A DNA stretch of 64,000 nucleotides. It comes from Myxococcus stipitatus. GTDB lineage: Bacteria > Myxococcota > Myxococcia > Myxococcales > Myxococcaceae. Below are positions 1 through 64,000 of this stretch, one piece after another (position 1 is the first letter of the stretch; every line of letters begins with the position of its first letter). The notes beneath the pieces are model-generated. The model had not been told where the DNA came from. It saw nothing but the letters and a program-made list of their open reading frames with translations, and did no database searches. The stretch covers positions 3,348,001 through 3,412,000 of the forward strand of contig NZ_CP147913.1 of NCBI RefSeq assembly GCF_037414475.1, in the 5' to 3' direction. The translations under genes and the position numbers were made by a program.

Positions 1-2
1 AC

Positions 3-572
3 GACTGGAACCTGTCCGACGAGAAGCTGTTCCCCTTCTTCGAGGCGGCGAGCGAGCTGGGCGCGTCCATCTTCGTCCACCCGTGGGACATGATGGGCGA
101 GGCGAAGATGCAGAAGTACTGGCTGCCGTGGCTGGTGGGCATGCCCGCGGAGGTGTCGCTGGCCATGTGCTCGCTCATCTTCGGCGGCGTGCTGGAGCGG
201 CTGCCCAGGCTGCGCTTCGCGTTCGCGCACGGCGGAGGTTCGTTCCCGGGGACGCTGGGCCGCATCGAGCACGGCTTCGAGGCGCGTCCGGACCTGGTCG
301 CCGTGGACAACAAGGTGCCGCCGCGCGACTACCTGGGACGCTTCTGGGTGGACTCGCTGGTGCATGACGCGGACACGCTGCGCTTCATCGTCAAGCTGTT
401 CGGCCAGGACAAGGTGGCGCTGGGCAGTGACTATCCCTTCCCCCTGGGCGAGGACCGCCCGGGCACCCTCATCGACTCGCTGACCGAGCTGTCCCACGAC
501 GCTCGCGAGCAGTTGCGATGGAAGAACGGTCTGGCGTGGCTGGGCCGCGCTCGCGAGGACTTCGCACCATGA
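3..572 (+). CDS. Aminocarboxymuconate-semialdehyde decarboxylase (5' truncated by window edge)
   Basis: The open frame enters from the window edge and gives 189 residues of a metal-dependent amidohydrolase of the ACMSD family, which decarboxylates 2-amino-3-carboxymuconate semialdehyde in tryptophan catabolism by the kynurenine route. Visible signatures are HPWDMMG near the start of the fragment, FAHGGGSFP in the middle (a metal-binding His) and GSDYPFPLGE near the end (the catalytic Asp). The N-terminal HxH metal site lies outside the window. The stop codon overlaps the kynU start in an ATGA (569-572), indicating translational coupling. The next gene acts earlier in the same pathway, which supports the call. 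Confidence 0.9.
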   Translation, partial: DWNLSDEKLFPFFEAASELGASIFVHPWDMMGEAKMQKYWLPWLVGMPAEVSLAMCSLIFGGVLERLPRLRFAFAHGGGSFPGTLGRIEHGFEARPDLVAVDNKVPPRDYLGRFWVDSLVHDADTLRFIVKLFGQDKVALGSDYPFPLGEDRPGTLIDSLTELSHDAREQLRWKNGLAWLGRAREDFAP

Positions 573-1846
573 CGACGCATCCCTTCGAGGACACCGAGGA
601 CTTCGCGCGCCGCGCCGATGAGGCGGACGCCCTGCGCTCCTTCCGCGACGCGTTCCACTTCCCACCGGGGCACGACGGCAAGCCCGTGGTGTACCTGGCC
701 GGCAACTCGCTGGGGCTCCAGCCGAAGAACGCCGCGCGCTACGTGCAGGAGGAGCTGGAGGACTGGGCGAAGTTCGGCGTGGAGGGCCATCACCACGGAC
801 GGCATCCATGGCTGCACTATCACGAGCTCGTCACCGAGCAGGCCGCGCGGCTGGTGGGCGCGAAGCCGCAGGAAGTGGTGGTGATGAACACCCTCACGGT
901 GAACCTGCACCTGATGATGGTGTCGTTCTACCGGCCCACGAAGACGCGCTTCAAGATTCTGGTGGAGGGCGGGGCGTTCCCCTCGGACCAGTACGCGGTG
1001 GCGTCGCAGGCGCGCTTCCACGGGTATGACCCGCGCGAGGCCATCCTGGAGCTCAAGCCTCGCCCGGGAGAGGAGACGCTGCGCACCGAGGACATCCTCG
1101 CGACGCTGGACCAGCACGGGCAGGAGGTCGCGCTGGTGCTGTTGGGCAGCGTGAACTACCTGACGGGCCAGGCGTTCGACATCGCGGCGATTTCGCGGAC
1201 GGCGCACGCCAAGGGCTGCTTCGTCGGCTTCGACCTGGCGCACGGCGCGGGCAACCTGCGGCTGTCGTTGCATGACGACGGGCCGGACTTCGCGGTGTGG
1301 TGTTCGTACAAGTACCTCAACGGCGGGCCGGGGACGCTGGCCGGAGTGTTCGTGCACGAGCGGCATGCGCGCTCGCGGGACATTCCCCGCTTCGAGGGGT
1401 GGTGGGGGCACGACAAGGCCACGCGCTTCCAGATGAGGCCGAACTTCGACCCGCTGCCCGGCGCGGAGGGGTGGCAGCTGTCCAACCCGCCCATCCTCCA
1501 GCTCGCGGCGCTGCGTGCGTCGTTCGAGCTGTTCGACCAGGCGGGCATGGAGGCGCTTCGCGCGAAGAGCGAGAAGCTCACCGGCTACCTGGAGTTCCTC
1601 TTGGAGAAGCTGCCTCCGGGCTTCGTGCGCATCATCACGCCGCGAGATGCGAAGCAGCGGGGCGCGCAGCTGTCGCTGCGGTTCAAGGGCGAGGCGCAGG
1701 GGATGCTCAAGCGCCTGTCGGACGCGGGCATCATCTGCGACTTCCGAAAGCCAGACATCATCCGCGCGGCGCCCGCGCCGCTGTACTGCTCGTTCACCGA
1801 CGTCTACCGCTTCGTGCGGACCCTGGATGCCCATGCGCGCGAATGA
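569..1846 (+). CDS. kynU: Kynureninase
   Basis: 425-residue PLP-dependent enzyme that cleaves kynurenine or 3-hydroxykynurenine to (3-hydroxy)anthranilate plus alanine. The motif SYKYLNGGPG places the Schiff-base lysine at about residue 248, and the upstream FDLAHGAGN carries the aspartate that pairs with the PLP ring nitrogen. The C-terminus ends in the family's typical ICDFRKPD and APAPLYCSF segments. Length fits bacterial kynureninases. I chose ATG 569 because it overlaps the ACMSD stop; upstream in-frame codons lie deep inside that gene. The 3' end overlaps the next gene by 14-20 bases, so the operon is tightly coupled. Confidence 0.95.
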   Translation: MTTHPFEDTEDFARRADEADALRSFRDAFHFPPGHDGKPVVYLAGNSLGLQPKNAARYVQEELEDWAKFGVEGHHHGRHPWLHYHELVTEQAARLVGAKPQEVVVMNTLTVNLHLMMVSFYRPTKTRFKILVEGGAFPSDQYAVASQARFHGYDPREAILELKPRPGEETLRTEDILATLDQHGQEVALVLLGSVNYLTGQAFDIAAISRTAHAKGCFVGFDLAHGAGNLRLSLHDDGPDFAVWCSYKYLNGGPGTLAGVFVHERHARSRDIPRFEGWWGHDKATRFQMRPNFDPLPGAEGWQLSNPPILQLAALRASFELFDQAGMEALRAKSEKLTGYLEFLLEKLPPGFVRIITPRDAKQRGAQLSLRFKGEAQGMLKRLSDAGIICDFRKPDIIRAAPAPLYCSFTDVYRFVRTLDAHARE

Positions 1847-3230
1847 GCGAGGCGAAGAGGTCGTCGTGGTGGGAGCGGGCCTGGTGGGCTCGCTGCTCGC
1901 CGTGGAGTTGGCCCACCAAGGCTATTCCGTGGAGGTGCTGGAGCGCCGACCGGACATGCGCCGCGAGGTCATCGACGCGGGGCGCTCCATCAACCTCGCC
2001 ATCTCCACGCGAGGTCTGTACGCGCTGCGGCAGCAGGGGCTGGAGGAGGAGGCGCTCCGCCACGCGATTCCCATGCGGGGGCGGATGATTCATCCCCCCA
2101 AGGGCGCGCTGGTCTATCAGCCGTATGGCAAGGACGACTCGCAGCACATCAACTCGCTGTCGCGGGCGTGGCTGAACAAGTTCCTGATGTCGGCGGCGGA
2201 GACGTCGGGCCGGGTTCGCTTCCGCTTCAAGCAGCGGGTGACGCACCTGGACTCCAAGACGGGCGCGCTCACGGTGGTGGACGAGGGCACGGGGCAGGAG
2301 CGCCGCGAGGAAGGGCGCGTGGTGTTTGGCACCGATGGCTCGGGCTCCGCGGTGCGGCAGGCGTTGGAGCAGGTGCCGGGCTTCCAGTCGACGCAGGAAC
2401 AGCTGGGGCATGGCTACAAGGAGCTGACGATTCCCGCGGGTGCGGGGGGCTCGTTCCAGATGGAGAAGCACGCGCTGCACATCTGGCCGCGCGGGACGTA
2501 CATGTTGATTGCGCTGCCCAATGAGGATGGCAGCTTCACGTGTACGTTGTTCCTGCCTTGGAAGGGGCCGGTGAGCTTCGAGTCCCTGGATACGCCGGCC
2601 CGGTTGGAGACGTTCTTCGAGGAGCAGTTCCCTGATGCGAAGGCGCTGATTCCGGATTTGACGGAGGCGTTCTTCGCGCGGCCCACGGGCAGCATGGTGA
2701 CGGTGAAGTGCGCGCCGTGGCATGCGGGCGGCAGGGCGGTGGTGCTGGGGGATGCGGCGCACGCCATCGTCCCCTTCTTCGGCCAGGGGATGAACTGCGG
2801 CTTCGAGGACGTCACGGTGTTCAACCGGCTGCTGGCGGAGCACGGCTCGTGGGAGGGCCTGTTCGGCGCGCTGGAGAAGCTGCGCAAGACGAACGCGGAT
2901 GCCATCGCGGACATGGCGGTGGAGAACTTCATCGAGATGCGCGACAGCACGGGCAACCCGCGCTTCTTGTTGGAGAAGGCGGTGGAGAAGGTGTTGCTCA
3001 ATGCCTTCCCGGGCGTGTTCGTCAGCCGCTATTCGATGGTGAGTTTCAGCCGGGTGCCGTACCGGCTGGCGTACGAGGTGGGGGCGATTGCCGGCGGCAT
3101 CGTCTCCGAGTTGTCCGAGGGGCTGACGCGCGCCGAGGACGTGGACCTGGAGCGCGCGGGGCGTCTCATCCAGGAGCGGTTGGTGCCATTCATGAAGGAG
3201 CACGCGGATGGATTTCGGACTGAAGGGTAG
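1833..3230 (+). CDS. kmo: Kynurenine 3-monooxygenase
   Basis: 465-residue FAD-dependent aromatic hydroxylase that converts kynurenine to 3-hydroxykynurenine using NADPH and oxygen. It opens with a dinucleotide-binding VVVVGAGLVGS. It has the substrate-site region DAGRSINLAIS shared by KMO enzymes, and the FAD motif GDAAHAIVPFFGQGMNCGFE. The C-terminal LAYEVGAIAGGI stretch is hydrophobic, as in other KMOs. ATG 1827 is an equally possible start two codons earlier. The start lies inside the 3' end of kynU and the stop lies inside the next gene. Together with kynU and ACMSD this gives a 3-hydroxyanthranilate route of tryptophan degradation; the dioxygenase and formamidase steps are not in this part of the operon. 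Confidence 0.95.
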   Translation: MRANERGEEVVVVGAGLVGSLLAVELAHQGYSVEVLERRPDMRREVIDAGRSINLAISTRGLYALRQQGLEEEALRHAIPMRGRMIHPPKGALVYQPYGKDDSQHINSLSRAWLNKFLMSAAETSGRVRFRFKQRVTHLDSKTGALTVVDEGTGQERREEGRVVFGTDGSGSAVRQALEQVPGFQSTQEQLGHGYKELTIPAGAGGSFQMEKHALHIWPRGTYMLIALPNEDGSFTCTLFLPWKGPVSFESLDTPARLETFFEEQFPDAKALIPDLTEAFFARPTGSMVTVKCAPWHAGGRAVVLGDAAHAIVPFFGQGMNCGFEDVTVFNRLLAEHGSWEGLFGALEKLRKTNADAIADMAVENFIEMRDSTGNPRFLLEKAVEKVLLNAFPGVFVSRYSMVSFSRVPYRLAYEVGAIAGGIVSELSEGLTRAEDVDLERAGRLIQERLVPFMKEHADGFRTEG

Positions 3231-3945
3231 GCGCGCGCTCGTCATGGGCGCGTCGGCGGGACTGGGCTACGCGACGGCGCAGGCGTTGGTGAAGGAAGGC
3301 GCCACGGTGGCCATCTGCTCGCGCGGGGGCGACAAGTTGGAGCGAGCGGCGAAGTCGCTGGGCGCGGCGCTCGCAGTGCCGTGTGATTTGACGCAGCCGG
3401 GTGCGGCGCGGCGGCTGGTGGACGAGGTGGCGGCGAAGCTGGGTGGCGTGGATGTGCTCGTGGTGAACACGGGCGGGCCACCGGCGGGGCCGTTCGAGGC
3501 GCTGACGGCGGAGCAGTGGCAGCTCGGGTTCCAGAGCCTGTGGATGGCGGCGGTGGATGGGATGCAGGCGGCGCTGCCGGGGATGCGGGAGCGCAAGTGG
3601 GGCCGCATCGTGCTGGTGACGTCGCTGGCGGCGCGTGAGGCGATGCCGAACCTCACGGTGTCCAATGGCTTGCGCGCGGGGTTGCTCGGGTTGGTGAAGA
3701 CGGTGAGCAACGAGGTGGCGCAGCACGGCGTCACGGTGAACGCGGTGCTGCCGGGCTACCACGCGACGGAGCGGATGACGGAGCTGGGCCTCACGGACGA
3801 GAAGGTGGCGCCGCAGATTCCCGCGAGGCGGCTGGGACGTCCGGAGGAGCTGGCCGCGCTGGTGGCGTTCCTGTCGTCCGAGCAGGCGTCGTACATCAAC
3901 GGTCAGTCCATCTGCGTCGACGGTGGAGCGCAGCGCGGGTTCTGA
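3208..3945 (+). CDS. SDR-family oxidoreductase-like protein lacking the canonical Tyr/Lys pair
   Basis: 245-residue short-chain dehydrogenase fold. The cofactor motif GASAGLG is at residues 14-20, a variant NTGG lies near residue 87, and the catalytic-type Ser is at 139. The expected YxxxK would begin at residue 152, but the sequence there is SNGLR, so Tyr is replaced by Ser152 and Lys by Arg156. A group of SDR proteins with this SNxLRxG segment is known, but its chemistry is not clear to me. The gene overlaps the 3' end of kmo by 23 bases and ends the kynurenine operon. A redox step on a late intermediate is possible, but this is inference from position only. Confidence 0.8.
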   Translation: MDFGLKGRRALVMGASAGLGYATAQALVKEGATVAICSRGGDKLERAAKSLGAALAVPCDLTQPGAARRLVDEVAAKLGGVDVLVVNTGGPPAGPFEALTAEQWQLGFQSLWMAAVDGMQAALPGMRERKWGRIVLVTSLAAREAMPNLTVSNGLRAGLLGLVKTVSNEVAQHGVTVNAVLPGYHATERMTELGLTDEKVAPQIPARRLGRPEELAALVAFLSSEQASYINGQSICVDGGAQRGF

Positions 3946-3966
3946 GCTTGCATTGAGGGCCGCCAC

Positions 3967-4815
3967 ATGAAGCTCCACACCCTATCCCTGGGGCTCATCA
4001 TGCTGGCGGCCTGCACGAGCGCGCCCCCTCGAGTGGCGGCCCCCGTGAATTGGGTGCCATGGACACGGGCCGAGAGCTTGCGGTGGTACGACTGCGAGCC
4101 AGGTAGCACGCTCATCGAGCGTCACACGCCTGGACATGGAAGCCCTCCGTTGACGCTGCGGCGAACGCGCCTCGAGCCCTCAGGGGAGCGTGCGCGGGTG
4201 CAGACGGAGCGCCTGGAGCCGCGAGTCGAGAGGCCACCGAGCTGCTGCAGTGTGGACCTCCCGCCGGGGTATCCAGGGCCTGAGCCGAAACGAACCGAGG
4301 AGTTCGTTCGGCGCGAGGTCTTCCCGGTGGGAGGAGCGCCGGTGGAAGTGGAGGTCGTCCGGCGAACGACCCGGATGGACCGGGGATGTGACACCGTGCC
4401 CTGTCCCTGCTGGGACGACCTCCTGGTTGAGGAGCTGTGGTACCGGCATCCACGCGCGGAGAGCGAGGGCGCGGTGCGCATCCTCTTCGACCCCAGCCGC
4501 TCGCGCTTCTCCCGCTCTTCAGGCTGTGCGAGCCCGCCTCCTGGTTCCGCTCCTGACGCCAGGGGGATGGTCGAGACAAGGGTCGCCACGGCGCTCGATG
4601 TGTCATTCCGGCTTCAGCGCGACATCCACCGGTGCATGCGGGTGCGCACCTGGGAATCACCTGGAGTACCCGTGGAGTCTCTCGAGTGCCCGAGTGTCCT
4701 GGGTGGACGTGGGATGTGGCAGATGACAGGCGGGCTCGTGTCCGGCGTGCGCACGTTCACGACCATCGAAGTGCTGTCCTTCGACTGCAAGAGGTCCTCG
4801 CCCGAAGAGCCGTGA
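3967..4815 (+). CDS. Hypothetical lipoprotein
   Basis: 282 residues with a type II signal peptide ending in the lipobox LAAC (Cys16), so it should be a lipid-anchored envelope protein. The mature part is Arg/Pro/Glu-rich with several Cys, including the pair-rich stretch CDTVPCPCWDD. I recognise no domain. It starts 21 bases after the SDR stop and could be transcribed with the kyn operon, although its content suggests no link. Its last codons (4799-4815) form a 17-bp sequence repeated at 13459-13475, and an IS remnant starts five bases after the stop. The present 3' end may therefore have been shaped by an insertion. Confidence 0.7.
   Translation: MKLHTLSLGLIMLAACTSAPPRVAAPVNWVPWTRAESLRWYDCEPGSTLIERHTPGHGSPPLTLRRTRLEPSGERARVQTERLEPRVERPPSCCSVDLPPGYPGPEPKRTEEFVRREVFPVGGAPVEVEVVRRTTRMDRGCDTVPCPCWDDLLVEELWYRHPRAESEGAVRILFDPSRSRFSRSSGCASPPPGSAPDARGMVETRVATALDVSFRLQRDIHRCMRVRTWESPGVPVESLECPSVLGGRGMWQMTGGLVSGVRTFTTIEVLSFDCKRSSPEEP
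4799..4815 (+). repeat. 17-bp direct repeat, left copy
   Basis: CGCCCGAAGAGCCGTGA, covering the last codons and stop of the lipoprotein gene, is repeated exactly in the same orientation at 13459-13475. The two copies bracket the 8.6-kb PPK2/efflux module and both IS remnants. Confidence 0.75.
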
Positions 4816-4819
4816 GACA

Positions 4820-4955
4820 GGGCGAGGACGAGGAAGCAAGGGAGCCACGCGTTGCCACAAGGCGTCGGGGACGAGTTCCCGGACCATGCCTCTCAACCTG
4901 GGGATGGCCCTTGCCAGCGACCAGCTCAGTCCTGACTTTCGTCAGGAGCTGTCAG
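4820..4955 (-). mobile_element. IS5-family-like transposase 5' remnant, left inverted copy
   Basis: On the minus strand, ATG at 4887 opens a frame reading MVRELVPDALWQRVAPLLPR. This resembles the N-terminus of IS5-family (IS427-like) transposases, but the frame leaves the family after about 23 residues. About 112 bases of this segment (4820-4870 and 4895-4955) match the reverse complement of 12692-12803 with one mismatch. The left copy has 24 extra bases (4871-4894) that carry the start codon. The ppk2 stop codon (4952-4954) lies in the last bases of the repeat. This is a decayed IS end, not an active element. Confidence 0.75.
4930..4947. terminator. Stem-loop downstream of ppk2 (in IS remnant)
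   Basis: A perfect 7-bp stem, TCCTGAC/GTCAGGA, closes a four-base loop (GAAA on the minus strand, a GNRA tetraloop in RNA). It lies 5 bases after the ppk2 stop. The same hairpin occurs at 12700-12717 after the efflux operon. No clear U-tract is present, so a terminator role is inferred from position. Confidence 0.4.
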
Positions 4956-5752
4956 TACCTCTCAGGGATAAAATTCCTGTCTTTGAGCGAAGCGGTGTCG
5001 TCGTACGCCCCATGCATGGAGCGAGCGGGCAGCTTCACCTTGGCGTTCTTCACTCGCTTGTGCGGAATCTTGTCCAGCAAGAAGCGGATGCAATTGAGCC
5101 GTGCCTTCTTCTTGTTGTCTGACGGCAGGATGTACCAGGGCGCATACGGCATGTCCGTCGCGGCCAGCATCTGGTCCCGCGCATGGGAGTAGTCGTACCA
5201 GCGCTTCCAGGACTTGACGTCCATGGGACTCAACTTCCACTGCCGGAGGGGGTCGTCGATCCGCGCCGCGAACCGTCGGGCCTGCTCCTCCTTTCCGACC
5301 TCCAGCCATATCTTCACCAGCAGGATTCCGCTTTCGACCATGTACTTCTCGAAGACGGGACAGCCGATGAGGAAGCGGTCGTGCTCTTCGGGCGTGCAGA
5401 ACCCCATCACGAGTTCGACGCCGGCCCGGTTGTACCAACTGCGGTCGAAGATCACGATCTCGCCGGCCGCCGGGAAATGCTGCACGTACCGCTGCAGGTA
5501 CATCTGTGACTTCTCGCGGCTCGACGGGGCCGGGAGGGCCACCACGCGGAATACACGAGGGCTCACCCGTTCGGTGATGGCACGAATCGTTCCGCCCTTC
5601 CCCGCCGCGTCCCGGCCCTCGAACACCACGATGACGCGCATCTGCGCCTGCTTGACCCACTCCTGAAGCTCGCAGAGCCGCGACTGGAGCTTGCGCAGCT
5701 CCTTGACATAGGCCTTGCGCTTCATCGGCTCTGCGTGTGTGTCCTGTGCCAT
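4952..5752 (-). CDS. ppk2: Polyphosphate kinase 2 family protein
   Basis: 266 residues, the usual length of a single-domain PPK2, which transfers phosphate between polyphosphate and nucleotides. The Walker A motif GRDAAGKGG is at residues 46-54. The FDRSWYNRAGVE segment near residue 103 is the PPK2 Walker B/lid region. WKLSPMD and the final FIPERY are also family features. The start at 5752 gives MAQDTHAEPMKRKAYVKE; an internal ATG at residue 10 is an alternative. The gene is divergent from the efflux operon, with 243 bases between them. Its stop falls inside the IS remnant, so the last residues may have been fixed by the insertion boundary. Nucleotide preference (class I, II or III) cannot be read from the sequence with confidence. 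Confidence 0.9.
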   Translation of the reverse strand: MAQDTHAEPMKRKAYVKELRKLQSRLCELQEWVKQAQMRVIVVFEGRDAAGKGGTIRAITERVSPRVFRVVALPAPSSREKSQMYLQRYVQHFPAAGEIVIFDRSWYNRAGVELVMGFCTPEEHDRFLIGCPVFEKYMVESGILLVKIWLEVGKEEQARRFAARIDDPLRQWKLSPMDVKSWKRWYDYSHARDQMLAATDMPYAPWYILPSDNKKKARLNCIRFLLDKIPHKRVKNAKVKLPARSMHGAYDDTASLKDRNFIPERY

Positions 5753-5995
5753 GGCCGAAGGGTTGTGCGGCCCTGACGCACGCGCAATACGTGCGCTCGG
5801 GGAGGGACTCCGCCAGCCAGCGGAACCTCACCAGAGATGGCCCCGGGTGCGGCGGGCGACAGCCCTGTCGCCCTCGGGGCCGTGGCCGGTATGGCGCAAC
5901 GAACAGCGGAGACTGCCCCTTGGGGCATTCAGCGCACGCGAACTTCCGCGCGCCGCAGGGCGTGCGAATCCTCCCCCATCATCGAGGTGTCGCGA
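5753..5995. other. Divergent intergenic region, ppk2 / efflux operon
   Basis: The 243 bases between two divergent starts must hold both promoters. I see no convincing -35/-10 pair, strong palindrome or small gene. The short frames here continue into the downstream gene or overlap it. Confidence 0.3.
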
Positions 5996-7612
5996 ATGAG
6001 GGGGACGGGCAGCACCATCCAGGTAGTGAGGCCGGGGTTCGCACGGTTCGTCGGTACATGGCCACTGCTCGGCGCCCTCTCCATGATCTCCGGGTGCACG
6101 GTCGGCCCACGCTTCACGAAACCCGAAGCCGAGGTCGCCAAGGAATGGCGCACCCAAGGCGACCCGCGACTCTCGACCCAGGACGCGGTCAACACCCAAT
6201 GGTGGAAGTCTTTTGGTGATCCTTCACTCGACCACCTCGTCGAGCTCGCCTACCAGCAGAACCTGCCGCTGCAGATCGCCGGGTTGCGGATCGTCGAGGC
6301 GCGCGCCCAGTTGGGCATCCTCACCGGCCGACAGTTCCCACAGGTCCAGGTCGCGACCGGCAGCGGTGCCGTGGTGGGGCGCAGCGAGAACGCCGCCGCC
6401 TCCAACCTGGTCGACCTGTCCAGCCTCGCGGAGATCGACCGCCACTACCTGGAATACCAGGTGGGCTTCGATGCGCTGTGGGAGGTGGACTTCTGGGGCA
6501 AGTACCGGCGGGGCGTGGAGTCGGGAGCCGCGGGCCTGCTCGCGTCGGTCGCGGACTACCAATCCTCCGTCGTCGCGCTCACCGCCGAGGTCGCTCGAAC
6601 CTACGTCACCGTCCGCACGTTCGAGGTGCTCATCGAGCAAGCCCAGGAGAACGTCCGGGTCCAGGAGGAGGGCTACCGGATCGCCGAGTCGCGCTTCAGC
6701 AACGGCGTGACCTCGGAGCTCGACATGATGCAGGCGGAGACCCTGCTGCAGAGCACCCGGGCCACCATCCCCCAACTGGAAGCAGGGCTGGAGCAGGCCC
6801 ACAACGCCTTGAGCACCCTCCTCGGCCGGCCCACGGGAGAAGTGGCGGCGTTGCTCTCAGGCCCCAAGCGGATTCCCCTGGCGCCCGCGACGGTCGCCGT
6901 CGGCATGCCGGCCGAAATCCTGCGGCGACGTCCGGACGTCCGCAGCGCGGAGCTGACTGCCGCCGCGCAGTGCGCCCGGGTGGGCATCGCCGAGGCGGAC
7001 CTCTATCCGAGCTTCTCCATCTTCGGGACCGTCGGGCTGCAAGCCAGCACCGCCGGCTCGGCCTCCGCCAATCTCTTCTCCCTGGGCAGCCTCGCCTATT
7101 CGGTGGGCCCTCGAATCGTCTTCCCCTTCCTGAACTACGGCCGTCTGAAGAACGGCGTGCGAGTCGAGGACGCACGGTTCCAGCAATTGCTCGTCAACTA
7201 CCGCAACACCGTGCTCAAGGCGGCGCAGGAAGTGGCGGACGCCTTGACGGGGTTCATCCACGCCCAGAAGACCCTGGAGTTCCAGCAGGCCGCCGTGAAG
7301 TCCGCGCAGCGGTCCGTGGAACTCTCGGTGGTGCAATACCGTGAAGGCGCCGTGGACTACCAGCGCGTGCTGGATGCGCAACGCTCGCTCCTGGAACAGC
7401 AGAACAACATGGCCCAGACGAGCTCATCCATCGCCACCAACCTGGTCGCCCTCTACAAGGCGCTGGGTGGAGGTTGGGAGATCCGCCAGGGCCAGCCCAT
7501 CGTGCCAGAGCCCATGCAGAACGAGATGAAGAAGCGGACCCACTGGGGCGACATGTTGTCCAAGCCGCGCGCGCCGGAACAGAAGGCGCTCCCGCCATCC
7601 GAAAAGCCATAG
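5996..7612 (+). CDS. Outer-membrane efflux lipoprotein (NodT/OprM type)
   Basis: 538 residues of a TolC-like outer-membrane factor of the NodT subfamily. An Arg-containing N-terminus and hydrophobic stretch end in a lipobox-like MISGC, so the protein is probably lipid-anchored in the outer membrane. The family's early QWWKSFGDPSLDHLVELA segment follows, then two OEP repeats with LILL-type coiled helices; LRRRPDVRSAEL marks the second. ATG 5996 is preferred because earlier in-frame codons add a non-signal, Arg-rich sequence. It is first in a four-gene operon whose other products are a membrane-fusion protein and two ABC-transporter polypeptides. Together they would form an envelope-spanning exporter. 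Confidence 0.9.
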   Translation: MRGTGSTIQVVRPGFARFVGTWPLLGALSMISGCTVGPRFTKPEAEVAKEWRTQGDPRLSTQDAVNTQWWKSFGDPSLDHLVELAYQQNLPLQIAGLRIVEARAQLGILTGRQFPQVQVATGSGAVVGRSENAAASNLVDLSSLAEIDRHYLEYQVGFDALWEVDFWGKYRRGVESGAAGLLASVADYQSSVVALTAEVARTYVTVRTFEVLIEQAQENVRVQEEGYRIAESRFSNGVTSELDMMQAETLLQSTRATIPQLEAGLEQAHNALSTLLGRPTGEVAALLSGPKRIPLAPATVAVGMPAEILRRRPDVRSAELTAAAQCARVGIAEADLYPSFSIFGTVGLQASTAGSASANLFSLGSLAYSVGPRIVFPFLNYGRLKNGVRVEDARFQQLLVNYRNTVLKAAQEVADALTGFIHAQKTLEFQQAAVKSAQRSVELSVVQYREGAVDYQRVLDAQRSLLEQQNNMAQTSSSIATNLVALYKALGGGWEIRQGQPIVPEPMQNEMKKRTHWGDMLSKPRAPEQKALPPSEKP

Positions 7613-7622
7613 AGAGTCCACC

Positions 7623-8633
7623 ATGCCCAAGCACCCGAAAGGGAAACTCAAGTGGGTCATTGGGTTGATCGCCCTCGTGATCGCTGCGTTCATCGGCTTC
7701 CGCTATTGGAAGAGCAAGAAATCCGAACTGCCGGAGGGAATCGTCTCCGGCAACGGCCGCATCGAGGCAAAGCTGGCGGATGTCGCCGCCAAGGAACCCC
7801 TGCGGGTGAAGGAGATCCTCGTCAACGAAGGCGACCTCGTCAAACCCGGTCAGGTGCTGGTTCGCCTGGACACCTCCACGCTGGAGTCCAGCCTGGCGGA
7901 GGCCAACGCGAGCCTCGCGGCCACGCAGGAGAAGGTGGCGGTGGCCGAGGCGGGCATCGTCAAACAGCGGAGCGAGATCCAACTCGCCACCATCGAGGTC
8001 GAGCGAGCCCGGAGACTCGTGGCGCAGGGCGCCGGCTCGCAGCGGGACCTGGACGTTCGCTCGAGCCAGTTGGAGACCACCCGAGCCGCCCTTTCGGAAG
8101 CGGAAGCCACGCTGAAGACCTCCCGGGAGGAGATCGAGGTCGCGCGCGCCAATGCGGCAACGATTGAAACGCGCATCGCCGACGCGACGCTCAAGTCTCC
8201 GGTGACGGGACGAGTCCTCTACCGCCTCGCCGAGCCCGGCGAGGTGCTCTCCCCCGGTGGACCAGCGCTGACGCTCGTGAACCTGGAGGACGTCTACATG
8301 GAGATCTTCCTGCCCGCCAGCGAGGCCGCCCGCGTGAAGCTCGGCTCCGAGGCACGCCTCACCGTCGACTTCGAGCCCGACCGCTCCATCCCCGGCTATG
8401 TCTCCTTCGTCTCCCCGGAGGCCCAGTTCACCCCCAAGCAGGTGGAGACGAAGAGCGAGCGGGAGAAGCTCGTGTTCCGCGTGAAGCTCCAGGTCCCCCG
8501 CGAGCTGGCCAGCCGCTACGTCGAGCGCATCAAGACGGGCATTCGTGGCGTCGGCTACGTCAAGGTGGACCCTTCCGCCACCTGGCCCCCCCCGTTGAGC
8601 AACGTCATCACGGCTGAATCCGGCTCCCACTAG
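7623..8633 (+). CDS. HlyD-family membrane-fusion (periplasmic adaptor) protein
   Basis: 336 residues with a single N-terminal membrane anchor (about residues 10-27, WVIGLIALVIAAFIGF). A split lipoyl/biotinyl domain follows: ILVNEGDLVKPGQVLVRLD before the helices and LKSPVTGRVLYRLAEPGEVL after them. The long coiled coil between (about 80-185) is rich in Ala, Glu and Arg. A beta-barrel region completes the protein. It resembles the YbhG/YhiI adaptors that work with ABC exporters. It starts 10 bases after the outer-membrane-factor stop and lies 25 bases before the ABC gene. Its role would be to join the inner-membrane ABC complex to the outer-membrane channel. The exported substrate is unknown. 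Confidence 0.9.
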   Translation: MPKHPKGKLKWVIGLIALVIAAFIGFRYWKSKKSELPEGIVSGNGRIEAKLADVAAKEPLRVKEILVNEGDLVKPGQVLVRLDTSTLESSLAEANASLAATQEKVAVAEAGIVKQRSEIQLATIEVERARRLVAQGAGSQRDLDVRSSQLETTRAALSEAEATLKTSREEIEVARANAATIETRIADATLKSPVTGRVLYRLAEPGEVLSPGGPALTLVNLEDVYMEIFLPASEAARVKLGSEARLTVDFEPDRSIPGYVSFVSPEAQFTPKQVETKSEREKLVFRVKLQVPRELASRYVERIKTGIRGVGYVKVDPSATWPPPLSNVITAESGSH

Positions 8634-8658
8634 CCCGGAGACCCGGGAGGGCTCGGCC

Positions 8659-11487
8659 ATGGTCTCATCCACGTCTCCAGAATCGCCTGCTGGCGGCCCC
8701 CGAGGGTGTGTCGTCTCCGTCCAGGACGTGAGCCACCACTACGGAAAGGCGGTCGCGCTCGACGGCCTCTCGCTCGACGTCCCCAGCGGCATCCGGGTGG
8801 GCATCGTGGGCCCCGACGGCGTCGGCAAATCGACGCTGATGGCCCTGGTGGCCGGCGCCAAGAAGCTGCAGCAGGGGCGGATCACGGTCCTGGATGGGGA
8901 CATCGCGCAAGCCCGACACCGGCGCGACGTGGGGCCGCGAATCGCATACATGCCGCAGGGGCTGGGAAAGAACCTCTACCTGGAGCTCAGCGTCTACGAC
9001 AACGTCGACTTCATGGCCCGGCTCTTCGGCCTCTCCCCCGAGGAGCGCAAGGTGCGCGTCCCGCAGCTCCTCCAGGCCACGGGGCTGGGCAAGTTCGCGG
9101 AGCGTCCCGCCGGCAAGCTCTCCGGCGGCATGAAACAGAAGGTCGGACTCTGCGGGGCGCTGGTGCACGACCCGGACCTGCTCATCCTCGACGAGCCCAC
9201 CACCGGCGTCGACCCGCTCTCCCGGCGGCAGTTCTGGACCCTCATCGACGAGATTCGCGCCGGGCGTCCCGGCATGAGCGTCATCATCTCCACGGCCTAC
9301 ATGGACGAGGCCCAGCAGTGGGACTGGATCGTGGCCATGGACGCGGGGCGCGTGCTGGCGACGGGGACACCCGCGGAGCTGATGGAGCGTTCGGGGACCA
9401 CGGACCTGGAGAAGTGCTTCATCGCGCTGCTGCCCGAGGAGAAGCGCAAGGGCCACAAGGAGCTCACCATCCCGCCCCGTGTGCCGGGCAACGCGGAGCT
9501 GGCCATCGAGGCGCACGGGCTCACCCGCCGCTTCGGGACCTTCGTCGCCGTCGACCACGTCACCCTCTCCATCGAGCGCGGTGAAATCTTCGGCTTCCTG
9601 GGCTCCAACGGGTGCGGCAAGTCCACGACCATGAAGATGCTGACCGGCTTGCTGCCTCCCTCGGAAGGCACGGCGAAGCTCTTCGGCAGCTCCGTGGACG
9701 CCGGCAGCATGGAGGTCCGCAAGAGCCTGGGCTACATGACGCAGGCCTTCTCGCTCTACGGCGAGCTGAGCGTCCAGCAGAACCTCGTCCTGCACGCCCG
9801 GCTCTACCACCTGCCGCCAGACAAGGCGAAGGCACGCATCGACGAGCTGGTCGAGCGGTTCGGACTGGGCGCGCACCTGGAGACGCAGGCCGGAGGCTTG
9901 CCCATGGGGCTGCGCCAGCGGCTCTCCCTGGCCGTCGCCGTGCTGCACGGGCCGCAGATCCTCATCCTGGACGAGCCCACGTCGGGAGTCGATCCCGTCG
10001 CCCGGGACAGCTTCTGGGAGCTGTTGATCGACCTGTCGCGGAAGCAGGGCGTCACCATCTTCGTGACGACCCATTTCATGAACGAGGGGATGCGGTGTGA
10101 TCGCATCTCGCTCATGAACGCGGGACGGGTGCTGGCGGCGGACAGTCCCCAGAAGCTCATCGAGTCGAAGAACGCGGACAGCCTGGAGACCGCCTTCATC
10201 GCATACATGGAGGAGGCCATCGCCGAGAAGGCCCGCGCGGAGGGCAAGGAGGAGAAGGGCAAGGAGGAGAAGGGCAAGGACTCGGCCCCCGTCAACGAGC
10301 CGTCCGCCCCTCCATCCGAGCCCCCGGCCGCGCCACGAGAAGACCGGGCCGGGATGCGGCTGAGGGTCGGCCGGATGCTCGCGTACGCATCCAACGAGAC
10401 CAGCCAGATCCTCCGCGACAAGGTCCGGTTGGCGTTTGCCTTCGTCGGTTCGGCGTTGTTGATGCTCGTCTTCGGCTTCGGCATCACGACCGACGTGGAG
10501 AACATCCGCTACGCCGCGCTGGACCTCGACCAGTCACCCGAGAGCCGCGCGTACCTGGAACAGTTCAGCGCGGCGAAGCCCTACTTCGCCCGGACTCCGC
10601 CAGCCGCGTCCGCGGACGAGGCGTTGCGCCGACTCCAATCAGACGATGTCTCGGTGGTGCTGGAGATTCCGCCCCTCTTCGGTCTGAATCTTCGCCGAGG
10701 CTCCGGCCCCGAGGTGCTGGCACAGGTGGATGGCGCCATGACCTTCCGTGGAGACACCGTCGAGCAGTACGTCCAGGGGGTCCACGCGCGGATGCTCAGG
10801 GATCCCGCGAGCGGCTTCCATGCCGCCCGCGCACAGGAGTACAGGGCAAACATCGAGGACCGCTACCTCTACAACCCCACCTTCGAGAGCATCTACTCCA
10901 TCGTGCCGAGCGTCCCGGCGCTGCTGCTGCTGCTCATCCCCGCGATCCTCATGACGGTCAGCATCGTGCGGGAGAAGGAGTTGGGGTCGATCATCAACTT
11001 CTACGTCACGCCCACCGGGCGACTGGAGTACCTGCTCGGGAAGCAACTGCCGTACATCGCCATCGGCATGGCCAACTTCTTCATCCTGACCGCCCTGGCC
11101 CTGATCGTCTTCGGCGTCCCCATCAAGGGCAGCTTCCTGATGTTGGTCGTCTGCACCCTGTTCTACGTCGCGGCGACGACGGGCATCGGGATGGTGACGT
11201 CCACCTTCACCGGCAGCCAGGTCGCGGCCGTGTTCGTCACGGCCATCCTGACCATCGTGCCGACCATCCAGTTCTCCGGCTTGTTGCAGCCCGTCTCCAC
11301 GCTGCAGGGCGGAGCCAAGGTCGTCGGCTCCATCTGGCCCGCGACCTATTACATGCACGCCAGCCTGGGCGCCTTCACCAAGGGGCTGGGGGCGGGCCTC
11401 CTCCTGCCGGACGTGGCCTTCCTGGCCGCATGCGTCCCGCTCCTCCTGGCCATCAGCGTCGTCGGCCTGAGAAAGCAGGAGAAATAG
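8659..11487 (+). CDS. ABC transporter, two ATPase domains fused to a permease (RbbA/YhiH-like)
   Basis: 942 residues with three parts. ATPase domain 1 (about 20-250) has Walker A GPDGVGKST, signature LSGGMKQK and Walker B LLILDEPTTGVDP. ATPase domain 2 (about 275-500) has Walker A GSNGCGKST and Walker B ILILDEPTSGVDP, but its signature is degenerate (GLPMGLRQR). After a charged Lys/Glu/Pro linker (about 515-560) comes an ABC-2 permease domain with one N-terminal and five C-terminal membrane spans. This architecture matches RbbA/YhiH-type proteins encoded beside an HlyD adaptor and a YhhJ-like permease. It should form the inner-membrane half-transporter with the next gene product. The linker is encoded by a short tandem DNA repeat at 10243-10279. 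Confidence 0.92.
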   Translation: MVSSTSPESPAGGPRGCVVSVQDVSHHYGKAVALDGLSLDVPSGIRVGIVGPDGVGKSTLMALVAGAKKLQQGRITVLDGDIAQARHRRDVGPRIAYMPQGLGKNLYLELSVYDNVDFMARLFGLSPEERKVRVPQLLQATGLGKFAERPAGKLSGGMKQKVGLCGALVHDPDLLILDEPTTGVDPLSRRQFWTLIDEIRAGRPGMSVIISTAYMDEAQQWDWIVAMDAGRVLATGTPAELMERSGTTDLEKCFIALLPEEKRKGHKELTIPPRVPGNAELAIEAHGLTRRFGTFVAVDHVTLSIERGEIFGFLGSNGCGKSTTMKMLTGLLPPSEGTAKLFGSSVDAGSMEVRKSLGYMTQAFSLYGELSVQQNLVLHARLYHLPPDKAKARIDELVERFGLGAHLETQAGGLPMGLRQRLSLAVAVLHGPQILILDEPTSGVDPVARDSFWELLIDLSRKQGVTIFVTTHFMNEGMRCDRISLMNAGRVLAADSPQKLIESKNADSLETAFIAYMEEAIAEKARAEGKEEKGKEEKGKDSAPVNEPSAPPSEPPAAPREDRAGMRLRVGRMLAYASNETSQILRDKVRLAFAFVGSALLMLVFGFGITTDVENIRYAALDLDQSPESRAYLEQFSAAKPYFARTPPAASADEALRRLQSDDVSVVLEIPPLFGLNLRRGSGPEVLAQVDGAMTFRGDTVEQYVQGVHARMLRDPASGFHAARAQEYRANIEDRYLYNPTFESIYSIVPSVPALLLLLIPAILMTVSIVREKELGSIINFYVTPTGRLEYLLGKQLPYIAIGMANFFILTALALIVFGVPIKGSFLMLVVCTLFYVAATTGIGMVTSTFTGSQVAAVFVTAILTIVPTIQFSGLLQPVSTLQGGAKVVGSIWPATYYMHASLGAFTKGLGAGLLLPDVAFLAACVPLLLAISVVGLRKQEK
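10243..10279 (+). repeat. 15-bp in-frame tandem repeat in the ABC linker
   Basis: GGCAAGGAGGAGAAG occurs twice in succession, then a partial third copy follows. It encodes GKEEKGKEEKGK in the charged linker between the second ATPase and the permease domain. The repeat is in frame and could vary in length by slippage. Confidence 0.8.
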
Positions 11488-11489
11488 CG

Positions 11490-12614
11490 GTGAACTCGCT
11501 GCTGAACATCCTGTGGCTGGGTCTCAAGGAGCTTCGCAGCCTGCTCAGTGACGCGGTGCTGGTCGTGTTCGTCGTCTACGCGTTCACCCTGGCCATCTAT
11601 GTCCAGGCCACGGGGACCTCGAGCGAGGTGAACAACGCCTCGATCGCCTTCGTCGACGAGGACGGGTCCGCGTTGTCCAAGGAGCTGATCAACGCCATCT
11701 ATCCGCCGCGCTTCAAGTCGCCGGAGGTCATCTCCTCGGAGGCCATCCAGCCGGACATGGACCGGGGCCGGTTCATGTTCGTCGTCGTGATCCCGCCCCG
11801 CTTCGAGCACGACCTCCGCGCGGGCCGCACCCCGGACATCCAGGTGAACATCGACGCGACCGCCATGCAGCAGGCGGGCATCGGCGCCGGCTACATCAAG
11901 AACATCCTCAACGACCGCATCGCCTCCTTCCTCAAGCGCACGGAGGAGACGGGGCCGAAGCCCGTCAACCTGGTCATCCGCAAGCTCTTCAACCCCAACG
12001 GGGTGTCGTCCTGGTTCAAGAGCGTGGTGGCGATCATCAATCAAATCACCCTGCTGACGGTGGTCCTGACGGGCGCCGCGGTCATCCGAGAGCGCGAGCA
12101 CGGCACGCTGGAGCACCTGCTGGTGATGCCGCTGACCTCGTTCGAGATCGCGATGGCGAAGGTCTGGGCCAATGGCCTGGTGATTCTGGTGGCGACCGCG
12201 GCTTCGCTCCTGCTGGTCGTGCACATGGTGCTGAAGGTACCGTTCGCCGGCTCGGTGGTGCTGTGGTTCGTCGGCGTCGTGCTCTACCTCTTCTTCGCCA
12301 CGGCGCTCGGCATCTTCCTGGGGACCATCTCCCGCTCGATGGCGCAGTTCGCCCTGCTCATCATCCTCGTGGTCCTGGTGTTGATGCTGCTCTCGGGCGG
12401 GAGCACCCCCGTGGAGAGCCAGCCGAAGTGGCTTCAGGCCATAACGTACCTGCTGCCCGCCCGGCACTTCGTCAGCTTCTCGCAGATCATCGTCTACCGC
12501 GGCGGAGGACTGGGCGCTGTCTGGCGCCAGTTCCTGATGGTGACCGCGGTGGGCGTGGGGTTCTTCGTCTACAGCTTGGCGATGTTCCGCAAGTCCATCG
12601 CGGTGAGCAAATAG
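11490..12614 (+). CDS. ABC-2 type permease (YhhJ-like)
   Basis: 374 residues starting with GTG, two bases after the stop of the fused ABC protein. The first membrane helix (about 17-38) is followed by a large periplasmic domain (about 40-170). Five more spans lie in the C-terminal half, with the ABC-2 signature region IREREHGTLEHLLVMPLTS. Length and topology match the YhhJ/YbhR/YbhS permeases. As last gene of the operon it would dimerise with the permease domain of the preceding protein. An IS remnant with a strong hairpin begins about 78 bases downstream. Confidence 0.9.
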   Translation: MNSLLNILWLGLKELRSLLSDAVLVVFVVYAFTLAIYVQATGTSSEVNNASIAFVDEDGSALSKELINAIYPPRFKSPEVISSEAIQPDMDRGRFMFVVVIPPRFEHDLRAGRTPDIQVNIDATAMQQAGIGAGYIKNILNDRIASFLKRTEETGPKPVNLVIRKLFNPNGVSSWFKSVVAIINQITLLTVVLTGAAVIREREHGTLEHLLVMPLTSFEIAMAKVWANGLVILVATAASLLLVVHMVLKVPFAGSVVLWFVGVVLYLFFATALGIFLGTISRSMAQFALLIILVVLVLMLLSGGSTPVESQPKWLQAITYLLPARHFVSFSQIIVYRGGGLGAVWRQFLMVTAVGVGFFVYSLAMFRKSIAVSK

Positions 12615-12691
12615 AGCCGCGGCCCGAACTCCAGCCGCTGCTTCAGCGAGCGTCAGCGTGATGGGGAGTCCCATCCGTTTCGTGATGTTCC

Positions 12692-12803
12692 CTGACAGCT
12701 CCTGACGAAAGTCAGGACTGAGCTGGTCGCCGGCAAGGGCCATCCCCAGGTTCCCCGACGCCTTGTGGCAACGCGTGGCTCCCTTGCTTCCTCGTCCTCG
12801 CCC
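12692..12803 (+). mobile_element. IS5-family-like transposase remnant, right inverted copy
   Basis: This is the reverse complement of the left remnant (4820-4955), about 112 bases with one mismatch. It lacks the 24 bases that hold the start codon. The plus strand reads FPDALWQRVAPLLPRPRPRK, an IS5-type transposase N-terminus, then loses similarity. With the left copy it forms an inverted pair around the PPK2/efflux module. Confidence 0.75.
12700..12717. terminator. Stem-loop downstream of the efflux operon (in IS remnant)
   Basis: TCCTGAC-GAAA-GTCAGGA forms a 7-bp stem with a GNRA tetraloop, 86 bases after the last efflux gene. It is identical to the hairpin after ppk2. A separate small hairpin, GATGGG-GAGT-CCCATC, lies at 12659-12674. 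Either could end the efflux transcript; neither has a U-tract. Confidence 0.35.
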
Positions 12804-12837
12804 CAGGAAGTTGGCGGACAACGCGAGCACTGGGACT

Positions 12838-13273
12838 TCAGCCGAGGTCAGTGCGGGTCCACGCACCGTGCGCATCACAGCGGATGAGGTTCCCCCAAGT
12901 CGCGATGATGTTCGTCACCCGCTTCGAGACGACCTGGATCTGCTCACCTCGCGTCATGTACTTGAAACGCTCCAGATACTCAGGGGACGACGCCAACAGA
13001 GCGGCAACGGCAGCGGGCACCTGGCGGAGCGCTTCAAGGTTTTCAGCAGGTGACTTCGTGAAGGTCTTCCCCACCGCCATGGCAATCCCGACGAGAGAGC
13101 GAGCTGCCCGCCACGGGGCTCGAGTCCTGTTCCTCCAATCCCGCCTCGCGTAGCAACGCGTCGAACGCATCACTTCGCGACCTTCGCTGGGCGCTGGGTC
13201 CCAGCGAAGTCTTCTCCCTCAATTCAGAGTGACGGTACCGAAGGGGCAGCGATGAACAAAGAGGGCAGCGCAA
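12838..13273 (-). pseudogene. Possible gene remnant, family not recognised
   Basis: Two overlapping minus-strand frames (13173-12838 and 13273-13043) each hold protein-like sequence, for example PAENLEALRQVPAAVAALLA in the first and FDALLREAGLEEQD in the second. Neither has a convincing start, ribosome site or full length, and they overlap in different frames, as expected of a decayed or frameshifted coding region. The segment sits between an IS remnant and the right copy of the 17-bp direct repeat. Non-coding sequence is the main alternative. Confidence 0.3.
13182..13209. terminator. Strong 10-bp stem-loop
   Basis: CTTCGCTGGG pairs perfectly with CCCAGCGAAG around an 8-base loop; the plus strand continues TCTTCTCCCTC. 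It lies in the gene-poor stretch 12804-13484. It could be a terminator or a protein-binding inverted repeat; no intact flanking gene explains it. Confidence 0.35.
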
Positions 13274-13458
13274 AGCCTCCAGCAGCCACTACGCACTCCT
13301 CACCCCCTGTCGAAGGTAGACGGAGCGCATGCTGGCATTCGCGGCTGACAGACCTGCGAGGAATCGACAGGTCAGCGAAACCATACAGCGTCACGCAGAC
13401 AGAGCCCGCCAGTACATGTCAAATCCACGGAGAGGAGGAGCGACCTCAAGACATGCTC

Positions 13459-13475
13459 CGCCCGAAGAGCCGTGA
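13459..13475 (+). repeat. 17-bp direct repeat, right copy
   Basis: Exact copy of 4799-4815, same orientation, 8.66 kb away and outside the right IS remnant. The two copies are candidate boundaries of an acquired segment. Confidence 0.75.
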
Positions 13476-13484
13476 AGCATGGAC

Positions 13485-14291
13485 TCACATCAAGGAGCGG
13501 ATGGCCTCCACCACGTGAGGCCATTCACGCGAGCGCGGGTCCACGATCTCGAAGTGCCCTGCCCCCGGCAGACTGACCGCGCGCACGTCATCTCCAAGTG
13601 AGCCCCCCCGCGCACTGAAGTCCTCGCTCATCGCCACGGGAACCGTGTCGTCCTCCACGCCATGGATGAGCACCTGCGGCAGACCCAGCGGCTGAAGCGC
13701 GGAAGGTGAAGCCAACGAGTACGGCACAGCAAGAGCCTCCGGCGCGCCCCCCATGAAGGACTCGACGACACCGTCGCTCAATCGCAGCTCGAACGCGCGC
13801 GGCAGATGAGACACCGCCGCCAACGCCACGACACCGCGAGGCCGCAAGGGATTGCCACGACACAACACTCCACGCCCAGGCAACCGATGCCGCGCTCCCA
13901 GCCACAGCGCCAGATGCCCCCCCGCGGAGTGTCCCGTGAAGACAAGACGCGACAGGTCCAGCGAGTACTTCCCCGCGAGGGCCCGCAGGTGGTCCACGCC
14001 GAGCGCGACGTCCTCGAACGTGCCCGGAAACCCTCCGCCCTCATGACCGATGCGCCGGTACTCCAGGCTCCACGTCGCGAAGCCGCTCGCCGTCAGCGCG
14101 GCGCACACATGCCCCATGTACCCGAGGTCATATTTCGCGCGCCAGAAGCCCCCATGCACCACCACGACCACCGGATGTGGCCCCGGCCCCGAGGGGAGCC
14201 TCAGGTCCCCGAAGTGATACGGCCCAGGGCCATAGGCGATGCGCGCATCAGGTGAGGGAGACGGCTCGTCGAGAACCCACATGGAGGACAT
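13485..14291 (-). CDS. Alpha/beta hydrolase, kynurenine-formamidase-like
   Basis: 268 residues with an alpha/beta-hydrolase core. HGGFW at residues 46-50 is the oxyanion-hole motif close to the HGGYW of eukaryote-type kynurenine formamidases. GHSAGG at 120-125 gives nucleophile Ser122. GVEDDTVPV carries the probable acid and GAGHFEIVDP the catalytic His. The start at 14291 is chosen because earlier in-frame codons run into the upstream gene. It lies 53 bases downstream of the acetamidase-family gene on the same strand. Arylformamidase activity would supply kynurenine to the kyn operon about 10 kb away. A general esterase is equally compatible with the motifs. Confidence 0.75.
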   Translation of the reverse strand: MSSMWVLDEPSPSPDARIAYGPGPYHFGDLRLPSGPGPHPVVVVVHGGFWRAKYDLGYMGHVCAALTASGFATWSLEYRRIGHEGGGFPGTFEDVALGVDHLRALAGKYSLDLSRLVFTGHSAGGHLALWLGARHRLPGRGVLCRGNPLRPRGVVALAAVSHLPRAFELRLSDGVVESFMGGAPEALAVPYSLASPSALQPLGLPQVLIHGVEDDTVPVAMSEDFSARGGSLGDDVRAVSLPGAGHFEIVDPRSREWPHVVEAIRSLM

Positions 14292-14344
14292 GCGGGCATC
14301 CTGAGAACAGCCTCGCCTCGGGGGCAAGCCTCGCCGCCAACGTC

Positions 14345-15652
14345 CTACTTCTCCCCTCGCTTCAGGTTCGCCAGACGCGCCTTGTCGAGCTTCGCGACAA
14401 CCCCGACGCTGCGCCCCGCCAGGTTGGCCACGACGTACTGCACGCTGCTCCCCATCACCTGCGCGCTCTCCGACAGCGTCAGCCCGTACTCCTGCTCCAA
14501 CCACTGCGTCATCCCACTGGTCGCCGAGCGCAGCGCGTCATCCAAAGACCCCGCCTGCCCGAGCACCATCAGGTGCGTGGGAGACTCCACCCTCGGCATC
14601 GGCGGCGCCTTGCCACGCACCACCTCCACCGTGAGCTCGACCTCCATCGACGTCTCCAGCGCGTACTGCGACGTCTCCCCATCCCCCTGCGCGGCATGCG
14701 CATCCCCCAGATACAACAGCGCCCCAGGCTGGAAGACCGGCAGGTAGACCGTGTTCCCCTCCACCACCTCGTTGAAGTCCATGTTCCCGCCAAACCGCCC
14801 CGTGTCCCCCGTCGAGAACGCCGGCAGCCCGAAGCCCGGCGCCACCGCCAACCCTCCCAGCATGGGCCGCAACGGCACCGTGAAGTCCTTGAGCCGCTCC
14901 GTCGGCGTCTCCGGACTCGCGACCCCTCGCTCCACATCCAGCTTCCAGCGCACGGGCTTGCCCAGCTCCGTCGCCTTCGCCGCCAACGCGGGCGTGAGCG
15001 CTCGCCCGACGATGCTGTCCAGGCTGTCCGCATGGCGCCGGTTCAACCGCAGGCGCTTCAAGTGGATGGCCAGCATGTCCCCAGGACGCGCATCCGCGAT
15101 GAAGAACGGCCCCGTCTGCGGATTGCCGAAGAGCGCCCGCGTGACACCGTTCTCATCCACGCCCCCTGAATCGAGCGTCGTCGTCTTCAGCGTATCCCCC
15201 GACCAGAGCGTGAGGACGGGCTCGCGCGTCGCGGAGAATTCGTTGGAGTAAGTCGTCGGCTTGAAGTCGTGCCGGCGCGGCGGCCCCGCGGGGCGCTCGG
15301 GAATCCGCCGGGCCGTGAAGGCATGCTTCACCCGGGCCTTCGGATTGTTCGTGTCGGGCATGTCCGCGACACCCCGCAACGTGTCCCCACTCACCTTGCC
15401 CGTGTAGGTCGACTGGACCTGGCGCGAGTCCGTGACGACGAAGCGCACCTCGCTGCCCGTGCGCTCCCCCTCCAGCCCATCCCCATCCAACTCCCCACCC
15501 AACCGCTTGCCCGTCCGCTCCAGCGTCAGGCCCTGGTGGAGCGCGGTGCCCCACAGGTCCGTCGTCACGACCCAGGACTCCTTCACGGGAGCCTGCGCGA
15601 ACGCCACGACGGGGACACAAACCAGGAGCAGCCACACGAGATGTCGGACCAT
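14345..15652 (-). CDS. Exported acetamidase/formamidase-family protein
   Basis: 435 residues. A signal peptide (about 1-20, HLVWLLLVCVPVVAFAQ) directs it out of the cytoplasm. The mature part has the FmdA/AmdA hallmarks: GDMLAIHL near the middle, then GGNMDFNEVVEGNTVYLPVF and GALLYLGDAHAAQGDGE. The family hydrolyses formamide or short amides. About 120 residues between the signal peptide and the FmdA core have no domain I recognise. ATG 15652 gives the signal peptide directly; longer frames add nothing family-like. It is probably cotranscribed with the following hydrolase gene. Confidence 0.85.
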   Translation of the reverse strand: MVRHLVWLLLVCVPVVAFAQAPVKESWVVTTDLWGTALHQGLTLERTGKRLGGELDGDGLEGERTGSEVRFVVTDSRQVQSTYTGKVSGDTLRGVADMPDTNNPKARVKHAFTARRIPERPAGPPRRHDFKPTTYSNEFSATREPVLTLWSGDTLKTTTLDSGGVDENGVTRALFGNPQTGPFFIADARPGDMLAIHLKRLRLNRRHADSLDSIVGRALTPALAAKATELGKPVRWKLDVERGVASPETPTERLKDFTVPLRPMLGGLAVAPGFGLPAFSTGDTGRFGGNMDFNEVVEGNTVYLPVFQPGALLYLGDAHAAQGDGETSQYALETSMEVELTVEVVRGKAPPMPRVESPTHLMVLGQAGSLDDALRSATSGMTQWLEQEYGLTLSESAQVMGSSVQYVVANLAGRSVGVVAKLDKARLANLKRGEK

Positions 15653-15739
15653 GGGGCCTCCACCATGGCACCCCCGCGCGGCCTCCGCCTCACAAACGGC
15701 GTTCAGCACCTCGACGCCGGGCCGCATCCTCGCGACAGC

Positions 15740-16684
15740 TCAGGCGCGAAGAGACTCACCGCGGCGCAGCAGCTCATCCGCGGCCTCCACGTCGAAGTCC
15801 GTCGCACGGCCTTCCCCCACGAGGACCTCCGCGCGCAGGTGCGCACGAAGCGCCTCCGGCGCCGCATCGGCGTCCAGCCACACTCCCGCGCTCACCTCGG
15901 CATGGATGGTGTGGTCCCAGGCCACCACCAGCCCGGCGCGCAGCCCCTCCTCCACCACGAGCCGGTAGTCATTTCTCCAGGCCAGCAGCGTGTCCGAGAC
16001 CTCCAGCCGTCCGCCCACGGTGACAGCGCCCATGGTGCACAGCCGCGCCGTCGTCAGCGAGCCCCCCACGGCGATGACCGAGCCAGGCTCGTAGTCCAGC
16101 GTCGTGCCTCCCACCTGGACCTCGCCCGTGCACAACAGCCACGCCCCCTCGTCGACCGTGAGAGAACCCTCGACCTTGAGGTTTCCTGGCACCCAGAACG
16201 GACTGGGGAGCGCCCCCTCCTGATGGTTGGAGATGACCAGGTCGCCGGGGACGGTCGCCAGCCGGTCGGGAGCGCCATACAGGCGGATGGCCAACCTCAC
16301 GAGCGCGAAGGCGCTGACCTCATCCCCGAAGACGCCGTCTCGCCCGTAGGCCGGAGCGGCATACAGGCGCGCCAGCAATGCCTCGAAAGTCGGGGGCGTG
16401 GGCTCCTTCAGCAGGCACCGCGACAGCCGCTCCCCCGCCTGGGGCGTCACCGAGACGAAACGCCCGGCCAGGAGGTCCTCGACGACAGCCTGGACAGCGG
16501 GGACCAGTGCTTCCCGCGAGAGGGGATGAGAACGCGGCGGCGCGGCCAATACGGCCTCCAAGACGAGAAACGAGGCCAGTACACCACGGTACGCCAGCCC
16601 CCTCCCCTGTCCATGGCCCCACCGGGCAGACAGCCGTTCAGCACCTCCAGACGTCCGGTAGGTGTCACTCCGAGCCCCCCGCAC
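15740..16684 (-). CDS. Hypothetical protein with polymer-forming-like beta region
   Basis: Up to 314 residues. The C-terminal half (about 150-270) has repeated short beta-type segments, such as VPGNLKVEGSLTVDEGAWLL and GAVTVGGRLEVSDTLL. These recall the right-handed beta-helical core of bactofilin/polymer-forming proteins, but the similarity is weak and I do not assign a family. The N-terminal portion has no good ATG; GTG 16684 is the longest start, and one about 30-40 codons later is possible. It lies 87 bases upstream of the acetamidase gene on the same strand and diverges from glutamine synthetase. Confidence 0.5.
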   Translation of the reverse strand: MRGARSDTYRTSGGAERLSARWGHGQGRGLAYRGVLASFLVLEAVLAAPPRSHPLSREALVPAVQAVVEDLLAGRFVSVTPQAGERLSRCLLKEPTPPTFEALLARLYAAPAYGRDGVFGDEVSAFALVRLAIRLYGAPDRLATVPGDLVISNHQEGALPSPFWVPGNLKVEGSLTVDEGAWLLCTGEVQVGGTTLDYEPGSVIAVGGSLTTARLCTMGAVTVGGRLEVSDTLLAWRNDYRLVVEEGLRAGLVVAWDHTIHAEVSAGVWLDADAAPEALRAHLRAEVLVGEGRATDFDVEAADELLRRGESLRA

Positions 16685-16689
16685 ATGCC

Positions 16690-16844
16690 TTGGAGTGTTA
16701 CCGGCCGGGCTTTAAATCTCCATGGCCGCATTTTTATATTTGTCGGCACGAGATTTAGACTTGATTTCAATTCCCCAGGTGTAAATCCTGTGCCCACGGA
16801 TTTGATGCGGCCGCGATGGCGCGCACGGTCAAGGAGGCACGGAT
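16690..16844 (+). promoter_or_regulatory. AT-rich promoter region of glutamine synthetase
   Basis: 16710-16790 is markedly AT-rich for this genome (runs such as TTTTTATATTTG). A possible pair is TTGATT (16761-16766) and TAAATC (16782-16787) with a 15-base spacer, slightly short. I see no sigma-54 GG-N10-GC element. A strong ribosome site, AAGGAGG (16831-16837), precedes the ATG at 16845. Confidence 0.4.
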
Positions 16845-18284
16845 ATGGACACAAAAGGGCTGAGGACGTTCCTCGAGATTCCCTACGACGAACTCGAGGA
16901 GCGCAACCTGCGGGTGAAGGAGCAGCGCCTGCGGCACGAGTCGCCGGACAAGGTCCGTGAGGAGCGCATCAAGTACCTGACGGACGAGCGCGCCCTGAAG
17001 GCCGTCACCGTGTGCTTCACCGACCTCGAGGGTCGGCTGCACATGCTGGACTACGACAAGAAGTTCCTCCTCAAGAGCGCCGACAACCTCACCTTCGACG
17101 GCTCCTCCATCCGCGGCTTCTCCCAGCAGGCCGAAAGCGACCTGCGCCTGAACGTCGACTGGGGCTCCTTCTACTGGCTGCCCTCCGACATCTTCGGCCC
17201 CGGCAAGGTGCTGGTGTTCAGCGAAGTCCTCGAGCGCGACGGCACCCCGTACCACTCGGACATGCGCGGCCAGCTCAAGCGCATCACCGAGGCCATGTAC
17301 CAGAAGGACGGCACCGTCTTTCACACCGCGCCCGAAGTGGAAGGCTTCCTCTTCAAGGGCCGCGACGCCGAGCGCCACTACCACGAGACGGGCAAGTTCG
17401 ACTTCATCTCCACCGGCGGCTACTACCACTCGCTGCCCGGAGACCCGCTGCGCGCCTTCATCGACAAGGCCGCCGAGGCCCAGCGCGCCATGGGCTTCCA
17501 GAACGAGAAGGACCATCCCGAGGTGGCCCCCAGCCAGTTCGAGATGAACTTCACGTACAGCGAGGCGCTCGTCTCCGCGGACCAGATTCAGCTCTACAAG
17601 CTCTTGTGCCGCCAGGTCGCCGCGCAGATGGACACCACCGCCAGCTTCCTCCCCAAGCCGGTGACGGGCGTCAATGGCAATGGCATGCACATGAACATGT
17701 CACTGTCGAAGGGCGGCAAGAACCTGTTCTACGACAAGGCCGGCCAGGACGGCCTGAGCCAGATGGGCTGGGACTTCATCGACCGGCTGCTCACCAACGC
17801 CAATGACATCTGCCTGGTGCTCAACTCCAGCGTGAACGCCTACCGCCGCCTGGACCCGCACTTCGAGGCGCCCAATCAAATCAAGGCCAGCGCCAACAAC
17901 CGCGGCGCCATGGTGCGCATCCCCTACGGCAACGAGCGCTCCGCCCGCGTCGAGTGCCGCTCCGTGGGCCCGGACGCCAACCCGTACCTGGCCAGCTACG
18001 TCCTCTTGCGCACCGGCCTGGAGGGCCCGCAGCCTCAGGAGGACGCGGAGAGCAAGCGCAGCCGCACCCGCTTCCTGCCCGACAACATCTTCGACGCCGT
18101 CCGCCTCTTCAAGGGCAGCCAGTTCATCTCCAGCATCCTGGGCGAGAACGTGCAGGGCAAGTTCGCCGAGCTCAAGACGGCCTCCGCCGAGCGCTGCCCC
18201 AAGCAGCTGGGCAGCCGCGTGAAGTACTCCGAAATCCAGTTCCACCACGAGGTCACCAACCAGTACCTCTGGAGCCAGTTCTAG
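16845..18284 (+). CDS. Glutamine synthetase, type I, without adenylylation tyrosine
   Basis: 479 residues of the GS-I fold, which makes glutamine from glutamate, ammonia and ATP. Signatures are FDGSSIRGF, the metal-ligand segment EVEGFLF, PSQFEMNFTYSEAL, the ATP/metal NGNGMHMNMS and RIPYGNERSARVECR. About 45 extra charged residues precede the usual N-terminus. Where adenylylated enzymes have NLYDLP, this protein reads RTRFLP, so the regulated Tyr is missing and GlnE-type control is not expected. The upstream AAGGAGG fixes the start. The last two bases of the stop-codon region are shared with the convergent permease gene. A glutamylpolyamine-synthetase-like role cannot be excluded, but the core motifs fit GlnA. 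Confidence 0.88.
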   Translation: MDTKGLRTFLEIPYDELEERNLRVKEQRLRHESPDKVREERIKYLTDERALKAVTVCFTDLEGRLHMLDYDKKFLLKSADNLTFDGSSIRGFSQQAESDLRLNVDWGSFYWLPSDIFGPGKVLVFSEVLERDGTPYHSDMRGQLKRITEAMYQKDGTVFHTAPEVEGFLFKGRDAERHYHETGKFDFISTGGYYHSLPGDPLRAFIDKAAEAQRAMGFQNEKDHPEVAPSQFEMNFTYSEALVSADQIQLYKLLCRQVAAQMDTTASFLPKPVTGVNGNGMHMNMSLSKGGKNLFYDKAGQDGLSQMGWDFIDRLLTNANDICLVLNSSVNAYRRLDPHFEAPNQIKASANNRGAMVRIPYGNERSARVECRSVGPDANPYLASYVLLRTGLEGPQPQEDAESKRSRTRFLPDNIFDAVRLFKGSQFISSILGENVQGKFAELKTASAERCPKQLGSRVKYSEIQFHHEVTNQYLWSQF

Positions 18285-19564
18285 GCCCTCGGCCGGGACA
18301 GGCCCAGCAGCACCAGGCCCGCCACCACCGCGATTGCCGTGGTGGCGGCCTCCCGGGCGCTCGCGCCGAACGCCACCAGCGTCAGGCCGAGCCCCAACGT
18401 GGGCACCGCCAGCAGCGCGTGCACCGGACGCAAGCCCCGCTCTCTTCGCAATGACAGCCGCGCGAGCGCCGCCGCCGTGACGCCGTACTGCATCAGCACG
18501 GCGATGCTGGAGAGCGCGAAGAGCTCCGACAGGTTGCCCAGGTTGACGAACAGCAGCACCACCATCCACGTGACGGCCAGCGCTCGCGCGGGCACGCCCC
18601 GGGCGGACATCTCCTCCAGCCCGAGCAGCGCCCTGCCTCCCGACGCCAGCGCGGACAGGTAGCGCGGCGTGGTCACCATCATCCCCACGCAGATGCCCAA
18701 CGCGGACACGCTGGTGCCGGCGGACACCACTCGCGACAGCGCCGCCCCGCCCCACACCTCCGCCGCCGCGGCCAGGGGCGCGGAGGACGTGGCCAACTCA
18801 GGCAGCGCCGCGACACACGCCCAGACCAGCCCCACGTACAGCAGCACCGCGCCCAGGAGCGACCCCACCGTGGCCAGCGGCACGCTGCGCTCCGACGAGC
18901 GCACCTGCCCGGCAATCACCGGCACGATTTCAAACCCCTGGTAGGCGAACATCACCGCCAGCCCCGCCCGCAGCCACGCGCTGTCGGCGAGCCCCGTCGT
19001 CGGAGCAACGACGGGCGCAGGCGCGCTCACCGCGGCGAACACGATGAGCAGCGCGGCCAGCGGCAAGAGCTTGAGCACCGTGAGCGCCGTCCACGTGCGC
19101 GCGGAGACCTGGATGCCCGAGGCGACGATGCCCGCGAGCACCGTGACGAGCACCGAGGCCAGCACGCGCTGCCCCACCGCGCCCTCCATCCCCAATGAGG
19201 GCGCCACCGCCTGGGTCAGCCCCACCACCACCGCGGAGGTGCTCAGGAACGCGCTGACGTAGGCCACCCATCCCACGAGGAAGGCCACGCGCTCGCCAAA
19301 GGCCGCGCGAGCAAAGACGACCGGCCCCCCGTCCGAGTCGAAGCGGCGGCCCAGCACCGCGAACGCGAGCGCCACGGGCACCAGCGCCAACCCCGTGAGC
19401 GCGAAGGCGAGCACCGCGCCCATCCCCGGCGTCCGCGCGGCCACCTCCGCTGGGGCGAAGAAGATGCCGACGCCAACGATGCCGTTGACGCCCAGGGCCA
19501 ACAGTTGGAAAGGCCCCACGGTCCGCTCCCGAGGAGCGGTGACAACCACGGTGGAAGCAGGCAC
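18281..19564 (-). CDS. APC-family amino-acid permease
   Basis: About 427 residues with 11-12 hydrophobic spans. The first helix carries the APC motif GVNGIVGVGIFFAPAEVA; VMFAYQGFEIVPV, near the middle, matches the conserved region of helix 6. The start is uncertain. GTG 19564 places the first span about 15 residues in; ATG 19675 would add 37 residues of non-membrane sequence and lies over the upstream region of the next gene. Its TAG stop (18281-18283) overlaps the TAG of the convergent glutamine synthetase by two bases. An amino-acid or amine transporter beside glutamine synthetase is a sensible pair, but the substrate is unknown. Confidence 0.85.
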   Translation of the reverse strand: MPASTVVVTAPRERTVGPFQLLALGVNGIVGVGIFFAPAEVAARTPGMGAVLAFALTGLALVPVALAFAVLGRRFDSDGGPVVFARAAFGERVAFLVGWVAYVSAFLSTSAVVVGLTQAVAPSLGMEGAVGQRVLASVLVTVLAGIVASGIQVSARTWTALTVLKLLPLAALLIVFAAVSAPAPVVAPTTGLADSAWLRAGLAVMFAYQGFEIVPVIAGQVRSSERSVPLATVGSLLGAVLLYVGLVWACVAALPELATSSAPLAAAAEVWGGAALSRVVSAGTSVSALGICVGMMVTTPRYLSALASGGRALLGLEEMSARGVPARALAVTWMVVLLFVNLGNLSELFALSSIAVLMQYGVTAAALARLSLRRERGLRPVHALLAVPTLGLGLTLVAFGASAREAATTAIAVVAGLVLLGLSRPRA

Positions 19565-19660
19565 GGGCTCCAGTATGGGACGAACCGAGTCCAGGGCCCA
19601 TGCACAATCACACCCGAGGTGTGCTCCAATCTCCCGTCGAGGCGGCACGTCGGGTGTTTG

Positions 19661-19669
19661 TCGATATGC
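19661..19669 (+). promoter_or_regulatory. TCGATATGC motif upstream of paralog 1
   Basis: The nonamer TCGATATGC occurs upstream of each of the three paralogous lipoprotein genes: 93 bases before the first start, 93 before the second (21380-21388) and 66 before the third (23005-23013). The surrounding intergenic DNA differs, so the motif is a candidate shared promoter or binding element. Confidence 0.4.
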
Positions 19670-19753
19670 CCGCATGCTCCAGACGTTTCGACGAGTTGAC
19701 TCAGCCCCCAGGCCCGGTCCCGACCTCCTGGGCCCTGTATCTCGGAGGAAGAC

Positions 19754-21331
19754 ATGCGACGGTTTGGAATGATGCTGGGGCTCCTGGGGTGCATGGGGTG
19801 CGCCAGCCTGACCCGTGGACTGGCCACCCAGTACAACCCGGAGACGGGGGAGTACGAGGTCCCCACCCACGAGGTCGTCTACCTGGTCCCCGCCGAGGAC
19901 GCGATGAGGACGGCCCGGCGCATCCTCGAGGAGGAGCGCTACGACGTCATGGAGAAGGACGGAGGACTCGAGCTGTTCTCCTCCGCCCATGAGCCGGGCC
20001 GCAACCGCCTGGGCCTGCGCAACCACGAGCGCTACTACGTCCAGGGCGTGCGGCTGGGGCCCCGGCAGACGCTCGTGCGCGTCTTCCGGCTGAGCTACAG
20101 CGAGATGGAGAACCTCATCGAGGAGGGGCCCAAGCAATTCAACGACGTCACCAGCCGCGACAGCCGCCTGGACCTCGAGGCCTACGAGCATCCCTTCGAT
20201 GCCCGTCTGGAGGCGAACAGGAGCGCGCCCTCGAGTGCGCCCTCCAACAGCCCTCCGGGCTCGCTCACCGACGCGAAGTCCATGCCCCGGCAGTACGCGA
20301 TGTCGAACCCCTTCCCCAGCGCTCCCGGGCTGGAGGGCTTCCGCGTGACGCGCGGCTACCGCGACATGGGCATCGAGCAGAAGCTCCTGGAGCGCCTGGA
20401 GATGGCGCCCGCGCTGGAGCTGGTCGGCGGCAACAACCCCGTGCCCATGCGCTCCATGATGATGGAGGGCTGGAGCGAGGTCGACGAGGCCACCGCCACC
20501 CTCGCGCCCGAGTGTGGCGCGCCCCTGGAGGGCGCCGCGTCCCTCTACTCCGCGGGAGGTGTCCTGCTCGTGGCGGACCCGCTGGGCACCCAGGAGGTCC
20601 CCACCGCGACACTCCGGATGATGTGCGAGGCCACGGCCCAGGGACTTCCCGTGACGCTCGCGCTGTCCATCCCCACCTCCGAGCAGCCGCTGCTCGAGCA
20701 CTACCTCGCCAGCGATGGTGAGTCCGCGGACGCGCAGGAGCTCCTCACGGGCAGCGCCTTCTGGCGCCGCACGTATCAAGACGGACGCAGCAGCCGCGCC
20801 ATGCTCTGGCTCGTCGAGCAGGCCCGCCGCCTGCGCGCCTCCGGCAAGGACGTGGCCATCGCCGCCATCGACGCGGACAAGGCGCAAGGCAACGAGCGCG
20901 AGGCGCAGATGGCCCAGCACCTGCTCAAGGCCCAGGCCGCGCGGCCCCAGGCCTGGACGGTGGCGCTCACCGGCAGCGTCCACGCGCGCACCACCGAGGT
21001 GAGCTGGGATGGCGACTTCGAGCCCATGGGGGCTCGCGTCGCTCGCGCCCTGCCGTCCACGAAGGCGCTCGACGTGGGCTTCCAGCGCGGCACCCAGTTC
21101 GCCTGCCGCTACAACGTCTGGGACGAGGTGGAGTGCAACGTCTTCGCCATCAGTCCCACGCTGGAGGCTCGGCAGTCCTCGAAGCAGACCGCGGGGCTGG
21201 AGCTCTTCGCCACCCAGCAGCCGCACGGCTTCCAGGGGAGGCTCTACGTCGGCGCGCTGAACGCCTCGCCGCCCGCGCTCCAGTCGCAACCGCAGGTCAC
21301 CGCGGCCAACCACGCCCCCGCGATGAAGTAG
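19754..21331 (+). CDS. Tandem paralogous lipoprotein 1 (ChaN/EreA-like C-terminal domain, inferred)
   Basis: 525 residues. The N-terminus MRRFGMMLGLLGCMGC is a lipoprotein signal (acylated Cys13 or Cys16). An N-terminal domain with YNPETGEYEVPTHEVVYLVP extends to about residue 125, then a variable Ser/Pro-rich linker. The C-terminal domain (about 215-500) has LLVADPLGTQEVP, PVTLALSIPTSEQPLLEHYL, WRRTYQDGRSS and TGSVHARTTEVSWDGDFEPM. Their order recalls ChaN/erythromycin-esterase-type domains (GxxHGTxE, then ALExP), but the His of the first motif is Leu here, so this is inference. GGAGGAAG precedes ATG 19754. First of three tandem copies; function unknown. Confidence 0.75.
   Translation: MRRFGMMLGLLGCMGCASLTRGLATQYNPETGEYEVPTHEVVYLVPAEDAMRTARRILEEERYDVMEKDGGLELFSSAHEPGRNRLGLRNHERYYVQGVRLGPRQTLVRVFRLSYSEMENLIEEGPKQFNDVTSRDSRLDLEAYEHPFDARLEANRSAPSSAPSNSPPGSLTDAKSMPRQYAMSNPFPSAPGLEGFRVTRGYRDMGIEQKLLERLEMAPALELVGGNNPVPMRSMMMEGWSEVDEATATLAPECGAPLEGAASLYSAGGVLLVADPLGTQEVPTATLRMMCEATAQGLPVTLALSIPTSEQPLLEHYLASDGESADAQELLTGSAFWRRTYQDGRSSRAMLWLVEQARRLRASGKDVAIAAIDADKAQGNEREAQMAQHLLKAQAARPQAWTVALTGSVHARTTEVSWDGDFEPMGARVARALPSTKALDVGFQRGTQFACRYNVWDEVECNVFAISPTLEARQSSKQTAGLELFATQQPHGFQGRLYVGALNASPPALQSQPQVTAANHAPAMK
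20405..21260 (+). repeat. Long direct repeat shared by paralogs 1 and 3
   Basis: The DNA encoding the C-terminal domain of paralog 1 is nearly identical to 23641-24496 in paralog 3, with stretches over 100 bases showing only one or a few changes. The equivalent part of paralog 2, which lies between them, is more diverged. Recent duplication or gene conversion between the outer copies is the likely cause. Confidence 0.75.
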
Positions 21332-21379
21332 CTCGAGTGCGGGCCCTCCCGTTCCAGCCAGCATCCGTCGAACGTGAGT

Positions 21380-21388
21380 TCGATATGC
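21380..21388 (+). promoter_or_regulatory. TCGATATGC motif upstream of paralog 2
   Basis: Second copy of the motif, 93 bases before ATG 21473, in a 141-base intergenic region between paralogs 1 and 2. Confidence 0.4.
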
Positions 21389-21472
21389 TGGCACGGACCT
21401 GGCGTTTCCGCGATGAACGCCACTCGGTCGCCCGGGGCCCGTCTCCACAGCCCAGGGCCCCCGGAGGAAGCA

Positions 21473-22906
21473 ATGCGACGGTTGGGATTGATGCTGGGGC
21501 TCTTGGGATGCATGGGGTGCTCACTGTTTTCACGTGGCCTCTCCACCCGCTACAACCCGGAGACGGGCGAGTACGAGGTCCCCACGCACGAGGTCATCTA
21601 TCTGGCGCCCGTGGAGGACGCGATGATGACCGCCCGGACCCTCTTCGCGGAGAAGCTCCGGCTCGACATGCTGGAGAGGGAGGGAGGGCTGGTGATGTAC
21701 TCCTCCTTCATTCCAGACGTCGTCCCGCCGGAGCGCTACTACATCAAGGGGGAGCGGCTGGGCCCCCGGCAGTCGCTCGTGCGCGTCTTCCGCCTGCGCT
21801 ACCGCCACCTGGCGCGCGTGGGCGCCCCGGCGTCGGAGCGGGTCAGCGAGCAGCCGCCCCTGAGCCACCTGCCCCCCATGTCGGCGGACCTCAAGAACGC
21901 CCCGGGCTTGGAGGGCTATGAGCCGGCCATCGGCTACCGCGACTTGAGCCTCGAGGAGGAGCTCCTGGCGCGCCTGGAGATGGCGCCCGCGCTGGAGCTG
22001 GTCAGCGGCAATCCTCCGGTACCCGTCCGCTCGGTGGTGATGGAGGGTGACGAGGAGGCGCGGACCGCGACCGTCGCCGCGCCCGAGTGTGGCGCGCCCA
22101 TCCAGGGCGCCGCGCCCCTGTTCTCAGCCGGAGGTGTCCTGCTCGTGGCCGACCCGCTGGGCACGAAGGAGCTCCCGGCGTCCATGATGCGGATGGTGTG
22201 CGAGGCCTCCTCCCAGGGATTGCCCGTGACGCTGGCCTTGTCCATCCCCCTCTCCGAGCAGCCGCTCCTGGAGCGCTACCTCGCTGGCTACGGCGACGCC
22301 ACGGCGGTTCAAGAGCTCCTCTCGGGCAGCGCCTTCTGGCGCCGGACGTATCAGGATGGGCGCAGCAGTGGCGCCATGCTCTGGCTCGTCGAGCAGGTGC
22401 GCCGCCTGCGCGCCTCCGGCAAGGACGTGACCATCGCCGCCATCGATGCGGACAAGGCGCAAGGCAACGAGCGCGAGAAGCAGATGGCTGAGCACCTGCT
22501 CAAGGCCCAGGCCACGCGTCCCCAGGCCTGGACCCTGGTGCTCACCGGCAGCGTCCACGCTCGCACCACGGAGGTGGACTGGAATGGTGACTTCGAGCCC
22601 ATGGGCTTGCGCGTGGCCCGTGCCCTGCCCTCCACGCGGGCGCTCGACGTGGGCTTCCAGCGCGGCTCCCAGTTCGTCTGCCGCTACAACGTCTGGGAAG
22701 AGGTGGAGTGTGATGTCTTCGGCATCAGCCCCACCCAGCAGGCGCGGCAGTCCTCGAAGCAGGCCGAAGGCGTGGAGCTCTACACCGCCCAGCAGCCCCA
22801 AGGCTTCCAGGGCCGGCTCTACCTCGGCGCGCTGACAGCCTCGACTCCGGCGCTCCAGCCGCAGCGGCACGCCCCGGCCGTCAGCCACGCGCCCGCCGCG
22901 AAGTAG
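21473..22906 (+). CDS. Tandem paralogous lipoprotein 2
   Basis: 477 residues, the shortest and most diverged of the three copies. Signal MRRLGLMLGLLGCMGC gives a lipidated Cys. The N-domain (YNPETGEYEVPTHEVIYLAP) and C-domain (LLVADPLGTKELP, TGSVHARTTEVDWNGDFEPM) follow the same plan. The linker (SERVSEQPPLSHLPPMSADL) is short and unlike that of the others. GGAGGAAG lies just before ATG 21473; the frame is open further upstream, but only this start gives a signal peptide. It has its own intergenic region with the shared motif and may be transcribed separately or with copy 1. Function unknown. Confidence 0.75.
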   Translation: MRRLGLMLGLLGCMGCSLFSRGLSTRYNPETGEYEVPTHEVIYLAPVEDAMMTARTLFAEKLRLDMLEREGGLVMYSSFIPDVVPPERYYIKGERLGPRQSLVRVFRLRYRHLARVGAPASERVSEQPPLSHLPPMSADLKNAPGLEGYEPAIGYRDLSLEEELLARLEMAPALELVSGNPPVPVRSVVMEGDEEARTATVAAPECGAPIQGAAPLFSAGGVLLVADPLGTKELPASMMRMVCEASSQGLPVTLALSIPLSEQPLLERYLAGYGDATAVQELLSGSAFWRRTYQDGRSSGAMLWLVEQVRRLRASGKDVTIAAIDADKAQGNEREKQMAEHLLKAQATRPQAWTLVLTGSVHARTTEVDWNGDFEPMGLRVARALPSTRALDVGFQRGSQFVCRYNVWEEVECDVFGISPTQQARQSSKQAEGVELYTAQQPQGFQGRLYLGALTASTPALQPQRHAPAVSHAPAAK

Positions 22907-23004
22907 CGCCCTCGCCCGTTCGCCCATGCCACCGAGCCCCTGTGCGCTCGGTGGTGGCGGACCTGCGCAAGAGTCCCCGCGCGCTCAATCCCTTATCAAC
23001 TCCG

Positions 23005-23013
23005 TCGATATGC
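23005..23013 (+). promoter_or_regulatory. TCGATATGC motif upstream of paralog 3
   Basis: Third copy of the motif, 66 bases before ATG 23071, in the 164-base gap after paralog 2. Confidence 0.4.
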
Positions 23014-23070
23014 CCCGCTTTTATCCGGCGTTTGAGGGGTGGATGCAACGCTGGGACTCGAGGAGGCGTG

Positions 23071-24561
23071 ATGCGACGGATTGGAATGATGTTGGGGCTC
23101 GTCGGCTGCGTGGGATGCGCGAACCTCACACGCGGTCTCAATGCCCAGTACAACCCAGACACGGGTGAATACGAGACGCCCCAACAGGAGACTGTCTATC
23201 TCGTCCCCGCCGAGGACGCGATGATGACGGCCCGGCGCATCCTGGAGAAGCAGCGCCTCGGTGTGCTCGAGGAGGAGGGGGGATTGGAGATGTACTCCTC
23301 CCTTCGTGACCCTGGCCATGCCGCCGTGGGCCTTCGCACCCAGGAGCGCTATTACATCAAGGCGGAGCGGCTCGGCCCCCGGCAGTCGCTCGTCCGCATC
23401 TTCCGCCTGAACTACGTCGAGGCGAACAGTCTCATCGAGAAGGGGCTCCTGAACACGCCCCTCAGAATGGGGAGATGGAACGGCGCGAGCAGGCTGGACG
23501 CGGGAGTGCCAGGCGGGCACGTCGAGTCTCCCTTCATCAGAACGAGCATGGACGGCGCCCCGATGGATGAGAGCTTCCGACTGGCGAACGGCTACCGTGA
23601 CATGGTCTTCGAGAAGTCGCTTCGAGAGCACCTGGAGGTGGCGCCCGCGCTGGAGCTGGTCGGCGGCAACACCCCCGTGCCCATGCGCTCCATGATGATG
23701 GAGGGATGGGGCGAGGCGGACGAGGCCACGGCCACCCTCGCGCCCGAGTGCGGCACACCGCTGGAGGGCGCCGCGTCCCTCTACTCCGCGGGAGGAGTCC
23801 TCCTCGTTGCCGACCCACTGGGCACCCAGGAGGTCCCCACCGCGGCGCTCCGGATGATGTGCGAGGCCACGGCCCAGGGACTTCCCGTGACGCTCGCGCT
23901 GTCCATCCCCGCCTCCGAGCAGCCGCTGCTCGAGCGCTACGTCGCCAGCGATGGTGAGTCAGCGGACGCGCAGGAGTTCCTCACGGGCAGCGCCTTCTGG
24001 CGCCGCACGTATCAAGACGGACGCAGCAGCCGCGCCATGCTCTGGCTCGTCGAGCAGGCCCGCCGCCTGCGCGCCTCCGGCAAGGACGTGGCCATCGCCG
24101 CCATCGACGTGGACAAGGCACAAGGCAACGAGCGCGAGGCGCAGATGGCCCAGCACCTGCTCAAGGCCCAGGCCGCGCGGCCCCAGGCCTGGACGGTGGC
24201 GCTCACCGGCAGCACCCACGCCCGTACCACCGATGTGAGCTGGGATGGAGACTTCGAACCCATGGGGGCTCGCGTCGCTCGCGCCCTGCCGTCCACACGG
24301 GCGCTCGATGTCGGCTTCCAGCGCGGCTCGCAGTTCGTCTGCCGCTACAACGTCTGGGAGGAAGTGGAGTGCAACGTCTTCGCCATCAGCCCCACCCAGG
24401 AGGCACGGCAGTCCTCGAAGCAGGCCGCGGGCTTGAAGCTCTTCGCCACCCAGCAGCCGCATGGCTTCCACGGCCGGCTCTACCTCGGGGCGCTGAATGC
24501 CTCACCTCCCGCGCTCCAGGCACAAAGGCAGGTCACCGCCGCGAACTTCCCCTCGAAGTAG
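23071..24561 (+). CDS. Tandem paralogous lipoprotein 3
   Basis: 496 residues with signal MRRIGMMLGLVGCVGC. The N-domain is YNPDTGEYETPQQETVYLVP and the linker is unique (about residues 125-175, with GRWNGASRLDAGVPGGHVES). The C-domain is almost the same as that of copy 1 (LLVADPLGTQEVP, WRRTYQDGRSSRAMLWL, TGSTHARTTDVSWDGDFEPM). AGGAGG precedes the start; GTG 23068 is a possible start one codon earlier. The near-identity to copy 1 but not to the adjacent copy 2 points to conversion or stepwise duplication. Function unknown; likely envelope-located. Confidence 0.75.
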   Translation: MRRIGMMLGLVGCVGCANLTRGLNAQYNPDTGEYETPQQETVYLVPAEDAMMTARRILEKQRLGVLEEEGGLEMYSSLRDPGHAAVGLRTQERYYIKAERLGPRQSLVRIFRLNYVEANSLIEKGLLNTPLRMGRWNGASRLDAGVPGGHVESPFIRTSMDGAPMDESFRLANGYRDMVFEKSLREHLEVAPALELVGGNTPVPMRSMMMEGWGEADEATATLAPECGTPLEGAASLYSAGGVLLVADPLGTQEVPTAALRMMCEATAQGLPVTLALSIPASEQPLLERYVASDGESADAQEFLTGSAFWRRTYQDGRSSRAMLWLVEQARRLRASGKDVAIAAIDVDKAQGNEREAQMAQHLLKAQAARPQAWTVALTGSTHARTTDVSWDGDFEPMGARVARALPSTRALDVGFQRGSQFVCRYNVWEEVECNVFAISPTQEARQSSKQAAGLKLFATQQPHGFHGRLYLGALNASPPALQAQRQVTAANFPSK

Positions 24562-24819
24562 TCCCTCGGTCGGACAGCGTTCGTCGTGGACTGGGGCGCG
24601 CTTGCCGTCCCCCGGCAACTCCCGCCGGTGATGGCAAGACTTGCCGCCCCGTCCTCACCCCTTTCCGGCAACACTTGCAGGACACGCGGCCCGAGTCCCT
24701 CCAGGGCCGGGCCGCGTGAGTGCTGGCATCGCGGTTGCTCTTCCCGTGCATCGGCGCGCCTCTGGAGCTTGCGCATGACGCGACAGCTCCTGGGGACACG
24801 CTGGACAAGGAAGACACCC
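24562..24819 (+). promoter_or_regulatory. Intergenic region with GGCAA-type palindromes
   Basis: The 258-base gap before a small exported-protein gene contains the perfect palindrome GGCAAG-A-CTTGCC (24633-24645) and the near copy GGCAACACTTGC (24667-24678). A third copy, GGCAA-CTC-TTGCC (31973-31985), lies upstream of the lipoprotein gene at 32121. These may be operator sites. GG-to-GC spacing is 8, so they do not fit a sigma-54 promoter. Confidence 0.35.
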
Positions 24820-25314
24820 ATGACGAAGCACACGCTCCTGAAGCACTCGGTGGCGGCTCTCGCGCTGCTCGGCGCCCTGCCCGCGGCGGCCGGCCCCGCG
24901 ACCTACGCTGGCGCGCTCTGCACCTCCGTGTCGGGCTCCGGCACTCCCGCCATCTACCGCAGCGGCCGACTCGTCAACACCACGGGCTCCACGCTCGAGG
25001 TCGTCTGCCCGGTGCAGCGCAACATCAACCTCACCAACCTCAATGAGGATGTGTCGGTCCTCGTCACCGTGGTCGACGCGAGCCTGGACAAGGATGTCCG
25101 CTGCACCGCGACGGTGAGCGAGCCTGACGGCACCGTCGTCCTCGCGGGCTCCGGACAGACCAGCGGCGCCGACGTGAACAACGCCAAGAGCATCTCCATC
25201 GACCTGGCGCCCGCGCTCGCGACCTTCTTCGGCTACATCACGGTGCGCTGCGAGATTCCCGAGACCTACGCGGGCGCCAACTCGGTGCTCGCCAGCTTCT
25301 ACATCTCGGAGTAA
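24820..25314 (+). CDS. Small exported hypothetical protein
   Basis: 164 residues with a clear Sec signal peptide (about 1-24, KHSVAALALLGALPAAAG). The mature part is a probable beta-sandwich with paired Cys residues (ALCTSVSG, VVCPVQRN, VRCTATVS, VRCEIPET), suggesting disulfides outside the cytoplasm. I do not recognise a family. ATG 24820 is chosen for the signal peptide; the frame is open upstream without a signal. The next gene starts five bases after the stop, so the two are probably cotranscribed. Confidence 0.7.
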   Translation: MTKHTLLKHSVAALALLGALPAAAGPATYAGALCTSVSGSGTPAIYRSGRLVNTTGSTLEVVCPVQRNINLTNLNEDVSVLVTVVDASLDKDVRCTATVSEPDGTVVLAGSGQTSGADVNNAKSISIDLAPALATFFGYITVRCEIPETYAGANSVLASFYISE

Positions 25315-25319
25315 CCGCC

Positions 25320-25979
25320 ATGACCAAGGTCCGCTGGAGAGTCCTGGGGCTGGCCGGAGCCACCGTGGCCGCCGCTGGGGTGTGGAGCATGTGGGGGGCG
25401 ACACCTCGCGAGTCCGTGGCACCGGCCGCCCTCGTGGCAGCACCTCGAGGCGCTCCAGCGGACCTGGAGCAGGAGGTCCGCGCGCTGCGCGCGGAGCTGG
25501 AGTCCTTGCGCGGGAGGCAGCACACGCTGGAGCAGCGGCCCCCCGCGCCTTGGGTGGTTACGGCTCCCGCCGAGGAGTCCTCCGATTCCGCGCCCAGGGA
25601 GCAGCCGCGCGAGGCGGCGGAGCAGGCGCGCAAGGAGCGCGTGCGGGAGATTGACGCGGAGCTGGAGGCGGCGGCGAACACGGAGCCTCGGGATACGGAA
25701 TGGGCCGGCCGCACCGAGTCCCTGGTGACGGAATCGTTCCGGAGCGCCGACTTCGCGGGCTCGAAGCTCACCCGCGTGGAGTGCCGCACACACCTGTGCA
25801 CCCTGGAGGTGGAGCACGATGGACAGGAGGCCCGAGCGGAGCTGCTGACCGTGCTCATGCGGGTGCCAGGGATTCAGGGACAGGCGGTGCTGCGCCCTCG
25901 GAACGAGGGGGACCGATGGACCTCCCGTGTCTATCTTTCGCGCGCGGGTGAACGCCTGCCCTTTACCCGGCGTCCTTGA
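25320..25979 (+). CDS. Hypothetical membrane-anchored coiled-coil protein
   Basis: 219 residues. An N-terminal hydrophobic segment (about 7-25) acts as a signal anchor. A coiled-coil-like stretch follows (about 47-70, [18 protein letters not shown]), then a Glu/Ala/Pro-rich linker, then a C-terminal domain with Cys pair [16 protein letters not shown] that probably forms a disulfide. Similar small proteins are common in myxobacterial genomes, but no function is known to me. It follows the exported protein by five bases and precedes the sigma-54 activator gene on the same strand. Confidence 0.65.
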
Positions 25980-26062
25980 GCGTGACGCCCCCTCCTGAAC
26001 GGCCAAGGGTTCACGTCTTCACGGTTCCCTTGAGTTGCCCGAATCCGCGCGAGCGTGCCAGC

Positions 26063-27883
26063 ATGGATGCTCGCCCGATGGTCGCGCCTCCGCCCAGTGT
26101 CCGAGATACTCGTCCCATCGGAACAAGCTCCGAGACGTCCGGGACGAGCGCCGCCTACCTGTTGGTGCTGGAGGGAGAATCCTCCTGGCGCTTTCCCCTC
26201 CCCACCGAGGGTGTCGTGTTGGTGGGCCGCGACGACAAGGCGGACCTGAAGCTGAAGGACGAGAGTGTCTCCCGGCGGCACGCGCGCATCCTCGTGACGG
26301 ACGAGGGCGCGCGGGTGGTGGACCTGGGGAGTCAGAATGGGACGACGCTGAACGGCCGGCACATCGAGGAAGCCCGGCCGTTGATGTCTGGCGACGTGGT
26401 TGCCTTTGGCGCTGTGGTGGTGGTGGTGCGCGCCAGGCATCGCCCCATGCCGGCGCGGCGAGCGCTGGAGGCGGAGCGGTGGATGGGGCAGCTGCGCGAG
26501 GAGGTGGAGCGCGCGCTGCGCTATGGCCGTCCGCTCACGGTGCTGGCGCTGGCGTTGGATGCGCCGAGCGCGACGGGCCGCGAGGCGGTGGAGGCGGTGC
26601 TGAGCACGGACGCGGGGCCCGCGGAGGCGGCGGGTTGGCTCGACGGGGAGCACCTGCTGTGGCTCTTGCCCGAGGTGTCTGGGGAGCCGGGTGAAGAGGG
26701 GTTGGGCGAGCGGGTGGAGGCGCTGCTCGCGGCGAGTCCTCGGGCGCGGGTGGGGGCGGCCACGTGTCCTTCGGATGGGTGTGACGCGGAGACGCTGGTG
26801 GCCGCGGCGCGCATGGCCGCGCGGACGGCGGCACCGGGGGGCTTCGCGTCGGCGATGGAGGGGGTTACCCGGCTGACGTTGGCGGAGCGCACGGTGTTGG
26901 TGGCGGACCCGGCGATGGCGCAGCTCTATGCGCTCTTGCGCAGGCTGGCCGCCAGCGAGCTGCCGGTGCTGGTGTGTGGGGAGACGGGGGCGGGCAAGGA
27001 GAACGCGGCGTTCGCGGTGCATCATTGGTCTCGCCGGGCCTCCGGGCCGTTTGTCCCGGTCAACTGCGCGGCGCTTCCGGAAGGGCTGGTGGAGAGCGAG
27101 CTGTTCGGCCACGAGCGTGGGGCGTTCTCGGGGGCCACCGCGACACGCGTGGGCTTCCTGGAGAGCGCGCAGGGCGGCACGGTGTTCCTGGATGAAGTGG
27201 GGGAGCTTCCCGCGTCCGCGCAGGCGAAGCTCCTGCGTGCGCTGGAGTCGAGGCGCATCACACGCGTGGGGGATACGCGGGAGCGGTCCATCGACATCCG
27301 GGTGGTGGCGGCGACGCATCGGGATTTGGAGGCGGAGGTAGCGGCGGGGAGGTTCCGGCAGGATTTGTACTTCCGGCTCGGCGCGGCGACGGTGTTGTTG
27401 CCACCGCTGCGGGAGCGGCCGCGTGAGGTGCCCATGCTCGCGCGGGACTTCCTGGAGCGGGCGTGCGCGGCGCTGGGGCGGAGGGAGCTGGTCCTGGCCT
27501 CGGGGACGTTGCATGCGCTGGCACGCCATGCGTGGCCCGGCAATGTGCGGGAGCTGCGCAACCTGATGGACTACGCGGCGGCGGCGGTGACAGGGGATGT
27601 GGTGGAGCCGCACCACCTGCCGGCGAAGATGCTGGGGGGGAAGGCAGCGGTCACGGTGCCGGTGGTTGAAGCGGAGCCGCCCGTGGCACAGACGGCGCGG
27701 CCCCGGGTGCCGCTGGCGCAGGAGATTCGTGAGCTGGAGCGCAAGCGCATGTTGGAGGCGCTGGAGGAGTCGGAGGGGGTTCAGACGCGCGCGGCGGAAT
27801 TGATTGGAATGCCCATCCGCACGTTCTCGTTCAAGCTGAAGCAGTTCGGACTTCATCCACGAGTCACACGCCGAGGTTCCTGA
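26063..27883 (+). CDS. FHA-domain sigma-54-dependent transcriptional activator
   Basis: 606 residues. An N-terminal FHA phosphothreonine-binding domain (about 35-125) has [24 protein letters not shown] and [11 protein letters not shown] middle region (about 130-285) is weakly reminiscent of a degenerate GGDEF-like domain. The AAA+ domain has Walker A GETGAGKE (about 306), the sigma-54 contact loop as GAFSGA (about 353, Ser instead of the common Thr) and Walker [13 protein letters not shown] Fis-type HTH ([20 protein letters not shown]) ends the protein. ATG 26063 is preferred over the upstream TTG 25976, which overlaps the previous stop. The kinase gene starts five bases downstream; phosphorylation by that kinase read through the FHA domain is a plausible regulatory link. 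Confidence 0.9.
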
Positions 27884-27888
27884 ACGGA

Positions 27889-30800
27889 ATGAGCATGTCA
27901 CCCGGGCCGCTGGAACCACCACGCGAGTTCGAGGAGTACCAGGTGCTGCGACGGTTGGGGCGCGGCGCCATGGGACAGGTCTTCCTCGCGCGGGACACGC
28001 TCCTGGACCGGTTGGTGGCGGTGAAGTTCATCGCCATGCCGGGGGGCGGGTTGCCAGACGCGGCGGCGCGGGCGCGGTTCTTCCAGGAGGCTCGGGCCAT
28101 CGCGCGGCTCCAGCATCCCAACGTGGTGTCCATCCACCGCGTGGGCGAGGTGCGTGGGCAGCCATATCTGGTGTCGGAGTTGGTTCGCGGTGAACCGCTG
28201 GACCAGTTGCCGCTGCCGCTGGAGGGGCGGCGGGTCCTGATGCTCGCGGTGGGGCTGGCGCGGGGACTTGCCGCCGCGCATCGCTGCGGGGTGTTGCATC
28301 GGGACATCAAGCCCGCCAACGCGATTCTCTCCGAAGACGGAGAGGTGAAGCTGCTCGACTTCGGGCTCGCGGAGTCGTTGACGGGAGAGGGGCCACCTCG
28401 CGCGCGGGCGGGGGTGACGAGTCTTGGTGCTGCCTCGGAGGTGAGGGACACGGGGCGAGATGCTCCGCGTGCGCGCATCGATACCGGGCGCGGGGATGAC
28501 GCCGCGAGCGAGTCGGCATCCTTCGTGGAGGTGGATGTAGCGGCGGCGTCGCCCACGGTGGAGACTCGGCCACCGGCGTGGACGCCCATTCCCGTATCGC
28601 CGGTTGAAACACGTCCCGTCGCACGGGCGAATTCCGCGCATGAACCGCGCGATGAGCATCTGGCGCTGGCTCAGGCATCCCCCGTCGAAACACATCCACA
28701 CCGGGCCTCACGTCCGACCGGCGACAGCGCATTCGCTTCGCATCCACGGCTCGTGCTCGACGTTCCCGGGACCCCGCTCTACCTGTCGCCCGAACTCTGG
28801 CTCGGAGAACCCGCGACGCGCGCCAGCGACGTCTATGCGCTCGGCGTGCTCCTCCACGAACTGTGCACGGGCACCGCTCCTCATCAGCACGTCCCCATCG
28901 AAGAGCTCGGCCGCGCCGTGCTCGAACAGCGCCCTCCTCCCCTCGCCGGCCAACAGCTCGACCTTCCCTCGGGCCTCGCCGCCATCGTGGACCGCTGTCT
29001 CTCCCTCGACCCGGCTCAACGCTTCGACTCCGGAGATGCGCTCCGCGAGGCCCTCGAGTCCCTCACCCTCCCCTCTCACACCAGCCCTCTCCCCACCGGC
29101 AATCCCTACCGGGGACTGCGCGCCTTCGAGGCCGAACACCGTGGCGTCTTCTTCGGCCGCGAGCCCGAACTGCGCGAAGTCATCGACCGCCTCCGGGGCG
29201 AACGCTTCGTCCTGCTCGCCGGAGACTCCGGTGTCGGCAAGTCCTCCCTGTGCCGCGCCGGAGTCATCCCCGCCGTCTCCAACCCCACTCGCCAAGACGA
29301 TGGCCCCGCGTGGACCCTCATCTCTTGCACGCCCGGAAGACAACCCCTCGATGCACTCGCCGATGCGCTGGCCCCCGTGCTCGCCATCAGCGCGGAGTCC
29401 CTCCTCGCGCAGGTGAACACCGAGGAACCCGGCGCACTCGCCCGCGCCCTGCGCCGCCGCCCCACCAGCGCGGCCCCCGTGCTCCTCTTCATCGACCAAC
29501 TCGAGGAGTTCGTCACCTTCTCCGACCCGCGCCAGGCCGCGAAGCTCGCCGACGAACTCGCGCTCCTCCTCCACCGAGCCCCTCGCGTCCGCATCCTCGC
29601 CACCGCGCGCAGCGACTGTCTCACCCGTCTCGCCGCGCTGCCCGGCCTGGGCGATGAACTCCCTCGCGCGCTGTACCTCGTGCGCGCCATGTCCGAGCGC
29701 GGACTGCGCGAAGCCGTGGAGGCCCCCGCACGCGCCCTCGGCGTGCGCTACGAATCCCCCGCCCTGGTCGACGCGCTCGTCACCTCCGCCGCACGCGCCG
29801 AGGGCGGACTGCCCCTGCTGCAATTCGCCCTCGAGGCCCTCTGGGAAGCACGCGACATCCCTCGCGGAGTCATCCCCTCCCAGGCCCTCGCCTCGCTCGG
29901 CGGCGTCGAAGGCGCGCTCGCCCGCCACGCGGACGCCGTGGTGGACCGCCTGCGCCCCGAACAGCGCCCGCGCGCCCGCGAACTGCTCCTCGAGCTCGTC
30001 ACCCCCGAAGGCACCCGCCTGCGCCGCACCCGGGACGAACTGCTGCGCGGCCCCGATGATGACAGCGGGCGCGCCGTGCTCGACGGACTCGTGCGAGGAC
30101 GCCTGCTCACCGCGGGCGAAGCCGAGAGCGGCGAGGGCGTCTACACCCTCGCGCATGAGAGCCTGTTGACGGGCTGGGACACGCTGCGCGGATGGCTCGG
30201 CCAGGACGAGCAACGCCGCGCCATTCGCCACCGCCTCGCACGAGCCACCGCGGAATGGGAGCGCCTGGGCCACCCCGCTGAAATGCTCTACACGGAGCGC
30301 CAGCTCACCGAGGTCCACTCCGCGAACGTGCTCCCCGAGGCTCCGGCCCAGCAGGCCTTCCTCACCCGCTCCCGCCAGAAAGCCCGCCGCCGCAGGCTCG
30401 CGGTTTGGACCGCCGCCATCGCCGCGCCCCTCGCGCTCCTGGCCGCGGTCGCCGTCACTCGAATCCAGTCCCGCGCGCAGCTTGAGACGCGCATCACGAA
30501 CCATCTGGACGAAGCACGACGCCTCCGCGAGGAAGCCCACCTGAAGGACACCCGCGCCCTTCAACTGCGCCAACAGGCCTTCACCCTCTTCGACACACCG
30601 GGCCCCGAACGGCGCGAGGCCGCGGAGACGCTGTGGTCCCAGGTCCTCGAGGAAGAGCAGGCCGTGGAGACCCTCTCCTTGCGAGCCCAGGCCGCGCTGG
30701 AGACCGCGTGGGGCCTGGACCCGGGGAGCCCTCGCGTGAATGGCCCGCTCGCGGACCTCCTCGTGGAGCGCGTGGAGCGCGCCGACCGGCAACGCAACAC

Positions 30801-31941
30801 GGAGCTGCGCACCCAGCTCCTCGCGCGCCTGGCGACGTACGACATCTCTGGCGTCCGGCAACACAAGCTCCAATCTCCCGCGCGCGTCTCGCTCACCACG
30901 TCGCCCGCGAACACCCGGGTGTGGCTCTTGAACGCCACGCCTGGACACACGGAGGAGAAGGCTCGAGACCTGGGGCTCACGCCCCTGCGCGACGTGGAGC
31001 TGCCCACGGGCTCCCACCTCTTCCTCCTGGAAGCCTCCGGCCGGGTCCCCGTGCGAGTCCCCGTGCTGCTCAACCCTGGAGAAGCCCTCACGCTGGACCT
31101 CACGCTCCCAGCGCCCTCCGCGGTGCCCGAGGGCTTCGTCTACATCCCCTCCGGCCGCTTCCTTCAGGGCGCCTCCGAGAGCGAGTACCTGCGACGCGCC
31201 TTCTTCTTCGCGCCCCCGCTCCACGAGGTGAAGACCGGCGCGTATCTCATCGCTCGCCACGAAGTGACGTTCGGCGAGTACATCGCCTTCTTGGAGACGC
31301 TGACGCCCGAGGAGCGCACCGCGCGCATGCCGGGCTCGCGGCGCAGGCTCACCGTGGTGGACCTTGCGCAAGAGCCGGATGGCCGCTGGCGCCTCAACCT
31401 GCGGCCCGCCTCCGCCAGCTACAGCGTCCTCGATGGAGAGCGCCTGCGCTATGGAAAGCGCACGCGCCACGCGGAGCAGGACTGGCTTCGCTTCCCCGTG
31501 TCCGCCATCTCCTTCAACGATGCCCTGGCCTACGTCGCGTGGCTGGACCACACGGGCAAGGTCCCCGGAGCGCGCATCTGCACGGAGCATGAATGGGAGC
31601 GGGCCGCTCGCGGCGCGGATGGCCGGAGATATCCCTCCGGCGATTGGCTGGGCCCGGACGACGCCAACCACGACGTGACGTACGGCCGGGAGCCGTGGGG
31701 CTTCGGCCCCGATGAAGTGGGGAGCCATCCGCGCTCGCGCAGTCCCTTCGGCGTGGATGACCTCGCGGGCAACGTCTGGGAATGGACCCGCTCCAGCGTC
31801 GACCCGGAGAAGCCCTCCGCGCAGGGAGGCAGCTGGTACCAGAGCGACCTCACCGCGCACACCGCCAACCGGGACCGCGTCGAGCCCACCCAACGCGAGG
31901 CCCTCATCGGCCTGCGCGTCTGCGCCACGCCTCCGTCCTGA
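27889..31941 (+). CDS. Ser/Thr protein kinase - nSTAND ATPase - FGE-like fusion protein
   Basis: 1350 residues. Kinase domain: GRGAMGQVF loop, VAVK with Lys46, HRD 138-140, DFG 157-159, and GTPLYLSPE from 294. Between DFG and that motif lies an Ala/Pro/Glu/Arg-rich insert of about 110 residues, where kinases normally have about 20. Next is an NPYRGLRAF-type nSTAND ATPase (P-loop GDSGVGKS at about 445-452), one membrane helix (about 837-858), a PEGA-like domain (about 1000-1075) and a C-terminal sulfatase-modifying/FGE-type domain (1081-1350, starting PEGFVYIPSGRFLQGA). The FGE part probably lies on the far side of the membrane and may be a sensor rather than an enzyme. ATG 27895 is an alternative start. 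Confidence 0.92.
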   Translation: MSMSPGPLEPPREFEEYQVLRRLGRGAMGQVFLARDTLLDRLVAVKFIAMPGGGLPDAAARARFFQEARAIARLQHPNVVSIHRVGEVRGQPYLVSELVRGEPLDQLPLPLEGRRVLMLAVGLARGLAAAHRCGVLHRDIKPANAILSEDGEVKLLDFGLAESLTGEGPPRARAGVTSLGAASEVRDTGRDAPRARIDTGRGDDAASESASFVEVDVAAASPTVETRPPAWTPIPVSPVETRPVARANSAHEPRDEHLALAQASPVETHPHRASRPTGDSAFASHPRLVLDVPGTPLYLSPELWLGEPATRASDVYALGVLLHELCTGTAPHQHVPIEELGRAVLEQRPPPLAGQQLDLPSGLAAIVDRCLSLDPAQRFDSGDALREALESLTLPSHTSPLPTGNPYRGLRAFEAEHRGVFFGREPELREVIDRLRGERFVLLAGDSGVGKSSLCRAGVIPAVSNPTRQDDGPAWTLISCTPGRQPLDALADALAPVLAISAESLLAQVNTEEPGALARALRRRPTSAAPVLLFIDQLEEFVTFSDPRQAAKLADELALLLHRAPRVRILATARSDCLTRLAALPGLGDELPRALYLVRAMSERGLREAVEAPARALGVRYESPALVDALVTSAARAEGGLPLLQFALEALWEARDIPRGVIPSQALASLGGVEGALARHADAVVDRLRPEQRPRARELLLELVTPEGTRLRRTRDELLRGPDDDSGRAVLDGLVRGRLLTAGEAESGEGVYTLAHESLLTGWDTLRGWLGQDEQRRAIRHRLARATAEWERLGHPAEMLYTERQLTEVHSANVLPEAPAQQAFLTRSRQKARRRRLAVWTAAIAAPLALLAAVAVTRIQSRAQLETRITNHLDEARRLREEAHLKDTRALQLRQQAFTLFDTPGPERREAAETLWSQVLEEEQAVETLSLRAQAALETAWGLDPGSPRVNGPLADLLVERVERADRQRNTELRTQLLARLATYDISGVRQHKLQSPARVSLTTSPANTRVWLLNATPGHTEEKARDLGLTPLRDVELPTGSHLFLLEASGRVPVRVPVLLNPGEALTLDLTLPAPSAVPEGFVYIPSGRFLQGASESEYLRRAFFFAPPLHEVKTGAYLIARHEVTFGEYIAFLETLTPEERTARMPGSRRRLTVVDLAQEPDGRWRLNLRPASASYSVLDGERLRYGKRTRHAEQDWLRFPVSAISFNDALAYVAWLDHTGKVPGARICTEHEWERAARGADGRRYPSGDWLGPDDANHDVTYGREPWGFGPDEVGSHPRSRSPFGVDDLAGNVWEWTRSSVDPEKPSAQGGSWYQSDLTAHTANRDRVEPTQREALIGLRVCATPPS

Positions 31942-31972
31942 GCCCCTCTGGGACGGCAACTTCGGCCGGAAC

Positions 31973-31985
31973 GGCAACTCTTGCC
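31973..31985. promoter_or_regulatory. GGCAA-CTC-TTGCC inverted repeat
   Basis: A 5-bp inverted repeat in the 179-base gap between the kinase gene and the ADYC lipoprotein gene, similar to sites at 24633-24645 and 24667-24678. It could be a regulator site or part of a weak terminator. Confidence 0.3.
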
Positions 31986-32120
31986 GGTAACGCCCGCCGC
32001 TTCGTTTCGCCTCCGGTGCGCCAACCTTGCCGTCCCCCCAGGGACTCTCGGACCTCCGCGTGGCACGACGGATGCTCTACCCAGGTCCGCATGAGTGGAA
32101 CGAAACCCGAGGTCCTTCGC

Positions 32121-33635
32121 ATGAGCACCTGGTCCCGACTGCTGTCATCGAGTCTGTGCTTCTCTCTCCTCTTCGCCTGCGGCCCCATCCCCGAGGACAC
32201 TTCGTCCGCGATGGAGTCCCAGCCCGCGTCCCTGGAAGGCGACGACTCCCACTCTCAAGGCACGAGGCTTCACGGCACCCAACTTGTCGACGCCCCCCAG
32301 AAATACTTCGACGCCATCAAGTATGCGGACGCCGTCGTGCAGTACGAGGGCAGCCGCCGCACCGCGACGCTCGAGCTCTTCCGCGGGGAAATCATCGCGA
32401 AGATGGACTTGAGGCTCATGGGGAGCTCGCCCAGCCTCGTCGCCTGCGCGAGCCCCACCAGCGGGCCCGAGCGGAGCTGCGGCTTCACCGCGGACAAGCA
32501 GGGCGTCTGCACCCCCGGCACGCAGGTGACGCTCTCCAGCGGAAACTGCGTGGGGACGACGGGGAGCTGCACGGGCAGCCCTATCGTGCGCGTCTGCGCG
32601 GGCGAGAGCCCCTGTGAGCACCAAGGCCCCGGATATCTGGGCAGCGCCACGACCACACCGGGCAGCCCCATCGAGTGCAGCCCCCGCTGCCCCAAGGTCA
32701 CCTTCACCTGCCCCGCCAGCGGTATCTACACGGCGCTCAAGGGCCCCTATACCTCGGGGCAGACGGACTGGAGCGCCCCTCTGAGAACGCTCGCGGCCCC
32801 GTTCTATCCCGCCACCCAGAAACGCCTGGCGGGCCTGCAACTCATCGGTGCGCGAATCAAGGCTCGGACGCAGAACGAGGAGAACGAATATCCCACGACC
32901 TTGGAGATCGTGGACGCCCTCAACGCCGACAGCGTCTCCATCCCGGAGTCCCCGGGCAGTTGGGACACGAGCGGCGACACCTACCTCTACCGGGTGAAGG
33001 TCCGCCCCCCCATCACGATGCCTCCGGGAACACCTTCCAAGGACCTGTGCACGGCGGGAGCGGACCCCGTCCAAGGCTGGGCCTGGGCCGTACCGCTGTC
33101 GGGAAAGTTCACGAGCACGGGAGACCGCGAGGAGAGCAACGAGTCCTTCACCCTCGCGTGTGACCCGGGCGTCCTCGCCAAGTGCTACCGCTGGGGCTAC
33201 AAGCCCTGGCTCGAAACGCCCGGCAATGCGAAGGACGCGCACTGGGCCTGCACCCGGATGGCTCGCGCGGACTACTGCGGCAACGGCACGACCTTCACGC
33301 AGGACGGCACGAAAATCCGGCCATGGGACGACTTGAGTCCCAGCATCATCTCCGCGCCCCAGTCCCCCACTCCGGCGGACATGGCCTTCGAGGCGGGCTG
33401 GAACACCCAGGGCCCCGCGTGCCTGAGCCACTGGAGATGGCAGCACCTGCCAGCTCCCTGCGTGCAACTGAACGCGCCCCAGTACGACCCGGACGGAACC
33501 ATCAACAACGACTGCCGGACGCACCCCGAGCACCCGCGATGCGCTCAAATCTGTGACACCCCGGCGGAAGCCAAGCTGCACTACCAGAGCATCCTCTTCA
33601 ACGAGTCCAAGTCCAACCAGCTCCCCCAGCCGTGA
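32121..33635 (+). CDS. ADYC-motif lipoprotein
   Basis: 504 residues. A signal peptide ends in LLFAC, so the protein is lipidated. The C-terminal half has the RADYCGNG motif (about residue 390) and WACTRMARADYC context of ADYC-domain proteins, a Cys-rich family common in myxobacteria with unknown function. Many Cys residues (over 20) suggest several disulfides outside the cytoplasm. ATG 32121 has a GAGG about 7 bases upstream; ATG 32091 would add ten residues before the signal. The gene is followed by a beta-propeller gene on the same strand after 32 bases. Confidence 0.75.
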   Translation: MSTWSRLLSSSLCFSLLFACGPIPEDTSSAMESQPASLEGDDSHSQGTRLHGTQLVDAPQKYFDAIKYADAVVQYEGSRRTATLELFRGEIIAKMDLRLMGSSPSLVACASPTSGPERSCGFTADKQGVCTPGTQVTLSSGNCVGTTGSCTGSPIVRVCAGESPCEHQGPGYLGSATTTPGSPIECSPRCPKVTFTCPASGIYTALKGPYTSGQTDWSAPLRTLAAPFYPATQKRLAGLQLIGARIKARTQNEENEYPTTLEIVDALNADSVSIPESPGSWDTSGDTYLYRVKVRPPITMPPGTPSKDLCTAGADPVQGWAWAVPLSGKFTSTGDREESNESFTLACDPGVLAKCYRWGYKPWLETPGNAKDAHWACTRMARADYCGNGTTFTQDGTKIRPWDDLSPSIISAPQSPTPADMAFEAGWNTQGPACLSHWRWQHLPAPCVQLNAPQYDPDGTINNDCRTHPEHPRCAQICDTPAEAKLHYQSILFNESKSNQLPQP

Positions 33636-33667
33636 GCTACCCTCCTCCCCTCTCGGGAGGAGACTCG

Positions 33668-34747
33668 ATGATGATGGGCGCCATGGGGCTCGCGGTGTTG
33701 CTGTCGCTGAGCAGCTCCAGCATGGAGTGGAAGGAGCAGACCAGCCACACCACCGTGCGGCTCCGAGGCATCAGCGCCGTCAACCCTCGCGTGGCGTGGG
33801 CGAGCGGAGACAAGGGGACCTTCGTCGTCACCACGGACGGAGGCCGCACGTGGAAGGCAGGCACCGTCCCGGGAGCCGAGGAGCTGGACTTCCGGGACGT
33901 GGATGCCTTCAGCGACACGACGGCCTACCTGCTGTCCATCGGCGAGGGGAACAAGTCCCGCATCTACAAGACGGTGGACGGAGGCAAGAGCTGGACGCTC
34001 CAGTTCACCAACACCACCGCGGGCGCGTTCTTCGACGGCATGGCGTTCTGGGACGAACGTCACGGCCTGGCCTTCAGCGACCCGGTGGAGGGCCAGTTCC
34101 TCGTCGTCGCCACCTCGGACGGCGGAGCATCCTGGACGCCGCTCCCCGCCAGCGCGTTTCCGCCCGCGCTCCCAGGTGAAGCGGGCTTCGCCGCCAGCGG
34201 CACCAGCATCACCGTCCGAGGCCCTCGTCATGCGTGGTTCGGCCTGGGCGGCAAGGCGGCGCGAGTCCTCCGCACCACGGACGGAGGAAAGTCCTGGAGC
34301 GTCGCGCAGACGCCGCTGGCCACCGGAGACGGCGGAGGCATCTTCTCACTCGTCTTCTGGAGCGAGCAGGAGGGCATCGCCGTGGGTGGCAATCACCAAC
34401 GCCCCTCGGACCCCACGGGCAACATGGCCATCACCCGCGACGGAGGAAAGACGTGGAGCGCGCCGCGCAACCGACCCGCGGGTTACCGGTCCGGAATCAC
34501 GGTGGTCCAGGGCGCGCCGGGCCCCACGTTCGTCACGGTGGGCCCCTCCGGCTCGGAGCTGTCCGTGGACGGAGGGCAAAGCTGGATACCGCTGGGGCCC
34601 ACCGGCTTCCACGCCGTCGCGTCGTCCCGCGCTGTCGGCGGACGGGTCTGGGCCGTCGGGGATTCGGGCCGCATCGCCACGCTCGAGCGCGTGCGAGGCC
34701 CCTTCACTCATCCCCCAGCAGACGCTCCCAATCGCCCTCGTCGCTGA
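33668..34747 (+). CDS. Exported YCF48/BNR-like beta-propeller protein
   Basis: 359 residues with a short signal peptide (about 1-20). Asp-box-like repeats recur: TTDGGRTWKAG, TVDGGKSWTLQ, TSDGGASWTPL, TTDGGKSWSVA, TRDGGKTWSAP and SVDGGQSWIPL, as in YCF48-like or sialidase-type (BNR) propellers. Six repeats suggest one six- or seven-bladed propeller. The ribosome site GGAGGAGA precedes a run of three ATGs (33668, 33671, 33674). Its 3' end overlaps the convergent carH frame by 44 bases. The function is likely structural or binding; no catalytic motif is seen. Confidence 0.8.
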   Translation: MMMGAMGLAVLLSLSSSSMEWKEQTSHTTVRLRGISAVNPRVAWASGDKGTFVVTTDGGRTWKAGTVPGAEELDFRDVDAFSDTTAYLLSIGEGNKSRIYKTVDGGKSWTLQFTNTTAGAFFDGMAFWDERHGLAFSDPVEGQFLVVATSDGGASWTPLPASAFPPALPGEAGFAASGTSITVRGPRHAWFGLGGKAARVLRTTDGGKSWSVAQTPLATGDGGGIFSLVFWSEQEGIAVGGNHQRPSDPTGNMAITRDGGKTWSAPRNRPAGYRSGITVVQGAPGPTFVTVGPSGSELSVDGGQSWIPLGPTGFHAVASSRAVGGRVWAVGDSGRIATLERVRGPFTHPPADAPNRPRR

Positions 34748-35606
34748 ACAGCCGCGCGCCCAGCCGGGCGACGGTGTCCGCGTGAGCCACCGCCGCCGCC
34801 CCACCCACCCAGACCCGGAGGTCCTCCGGCAGCGCGCGCATGAGCCGGGCCAGCGTGTCGCGAAAGGCCTCCTTGCCGGAGTCGGTGACCGCCGACAGCC
34901 CCACCAGCTCAGGCCGCAGCCTCGCCACCGCGCGCCCCAGGTCTCCAGCCGGAACCCGCTGCCCCAACAGCGTCACCTGGAAGCCCGAGTGGCGCAGACG
35001 CAACGCCACCGCGAGCAGCCCCAGCTCGTGCTCCTCGTCCGGGAAGCACGCGAGCACCGCGTGGCGCTTGCCGCCCTCGGGAGCCGCATGCAGCAGGCTC
35101 ACCAATCGGGCACGCACCACCTGCGTCACCAGGTGCTCCTGCGCCACCGACAGCTCGCCGACGTGCCAACGCTCGCCCACCTCGCGTTGGAGCGGCACCA
35201 GCACCCCCTCGAAGGCCTTGAGCGGAGGCAGCGCGGCCAGCACGTCATCCACCACCGCGGAGACACCGCCCTGGTCATACGCCTCGGCCGCCAGCAGCAC
35301 CGCGTCCCGCCAGAAGGCCAGCCCCGCGCCAGCGCCCTGCAAATCGCCATTCGCCGCGGGCGTGGTGGTCAGCTCGGAGAGCAACTGAGGCAACAGCTTC
35401 GCCGCTTCGCTGATGGCCACGCCCTCGTCGGTCAGCTTCTTCAACCGCTTGAGCACGGCCACGTCCCGCTCCGTGTAGACGCGATAGCCCGCGGGTGTTC
35501 GCAACGGCTGAAGCACTCCGTAGCGACGCTCCCAGGCGCGGATGAGCTCCACCCGAACGCCTGACAGCTCCGCGGCCACGTGGATTCGGTAGGTACGCTC
35601 GGCCAT
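34704..35606 (-). CDS. carH: MerR-family B12-dependent photoreceptor repressor CarH
   Basis: 300 residues: an N-terminal MerR winged helix (WERRYGVLQPLRTPAGYRVY), a four-helix bundle and a C-terminal cobalamin domain with the E-x-H-x-x-G motif as EEHELG. RWHVGELSVAQEHLVTQ contains the Trp-His and Glu-His positions that contact adenosylcobalamin in characterised CarH proteins. CarH tetramers with AdoB12 repress carotenoid genes in the dark, and light breaks the Co-C bond. It is the last gene of the carotenoid operon, nine bases after carA, so it represses its own synthesis. Identification rests on motifs and on the known Myxococcus gene order. Confidence 0.95.
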   Translation of the reverse strand: MAERTYRIHVAAELSGVRVELIRAWERRYGVLQPLRTPAGYRVYTERDVAVLKRLKKLTDEGVAISEAAKLLPQLLSELTTTPAANGDLQGAGAGLAFWRDAVLLAAEAYDQGGVSAVVDDVLAALPPLKAFEGVLVPLQREVGERWHVGELSVAQEHLVTQVVRARLVSLLHAAPEGGKRHAVLACFPDEEHELGLLAVALRLRHSGFQVTLLGQRVPAGDLGRAVARLRPELVGLSAVTDSGKEAFRDTLARLMRALPEDLRVWVGGAAAVAHADTVARLGARLFSDEGDWERLLGDE

Positions 35607-35615
35607 GGGATGAGG

Positions 35616-36482
35616 TCAGGAGCGATTCTGCGCGCTTCGCGCCTGATTCCACAGGGCAATCAGCTCCTGAGCGGACTCCGCGTACCGAGCCCCCAAGTTG
35701 AAGGTGGTCATCAGATGCTCGCGAGCCCCCGGCCCGCCCACCACGACGGGCATGGGCGAACAAGCCCGTAGCGCCCCTTCCAGCAGGGATTGAAATTCAG
35801 TCCGTTCCCGTTCCTGCACGAACGACAGCGCCACCATGTCCGGGGACAGCTGCTCACAGGCGGCGCGCAACGCGTCAGCCGGAGTATCCGCCCCCATCAT
35901 CGTCACGCGCCAGCCCTTGCGCTTGAGCTGGACGCCCAGGCCCAGCAATCCCCCCTCGTGGAAGTCCCCAGGCGGGCACGCCAGGAGTGCCCGAGGACCC
36001 AGGGCATGACTCTCCACGCTCGACAGCACCTGCCACAGCCGATGGCGGACCAGGGCGGACGCCACGTGCTCGCGGGCGATGTCCAGCCGGGAGCCCATCT
36101 CGCGCAGCAGCGGCAGGAGGAGGCCGTCGCAGTACGTGTCCACGTCCAGGGCTTGCCGCGCCGTCTCCAGCACCCGCGTCATCTCGTCGCTGTCCATCAG
36201 CAGCGCTGCGGGCCAGAAGCACTCCTGGAGCCGCTCCGCTCCAGGCGGCATGTCCCGCGACGCGCTGACGACCATGGCGATGGCCTCGCTCACCGACAGC
36301 CCGTCCAGTTGGACGAGCCTCGCGACGCGGCGGACCGCATCCACCTCCTCGCGTGAATACACGCGGTAGTTGTTGCCCTCCGAGCGCATGGGGCGGGGAA
36401 AACCGTAGCGCCGCTCCCAGGCTCGCAGCGTCGGCTCGCGGATGCCGGTCAGCCGGGCCATGGCGCGGATGCGAACCCTCAT
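35616..36482 (-). CDS. carA: MerR-family repressor CarA of the carotenoid operon
   Basis: 288 residues, the length of Myxococcus xanthus CarA as I recall it. The MerR-type DNA-binding domain (WERRYGFPRPMRSEGNNYRVYS) is followed by a B12-binding domain with D-x-H-x-x-G as DFHEGG. In M. xanthus CarA binds the operator upstream of crtE and is inactivated by the antirepressor CarS; its B12 domain is not needed for that repression. ATG 36482 overlaps the acyltransferase stop (ATGA), and carH follows after nine bases. Residue differences from CarH in the B12-contact segment agree with distinct roles. Confidence 0.95.
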   Translation of the reverse strand: MRVRIRAMARLTGIREPTLRAWERRYGFPRPMRSEGNNYRVYSREEVDAVRRVARLVQLDGLSVSEAIAMVVSASRDMPPGAERLQECFWPAALLMDSDEMTRVLETARQALDVDTYCDGLLLPLLREMGSRLDIAREHVASALVRHRLWQVLSSVESHALGPRALLACPPGDFHEGGLLGLGVQLKRKGWRVTMMGADTPADALRAACEQLSPDMVALSFVQERERTEFQSLLEGALRACSPMPVVVGGPGAREHLMTTFNLGARYAESAQELIALWNQARSAQNRS

Positions 36483-37156
36483 GGCGACACGCCTCGGACC
36501 GAGTCCCATCGCTCGGCCACGCCGCGCGCGCCGGCGATCTTGAGCGTGAAGCCCTCGAGCGTCGTCGCCGAGAGGAGCCGCCGCACCACGGACTCCAGCC
36601 CCGACTGGAAGACGGGCAGGGGCCCGGGTGGGTGGGGTGTTCCCACTTCCAGCAGCACGTCCGGGCGCTCGTGCTCGAAGAAGGTGTAGCGCACGCCGAT
36701 GGGGACACACTCCACCCGAGACACCCGGCCCAGCAGCTCCACGCCGCGCTCCAGCCGCAAGGGCAGCTCACCCGGGGGGCGGTGTTCCCCCTCGGGAAAG
36801 ACATACAGCGCCGCGCGAGGGCGCTGGAGCAGCTCGCGCGCGTAGCGCAGCGACTCCACGGAGGAGCAAGGGTCCGTGCGGCGGATGCTGAAGGCGCCGA
36901 TGCGCGCCAGGAAGCGATAGCGGCGGAGGTTCTCCTCCTCCATCAGACAGTAGCCATCCCACCCCGCTACCCGGGACAGCTGGTGGAGCATGAAGCCGTC
37001 CCACCAGTTGGTGTGGTTCAGGTACACGAGCCGGCCCGGCCCCGGAGCGGGGAGCTCACCGCGCACCCAGAGCCCTCGGAACGCCGAGCGGAACTTCCGT
37101 CCGATGTACGCGTCGAGCACCCACCCGAAGGGCCCACCCTTGGCCGCGGGAATCAC
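36479..37156 (-). CDS. PlsC-type acyltransferase of the carotenoid operon (orf9)
   Basis: 225 residues starting with GTG, which overlaps the crtYd stop. The acyltransferase motif HX4D is present as NHTNWWDGF, and FPEGEHRPPG is the second PlsC-type block. In the Myxococcus operon the equivalent gene lies between crtYd and carA. It is thought to add a fatty acyl group to the glycosylated carotenoid, giving myxobacton-type esters. It is probably a membrane-associated cytoplasmic-face enzyme. The acyl donor is not evident. Confidence 0.85.
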   Translation of the reverse strand: MIPAAKGGPFGWVLDAYIGRKFRSAFRGLWVRGELPAPGPGRLVYLNHTNWWDGFMLHQLSRVAGWDGYCLMEEENLRRYRFLARIGAFSIRRTDPCSSVESLRYARELLQRPRAALYVFPEGEHRPPGELPLRLERGVELLGRVSRVECVPIGVRYTFFEHERPDVLLEVGTPHPPGPLPVFQSGLESVVRRLLSATTLEGFTLKIAGARGVAERWDSVRGVSP

Positions 37157-37512
37157 GGTGCGCGGGCCTCCTGCTTCTTCGCGAGCAGCTCCACCAGCCC
37201 CGTGAAGAGGGCGAGGCCCAGCGACACCAGCACGCTGGTCACGAGGAAGAAGATGACCTCCTCCAGCGGCACCACGCCCAGGTACACGCCGAGGTGAAGC
37301 CCCTCGCCGAAGTTCCAGATGCCCGTGGTGATGGCCAGGTGGTCCGCCACCGCGAGGTACAGGCCCACGATGAAGGCGGGGGGCAGCACCGCGCGCAGCA
37401 CCGCGCCCGAGCGCGCCTTGTAGTGATGCACCAGCATCGCCAGTTGGAACACGATGACGGGCAACGTCCACGCCAACAGGTGGATGAGATAGGCCCAGCG
37501 CGTCTCCATCAT
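37153..37512 (-). CDS. crtYd: Lycopene cyclase subunit CrtYd
   Basis: 119 residues with three hydrophobic spans. The VPLEEVIFFL motif is the conserved PLEE(x)2FF of heterodimeric CrtYc/CrtYd-type lycopene cyclases. With CrtYc it cyclises one or both ends of lycopene-type carotenoids. The start overlaps the crtYc stop (ATGA) and the stop overlaps the acyltransferase GTG, so translation is coupled on both sides, favouring equal subunit synthesis. Confidence 0.92.
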   Translation of the reverse strand: MMETRWAYLIHLLAWTLPVIVFQLAMLVHHYKARSGAVLRAVLPPAFIVGLYLAVADHLAITTGIWNFGEGLHLGVYLGVVPLEEVIFFLVTSVLVSLGLALFTGLVELLAKKQEARAP

Positions 37513-37877
37513 GACGACACCTCGCGAGCGGCCAGCGCGGGGACCGGAGCCACTTCGGGCGTGTGCTCCTTGGGAGCCAAGGCGCGGGCCAGTCGCGCCC
37601 GGGCCCAGAGCCCCACGAGCAACGTCTGGAGTCCGAAGAAGAGATACTCCTCGAGCGGCAGGTAGCCCAGCTTGATGCCCCAGATGCGGTGCGCGTCGAA
37701 GCCCCAGAGGCCCCACTTCACCGCGAGGTTGTCCCAGGGCGACGTCGCCGCGTAGACGACCACCAGCAAGAGCCCCATGGGCGCCAGGGTGCGGGCCGTG
37801 AAGGTGCGCCGGTAGCGCCAGACTTGAAAGAGAATGGGCAGCAATACGAACAGCCCTAGAAATCGCGCGTACGTCAT
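37509..37877 (-). CDS. crtYc: Lycopene cyclase subunit CrtYc
   Basis: 122 residues, three membrane spans, and the LPLEEYLFF motif matching that of its partner CrtYd. SPWDNLAVKWGLWGFD is the other conserved block of this family. The two small proteins form a heterodimeric cyclase, as in actinobacteria and Myxococcus. The start overlaps the glycosyltransferase stop. Confidence 0.93.
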   Translation of the reverse strand: MTYARFLGLFVLLPILFQVWRYRRTFTARTLAPMGLLLVVVYAATSPWDNLAVKWGLWGFDAHRIWGIKLGYLPLEEYLFFGLQTLLVGLWARARLARALAPKEHTPEVAPVPALAAREVSS

Positions 37878-39001
37878 CCCGGTCCTCCCGTCAGCTCCGG
37901 CCACACCCGTACCATCCGGCCTCCAGGCAGCAACGCGTACGTGTGTCCGCGCCACGTCACCGTCCCCTGCCGCCCCAGTGAAATCACGAAGGCCGTCAGG
38001 AGCAGCAGCTCTCCCAACATCCAATCCGTCATCGCGCGGCCCCAGCCACGCATCTCTTCCCCCGGGGGTGCGCTCAGCACCGCGAGCCGCAGGGCCAATG
38101 ACACACGCACGCCCACGAGCACCATCACCGCGAGCGACAACCCAGGCGAGCCGAGGAGCGCGGCCAGCAACACCAGGGGCACCGTGGGCGTGAAGAGCAG
38201 CGGCACGGTGGGGAACAGCGCGGGACGGTGACTGGCCAGCACCCGCATCCAACGCGTGAAGCGGGACAAGGGCACATCCCAAGAACCCACCGCTCCGAGG
38301 GGCACGAGCGCGGGTGCGCGGCTCAACGCGACCTCCAGGCCCCGTGCGTGCAGGCGCTTCGACAGCTCCAGGTCCTCGCCGATGTGGTCCGACAGGTGCT
38401 TCAGCTCCTCCCTGGCGGAGGGCGACAACCCCAGGGCCTTGCCGCAGAGGGCCTTCGCGCCCGCGCTCATCACCTGGAGCGCGAGGAAGCTGTGGTGCGT
38501 GTAGCGAAGGAGCCCCGCCATCGCCCGGCCCGCGCCGTCACGCGCATCCACGGGTGTCGGCGCCGCCGTGCTCAACGCCGCGCCCTGAAGGAGCGGCGCC
38601 ACGAGTCCTTCGACCAACGCACCTGTCACCGCGACATCCGCGTCCACGGCGAGCACCACGCGATGGCGCACGGGGAGCGCCTCCAGCGCGTAGAGCAGGT
38701 GCCCCACCTTGCGGTTGGCAGAGGGAGGGTCGCTCGGCAACCAGCTCACACCCGGCGGCAGTCGCGGCCGATAGGGCGATACGACCACCTGCTCCAGAGG
38801 ACCCGCGTAGTCGATGGGCCTGGCGAGGTTCTCGAGCTCTCGCGCCGTCGGCGCGTCGACGGGGCGCAGCAACAGCACGGAGGGCGGAGCGCTCGAAACG
38901 GAAGACACGGGACGCCCGCGCGAGAGGCGGAAGAGGGCCACCACACTGAAGCCCGTGGCCATCACGGCCCAGGCGACACCCACGAGCACGAACACACTCA
39001 C
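37874..39001 (-). CDS. Family 2/21-type glycosyltransferase of the carotenoid operon (orf6)
   Basis: 375 residues. An N-terminal membrane anchor (about 3-25) is followed by a GT-A domain with a D-x-D site (VLAVDADVAVTG), GEDLELSKRL and an (R)xxRW motif (SRFTRWMR), as in ceramide-glucosyltransferase-like enzymes. Several C-terminal membrane spans follow. In this operon it should transfer a sugar to the hydroxylated carotenoid made by CrtC, before acylation by the orf9 product. Start and stop overlap its neighbours by four bases each. Confidence 0.88.
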   Translation of the reverse strand: MSVFVLVGVAWAVMATGFSVVALFRLSRGRPVSSVSSAPPSVLLLRPVDAPTARELENLARPIDYAGPLEQVVVSPYRPRLPPGVSWLPSDPPSANRKVGHLLYALEALPVRHRVVLAVDADVAVTGALVEGLVAPLLQGAALSTAAPTPVDARDGAGRAMAGLLRYTHHSFLALQVMSAGAKALCGKALGLSPSAREELKHLSDHIGEDLELSKRLHARGLEVALSRAPALVPLGAVGSWDVPLSRFTRWMRVLASHRPALFPTVPLLFTPTVPLVLLAALLGSPGLSLAVMVLVGVRVSLALRLAVLSAPPGEEMRGWGRAMTDWMLGELLLLTAFVISLGRQGTVTWRGHTYALLPGGRMVRVWPELTGGPG

Positions 39002-39921
39002 GCCGCGGTCCCCATGCGCGTGCGGAAGTGCGCCATCCAGCGGATGAAGGGCGAGTGGAAGCGGCGAAAGTCAGCCACCTCGCCCATGCAGTCCAGCGAG
39101 TCCTGACGTGCCTCCATGCGTGCATAGAAGGGCGATGACTCGAGCAGCCGCCCCTCGCCCACCACCACATTGCCCGTCTGGAGCCGTGAAGGCACCCGCA
39201 GGCCCCAGCCCGTGATGACGGTGGGCCGCAGCGGAGACTCCGAGCCACTCCCGCACCATACGCCCTCCTCACGCGCCACCATGCGCAGCGGCTCCACCCC
39301 TTCCGGCAGGTGGTAGTCCACCACCGTCGCCTCGCGATGATGCGTCCGGGTCCAATGCCAACCCGCGAGCCGCTCCCCCAACAGCTCATCGCCGTGATTC
39401 GTGTCGTGGTAGCCGAGCCCCTCTTCCTTCACCCCCAAGGAAGGCACCTCGAGCCGGGCCCGCGCACGCGGCGCCACCGCCTGCCAGTAGTGCGGCAGCC
39501 CCGGCATGAGCCGCACCACGTCTCCCGACGGAGTCAGCGGCTCCAGCGAGAGACACGCGCTCACCGGCCGCCCCCACGGCGCCGTCCAATCCTCCACCTC
39601 CATCCGCACCGCCCCGTCGTCGCCGTAGCTCAACGTCGAGCGGCCGATGCGCAGCTGCTTCCCCTGCTCCACCTCCGCGCGAGGGTACTCGCTCAGCACC
39701 CAGAGGCGGCGCACGCCCTCGTGGTACAGCGCGAAGTTCACCGCGCAGTGCTCCATCGGCCCACCGCCGCGCCGCGCGGCCACCGAGTAGCGCGGTGAGA
39801 ACAGCGAGCCCAACATGAAGATGCACACCGCGCTGAAGGGCCCCGCAGAGACATCCGCGTAGAACCAGCGATATGCCCCCGCCTCGCTCGGCGGCATCGC
39901 AATGACTCGCGAGGTGCTCAT
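38998..39921 (-). CDS. crtC: Carotenoid 1,2-hydratase
   Basis: 307 residues of the CrtC (neurosporene/acyclic carotenoid hydratase) family, which adds water to the C-1,2 double bond and gives a tertiary hydroxyl group. Conserved blocks are EAGAYRWFYADV at the N-terminus, GLGYHDTNHGDE near the middle and GWHWTRTHH after it. The hydroxyl formed is the site for glycosylation by the next gene product. ATG 39921 overlaps the crtD stop, and the stop overlaps the glycosyltransferase ATG. Confidence 0.93.
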   Translation of the reverse strand: MSTSRVIAMPPSEAGAYRWFYADVSAGPFSAVCIFMLGSLFSPRYSVAARRGGGPMEHCAVNFALYHEGVRRLWVLSEYPRAEVEQGKQLRIGRSTLSYGDDGAVRMEVEDWTAPWGRPVSACLSLEPLTPSGDVVRLMPGLPHYWQAVAPRARARLEVPSLGVKEEGLGYHDTNHGDELLGERLAGWHWTRTHHREATVVDYHLPEGVEPLRMVAREEGVWCGSGSESPLRPTVITGWGLRVPSRLQTGNVVVGEGRLLESSPFYARMEARQDSLDCMGEVADFRRFHSPFIRWMAHFRTRMGTAA

Positions 39922-41387
39922 GCGCGCCTCCGCAGATGCTCGGAGGCCAGCTCCGCGGCGAAGCGCCCCGACAACATCACCAGCGGAACACCTCCACCAG
40001 GATGGGTCCCCCCGCCCGCGTAGAACAATCCCGGAGTGTTCCCTCTGATGCGCGGGCGCCGGAACGGACCGAACTTGCCGTGCGGCAGGAAGCCATAGAT
40101 GGACCCGCCCGGCGCACCTTGCGCCGCGAGGTCCACCGGCGAGCGCGTGCCCAGGACTCGCACGCGCCCGCGAAGCTCCGGGTAGTGGGCGAAGAGCTTC
40201 TCGAACATCTGCTCCTGCACCCGAACCCCATGCCGCTCCCACGCACGGGCCTCCACCTCCGCCCTCGCCTCCCCCACCGGCAACGCGGGTGCGTTCACCA
40301 TGACGAACAGGCCCGCGCGCCCCGGCGGCGCCATCGTGTCGTCCGAAGCAGACGGGTGGCAGAAGTACACCGTGGGGTCCGACGCGAGCTCTCCACGGAA
40401 CAACTCGTCGAACTCGCGCCGATAGTCTCCGCCGAAGAGCACCGCGTGGTGCGGCAGCGAGGGACGTCCGTCCACCTCCAGCAACAACACGTAGCCAGAG
40501 AGCGCCAGCGACTCATCCCCTCGGCGCAGTGACTCCAACGGGTCCGCGTTCACCACCACGCTGTCGAAGCCCGCGACGTCCGAGCCCACCCCCACGCGAT
40601 AGCCACTCTCCGTGCGCTCGAAGCGGGCCTTCGTCTTCAGATGCACGGTGACGCCGAGCCTGCGCACCGCGCACCCCAACGCCTCCACCAACGCGCCCAC
40701 GCCCCCTCGCACATGGTGGACCCCCATCGCCCGTTCGATGTGTGGAATCAACGCGAACGCCGCGCTCGCCTCGTAGGGTGAAGCCCCCGTGTACGTGGCG
40801 AAGCGGCCCACGTACTGCCGCAGCTCGGGCGTTCGAAGGTGTTTCGCCGCCAGCCCATGCAACGACGACAGCCGCATCCCGGCCAGCACCGCGCCAATCC
40901 CCCGCCGAGCCACCCGCCCCATGAAGCCGGCCATCCCCTCGAACGGCGCCTCCAGATATGGCTCACCCGCGGCCTTCCAGATGGCCTCGGCCTCCTCGAA
41001 GAAACGGCGAAGCCCCGCTCCCTCACCGGGACTCACGCCGTCCGCGCTGGCCACGGTGCGCTCCAGGTCCTTGAACGCGGTGAACGTGCTGCCTCCCGCG
41101 AACCGGTAGGCACACTGCGTCTGAAGCTCGGTGAGCGGAGGCAACAGGTCCAGCGCATCCAGCCGCTCGAAGGTGCCACGCACCAGGTCCGGCAACGTCA
41201 ACAGCGTGGGCCCCGTGTCCAGCGTCACGCCATCCACGGTGACCGCCTGGGCCTTGCCCCCCAACGAGGCACTCCCCTCGAAGAGCGTCACCTCATGGCC
41301 CTCGCGCGCGAGCAGCCCCGCGGCGGTGAGCCCTCCGATGCCGCCGCCCACCACGGCGACACGTCTCCGCAAGCACGCCTCACCCAT
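39918..41387 (-). CDS. crtD: Carotenoid 3,4-desaturase (CrtI-like, second copy)
   Basis: 489 residues of the CrtI/CrtD flavoprotein family. The N-terminal FAD-binding motif is VAVVGGGIGGLTAAGLLARE, and the C-terminal block is GLFYAGGGTHPGGGVPLVML. Its place between crtB and crtC matches crtD in the Myxococcus carB operon, where it acts on hydroxylated intermediates rather than phytoene. Assignment as CrtD rather than a second phytoene desaturase rests on gene order. Start and crtB stop overlap by eight bases. Confidence 0.85.
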   Translation of the reverse strand: MGEACLRRRVAVVGGGIGGLTAAGLLAREGHEVTLFEGSASLGGKAQAVTVDGVTLDTGPTLLTLPDLVRGTFERLDALDLLPPLTELQTQCAYRFAGGSTFTAFKDLERTVASADGVSPGEGAGLRRFFEEAEAIWKAAGEPYLEAPFEGMAGFMGRVARRGIGAVLAGMRLSSLHGLAAKHLRTPELRQYVGRFATYTGASPYEASAAFALIPHIERAMGVHHVRGGVGALVEALGCAVRRLGVTVHLKTKARFERTESGYRVGVGSDVAGFDSVVVNADPLESLRRGDESLALSGYVLLLEVDGRPSLPHHAVLFGGDYRREFDELFRGELASDPTVYFCHPSASDDTMAPPGRAGLFVMVNAPALPVGEARAEVEARAWERHGVRVQEQMFEKLFAHYPELRGRVRVLGTRSPVDLAAQGAPGGSIYGFLPHGKFGPFRRPRIRGNTPGLFYAGGGTHPGGGVPLVMLSGRFAAELASEHLRRRA

Positions 41388-42396
41388 GACGCCGCTCCTC
41401 CAACGCCTCGGGAAGCAGCGGTACCCGCGCGCCTTCCGGCAGCCTGGGCAACACGGACTCGGGACGGATGAACGCTGCGGCGGCCAACGCCAGCTTGCGC
41501 CGCGTCGTCACGTGCGCGCGCGCACGGAACACGTCGTAGTCCCGCGCCTCGATGTCGCGGAGGATGTCGCCATAGATGGCGCCCATCAGCCGCACCATCC
41601 GCTGACTTCCAAAGCCCGTCAGCGACGGCACCCCGTCCGCCGCCTTCGCGTAGTACGAGCGCGCCCGAGCGACCTGGAAGCGCATGAACTCCCGCCACCG
41701 CTCATCCACCGTGCCTCGGCGCAGGTCCTCCTCGGAGAGGCCGAACGCGGCCAGCTCCTCGGCGGGCAGGTACACCCGGCCTCGCTCCAGGTCCTCGCGC
41801 ACGTCGCGCAGGATGTTGGTGAGCTGCATGCCCCGGCCCAGGTCCGCCGCCGGCCGCAGCGCCGTCACGTCCGAGCACCCCAGCACCGGCGTCAGCATCA
41901 ACCCGACGACACCCGCGACCCGGTAGCAATAGAGGTCCAGCTCCGCCCACGTCGCATAGCGGTGCTTCGTCAGGTCCATCTCCATCCCGGAGATGAGGTC
42001 CTGGAAGGGCTGCTCCGGAATCCGGTAGTGCCGCACCGTATGCGCGAGCGCGGCGAACTCCCCCGCGTCCCACGGCGAGCGCGCCACCACCCCCTCGAGC
42101 CGTCCCCCCGGAGGCCCCAGCTCCTCCGACGCCAGCTCCGGCATGGCCACATACAGCTCCGCCACCCTGCGCCGCGCACGGCCCAACCGCACGGACAGCT
42201 CCTCCGTCCCCGAGCCCGCCTCATCCACCAGGTCATCGAGCCGACGGCAGAACGCATACAGCGCGAACGCCGCCTTCCGGCGCTGTCCGAACAACAGATA
42301 CGACGCGAAGAAGAAGCTCTTGGCGTGATGACGCGTCACCCGCCGGGCCAACGCGTACCCCTGGCGCACCAGCGCCCCATCCTCGGAGCCACTCAC
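41380..42396 (-). CDS. crtB: Phytoene synthase
   Basis: 338 residues starting with GTG, which overlaps the crtIa stop (GTGA). Head-to-head prenyltransferase motifs are present: the first Asp-rich site in CRRLDDLVDEAG, the second in QLTNILRDVREDLERGRVYL. It joins two geranylgeranyl diphosphates to phytoene, the first committed step of the pathway. An in-frame extension upstream exists in a different gene's shadow and is not needed. Confidence 0.95.
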   Translation of the reverse strand: MSGSEDGALVRQGYALARRVTRHHAKSFFFASYLLFGQRRKAAFALYAFCRRLDDLVDEAGSGTEELSVRLGRARRRVAELYVAMPELASEELGPPGGRLEGVVARSPWDAGEFAALAHTVRHYRIPEQPFQDLISGMEMDLTKHRYATWAELDLYCYRVAGVVGLMLTPVLGCSDVTALRPAADLGRGMQLTNILRDVREDLERGRVYLPAEELAAFGLSEEDLRRGTVDERWREFMRFQVARARSYYAKAADGVPSLTGFGSQRMVRLMGAIYGDILRDIEARDYDVFRARAHVTTRRKLALAAAAFIRPESVLPRLPEGARVPLLPEALEERRHG

Positions 42397-43949
42397 GCCG
42401 CGACTCCCTTCGACCGCGCCGTCGGCGCACGCTCGCGGGACACCAGCTGCACGCCCCGCTCCCGCGCCCAGTCCGTCAGCCGCTCCGTGACGAGCCGCGC
42501 GGAGATGAGCACCGTGGGCAGCCCCGTCCCAGGCTGCGTGGAGGCACCGACGAAGAAGAGGTTCTTCACCCGCGCGTCCTGATTCGACGGACGGAACGGA
42601 CCTATCTGGAGGAAGTTCTGCGCCAGGCCGAACGCGCTGCCGCGCGCCAGGTTGAACGTCCCCGCCCAGTCGTCCGGCGTGAAGACCCGCTCCACCTCGA
42701 TGTCCGACTCCAGCTTCGGGAAGCCCAGCTCCGCGAGCCGCGCGAACACCTTGGCGCGCACCTTGGGCCCCTCCACCTTCCAGTCCAGCGAGGGATGCTG
42801 ATGCGGCACGGGCACCAGCACGTAGAGCGAGTCCTTGCCCGCGGGCGCCATCGACGCGTCCGTGCGGGTGGGCAGGTTGAGATAGAAGCTCGGGTCCTCC
42901 GGCACGCGGAAGCGCTGGAAGATGTCGTCGAACGAGCCCCGGTAGTCGCGGCCGAACACGACATTGTGATGCAACAGCTCCGGGTACTTCCGGCGCAGCC
43001 CCAGGTAGAGCATGTAGCCGCTGGACGTGTAGCGCAGCGACTCGCGGCGCTTGAGCGTGGTGGCCTCCGGGTCCAGCAGCTTCTCGTAGGCGTAGGGCAG
43101 GTCCGCGTTGCACAACACCGCATCCGCTTCCATCACCTCGCCGCCCTGCAACCGGACCCCCGTGGCGCGCCCGCCCTCCGTGAGGATGCGCTCCACCGGC
43201 GTCCCGTAGTGGACGCGCACGCCCTCCTCCAGGGCCAGGCGCTCCAACGCCTGCGGAATCGCATACAGCCCGCCCTTCGGGAACCAGATGCCCACGCCCA
43301 ATTCGGTGAAGGGCAACAAGCCATACACCGCGGGCGACTCGAAGGGAGACACACCCAGGTACATCGTCTGGAACGTCATCGCCGCGCGCAGCCGGTCGTC
43401 GCGGAAGTAGCGGCTGACGTCCGAGTACATGCGGCGGTGCGCACGCACCTGGAAGATGCGGGCCAGCACGCGTGGGGAGAGATAGTCGGTGATGCCCGCG
43501 TAGTTGCGGCCCACCAGGTGGTCCAGGCTTGTGCGGTACTGGACACGGCCCTGCGCGAGGAAGGCGAGGTAGCGCGCGTAGCTGCCGGGCTCCACGCGCT
43601 CCAGCTCGCGTCCCATGGCGCACAGCTCGGAGGTGAAGGTGACGTCCGAACCATCCCGGAAGTGCAGCCGGTAGTTCGGCTCACACTTGAGCAGCGTCAG
43701 GTAGTCCTCGATTCGACGGCCCAACGCGCGGAAGGTCTCCTCGAACACCTCGGGCATCAGCACGATGGTGGGACCGAGGTCCCAGGTGAACCCGTCCACT
43801 CGCAGCCGGCCGCAGCGCCCACCGGGCGCCCCTGTCTTCTCGACGACCTGCACCTCGAAGCCCTGGCGCGCCAGCCGCGCCGCCGCGGCCAGCCCCCCCA
43901 CGCCCGCGCCCACCACCACCACCCGTCTGCCTTGCGTGCGTCCGCTCAT
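42393..43949 (-). CDS. crtIa: Phytoene desaturase
   Basis: 518 residues with the FAD-binding N-terminus VVVVGAGVGGLAAAARLARQ and the CrtI C-terminal signature NLFFVGASTQPGTGLPTVL. It desaturates phytoene toward zeta-carotene/neurosporene/lycopene. In Myxococcus the operon copy is crtIa and a second desaturase, crtIb (carC), is unlinked; no crtIb is expected here. ATG 43949 lies seven bases after the crtE stop. Its stop is coupled to crtB. Confidence 0.93.
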   Translation of the reverse strand: MSGRTQGRRVVVVGAGVGGLAAAARLARQGFEVQVVEKTGAPGGRCGRLRVDGFTWDLGPTIVLMPEVFEETFRALGRRIEDYLTLLKCEPNYRLHFRDGSDVTFTSELCAMGRELERVEPGSYARYLAFLAQGRVQYRTSLDHLVGRNYAGITDYLSPRVLARIFQVRAHRRMYSDVSRYFRDDRLRAAMTFQTMYLGVSPFESPAVYGLLPFTELGVGIWFPKGGLYAIPQALERLALEEGVRVHYGTPVERILTEGGRATGVRLQGGEVMEADAVLCNADLPYAYEKLLDPEATTLKRRESLRYTSSGYMLYLGLRRKYPELLHHNVVFGRDYRGSFDDIFQRFRVPEDPSFYLNLPTRTDASMAPAGKDSLYVLVPVPHQHPSLDWKVEGPKVRAKVFARLAELGFPKLESDIEVERVFTPDDWAGTFNLARGSAFGLAQNFLQIGPFRPSNQDARVKNLFFVGASTQPGTGLPTVLISARLVTERLTDWARERGVQLVSRERAPTARSKGVAA

Positions 43950-43956
43950 GCTCTCC

Positions 43957-45063
43957 TCAGGACACGCGGCGCGAGAGGTTGACGATGAGGGCATCCAACA
44001 GGTCCCTCACGCCGTTGGGGTTGGGCAGCGACTGGAGCGCGCGGCGCGCGGCGCGAGTGCTCCGCTCCACCATCCGCTCACACGCCGCGCGCCCTCCGAA
44101 CTGCTCCACCAATTTCCGCGCCCGCGCGAGCGCCTCCGCGTCCTTGCGCGACTCGGGCAGCGACCACAGCGCCTCCAATTCCGCGCGCCCGCTCGGCGTC
44201 GCCCGGGCCAGGGCCGCGAGCACCGGGAAGGTGCGCTTGCCCTGCGTGAAGTCTCCATCCGCGGCCTTGCCCGCGACACGCGTGTCTCCGAAGAGCCCCA
44301 TCACGTCGTCCTGGAGCTGGTACGCCAACCCCACGTGGCGGCCCACGCGCTCCAGCCCGTCGAGCAGCTCCGGGCTTCCGCTTCCCAACATCGCCCCGCA
44401 CACCAGCGGCGCGCAGAAGCCGTAGCGCGCCGTCTTGAGATAGGCCACGCGCAGCACCTGGAAGAGCGACACCTCCGACAACGGCGCGTGCCCCAGCGCC
44501 AGGTCCAGGTATTGCCCCGCCGCCGTGTGCCGGCACACCGCCAGGTAATGGCGCACCACCTTCGCCACCCCCGGCAGCCCCGACTCGAGCATCGCCTCCA
44601 GCGAACGCGCGAAGAGGTGGTCCCCCATCACCACCGCCAGGTCCTCGCCCATCCGGCCCGGGGCCAGCACGTGGTGCAGCGCCACCCCGCCCCGCCGCAG
44701 CGCCGCGCGGTCCGCCACGTCGTCGTGGATGAGCAGGAAGGTGTGCAAGAGCTCCATCCCCGCGGCGAAGCGCCACAGCTCGGAGGGAACCACCGGCGTG
44801 CCCCGCGCCAGGCAATGCCCCGCCATCACCAACAGGGGCCTCACCCGCTTCGCCGGACGCAGCGCGAAGGCCTTCGCCTCCTCCATCGCCCGCGTCCAAC
44901 GCGCGTCGATGCCCGCCTCATCCGGCAGCTCGAACAGCTCCCCCAGCGACGCCTCCACCTGCGCGTGGATGAGCGACAGCCACGCCCGCTCCAGGGGGAC
45001 CTCTGCTGGGGACGACAACACCTCGGGTCGCCGAAGGGCCACGGGTGATTCCTCCAGTTTCAC
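43957..45063 (-). CDS. crtE: Geranylgeranyl diphosphate synthase
   Basis: 368 residues from GTG 45063. Polyprenyl-synthase motifs are the first Asp-rich HDDVADRAALRRGG and the second QLQDDVMGLFGD. It makes the C20 precursor for phytoene. ATG 45099 would add 12 residues, but it lies between the -35 and -10 elements of the inferred promoter. GTG is preceded by GGAAGGA at a good distance, so I chose it. First gene of the 11-gene carotenoid operon. Confidence 0.93.
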   Translation of the reverse strand: MKLEESPVALRRPEVLSSPAEVPLERAWLSLIHAQVEASLGELFELPDEAGIDARWTRAMEEAKAFALRPAKRVRPLLVMAGHCLARGTPVVPSELWRFAAGMELLHTFLLIHDDVADRAALRRGGVALHHVLAPGRMGEDLAVVMGDHLFARSLEAMLESGLPGVAKVVRHYLAVCRHTAAGQYLDLALGHAPLSEVSLFQVLRVAYLKTARYGFCAPLVCGAMLGSGSPELLDGLERVGRHVGLAYQLQDDVMGLFGDTRVAGKAADGDFTQGKRTFPVLAALARATPSGRAELEALWSLPESRKDAEALARARKLVEQFGGRAACERMVERSTRAARRALQSLPNPNGVRDLLDALIVNLSRRVS

Positions 45064-45080
45064 AGCTGTCCTTCCTTCCA

Positions 45081-45135
45081 GACGTAGCGTTGCGCCCATG
45101 GCCTGTCAAGGTTACGTCTAATGTTTGTATAAACC
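45081..45135 (-). promoter_or_regulatory. carB-operon promoter and CarA/CarH-type operator
   Basis: On the minus strand TTGACA (45104-45109) and TACGTC (45081-45086) are separated by 17 bases, a good vegetative-sigma pair. Immediately upstream, 45110-45135 is an interrupted palindrome with GGTT/AACC ends and an inner GTTTGTATAAAC (45123-45134, GTTT/AAAC arms). Location just beyond the -35 matches the CarA operator of M. xanthus as I remember it. Repression by CarA/CarH binding here and relief by light is the expected control. Confidence 0.7.
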
Positions 45136-45158
45136 TTGTCCACTGGGGGTCACCTTCA

Positions 45159-45722
45159 ATGAAGCTGTGGAGCACAGGCACGCTGGCTGCGGTCCTGCTC
45201 ACGCGGGCCGCTCTCGCATCCAATTCACCGGACGCCCCACCCGATGCCGCGTTACGAACTTCCAAGGGGGACCCGGTCCGGCTGTCCCGCTGGCGGGGCA
45301 AACCGGTCATCTTGTTCTACGAGGACAGGGACTCCACCTCGCTCAACGCGGGACTGAAAGAGGACCTCTTCGCGCGGGGGCGTGAGCGCAACCTGCTGGG
45401 CTCCGCGTGGGTGGTGGCCGTGGCCAATCTGAAGGCGTTCGATTTCTTTCCCGCCCGGCAGATTGCCCTCTCCTATGTGCGGGATGAAGAAAAGAAGGTG
45501 GGGGTGCCCATCCTCGTGGACTTGGACGGAACGATGGGCGCGGCCCCATGGTCCCTGCCCATGAAGACATCCAATGTGCTGCTGCTGGATGCACAGGGCG
45601 CGGTGGTCTACCGGCACTCGGGGAGGATGAAGCCCGAGGAGCAGGGGGTGTTCTTCACGAAGCTCAGCCAGTTGGTGGGTGTGGACCTGACGACACCCGC
45701 GGGCTCGGGGGCCTCGCCATGA
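45159..45722 (+). CDS. Exported thioredoxin-fold-like protein without cysteines
   Basis: 187 residues with a signal peptide (about 1-20). The segment DPVRLSRWRGKPVILFYEDR follows the redoxin pattern (strand, then the active-site loop), and VGVPILVDLDGTMG with NVLLLDAQGAVVYRHSGR completes a thioredoxin-like fold (YtfJ-like). There is no Cys anywhere in the protein, so it cannot be a thiol oxidoreductase. ATG 45159 is 95 bases from the divergent crtE start, so the carotenoid operator lies in its promoter region. It overlaps the next gene (ATGA). Confidence 0.75.
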   Translation: MKLWSTGTLAAVLLTRAALASNSPDAPPDAALRTSKGDPVRLSRWRGKPVILFYEDRDSTSLNAGLKEDLFARGRERNLLGSAWVVAVANLKAFDFFPARQIALSYVRDEEKKVGVPILVDLDGTMGAAPWSLPMKTSNVLLLDAQGAVVYRHSGRMKPEEQGVFFTKLSQLVGVDLTTPAGSGASP

Positions 45723-46624
45723 AGGTGGCCGTGACAGGGGCCACGGGCTTTCTGGGCGTGGGAGTTGTCCAGGGTTTGTTGAGCCGGGGCCATCAGGTCC
45801 ACGTGCTGGCGCGGGACGTGCCCAAGGCCCTGGAGAAGCTGCCCCCAGGCGTGACGGGGGCCCCCTACGACACGCGGACCCCCGTGTCTCCGGAGGCGCT
45901 GGCCGGCGCGGAGGCGGTGCTCCACCTTGCGGGTGAGCCCGTGGCGCAGCGGTGGAACCACGACGCGAAGCAGCGCATCCACGACAGCCGGGTGCGGGGC
46001 ACGCGGATGCTGGTGGAGGCGGTGAAGGCGGCGGGCACGGTGAAGCGCTTCGTGTCCGCGTCCGCCATCGGCTACTACGGGGGCGCTCGCGAGGCGGAGC
46101 CGCTGACGGAGGAGAGTTCGCCCGGAGACGACTTCCTCGCCCGGGTGTGCATGGCGTGGGAGGCGGAGGCGTGGCGGGCGCGCGAGGCGAACCTCACCAC
46201 CGCGGTGGTGCGAATGGGCGTGGTGCTGCACCCCCAGGGCGGCGCGCTGCACAAGATGTTGCCGCCCTTCCGCATCGGCGCGGGGGGGCCCGTGGGCAAC
46301 GGCCGGCAGTACGTGAGCTGGATTCATCGCGAGGACGCGCAGGCGCTCCTGTGCTTCGTGCTGGAGAACACCTCGCGGGAAGGCCCCTTCAACGCCACGG
46401 CGCCGGAGCCCGTCACCAACGCCGCCTTCGCGCACGCGCTGGGCCATGCCCTGGGGCGGCCGTCGCTGATTCACGTCCCCGCGTTCGTGGTGAAGGCGGC
46501 CATGGGGGAGATGGCGAAGGTCGTCCTGGAAGGTCAGCGGGTGCTGCCCTCGCGTGCCCAGGAGGCGGGCTTCACCTTCCGCTTTCCAGAAGTGGAGGGA
46601 GCGCTGAGGCACCTGCTGGCGTAG
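45719..46624 (+). CDS. TIGR01777-family NAD-dependent epimerase/SDR (YfcH-like)
   Basis: 301 residues. The N-terminal Rossmann motif is VAVTGATGFLGVGVV. VLHLAGEPVAQRWNHDAKQR and SASAIGYYGGAR are the signatures of the TIGR01777/SDR39U1 group; the latter gives Ser and Tyr of the active site. The closing residues LPSRAQEAGFTFRFPEVEGA are also typical. Substrate is not established for the family. Its start overlaps the redoxin-like gene stop, so the two form an operon. Confidence 0.9.
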   Translation: MKVAVTGATGFLGVGVVQGLLSRGHQVHVLARDVPKALEKLPPGVTGAPYDTRTPVSPEALAGAEAVLHLAGEPVAQRWNHDAKQRIHDSRVRGTRMLVEAVKAAGTVKRFVSASAIGYYGGAREAEPLTEESSPGDDFLARVCMAWEAEAWRAREANLTTAVVRMGVVLHPQGGALHKMLPPFRIGAGGPVGNGRQYVSWIHREDAQALLCFVLENTSREGPFNATAPEPVTNAAFAHALGHALGRPSLIHVPAFVVKAAMGEMAKVVLEGQRVLPSRAQEAGFTFRFPEVEGALRHLLA

Positions 46625-46634
46625 GTTGACGGGC

Positions 46635-47699
46635 ATGGACGCCAGGGAACTGGAAGTTCGCGCACGCGCCGAGGGGACGCCCGTCATCACGGGAGACACA
46701 GCCACCTTCGTGTGGAGGGGCCGAGGGCCCGTGTTCCTCCAGGGAGACTTCCAGGACTGGAGGGGCGAGCCGCTCGCCCTGGAGCGCGTGGCGCCGGGGC
46801 TGTGGATTCGCTCGCTGGCGCTGCCTCGCGATGCCTATGTCGAGTACGCGCTGTTCGACGCACGCGGCCAGCGGCTGCGCGACGACTTCAACCCCCACGT
46901 CTCCGACAACGGCTTCGGCGATGTGAACCACACGTTCTACATGCCGGAGGGCGGCCCCTCGCTGCCTTCACGCAGGCCCCGGGGCGCGCCGCGAGGACGT
47001 GTCACCCAGCACCGCGTGGACATGTCCGACGTGGGCTTGGATGGTCAGCGCACGGTGCACCTGTACGCCCCGCCCACGCGCGAGCCCGTGCCGCTGCTGG
47101 TGGTGTTCGACGGCGAGGACTACCTGCGCCGCGTGCGCCTGCCGGACCTGGTGGACACGCTCGTCGCCGATGGGCGCATGCGCCCGGTGGCCCTCGCGCT
47201 CGTCTCCAACGGAGGCCCGACGCGAGGCGTGGAGTACGCGTGCAGCGAGTACACCGTGGCCCTGCTGCTGTGGAAGGTGCTGCCCCTGGCCCGGGCCCAG
47301 ATGCTCATCGTCGACGAGCGGCATCACCCCGGCGCGCACGCGGTGCTGGGCGCCTCGCTGGGTGGGCTGATGGCCCTCTTCACCGGACTGCGCGCGCCGG
47401 AGGTCTTCGGACGGGTGCTGGCCCAGTCGGGCGCCTTCGTGGTGGAGAACCATGAGTTCGTCGTCTTCGACCTGGCCCGGCACGTGCCACGCCGCCCGCT
47501 GGAGGTGTGGATGAGCTGCGGACGCTTCGAGGTCCTCCTGGAGGGCAACCAACGGCTCGCCCCCCTGCTGAAGTCCTCGGGGCACCGCGTCGAGTACCGG
47601 GAATACAGTGGGGGACACAACTATCCAGCCTGGAGGGATGACGTGGTGCGCGGGCTGGAGTGCCTGTTCCCCCCGAATCCTTCGTCCAAGCGCCGGTAG
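46635..47699 (+). CDS. CBM48-like / esterase-D-type hydrolase
   Basis: 354 residues with two parts. The N-terminal about 110 residues form an E-set/CBM48-like module (GPVFLQGDFQDWRG and VEYALFDARGQRLRDDFNPH). The C-terminal part is an alpha/beta hydrolase of the Fes/esterase-D type with VVFDGEDYLRR and nucleophile motif GASLGG; SGGHNYPAWR carries the probable catalytic His. No signal peptide is visible, so it is probably cytoplasmic. It starts 10 bases after the epimerase stop. A second, exported protein of the same plan lies at 61895-63313. Confidence 0.8.
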   Translation: MDARELEVRARAEGTPVITGDTATFVWRGRGPVFLQGDFQDWRGEPLALERVAPGLWIRSLALPRDAYVEYALFDARGQRLRDDFNPHVSDNGFGDVNHTFYMPEGGPSLPSRRPRGAPRGRVTQHRVDMSDVGLDGQRTVHLYAPPTREPVPLLVVFDGEDYLRRVRLPDLVDTLVADGRMRPVALALVSNGGPTRGVEYACSEYTVALLLWKVLPLARAQMLIVDERHHPGAHAVLGASLGGLMALFTGLRAPEVFGRVLAQSGAFVVENHEFVVFDLARHVPRRPLEVWMSCGRFEVLLEGNQRLAPLLKSSGHRVEYREYSGGHNYPAWRDDVVRGLECLFPPNPSSKRR

Positions 47700-47829
47700 T
47701 TGCTGTGCTTCCGGGCGGGGTGAGCCCATCTTCCAAGGGGAAGCAACTGGCGACGGGGGTGTCCGATAACTTCCTGGAGACGTCCCGGAGCCATGCCCCA
47801 GAGGCTCCCCGTCTTCCTGGAGCGCATGC

Positions 47830-48450
47830 ATGTCGCGCATTGATGGTGGAAACCGCACGTCCTCGCCGAAGGGCTCCTCCACGGAGCGCTCCAGCACGGA
47901 GCGGCCGGACTCCGCCTCCAAGAGCGCCCAGCAAGTCCCGGGAAAGAAGGACCTCCCGACAGCTCGTGCGGTGAGCCCCTTCCAGGGACGCAGCGACTTC
48001 GAGCCGGACCGCCGGACGACGCCCCCGCGAGGCACGCCCAACCTGAGGGGAGCGCTGACGCCTCCGGCCTCGGACGCCCAGGCCATCGCCGGAGCGGACG
48101 CGGAGCTGGAGCTGCTCTCCGAGTTCCCCGACGCCGACGCCCAGGGTGGGCTGGCCTCCGCGATGCTGCACGCCCACGCGGATGAGCCCACCTCGCAGAC
48201 GCGCATCGTCGAGCGGCTGAAGCAGGACGGCCGCCTGGAGTCGCTCTTCGGCGAGGTGTTCCGCGAGGGCAACCCCTACGTGGAGCAGCCGCACCGCGCC
48301 GCCGTCGTGCGTGCGCTCGACACCGCGCTGGCACGCGGCGCCGTGACGAGCGAGGACCTGCGCGCCTTCACCCGCGGCGCCTACGCGCAGGAGTGGCGGC
48401 AGATTGGCTCCGAGCTCTCCGCGCCGGCCGCAAGCCCGCGCAAGCCGTAG
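47830..48450 (+). CDS. Hypothetical protein with disordered N-terminus
   Basis: 206 residues. The first 95 or so are Ser/Thr/Pro/Arg-rich and probably disordered. The rest (about 95-195) is a predicted helical domain (PTSQTRIVERLKQDGRLESL and RAAVVRALDTALARGAVTSE). No family is recognised. It is convergent with the RCC1-repeat gene with 43 bases between. Confidence 0.55.
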   Translation: MSRIDGGNRTSSPKGSSTERSSTERPDSASKSAQQVPGKKDLPTARAVSPFQGRSDFEPDRRTTPPRGTPNLRGALTPPASDAQAIAGADAELELLSEFPDADAQGGLASAMLHAHADEPTSQTRIVERLKQDGRLESLFGEVFREGNPYVEQPHRAAVVRALDTALARGAVTSEDLRAFTRGAYAQEWRQIGSELSAPAASPRKP

Positions 48451-48493
48451 TCACGTCACGGAAGGAGAGCCCGGAGCGTCACGCGCCCCTGCG

Positions 48494-51400
48494 TCAGGGC
48501 AGTGAGACGACGCCCGGCACGGTGCGCTGGCCCGCGATGCCGATGCCCAATGTCCCGTGGACGTTGGTGCCCCAGCTCAGCGCGGTGCCATCCGCGCCAT
48601 GGGCCACGGAGAAGTCACCGCCCGCCAGCACACTCTTCACGCCTTGCAGCCCCTTCACCCGCGCGGGCACCAGCCGGTCGGAGCTGTCTCCCGTGCCCAG
48701 CTGTCCGTGGGAGTTGCGGCCCCAGGCCCAGGTCTCTGTGGCCACGGCGAAGGTGTGAGAGGTCCCAGCGCCCACGGACGTGACCCCCGTCAGTCCCGGC
48801 ACGGGCGCGGGCACCCGCCGCGTCGTCTGCGTGCCATCTCCGAGCTGCCCCTGGCCGTTGTTGCCCCACGTCCAGACGCTCCCATCCTCGCGCAGCGCGA
48901 CGGAGTGATAGCCCCCGGCGCGCACCGCGCTCACCTTGTCCACCTGCACCACCTGGAAGGGCGTCAGCCGGTTGGTGAAGGTCCCCTCTCCCAGCTGTCC
49001 GTGCGCGTTGTTGCCGCTGGCCCAGAGTGTCCCGTCGCCGCGCAGCACCAGCGAGTGGTACTCCCCTCCGGCCACCGCCACCGCGCCATCGAGGCCGAGC
49101 ATGCGCGTGGGCACGGCGCGCGCGTCCATCGTCCCATCCCCGAGCTGGCCGAAGACGTTGTAGCCCCACGTCCACACGGTGCCGTCGTCGCGCACCGCCA
49201 GCGAGTGGTAGCTGCCCGTGGCGATGGCCACCACCTTCTCCAGCCCCACCACCTGGATGGGCAGCGTGCGCCGCTCGTTGGAGCCATCGCCGAGCTGACC
49301 GAAGGTGTTGTCGCCCCAGGCCCACACGGTGCCATCCGAGCGCAGCGCCAGCGTGTGCCGCGCGGCCGGAGCCACGGCCACCATCGACGCAAGGCTCGAC
49401 ACCGTGACGGGCGTGGCCCGGCTCTCCGTCGTGCCGTCACCGAGCTGACCGTCGGCATTGCTTCCCCACGTCTGCACGGTGCCGTCCGCGAGCAGCGCCA
49501 CCGCATGCTGATGCCACGCGCTCACGGAGGCCACGGGCACGAGCACCTTCGAGCTCGGCAGCTTCACGCCCACGGGCTCCAGGCTCGGCCCCGACTCCGC
49601 GTCACCCAGCTGGCCGAACTCGTGACTGCCCCAGGAGAGCACACGCTCGTCCGACAGGAGCGCCAGGGAGTGCTGCTCCCCCGACGACGTCTCCACCGCG
49701 TTGGCGAGCCCCTCCACGCGCACCGGACGGAAGCGCCAGAAGTGGGTCCCATCGCCCACCTGTCCGAAGGCATTGGCGCCCCAGCCCCACACCGTCCCGT
49801 CATGGCGCACCGCCACCACGTGATGCGCGCCCGCGGACACCGCCTTCACGTCCCAGAAGTCCTGCACGGGCTTGGGCGTGCTCCGCGCCACGTTGGTGCC
49901 GTCCCCGAGCTGCCCGCTGTCATTCGCGCCCCAACCCCACACGCTCCCATCCGGGAGCACCGCCAGCGAGTAGGCCTGTCCGACGCTCACGCTCGTGGCG
50001 GTCAGTCCCGTCACACGAAGCGGCGACGCGCTGGAGGTGGTGGTGCCATCTCCCAACTGGCCGCGCTGATTCGCGCCCCAGGCCCACACCGCGCCGTCCT
50101 GGCCCACCACCAGCGCGTGGGACTCGCCCATCACCCCCGAGGCGATACCGGACAAGCCCTTCACCTCCATGGGCGTGGCGCGGTCTCCCAGCGTGCCGTC
50201 GCCGAGCTGGCCACTGCCGTTCGCGCCCCACGTCCACACCGTGCCGTCGGCGCGCAGCGCCATCGAGGAGTCTCCTCCCGCGAGCACGGCCAACACGCCC
50301 CACAGGCCCTCCACCTTCGCGGGGAACACGCGCGATGTGACGGAGCCATCGCCCAACTGGCCCCGTTGATTCGCACCCCAGGACCACACCGTTCCATCAC
50401 ACGCGAGCATCAACGAGTGCTGCCGGCCCGCCGACGCGGCGCGGGCACACGGCAGGTTGCGCGCGAGCACGGGCGACGCGCGATGGGTCGTCGTGCCATC
50501 CCCGAGCTGACCGGCGGTGTTCTGTCCCCACGCGAGCACGGTGCCGTCGGTGCGCACGAGCAACGAGTGGGCTCGCCCGGCGGAGAGCCTGCGCCCCTGC
50601 CCCAGTCCTCGCACCTGCACCGGCAGCGCGCTCCAGCCCACCGCGCCCAGGCCCAGCTGACCGAAGCGGTTGTAACCCCACGCCAGCAGCGCGCCATCCT
50701 CGCGCACGGCGAGCACATGCAGGTAGCTGGCGCCCAGGAGCTTGATGCGGGAGAGGCCGGGCACCACGCCCGCGATGACCCGAGGCGCGACACCTCCATC
50801 CCCGAACTGTCCATACGCGTTGCCGCCCCAGGCGCGCAGCGTTCCATCCTGGGTCAGGGCCATGGAGTGGTACAGCCCGCCGACGACGGAGGTCACCCCC
50901 GTCAGGCCGTAGACCTGCACGGCGCGGAACCGGTCGGACCACGAGCCGTCGCCAATCTGCCCTTCCCCGTTGTCGCCCCAGGCCCACACGGTGCCGTCCT
51001 CGCGCACGGCCAGGCCATGCGCCGCGCCCGCGGCCAGCTTCACCACCCGCGACAGCCCCACCACCTGCACCGGCGACACTCGCTGGACTCCCGTGCCATC
51101 CCCGAGCTGTCCCTCGAAGCCATCCCCCCAGGCCCACACGGTTCCATCGGAGCGCAGCGCCAGCGAGAAGTAGGTGCCTGCGGCCACGGACACCACGCCC
51201 GACAGACCCGGCACCTGCACGGGCGCGCGGCGGTCGGTGGTGGTGCCATCCCCCAACTGCCCCACGCCGTTGTAACCCCATGTCCACACCGTGCCGTCGG
51301 TGCGCAGCGCCACCATGTGGCTGCCTCCCGCGGCCAGCGCCTTCACGCTGCTCAGCCCCGTGACGGGCGCGGGCATCGAACGGTCCTTCGTCGTGCCGTC

Positions 51401-52855
51401 GCCCAGCTGCCCCTGCGCGTTGCGCCCCCAGCCCCACACCGTTCCATCCGAGCGCAGCGCGAACGAGTGATGCCCCGACGCGGCCACCCAGAGCACGCTG
51501 GAGAGATTCGGCACCCGGACGGGCAGGTGACGCTCGGTGGGCGTGCCGTCACCCAGCTGCCCGTAGTTGTTTCGCCCCCAGCTCCACACCGAGCCATCGG
51601 ACAGCGCGGCCAGCGAATGGAAGCTGCCCGACGCGACCGCGCTCACTCCCGACAGACGCGTGACGACCTCGGGCGAGAGCAGCCGCTCGGAGCTGCCGTG
51701 GCCCAGCTGTCCCGTAGCGCCGTTGCCCCACGTCCAGAGGGTGCCGTCGGCGCGCAGCGCCACCGCGTGCTGCGTCCCCGCGGCCAGCGCCGTCACCGCG
51801 CCCAGTCCCTGCACGCGCACGGGGAGCGGGCTGTCGGTGGTGGTGCCATCCCCCAATTGCCCTTGCGCGTTGAGCCCCCAGGCCAGCACGCCGCCGTCGT
51901 CGAGCAACACCAGCGAGCCCGCGTCCTGCGCGGCCACGGCCTTCGCGCGAGTGACAGTCGAGACCTGCACCGGCGTGGGGCGGTCCGTCCACGTCCCGTC
52001 CCCCATCTGCCCGGAGGCATTGCTGCCCCACGCCCACACCGTCCCGTCCGAGCGCAGCGCGAGCGCGTGATAGAGGCCCGCCGTCACGGCGGAGATGCCC
52101 TGGAGCTGGGACACCTGCGTGGGCGCCAGGCGCTGCGCGTAGGTCCCATCCCCCAATTGTCCGGAGCCATTCGCGCCCCAGGCCCACACCGTGCCGTCGG
52201 AGCGCACGGCCAGCGAGAAGTCGAAGCCCGCGGCGAGCGCCACCACGTTCGTCAGCCCCACCACCTGCGCGGGTGAAGGCCCCGGTTGCGTGTGGCCACG
52301 GCCCAGCTGGCCATAGAAGTTGCTGCCCCACGCCCACACCGTTCCATCGGCGCGCAGCACCAGCGAGTGGAACTCTCCCGCCGTCACGGCGACCACGTCG
52401 GCGAGCCCCTGCACCTGCTTGGGCGTGGGACGGTCGACGTTGGTGCCATCTCCCACCTGGCCCGCGTTGTTGCCTCCCCACGTCCACACCGTCCCGTCGG
52501 AGCGCAGCGCGAGCGAGTGCGCATCCCCCGCGGCGACACTCGTGACGTCCGTCAGCCCTGGCACCTGCCGGGCAATGACACGCTGGAACGACACACTTCC
52601 GATGCCGAGCTGTCCTGAGCCGTTGCCACCCCAGGCCCACACGGTGCCGGTCGGCGTGACGTAGAGCGAGTGCTGCGAGCCCGCGGCGACCTTCGACAAT
52701 GCGGGCGCGAGGGATTGTGAGCGTGTGGCAAGGGAGGCCTGTGAGGGAGCCGGCTCAGCGGGGCTCGAGGTGCCTCCGCACCCCATGACGAGCCAGACGC
52801 TCAGCACCCATACCTGTGCGAAGCCCGGCCTCGCCATCACGTTGTCCATCCGCAT
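48494..52855 (-). CDS. Giant RCC1-repeat lipoprotein (28 repeats)
   Basis: 1453 residues. A signal peptide ends in the lipobox VMGC. The mature protein is made almost entirely of RCC1-type repeats with the core pattern W-G-x-N-x-x-G-Q-L-G-D-G-T, each about 50 residues. I count 28, which would fold as four seven-bladed propellers. ATG 52855 gives MRMDNVMARPGFAQV and the signal. Surface attachment in the outer membrane is likely; function is probably binding. The repeats make the DNA strongly self-similar. The 207-base divergent gap to the phosphoesterase gene must hold its promoter. Confidence 0.9.
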   Translation of the reverse strand: MRMDNVMARPGFAQVWVLSVWLVMGCGGTSSPAEPAPSQASLATRSQSLAPALSKVAAGSQHSLYVTPTGTVWAWGGNGSGQLGIGSVSFQRVIARQVPGLTDVTSVAAGDAHSLALRSDGTVWTWGGNNAGQVGDGTNVDRPTPKQVQGLADVVAVTAGEFHSLVLRADGTVWAWGSNFYGQLGRGHTQPGPSPAQVVGLTNVVALAAGFDFSLAVRSDGTVWAWGANGSGQLGDGTYAQRLAPTQVSQLQGISAVTAGLYHALALRSDGTVWAWGSNASGQMGDGTWTDRPTPVQVSTVTRAKAVAAQDAGSLVLLDDGGVLAWGLNAQGQLGDGTTTDSPLPVRVQGLGAVTALAAGTQHAVALRADGTLWTWGNGATGQLGHGSSERLLSPEVVTRLSGVSAVASGSFHSLAALSDGSVWSWGRNNYGQLGDGTPTERHLPVRVPNLSSVLWVAASGHHSFALRSDGTVWGWGRNAQGQLGDGTTKDRSMPAPVTGLSSVKALAAGGSHMVALRTDGTVWTWGYNGVGQLGDGTTTDRRAPVQVPGLSGVVSVAAGTYFSLALRSDGTVWAWGDGFEGQLGDGTGVQRVSPVQVVGLSRVVKLAAGAAHGLAVREDGTVWAWGDNGEGQIGDGSWSDRFRAVQVYGLTGVTSVVGGLYHSMALTQDGTLRAWGGNAYGQFGDGGVAPRVIAGVVPGLSRIKLLGASYLHVLAVREDGALLAWGYNRFGQLGLGAVGWSALPVQVRGLGQGRRLSAGRAHSLLVRTDGTVLAWGQNTAGQLGDGTTTHRASPVLARNLPCARAASAGRQHSLMLACDGTVWSWGANQRGQLGDGSVTSRVFPAKVEGLWGVLAVLAGGDSSMALRADGTVWTWGANGSGQLGDGTLGDRATPMEVKGLSGIASGVMGESHALVVGQDGAVWAWGANQRGQLGDGTTTSSASPLRVTGLTATSVSVGQAYSLAVLPDGSVWGWGANDSGQLGDGTNVARSTPKPVQDFWDVKAVSAGAHHVVAVRHDGTVWGWGANAFGQVGDGTHFWRFRPVRVEGLANAVETSSGEQHSLALLSDERVLSWGSHEFGQLGDAESGPSLEPVGVKLPSSKVLVPVASVSAWHQHAVALLADGTVQTWGSNADGQLGDGTTESRATPVTVSSLASMVAVAPAARHTLALRSDGTVWAWGDNTFGQLGDGSNERRTLPIQVVGLEKVVAIATGSYHSLAVRDDGTVWTWGYNVFGQLGDGTMDARAVPTRMLGLDGAVAVAGGEYHSLVLRGDGTLWASGNNAHGQLGEGTFTNRLTPFQVVQVDKVSAVRAGGYHSVALREDGSVWTWGNNGQGQLGDGTQTTRRVPAPVPGLTGVTSVGAGTSHTFAVATETWAWGRNSHGQLGTGDSSDRLVPARVKGLQGVKSVLAGGDFSVAHGADGTALSWGTNVHGTLGIGIAGQRTVPGVVSLP

Positions 52856-53062
52856 CACATGCCTCCAGCGCGAGAAAGCGGCCGTCCATACTCGTCTCCT
52901 TGGCGAATGAGAAGCGTGGGAGCGAGGGGCGCCGCTCGAGTGGCCGCCGCATGAGGTGGACCCCGCCACGTGCATGCGAGTCACGGGGATGAGGGGGTGA
53001 TTCACGTTTCTTCACGCGGAATGCGTTGCGGCACGGCGCGAGTCGGTGAGGATGAGGAGGAC

Positions 53063-54283
53063 ATGGACTCCTTGGCGCGCTTCGTCGTCTTCGCGGTCCT
53101 CACGGGTGTGCTCACCGTGGGCGTCCACATCTACCTGTACCGCCGCCTGTTCGCGGACACGTCGGAGAACCGCATGTGGCGCAGGGTAGGCATGGGCGCG
53201 ATGACGCTGCTGGGCACCCTGCTGGTGCTGTCCTTCTCGGTGACGCGCTTTCTGCCCATGGACTTCACCTTCGCGGTGGCCACGGGTGTGTGGCTGTGGA
53301 TGGGCACGTCGCTCTACCTGCTGTTCGCGCTGGGGTTCATCGGCGGCGCGCGGTCGCTGACGCGGCGGCTCGCGCGGACGAAGGCCACCGCCGCGCTCCC
53401 GGCATCACCCGTGGGAGCCGTGGAGCTCGCGCCGGTGCCCGCGGTGAACGTGGAGCGGCGGCGCTTCCTGGCGCGTGCCTCGGCGGGAGGCGCGGCGCTC
53501 GCCGCGGGGGGACTGTCGAGCTATGGGATGTGGAACGCGTTCCATCCGCCGGTGGTGAATGAAGTCGCGGTGCGGCTTCCGGGACTGCCTCGCGCGTTGG
53601 ATGGCTACACCATCGTCCACCTGAGCGACATCCACGTGGGCCCCATCATCCAGCGCCGCTTCATGGACGAACTGGTGGCGCGGTGCAACGCGCTGCACCC
53701 GGACCTGGTGGCCATCACGGGCGACCTGGTGGACGGGAAGGTGCCATCGCTGGGGCCCGCGGTGGCGGCGCTGCGAGAACTCCGCACCCGGGACGGCACG
53801 TACTTCGTCACGGGCAATCATGAGTACTACTGGGATGCCCACTCCTGGGCGGGAGCACTGGAGGGCATGGGGGTGCAGGTGCTGCGCAACCGGCACGTGC
53901 GCATCGGCGACGCGGCGGACTCGTTCGACCTGGTGGGCGTGGATGACTGGGCGGCGAGGAACATGGGCCCCGGGCGCGGATACGACCTGGAGGCGGCGCT
54001 GGCCGGCAGACAGCCGGACCGGGCATCCGTGCTGCTCGCGCATCAGCCCGCCAACTGGCGCGAGGCGGCCCAGGCCGGCATGGGGTTGCAGCTGTCCGGG
54101 CATACCCACGGAGGACAGTTCTTCCCCTTCACGCTCGCGGTGTCCGCCATCTGGGAGCACGACGCGGGGCACTACGAGGAGAACGGCAAGCACCTCTACG
54201 TCAGTCAGGGAACGGGCTTCTGGGGCCCGCCCCTGCGCGTCGGCTCCGGGCCGGAAATCGTCAAGGTGACGCTGCTGGCGTGA
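53063..54283 (+). CDS. Membrane metallophosphoesterase (calcineurin-like)
   Basis: 406 residues. Three N-terminal membrane helices (about 4-22, 42-62, 75-95) precede an Arg-rich twin-arginine-like segment (ERRRFLARASAGGAALAAGG, about 130-150). The phosphoesterase domain then follows with every metal-ligand motif: SDIHVG, GDLVDG, GNHEYYW, LLAHQP and SGHTHGG. This resembles YkuE/LpxG-type enzymes that act on phospholipid or UDP-sugar lipids. The embedded Tat-like segment suggests the catalytic domain is passed across the membrane. Ends before a hairpin at 54438-54471. Confidence 0.88.
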   Translation: MDSLARFVVFAVLTGVLTVGVHIYLYRRLFADTSENRMWRRVGMGAMTLLGTLLVLSFSVTRFLPMDFTFAVATGVWLWMGTSLYLLFALGFIGGARSLTRRLARTKATAALPASPVGAVELAPVPAVNVERRRFLARASAGGAALAAGGLSSYGMWNAFHPPVVNEVAVRLPGLPRALDGYTIVHLSDIHVGPIIQRRFMDELVARCNALHPDLVAITGDLVDGKVPSLGPAVAALRELRTRDGTYFVTGNHEYYWDAHSWAGALEGMGVQVLRNRHVRIGDAADSFDLVGVDDWAARNMGPGRGYDLEAALAGRQPDRASVLLAHQPANWREAAQAGMGLQLSGHTHGGQFFPFTLAVSAIWEHDAGHYEENGKHLYVSQGTGFWGPPLRVGSGPEIVKVTLLA

Positions 54284-54437
54284 CGCTACGGCTGGGACGT
54301 CAGGGCGTCCGGCGCGCGCTCATCTGAAGTGCTTGGCCGACAGGGAGACCTCCCGCGTGGAGCCGCGAAGGGAGTGAGGCCGCGCGGTGTTTGTCTATTC
54401 GACGGGGCCCGGCGAAAGGCTGTCTCCTGAAACGACT

Positions 54438-54471
54438 TCGGGCGGCCCTCAACGTCGTGAGAGCCGCCCGA
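54438..54471. terminator. Bidirectional stem-loop between convergent genes
   Basis: TCGGGCGGC (54438-54446) pairs with GCCGCCCGA (54463-54471), 9 bp; an inner CTCA/TGAG (54448-54451 with 54458-54461) extends the stem past one mismatch. It lies between the convergent phosphoesterase and amidohydrolase genes and could end both transcripts, although no U-run follows. Confidence 0.6.
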
Positions 54472-54517
54472 GCCTTCGACCTATCCTGTCACGAGGCTCA
54501 AGGCCCCGTGAGCCTTG

Positions 54518-57500
54518 CTACGGCGTGATGACGTTCGCCCGGCCCGGCGTGAGCGTGGTGGAGAACCTGAAGTCATCCACGTTGTCGTCCGTGTCGGCGC
54601 CCTCGGGGTTGCGGCCCAGCGAGCCATTCGCGTTCGCGTCCACCAGACCCGACGGGCTCCTGGGACCTTCGACGAAGTTGAACACCTTGCCCGTCCCACC
54701 CTGGATGGTGGCGGCCGACACCGACCCCGTATAGGAGACCGTGTCAATCAGGGTGTCCTGGGTACTGTCGTAGAGCGCGATGGCATCTCCGCCCGTGCCG
54801 CCGTTCTGGATGGACTTGTTGCTGGCCAACGTCAGCACCTTGATGCCCGGCAGGCCCTGGAGCGGGTCCACCACGTTCGCGTGGCCCACCACCAGGAACT
54901 CACCCGGCGCGAGCGAGGTGAGGGAGCTCAGGTCAATCTTGTCGTAGCTCGTCGGCGGCGTGGCGTTGCCGTTGACGAGGACCAGGAACACCCCCGACAG
55001 GGAGACGGGTCCAGCGCTCGGGTTGTAGATCTCCACGAACTCCCGAAGCACGGTCGAGTCCGTCCCCACCGGGTCGTAGTCGAACTCGTTGACGACGATG
55101 TGGCCGGGCGCCGGGCGCTCCGCGGTGGTGATTTCCGCCGTCTTCGTCACGCCGTCATACGTCGCGGTCAGCGTTCCGCTGCTCGCCACGGTCCCCGCCG
55201 TGAAGATGACCTGTGCCTGCGTGGCGCCTTCCGCCACCGTCACCGTCGCGGCCTCCAGCGTCCCCAGCCCCGTGGCTGGAGTCAGCGCCAGTTGGATGGT
55301 CGCGCCACCCGCCACGGCCCGGCGGTCCAGCGTCAGCGTGAAGGCCTGGTGTGCACCGAAGTACACCGTCGGCCGCTCGGGAGAGATGGACGCGAGCTTC
55401 GCCGGCGGCGGCGTCACGGTGACTTGCGTGCTCCGGTGGACTCCGAGCAGCGACACGGACACCGTGCCCGCGCCGTCGCCCTGGGCATCCGCGGTGAAGA
55501 GGAACGTGGCCTCCGTCGCCCCCGCGGGCACCGTCACCGTGGCCGGCACCGTGCCGAAGCGGGTGACACCCGTGCCCGGCGTGGCCGCCAGCGCCAGCGA
55601 GACATCCGCCGTCGGAGCCGAGGACAACGTCACCCGGAACTCCTGCGTCTGACCGTAGGCCACCGTCACGGGGCCCGCCGGAGTGAGCGACACCAACCTG
55701 GGGGCGGTCATGTCCAGCGTCACCGTGGCGCTGGCGCTGCTGGCGCCCACGGCCGCGCTCACCGAGCCCGTGGGTCCCACGGCCGTCTCGTCGACCGTGA
55801 GGCTGAACGTCGCCTGCGTCGCGTTCAACGCCACCGGCAACACCCCGTTCGCCGGCGTCAGCGTGCCGAAGCCCGTCGCCGGATTGACGCTCAGGGCCAC
55901 GGTGGCATTGGCGGGGGCCGGACGGTCCAGCTCCACCGTGAAGGACACCGAGCCTCCCGGCACCACCGTCGCGTCCGAAGGCGTCACGTGGACCACCTCT
56001 GGCAGCTCCGCCGCGCCCAGCACCCGGAACGAAGCCTGGCGCGAGTTGCCGCGCAGCGTCGCGGTGAGCGTCACGTTCGACGCCGACGCGAGCGGCTCCA
56101 CCTTCACCTCCACCGAGCTCTGGCCCTTGGGCACCGTCACCACGCCATTGACCACGCGCAGCGCGCTGCTGTTGCTCGAGGTGACGACGACGTCGAGCGC
56201 CTCCGAGTACGCGCCGGACAACGTCAACGTCAGGACCTGTGGGAAGGTGCTGACCGGCCCCGTCCCGCCCATGCGGACATAGCCTCCGGGCCCGAAGCCC
56301 GTCAGCGTCGGCAGGGGCGGCGCCAGGTCCGCGATGCTGCGCGGAATCAGCTTGGAGTCGCTGAAGTTGTACGTCAGCACGCCGCGCAGCGCGCCGTAGC
56401 GCGTGCCGAGCGTCTGCGCCGCATACGTGTAGGCGAAGTCATCCACCATCAGCGACGGCTGCGTCGGGTCACCGCTCTCGTTGACCAGGAACTGCATGAA
56501 CTGGTCAGCCTCGCTGCTGACGCCCACGTCCTGCACCTCCACCAGCACACCCTCCAGCGCCGCGGCCCGAGGTCCGCCCGTGCGCACCTCCGAGGACGTG
56601 ACGACCACCGGCGAGGGCAGCGTGTTGCGCGTGCTGCGCCGGGAGTACTTCACGTCCACCAGCTCCGGCAGGCCGTTGAAGACCGTGAGCGTGCCGGTGG
56701 TGATGTCCACCCGGTCCCCCACGGCCAGGTCGGCCTTGGGCGAGTACACGTAGACACCCGAGTACTCCACGCTCGTCCCCGACGGGAGCGGGTGCACCTG
56801 GAGCCAGTAGCCCATGTTCGTCGCCGTGGTCCCCTTCACCACCGCGGTGACGATGACGTCCGTGAGCGACACCTCCTTGCCATTCAGGGGCAGCCGGTCA
56901 CCGTCGGGAGTCTTCAGCGCGTGGATGGTGGAGGGGCACCCCAGGTTGCCGGGGTTCGGCACGTCGCACGTGTCGCACGCGTCACCCTTGCCGTCGCCGT
57001 CCTTGTCCGCCTGGTCCGGGTTGGCCACGAACGGGCAGTTGTCCTGCCACGTCGGGATGCCGTCGTGGTCGTCATCGCCCACGACCTTCGGCTCGCACGT
57101 GGTGGAGTTCGCCGCCAGCGGGCACACGTCGCACGCGTCGCCCACGCCATCACCATCCGAGTCGGCCTGCTTGCCGCCGTCCATCGGGCGGATGGGGTTG
57201 AAGACGAAAGGGCAGTTGTCGGCGCGGCCCTTCAGGCCATCACCATCCGGGTCGTCCGCGCGAGTCTCACCCGAGTAGACCGTGGAGCCCGTCACCGACG
57301 CGGGGAACTTCGGGTCGTTCGCGATGCGCCGAGGCTGGCACACGGGCTCGCCCTCCGGGACGCCACACGCGAACAACGGATAGGCGGTGGGGTTGGCGGT
57401 CTGAAGCGCCGCCATCGTCTTGTTCACCTCCGACTGGAGGCAGGCGGACTTGGGCTTGCCGCACACGTCCACCGTGTCGCACGACTCCGCGGCGCCCTTG

Positions 57501-59041
57501 AGCGCCTCCACCAGCGCCTGGTCGCCGTAGAGCGCCTTGCCGCCGCGCATCGCCAGCACGACGTCGCCGGGCTCGGCGGTGATGACCGCGCGGTGCGGCG
57601 ACTTCTCGAACGTCCGCAGCGAGAAGATCGCCAGGTCGCCCAGCATCCCAGGGGCGATGCGGCCCAGGCGGCTCTGCGCGTTCAGCGCCTCGGCCGCGTT
57701 GGCCGTCGTCATCAGCCAGAGCTCCTGGTCGCTGTACGCGCGCGAGAAGTACGTCGTGTTGAGCGAGTCCGCGCACTTCAGCTCGCGCAGCAGGTTCATG
57801 GAGCCGGACTGGATCCACTCCGTGCTCAGCGACACGCTGACACCCGAGCGCTTGAACGCGGGCAGCATGGCCGTGTCGCCATACAGCGCGACGTTGGAGC
57901 GCGGCGTCCACACCAGGCCCGTGCCCCGGTCCGCCATCTGCGCGATCTCCCGGGCCGTCAGCGCGATGCCCTGCACCAACGCCGTGCGCGGCTTCAGCAC
58001 GTCGGCGGTCCCCGTCGACACGCAGCGGAACTCGTTGAAGGCCTCCTTGTTGATGCCCTCGGCGATGTGCGGCAGGTACGCGGCGAAGCGAGGCAGGCTC
58101 GACGTCCTCGGCAGCGTGGAGTAGCCACACCCCTCGGCATAGGTGTCCGTCGCCGTCTCACCCAGCGGATAGAGGGGCGAGACCACCGGCCACAGGTCGG
58201 GGCCCTCCTGCCGGCTCACCAGGGCCTGGTCCAGGTTGCGCAGAAGTCCCGCGGAACCGCCCGACCCCGCGCCCGCGATGGACGTGGTGCCCGCCATCAG
58301 GTGGCGAAGCTCCGCGAAGCTCACCGCGTCGTTCCCCGACGCGCTGCTGTTCTTGATCTCCGTGTGCTGGCGCAGGCCCTGGTGCCAGTCCAGGCGCTGC
58401 TCGTAGCGCTCGTCCGACGCCGTGAGCGGTGGCGACCGGTAGTTGATGTGCTCGTGCGCGTTGATGAGGCCCGGGGAGATGACACCCGTCGGGCACGACA
58501 CCTCGGTGGCCGGGCTGTTCCCCTCGAGCGGGCCGCAGTTGCACGCCGCGCAGACGATGACGCCCTGCTCATCCACCAGCACCTGCCCGCCCACCAGCGT
58601 CTCATTCTCCAACAGCACCGTGCCCGTGATGAGCCGCGAGGCGTTGCCGACCTTGGTCACCGCACACGTCGCGCCGTTCGCCAGGGGAGGCGCATCCGCC
58701 CCCGCGCAGCGAGTCACCGACAGCGAGCAGTCCGCCTGACAGCCATCGCCGTCCACGGTGTTGCCGTCGTCACATACCTCGGCTTCTTCCAACTTCCCGT
58801 TGCCACAGACGGCCTTCGCCCGCACCGGAGTGGTCGAGCAGTCCGCCTCGCAACCATCACCGCCGACCTGGTTGCCGTCGTCGCACTGCTCGCCCTCCTC
58901 CACCGCGCCGTTGCCACATGCCGCGGTGACAGGGGGACCGCACTTCTCGCCGACGCACCTTCCATCGTCATCCGAGCAACCAAATTGCACCAACAACACC
59001 GCGCCAAGCGCGGCCAACCATAAGCGAGGGGACTTTCGCAT
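54518..59041 (-). CDS. Giant multidomain lipoprotein: amidohydrolase with lamin-tail domain
   Basis: 1507 residues. A signal peptide ends at LVQFGC. Domains in order: two DUF4215-type Cys-rich repeats (about 40-105, [16 protein letters not shown]); an amidohydrolase (about 115-580) with metal-site NAHEHINYR and the closing [17 protein letters not shown]; thrombospondin type-3-like Asp repeats (about 595-700, [12 protein letters not shown]); an OB-type region (about 704-907); several Ig/Calx-beta-like domains (about 907-1310); and a C-terminal lamin-tail domain (about 1314-1460, [16 protein letters not shown]). ATG 59041 places the signal directly. It should be an outer-membrane lipoprotein carrying an exposed hydrolase; the substrate is unknown. 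Confidence 0.85.
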
Positions 59042-59254
59042 CTCGTGGGTCTCCCGGAGACTCCGGCCAGGGGTGAAGCGGCACGTCCTTGACACGCGCG
59101 GAGAGTATCCCGTGAAACATTTCAGCGACAGGCGACCCAAGGGGTGGAAGCGACGAATCTGGTGGTGGTCGCGAAGGCCCCACGTGTGCACTGCGAGGCT
59201 CGGCGGGGTGCGCCAAGCGTCCGGCTCCCACCTTTCTGTAGAGTGAGGCCTTCG
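59042..59254. other. Divergent intergenic region, lipoprotein / kinase
   Basis: 213 bases between divergent starts. The region should hold both promoters. I found no clear consensus pair or long palindrome. Confidence 0.3.
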
Positions 59255-60865
59255 ATGACGGCCCACACCCTGACGAGCCCTGTTTCCCGCTTCCTGGATG
59301 GACACCTGCGGCGTGACGCGCAGGCCCGAGAGCGGTCCGTGGCGCGGTTCATGGCGGGCCTGTCGGGGGCCTCGGTGCTGGTGGCGGCGGCGTTGGGGCC
59401 GTCGCTCGGGTGGGGATTGACACAGGCGCTCATGGGGTTGGCCGCGGCGCTGTCGGTCTATTACTTCGTGTTGTGGCGGGTGCTGCGGGCGGGGGTGTTC
59501 CACCCGGTCATCCCCTGGTTCAACGTGGCCATCGAGGTCAGCATCCCCGCGGTGGTGCTCGCGGTGGACCTGCGCTTCCAGGGGCCCATCTATGCGCTGA
59601 CGGCGCCCACGCTGGTCATCTGGCCCACGCTGATCACCCTGGCGACGCTGCGCAGCAACCCCAAGCTGGCGCTGGCCGCGGGAGTCCTGGTCGCGGCCGA
59701 GTACCTGGGCATCTACTACTTCTCGGTGTTGCCGCTGTTGCCGGAGACGGCGCTCATCACGCTGACGCCGCGCTTCATCGCCACGCGGGCATTCTTCTTC
59801 GTGGCGGCGGGCATCTTCACGGCCACGCTGGCGCGGCACTTCGTGAAGCTCACGCGAGGCGCGCTGTCCGCGCTGCGCGAGCAGGAGGTGATGGGCAAGT
59901 ACGTGTTGCACGAGCGCGTGGGCGCCGGAGGCATGGCGGAGGTGTACCGGGCCACGTACTGCCCGGAGGGGGGCTTCCAGAAGCAGGTGGCCCTCAAGCG
60001 CATCCTCCCGTCGGTCGCGGATGACGACGAGTTCGTGACGTTGTTCCGTCGCGAGGCGGAGCTGTGCTCATCGCTCAACCACCCCAACATCATCCAGGTG
60101 TTCGACCTGGGGCGGCATGGGGGGACGTACTTCCTGGCGATGGAGTTCGTGGATGGGATGCCACTGAGTGCGTTGATGCGCGGGGTGGGGCGCAGGCCGT
60201 TGCCGGTGGCGGCCGTCGCGTTCCTGGGGGCGGAGCTGGCGTCGGCGCTGGACTACCTGCACCGGCGCACGGGCTCGGATGGTCAGCCGTTGCGGCTGGT
60301 GCACCGCGACTTGAATCCGCCCAACATCCTGGTGTCGCGCTTCGGGGACGTGAAGTTGTCGGACTTCGGCATCGCGCGGGACGCGGCGCGCTCGCAGCTC
60401 ACGGCCGCGGGGAACGTGCGCGGCAAGCTGGGGTACATGGCGCCGGAGCAGGCGGCGGGCCGGCCATTCGATGGGCGCGCGGACCTCTTCGCGTTGGGGC
60501 TCACGATGCATGAGGCGCTCACGGGGCGCCGGGCGCTCCAGGGCTCCACGCAGGAGGACATCCTGCGCGCGACGCTGGACCAGGAGCTGGCGCCGCCCTC
60601 GCGCTACAACCCCGAGGTGCCCGCGGCGCTGGACGCGGTGGTGATGCAGCTCCTGGAGAAGAGGCCGGAGCACCGCACCGCGAGCGGCGCGGAGTTGAGG
60701 CAGCGGCTGCTCGCGTTGGAGGGGGAGGCGGCGCCGTATCCTCGGGGACAGGCCTTGCTCGCGGGCGCATTGCGCGAGGCGCAGGAGCGGACCCAGCAGG
60801 GGCAGGAGCAGGAGTCGAAGGGACAGCCGGCCGCTCGCGAAGCGTCCGCGGGGCGCTCCGCCTGA
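59255..60865 (+). CDS. Membrane Ser/Thr protein kinase (N-terminal transmembrane domain)
   Basis: 536 residues. The N-terminal 200 or so form about six membrane helices. The kinase domain starts near residue 216: GAGGMAEVY loop, VALKRIL lysine (about 247), HRDLNPPN catalytic loop (about 349-356), DFGIA (about 369) and GYMAPEQ. In the catalytic loop the Lys common in Ser/Thr kinases is replaced by Asn, as in several myxobacterial kinases. The usual bacterial order (kinase first, membrane segment after) is reversed here. A Gln/Glu-rich tail ends the protein. The ATG at 59255 gives a short cytoplasmic N-terminus. Confidence 0.9.
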
Positions 60866-61015
60866 CGTCCGCACGGCCGGTGTGAGGCGCCGTCATCGCC
60901 CTGGACAGCGGGGGGACGGGCGGGCTCGCGTGAGTCTCGCGGGGCACTCAAAACCCCTGCGCGCGTGGAGGCTTCGCGATACGTAGGGCTCGCACGCCAC
61001 CTCAGGAGCGCCACC

Positions 61016-61867
61016 ATGGACGTCGCGATTCTCACCTACTCGGGGATGCCGCAGCTCGACGCGTATGAAGCGCCGCTGTTGCCCGCGCTCGCGGAGCTGG
61101 GGGTGGATGCGCGGCCGGTCATCTGGGACGACCCGGCGGTGGACTTCCGGGACGTGCGAGCGGCCGTGGTGCGGACGGTCTGGGACAGCCACCTGCGCCG
61201 GGACACGTTCGTCGCCTGGGCGGAGAAGGTGGGCCGGCTCACGAAGCTCTACAACTCCTCGGACGTGCTGCGCTGGAACACGCACAAGTTGTACCTGCGT
61301 GAGCTGGAGGAGAAGGGTGTTCCCGTGACGCCCACGGTCTGGGTGGAGCGCGGTGGGAGCATCGACCTGGAGGCGCTGACGAGGTCGCGCGGTTGGGACA
61401 CGCTGGTGCTCAAGCCGGCGGTGTCCGCGGGCGCGTTGAAGACGTACATCATTCCGCGCGCGGAGGTGTCCGCGGCCAGGTCGCTCGTGGCGGAGGTGAC
61501 GGCGAGCTGTGAGCTGATGGTGCAGCCCTACCTCACCGCCTTCGAGACCGAGGGTGAGCGCAGCTACATCTTCTTCGACGGGGCCTTCAGCCACGCGGTG
61601 CGCCGTCCTCCGACGCTTCAGTCCGCGCCCCGAGGCTTCGCGAAGCCCGTGGTCTTCACGCCTGACGCGGGTGGGGAGCTGAAGCTCGCGGAGCAGGTGT
61701 TGGAGGCCATCGGCCGGCCGCTGCTCTATGCGCGGGTGGACGTGGCCACGGACAACGCGGGTGTCACGCGGTTGCAGGAAGTGGAGGTCACCGAGCCGTC
61801 GCTGTTCCTCTCGCTGGACCCGGAGGCTCCGCGCCGGCTCGCCCGAGCCATCGCCGCGAAGCTGTGA
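61016..61867 (+). CDS. ATP-grasp family protein
   Basis: 283 residues resembling RimK/PylC-like ATP-grasp ligases. The central segment has WDTLVLKPAVSAGALKTYII (the ATP-binding Lys and Gly-rich loop), LMVQPYLTAFETEGERSYIF and the metal-binding VTRLQEVEVTEPSLFL. The AWRW-like N-terminal section VRTVWDSHLRRDTFVAW is often seen in this group. It probably makes an amide/peptide bond, but substrates are not evident. It is convergent with the esterase gene, 27 bases away. Confidence 0.8.
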   Translation: MDVAILTYSGMPQLDAYEAPLLPALAELGVDARPVIWDDPAVDFRDVRAAVVRTVWDSHLRRDTFVAWAEKVGRLTKLYNSSDVLRWNTHKLYLRELEEKGVPVTPTVWVERGGSIDLEALTRSRGWDTLVLKPAVSAGALKTYIIPRAEVSAARSLVAEVTASCELMVQPYLTAFETEGERSYIFFDGAFSHAVRRPPTLQSAPRGFAKPVVFTPDAGGELKLAEQVLEAIGRPLLYARVDVATDNAGVTRLQEVEVTEPSLFLSLDPEAPRRLARAIAAKL

Positions 61868-61894
61868 GGGGCGGGGTCCGAGCGGCCCAGCGAA

Positions 61895-63313
61895 TCAGAG
61901 CCCGCACACCTTCAGGTCCGTGTTGCGGAACGCGCAGAGCATCTTCGGCAACCGCTTCTTCCAGAAGCCCCAGTCGTGTTGCCCACGCACTTCATTCACG
62001 TGGGCCACCGAGTAGCCGCGTGCGAGCAGCGCCCCCACGAACTGGAGGTTGGACTGACAGTCGTCCGCGTCCTGCTCGCCGTCCCGCGTACACCCGGACT
62101 CAGGCGAGCCATGGTCCACGTAGAAGCGCACCGGCACCACGGGCTCCTGCCCCGCGCGCACCACCATCGCGTTGCCGTCGTCCCGGTCCACTTCCCCATC
62201 ATGCGGCCAGAACATCGTCCCGGATTGCGTCCCCACGAAGCCGAACGTCTCCGGAAACTGGAACCCCGCGTACACCGAGATGAGCCCACCCAGTGACGCC
62301 CCGCTGATGCCCGTGTCCGCGGCCCCTGTCTTCACTCGGAAGCCCGCCTCCACCTTCGGCATCAAGTCGTCCTTCACGAACGCCAGATACTCATCCCCGC
62401 GCGGAGTGGGCCACCCCGGCGCTCGCGCCGGAGCAAACGTGTACTGCGCCAGCCGCACGTCCTGGCTCGGCAACGCCACGAACACCAACACCGCCGCGTC
62501 CTCCGGCCGCGCCTGGTAGTGCGCATCCGCCACGTCCACGAAGGACTCCCGCGTGATGCTCTCGTTGCCATCATGCACGTACATCACCGGCAACGCCGGG
62601 CACTCCGGTCCGTCGTAACGCGCCGGCGTGTAGATGAACACATCCCGCGCATCCCCCAACACCGTCGCACGCACGTCGTACCAGGCCGTGAGCCGCCCCT
62701 TCGTCGCGTCCTGCGCCCCGGGATAGACGAGCGCGTTGAACTGCCCCACGCCGTTGCGGTTGAGCCGGTCCCACACCACGTGCCGCGCCCCGGGGTCCTC
62801 GAAGAACGTGTCCCCCTTCACCAGCTTGTACGGCTGCGGCCCCGTGCGCGGAATCACCACCTCCGCCAGGAACAGGTCCGTGTCCCGAACCTGCGTCAGC
62901 GGCGTCGCGCTCGACGACCAGGCGTTGAACTCCCCCGCCACGAACGTATCCCGCCCGGAAGCCCCTCGGACGAAGAAGACCACCCGCTGCTGGCCCGCGC
63001 TCGCATCACTCACCAGCGGCGTGCCGCCCTTCGCCTCCACCTCCGCGACGAAGCGGTCCAGGGCCTCCGCGCGCGCCTCCGACGACGTGGCCCGGCTCAT
63101 CGCGAGCTGCAGGTCCGCCCACAACGAGATGGGCGCGCCATGCACCACCGTGCCGCGCTGACACGCCCAGCTCACCGGCCCGGCGTCCGGAACACTCCCC
63201 GCATCCGGATACGTCTGGGTGAACGGCGGAGGCCGCACGTACCGCGGCCCATCGAACCCCTCACAGCCGGACAGCAGGCATGCCCACAGCAGAACGGCGG
63301 ACAGACGGCGCAT
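61895..63313 (-). CDS. Exported CBM48-like / esterase-D lipoprotein
   Basis: 472 residues. Lipoprotein signal MMRRLSAVLLWACLLSGC. Following a Pro/Asp linker is an E-set/CBM48-like module (VVFFVRGASGRDTFVAGEFN), then an esterase-D-type hydrolase with VMYVHDGNESITRESF, nucleophile GISGASLGG and a late RGQHDWGFWK histidine. It is the exported counterpart of the protein at 46635-47699. GTG 63316 is a start one codon earlier. It follows the small lipoprotein gene by 36 bases on the same strand and is likely cotranscribed. Confidence 0.82.
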   Translation of the reverse strand: MRRLSAVLLWACLLSGCEGFDGPRYVRPPPFTQTYPDAGSVPDAGPVSWACQRGTVVHGAPISLWADLQLAMSRATSSEARAEALDRFVAEVEAKGGTPLVSDASAGQQRVVFFVRGASGRDTFVAGEFNAWSSSATPLTQVRDTDLFLAEVVIPRTGPQPYKLVKGDTFFEDPGARHVVWDRLNRNGVGQFNALVYPGAQDATKGRLTAWYDVRATVLGDARDVFIYTPARYDGPECPALPVMYVHDGNESITRESFVDVADAHYQARPEDAAVLVFVALPSQDVRLAQYTFAPARAPGWPTPRGDEYLAFVKDDLMPKVEAGFRVKTGAADTGISGASLGGLISVYAGFQFPETFGFVGTQSGTMFWPHDGEVDRDDGNAMVVRAGQEPVVPVRFYVDHGSPESGCTRDGEQDADDCQSNLQFVGALLARGYSVAHVNEVRGQHDWGFWKKRLPKMLCAFRNTDLKVCGL

Positions 63314-63349
63314 CACGACTCCAGGGGCTGGATTGAACCCGCCTCTTGC

Positions 63350-63892
63350 CTACGGCTTGGGCTTCGCGGCGGTGACGGCCGACACCGGGAACTCACGCCC
63401 CCACAGCCGCACCTTCTCCGCCTTCGCCGCCTCACCGTCGAAATAGATGCTCGCCTTCACCTTCACCGACGGAGGCACCTTGATGGAGTCCGCCGCCTGC
63501 CCCGGCGAGCGCGCCTGCAACGGCGTGGCGAAGCCATCCTTGTCCAACAGCTGCGCGCCGCCGCCCTCCTGCAATCCCAGCAGGTGCAGCGGGTGCTGCG
63601 TCTTGTTCGTCACCGCCAGCACCACCTCCACCCCGCCCGCCTCGGAGGGCTTCGCCTCCAGCACGGACAGCTCCGTGTTGGCGTAGACCTCCTCCGACGT
63701 CGACAGCGTCTGCGAGCCATCCGCGCTCACCGCGCCCTTGCGGCCCTCCTTCAACCCCTCCATCACCCCGCTCCCGGCGCCCTTCGCCACTTCCACCGTC
63801 TTGCCCACCACCGTGGCCGTGACGTCCTTCGCGGTTTCTCCCTTGCACGCGGGAACCAGAAGCAGAAGCGGAGCGAGCAACAGACGACGCAT
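63350..63892 (-). CDS. Small hypothetical lipoprotein
   Basis: 180 residues. Lipoprotein signal with lipobox LVPAC (Cys16). The mature region has an Ala/Gly/Lys-rich helix (about 20-50) and a beta-rich part with VEVVLAVTNKTQHPLHLLGL, a pattern that suggests an Ig-like fold. No family recognised. ATG 63892 is chosen for the signal. Upstream to the window end (63893-64000) no other gene start is visible. Confidence 0.65.
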   Translation of the reverse strand: MRRLLLAPLLLLVPACKGETAKDVTATVVGKTVEVAKGAGSGVMEGLKEGRKGAVSADGSQTLSTSEEVYANTELSVLEAKPSEAGGVEVVLAVTNKTQHPLHLLGLQEGGGAQLLDKDGFATPLQARSPGQAADSIKVPPSVKVKASIYFDGEAAKAEKVRLWGREFPVSAVTAAKPKP

Positions 63893-64000
63893 GAAACCTC
63901 CCAGCAATGTGGGCAGGGGTGTACTACAGGCTCCCGGCTGGGTGCGAGTGGGCTCCCCCGGCTGGTTTCCGACCATTCGTGGACACCGAGACCCACCTTC

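Follow-up and report, generated by a model that had tools for sequence, protein, structure and literature searches.

The window, a stretch of 64,000 nucleotides from Myxococcus stipitatus, contains three tandem genes for related lipoproteins, and the question raised by this locus is what such proteins may do when their C-terminal domain resembles those of a hydrolase superfamily and its catalytic residues are replaced. The answer favoured here, and considered rather probable, is that the trio represents lipid-anchored envelope pseudoenzymes derived from TIKI/EreA/ChaN-type hydrolases and placed in an ECF sigma regulon together with intact relatives.

Gene organisation and domain folds

The genes and their parts were located as follows (residue limits marked ~ are approximate).

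19754..21331, + strand: copy 1 ORF, 525 aa; predicted lipoprotein with a helix-grip-type N-domain carrying a variable loop, and a degenerate TIKI/EreA/ChaN C-domain
21473..22906, + strand: copy 2 ORF, 477 aa from ATG; start given by the ORF lister, upstream GTG at 21374
23071..24561, + strand: copy 3 ORF, 496 aa from ATG; GTG given by the ORF lister at 22942; C-domain homogenised with copy 1
19823..20107, + strand: copy 1 N-domain, first part, residues ~24-118, predicted helix-grip type; limits set by eye
20108..20335, + strand: copy 1 hypervariable loop, residues ~119-194; limits set by eye
20336..20401, + strand: copy 1 N-domain, last strand and helix, residues ~195-216, from the structure model
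20504..21280, + strand: copy 1 C-domain with the predicted degenerate TIKI/EreA/ChaN fold, residues 251-509
22079..22855, + strand: copy 2 C-domain, residues 203-461
23740..24516, + strand: copy 3 C-domain, residues 224-482

The N-termini of copies 1-3 read by eye as MRR..MLGL(L/V)GC(M/V)GC, a lipobox-like start which fits the lipoprotein signal originally predicted for all three. C16 was conserved in 8/8 aligned homologues, and the lipidated Cys would be C13 or C16. Of 12 inner-membrane lipoproteins of M. xanthus, 8 have a Lys at +2 according to the available part of PMC3222651, where FibA was not retained by the +2 Lys alone; the trio lipoboxes carry no +2 Lys. The trio sequence argues for lipidation only and not for surface location.

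Proteins known to have the TIKI/EreA/ChaN fold include hydrolases, haem-binding proteins and toxins. The copy 1 C-domain model (pLDDT 61.8, with residues 159-171 and 185-259 of the model below 50) was compared with the PDB by VIA-align, and ranks 1-12 all belonged to this superfamily (Z 11.7-9.6), the top-ranked alignments being those to EreC, RRSP-type chains, PMT, BcR135, HopBA1 and ChaN (2g5g, Z 10.5); the first match from elsewhere was FtsY (Z 8.9). Foldseek with the models gave no match at E <= 0.001, and RecA/DnaB-type ATPases were mixed into its top matches. None of the three copies reached the cut-off in Pfam (the sole PF04187 match was that of copy 2, E 0.11, below cut-off), NCBIfam gave no match for any of them, and the PDB sequence search with copy 1 gave no match. 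The trio is tied to the superfamily because intact paralogues in the same genome match PF04187 (ChaN/Tiki), at 30.9 and 30.3 bits in a whole-frame search (cut-off 27.7) and at 26.3 and 25.7 bits (E ~1e-5, just below cut-off) by hmmscan; the C-domain of one of them, L012, is 33-36% identical to the trio C-domains, and NCBIfam gave no match for L012, L009 and L010. By model alignment and these paralogue matches, the predicted EreA/ChaN/TIKI fold of the trio C-domain, with a parallel beta-sheet core, was supported as first proposed.

For the N-domain, a helix-grip fold is suggested by the model, as a fold type only: the BamC N-terminal domain was matched by Foldseek (2laf, E 0.0047; 2yh6_A, E 0.0056) and by VIA-align (Z 7.1 and 6.5, respectively), where KA1 domains tie (best Z 7.6), and no Pfam BamC match was found in the trio. 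The BamC domain is the N-terminal helix-grip domain of a lipoprotein; the suggested counterpart in the trio is broken by a variable loop, some 40-80 residues long. The full-length copy 1 model had a pLDDT of 50.8, with block values of 22-36 for residues 121-190. The segment had been described as a variable linker; its variability stands, but it is not a plain inter-domain linker, since in the model a strand and a helix (196-203 and 205-215) follow it and align as part of the N-domain.

Replacement of the catalytic residues

The superfamily (PF04187, PF05139) shares with the trio the fold, the three-motif order and the second-His motif GxxHxR, whereas the trio differs by Glu to Asp, His to Leu and Glu to Ser changes, a putative lipid anchor, a helix-grip-type N-domain and four conserved Cys. 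The altered and retained positions of copy 1 are the following.

20573..20584, + strand: A274-D275-P276-L277, replacing the G-E-x-H motif
20666..20668, + strand: S305, at the position of the second catalytic Glu
20981..20983, + strand: H410 (GSVHAR), the second His, kept

The predicted order of motifs (PLGTQE, then ALSIP..EQ, then TGSxHAR) was recovered in all three copies, copy 2 having PLGTKE. The Leu noted earlier in place of the first-motif His was also found, but the change extends further than had been predicted, with Glu replaced by Asp in the same motif and Glu by Ser in the second; all three copies have A-D-P-L in place of E-x-H. In RRSP, changing each of the two His and two Glu residues to Leu abolished cleavage, according to the available text of PMC6254334.

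The unique C-domains were classed as INTACT (E/H/E), ADPL (by the first two motif letters) or GEQL (lacking the His of motif 1 and the Glu of motif 2); 28/164 were shorter than 225 residues and were left out of the class counts, and the long-branched L091 (ADKP) was taken out of the ADPL class. In the 59 trio-type domains remaining, Asp was present in 59/59, Leu in 57/59 (Met in 2), Ser in 59/59 and the last His in 59/59, where residues that define the class are not independent counts and only the other positions count freely. The trio keeps the last His together with GxxHxR, FW...DGR and four Cys, and the full set of two His and two Glu was retained by paralogues in the trio's own genome. The second position of the GEQL group was Ser in 7/11, Pro in 3 and Leu in 1. 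The C-domain tree (100/136 rows after thinning at 93% identity, built without the motif columns) fits a stepwise loss of the catalytic set, and as it was rooted at the midpoint, its direction depends on taking the complete set as ancestral.

In seven orthologous pairs the C-domain dN/dS was 0.19-0.51, and selection between orthologues is purifying, which points to rebuilt pseudoenzymes and not to decay. That the copies are redundant and decaying, kept by chance and conversion, would suit the loss of three catalytic residues and the copy number of 1 to 5 per locus (23 loci). This reading was disfavoured and is very improbable given a dN/dS well below 1, frames open in nearly all listed family matches (2 with an internal stop among the matches listed) and replacement residues fixed in the trio-type domains.

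A second alternative is a remade active site, in which Asp275, Ser305 and His410, at the superfamily Glu, Glu and His positions, would carry out hydrolysis by serine, acid and His instead of two His and two Glu. It is consistent with the invariance of Asp, Ser and His in trio-type domains, with the C-domain dN/dS range, and with the essential Glu-His pair of RRSP in the available text of PMC6254334, which the order of the motifs would match to Ser305 and His410. We regard it as quite unlikely, as Ser occupies the GEQL second position in only 7/11, no nucleophile-elbow sequence was seen by eye at ALSIP, and the model is too poor around His410 for geometry to be measured.

The pocket might also keep His410 and its neighbours for haem or metal without hydrolysis, as a ChaN-like cofactor domain; the Pfam name of a related family (Cofac_haem_bdg), the ChaN 2g5g alignment (Z 10.5) and an MbnP-family copper-binding protein gene downstream of the shared upstream element speak for this. 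Against it stand the three replaced pocket residues and the sole classified neighbour, a glutamine synthetase gene, and the single MbnP gene is weak support; this reading is considered unlikely. For the pseudoenzyme reading a precedent is PMT, which also has a TIKI fold without the motif of two His and two Glu (available text of PMC6254334), although PMT is a toxin and the trio are predicted lipoproteins with intact same-genome paralogues under a common upstream element.

Uneven identity and gene conversion

Nucleotide identity was compared by segment and was uneven along the length of the genes. Between copies 1 and 3 it was 76.0% in the N part, 48.1% in the variable segment (over the alignable 135/216 columns) and 92.9% in the C-domain, rising to 97.4% in a core (gene nucleotides 880-1230); the longest identical run was 132 nt. 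The near-identity of these two C-domains at the DNA level, as first noticed, is thus borne out. The respective values between copies 1 and 2 were 77.7%, 54.4% (90/216 columns) and 83.0%. In the DNA tree of the N part, copy 1 grouped with its counterparts from three other genomes (100/99), apart from copy 3, whereas in that of the C-domain copies 1 and 3 paired (100/99). The same conflict was seen in a second genome between its copies 1 and 4 (99/98). Gene conversion was confirmed to have homogenised the C-domains of copies 1 and 3 and not their N-domains, and the predicted history, with genes duplicated and converted and the middle segment diversified, agrees with both the segment identities and the trees. 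For the variable segment, dN/dS between paralogues was 1.33-1.65 on a poor alignment and was not used as evidence.

Upstream element and the ECF sigma operon

Upstream of each trio gene a common element was found.

19662..19687, + strand: copy 1 element, CGATAT-N16-CGTT, 92 bp before ATG
21381..21406, + strand: copy 2 element, CGATAT-N16-CGTT, 92 bp before ATG
23006..23032, + strand: copy 3 element, CGATAT-N17-CGTT, 65 bp before ATG

These were the only 3 matches in the 64-kb window (shuffle mean 0.05), and a consensus scan of 19500-24900 gave no sigma-70 promoter or terminator. With gene starts set by a lipobox heuristic, the element was present upstream of 80/121 family genes, intact and degenerate (shuffle mean 0.04; reverse strand 0), a count that is not independent because the genes are related; the spacing was 16 or 17 in all 80, with 14-17 allowed. 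The exact element was absent from 41/121, including 5/7 GEQL genes, some of the 41 being later array copies. Genome-wide, 20 matches were seen, several of them without a convincing gene downstream and one followed by the MbnP-family gene, and the chance estimate is ~4 per genome for two spacings (extrapolated from the shuffled window, where four spacings gave 0.05 per 64 kb). A reversed-pattern control, which is a weak one, gave 0-2 per genome against 7-31 for the element.

The element was also found before an operon in 30/30 fetched loci, in which an ECF sigma gene (G000:C1:2351195-2351836 or its orthologue) is followed by an overlapping zf-HC2 gene for a putative anti-sigma factor (23.1 bits, cut-off 22.2). 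The sigma protein matched TIGR02937 (54.2 bits, cut-off 42.9) over residues 45-208; Pfam recognised region 4 only. The family was present in all 55 sigma-positive genomes, and 13/68 family-positive genomes had no sigma match at E 1e-60, a limit chosen by the analyst, in searches that scored part of the first-look candidates (10 or 21 per genome), so that absence is not proof. From this arrangement, a single stress-type sigma factor appears to activate the trio and its enzyme-competent relatives. As in autoregulated pairs of an ECF sigma factor and a zinc-finger anti-sigma factor, one element precedes the operon and the putative targets; unlike in the usual pairs, CGATAT takes the place of AAC and a family of pseudoenzymes is among the putative targets.

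The element could instead be read by another regulator or sigma factor, the sigma operon being merely one more target. ECF promoters have CGT at -10 and AAC at -35, the latter being their hallmark in the available text of PMC8103513, and CGATAT is not the usual upstream half; many sigma factors also exist in these genomes, with means of 55-65 per genome in that of PMC7694542. We hold this possible but doubtful, since the spacing is 16 or 17 in every matching gene, the downstream half CGTT has the ECF-type CGT, all sigma-positive genomes have the family, and the element before the sigma gene at every fetched locus is expected of an autoregulated ECF factor.

Under the favoured reading of an ECF regulon with pseudoenzymes, an envelope signal would free the sigma factor from its zinc-finger anti-sigma partner, and the freed factor would transcribe its own operon along with the genes of both the intact TIKI and the pseudo-TIKI lipoproteins. 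We infer from sequence that the trio may act as ligand- or partner-binding pseudo-hydrolases of this envelope regulon, whose domains would bind the ligand of the intact type, or the intact paralogue itself, without cleavage and serve as substrate sink, protector or allosteric partner. The N-domain loop would be the part that differs between copies, and conversion is proposed to hold the C-domains alike because they recognise a single conserved target. A bolder version, also unlikely, is a dedicated ECF regulon whose large output would be TIKI-fold lipoproteins of the envelope, one lineage of the hydrolases having been remodelled one residue at a time to an Asp/Ser/His pocket of new function, its C-domain kept uniform by conversion and its N-domain loop diversifying into a recognition repertoire; if true, the pocket would provide new chemistry or capture the ligand cleaved by intact paralogues. 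Complete, half-lost and replaced active sites occur side by side in one genome, in a tree order that fits stepwise loss, and sequence links them to a single promoter element and putatively to one sigma factor, by which a nameless lipoprotein family becomes a testable system and offers a handle on the ECF pair.

In the open-licence literature, no paper on the lipoprotein family was found among the top matches, none joined Myxococcus xanthus, ECF sigma factor and CGATAT, and a description of the function of the ECF pair was not found; the available part of PMC3222651 contains none of erythromycin, TraB, NlpB, BamC and paralog, and 'chan' only inside other words. A tblastn search of a plasmid collection with the intact-type C-domain gave no match at E up to 0.001. 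Similar domains are known in gammaproteobacteria. A contig scan with a protein query gave 5 loci, in close relatives only, and in the search of the phylum (completeness at least 80%) 69/179 genomes matched, 66 of them in the taxonomic family of the window.

Trio genes, active-site residues and predicted fold

The reading best supported is that the three tandem lipoprotein genes of the window (the trio) encode envelope pseudo-hydrolases, which are probably co-expressed with relatives that have an intact motif set, via an ECF sigma factor; the trio may bind a ligand, may be exposed on the surface and may act as regulator, shield or sink. The genome (10.3 Mb, single contig) carries the trio genes as follows, in window coordinates:

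19754-21331, + strand, copy 1, trio gene
21473-22906, + strand, copy 2, trio gene
23071-24561, + strand, copy 3, trio gene

In all three copies, a start of the form MRR...GC(M/V)GC is followed by the N-domain, the variable segment and then the C-domain. According to the account in PMC6254334, RRSP requires every residue of the 2His/2Glu set, whereas the set is absent from PMT despite its superfamily fold. The motifs of the family proteins in the genome containing the window are listed below.

Active-site motifs of family proteins (loci) in the genome containing the window
L012, L013: GELH, GLELP and GNIH kept
L009, L010: GEQL, Ser, GNxH
L015: GEVS, Leu, no His; long C-terminal extension
Trio: ADPL, Ser, GSxH

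L015 (L015:1384-3102, at ~4.74 Mb) is a distant paralogue with a weak DUF6624 match in its extension; the second Glu and both His are absent, and the motif 1 Glu and the Cys pattern are retained.

The 136 C-domains of at least 225 residues were classified as intact (60), ADPL (60), GEQL-like (11), GExQ with Glu (2) and partial (3). After the removal of an outlier (L091), Asp, Ser and His were each found in 59/59 ADPL domains, together with Leu in 57/59 and Met in 2/59; the Arg of GxxHxR was also present in 59/59. In view of the Asp-Ser-His pocket of the trio, a remade active site is a less probable alternative to the pseudo-hydrolase reading. Two single ORFs of another genome with 11 family matches (L098 and L099; G042 contigs C6 and C2, respectively) each contain two TIKI-type C-domains, one of GExQ/Glu type and the other of GEQL or GQQA type with Pro.

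The full-length model of copy 1 was moderate (pLDDT 50.8), and Foldseek returned HopBA1 and RRSP first, the BamC N-domain next, and PMT and EreC lower, with DnaB-type helicases interspersed. For the C-domain modelled alone (pLDDT 61.8, pTM 0.68), ranks 1-12 by VIA-align were exclusively of the TIKI/Ere superfamily, including EreC (Z 11.7), 6a7h (11.6; titled 'Bacterial protein toxins', with residue numbering matching RRSP), PMT, BcR135 and HopBA1 (10.8 each), ChaN (10.5) and RRSP 5w6l (9.6), followed by FtsY (8.9). The modelled N-domain looks like a helix-grip type, with KA1 (Z 7.6) and BamC (Z 7.1) tied. Since its structural alignments extend to residue ~216, beyond the variable segment, the 'linker' of the original prediction is best read as a loop within the N-domain.

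Probable catalytic replacement and gene conversion

The C-domain tree was built without the motif columns and rooted at the midpoint; the direction of loss therefore presupposes an ancestral complete set, which is the state in the superfamily. The degenerate side (58 rows: 45 ADPL, 10 GEQL, 2 GExQ and 1 partial) was separated by a branch with support of 99/95. Within it, GExQ/Glu branched off first, followed by a GEQL/Ser group (93/94) and next by a group of GEQL rows carrying Ser or Pro (100/99); the 45 ADPL/Ser rows formed a single group (100/100). L015 stood isolated on a long branch, and therefore the GEQL label does not represent a single event. C-domain dN/dS was 0.19-0.51 in seven orthologous pairs; by these sequence comparisons, the catalytic residues look replaced rather than decayed.

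Copies 1 and 3 were 76.0% identical in the N part, 48.1% over those columns of the variable segment that could be aligned and 92.9% in the C-domain (core, 97.4%), with a longest identical stretch of 132 nt and third-position identities of 0.67 (N) and 0.87 (C). Among 23 loci examined, matching loci of three other genomes held 5, 3 and 3 copies, and those elsewhere 1 or 2. The DNA tree of the N-domain placed copy 1 with copy 1 of these three genomes (100/99) and copy 3 apart from this group, whereas in the C-domain DNA tree copies 1 and 3 were a pair (100/99), as were copies 1 and 4 of another genome, G102 (99/98). The simplest reading of the two trees is that C-domain gene conversion occurred at least twice.

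Upstream element and ECF sigma operon

CGATAT-N16/17-CGTT occurs once before each trio copy and nowhere else in the window; shuffled windows gave a mean of 0.05. Among 121 family genes with 140 bp of upstream sequence, it was found before 80 (ADPL 33/57, intact 45/56, GEQL 2/7, other 0/1), which are related to one another and thus do not represent 80 separate events; the mean over 50 shuffles was 0.04, and no match was found on the reverse strand. The spacing is 16 in 54 genes and 17 in 26. Both halves are constant while the spacer sequences vary, and C-domain identity between trio and intact proteins is just 33-36%. In the genome containing the window, the exact element precedes five family genes (the trio, L012 and L009); L013 has one mismatch, L010 the first half only and L015 neither half. 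Other matches there lie upstream of an ECF sigma gene and of predicted lipoproteins or exported proteins, including an MbnP-family copper-binding protein (L157:685-1539) and a DUF1028 protein, and several lack a clear gene. A second match, CGATATTCTTCGG...CGTT (G000:C1:4501491-4501517, - strand), recurs in several genomes among the matches listed, with no obvious downstream gene in the window's genome.

The sigma gene scored above the TIGR02937 cut-off (Pfam finds region 4 only) and is overlapped by a zf-HC2 gene. At L163:5196-7553, ECF sigma, a zf-HC2 anti-sigma-like protein and an exported-looking third protein, for which no Pfam family was found, stand in a row. In 27/29 script-scored loci the element stands 85-88 bp upstream of sigma, and in the remaining three fetched loci it is likewise just upstream, giving 30/30 overall, 27 of these loci being from the window's genus. 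Autoregulation and a CGT -10 are among the ECF hallmarks presented in PMC8103513; the ECF promoters described there have an AAC -35, which the element lacks.

Across 145 genomes of the order, the family (E 0.001) was found in 68 and sigma (E 1e-60) in 55; all 55 sigma genomes were also family-positive, 13 had the family only and 77 neither (Fisher p 7e-28, kinship ignored). Within one genus (g8), both occur in G081-G083 and neither in G078-G080, and G077 gave a weak family match only (E 2e-4). Three of the family-only genomes (G060, G062 and G067; 930-1240 contigs) belong to a genus whose other members have both; fragmentation is a weak excuse for the missing sigma, because the completeness of these genomes is 99-100% and sigma is present in G064 despite its 1490 contigs.
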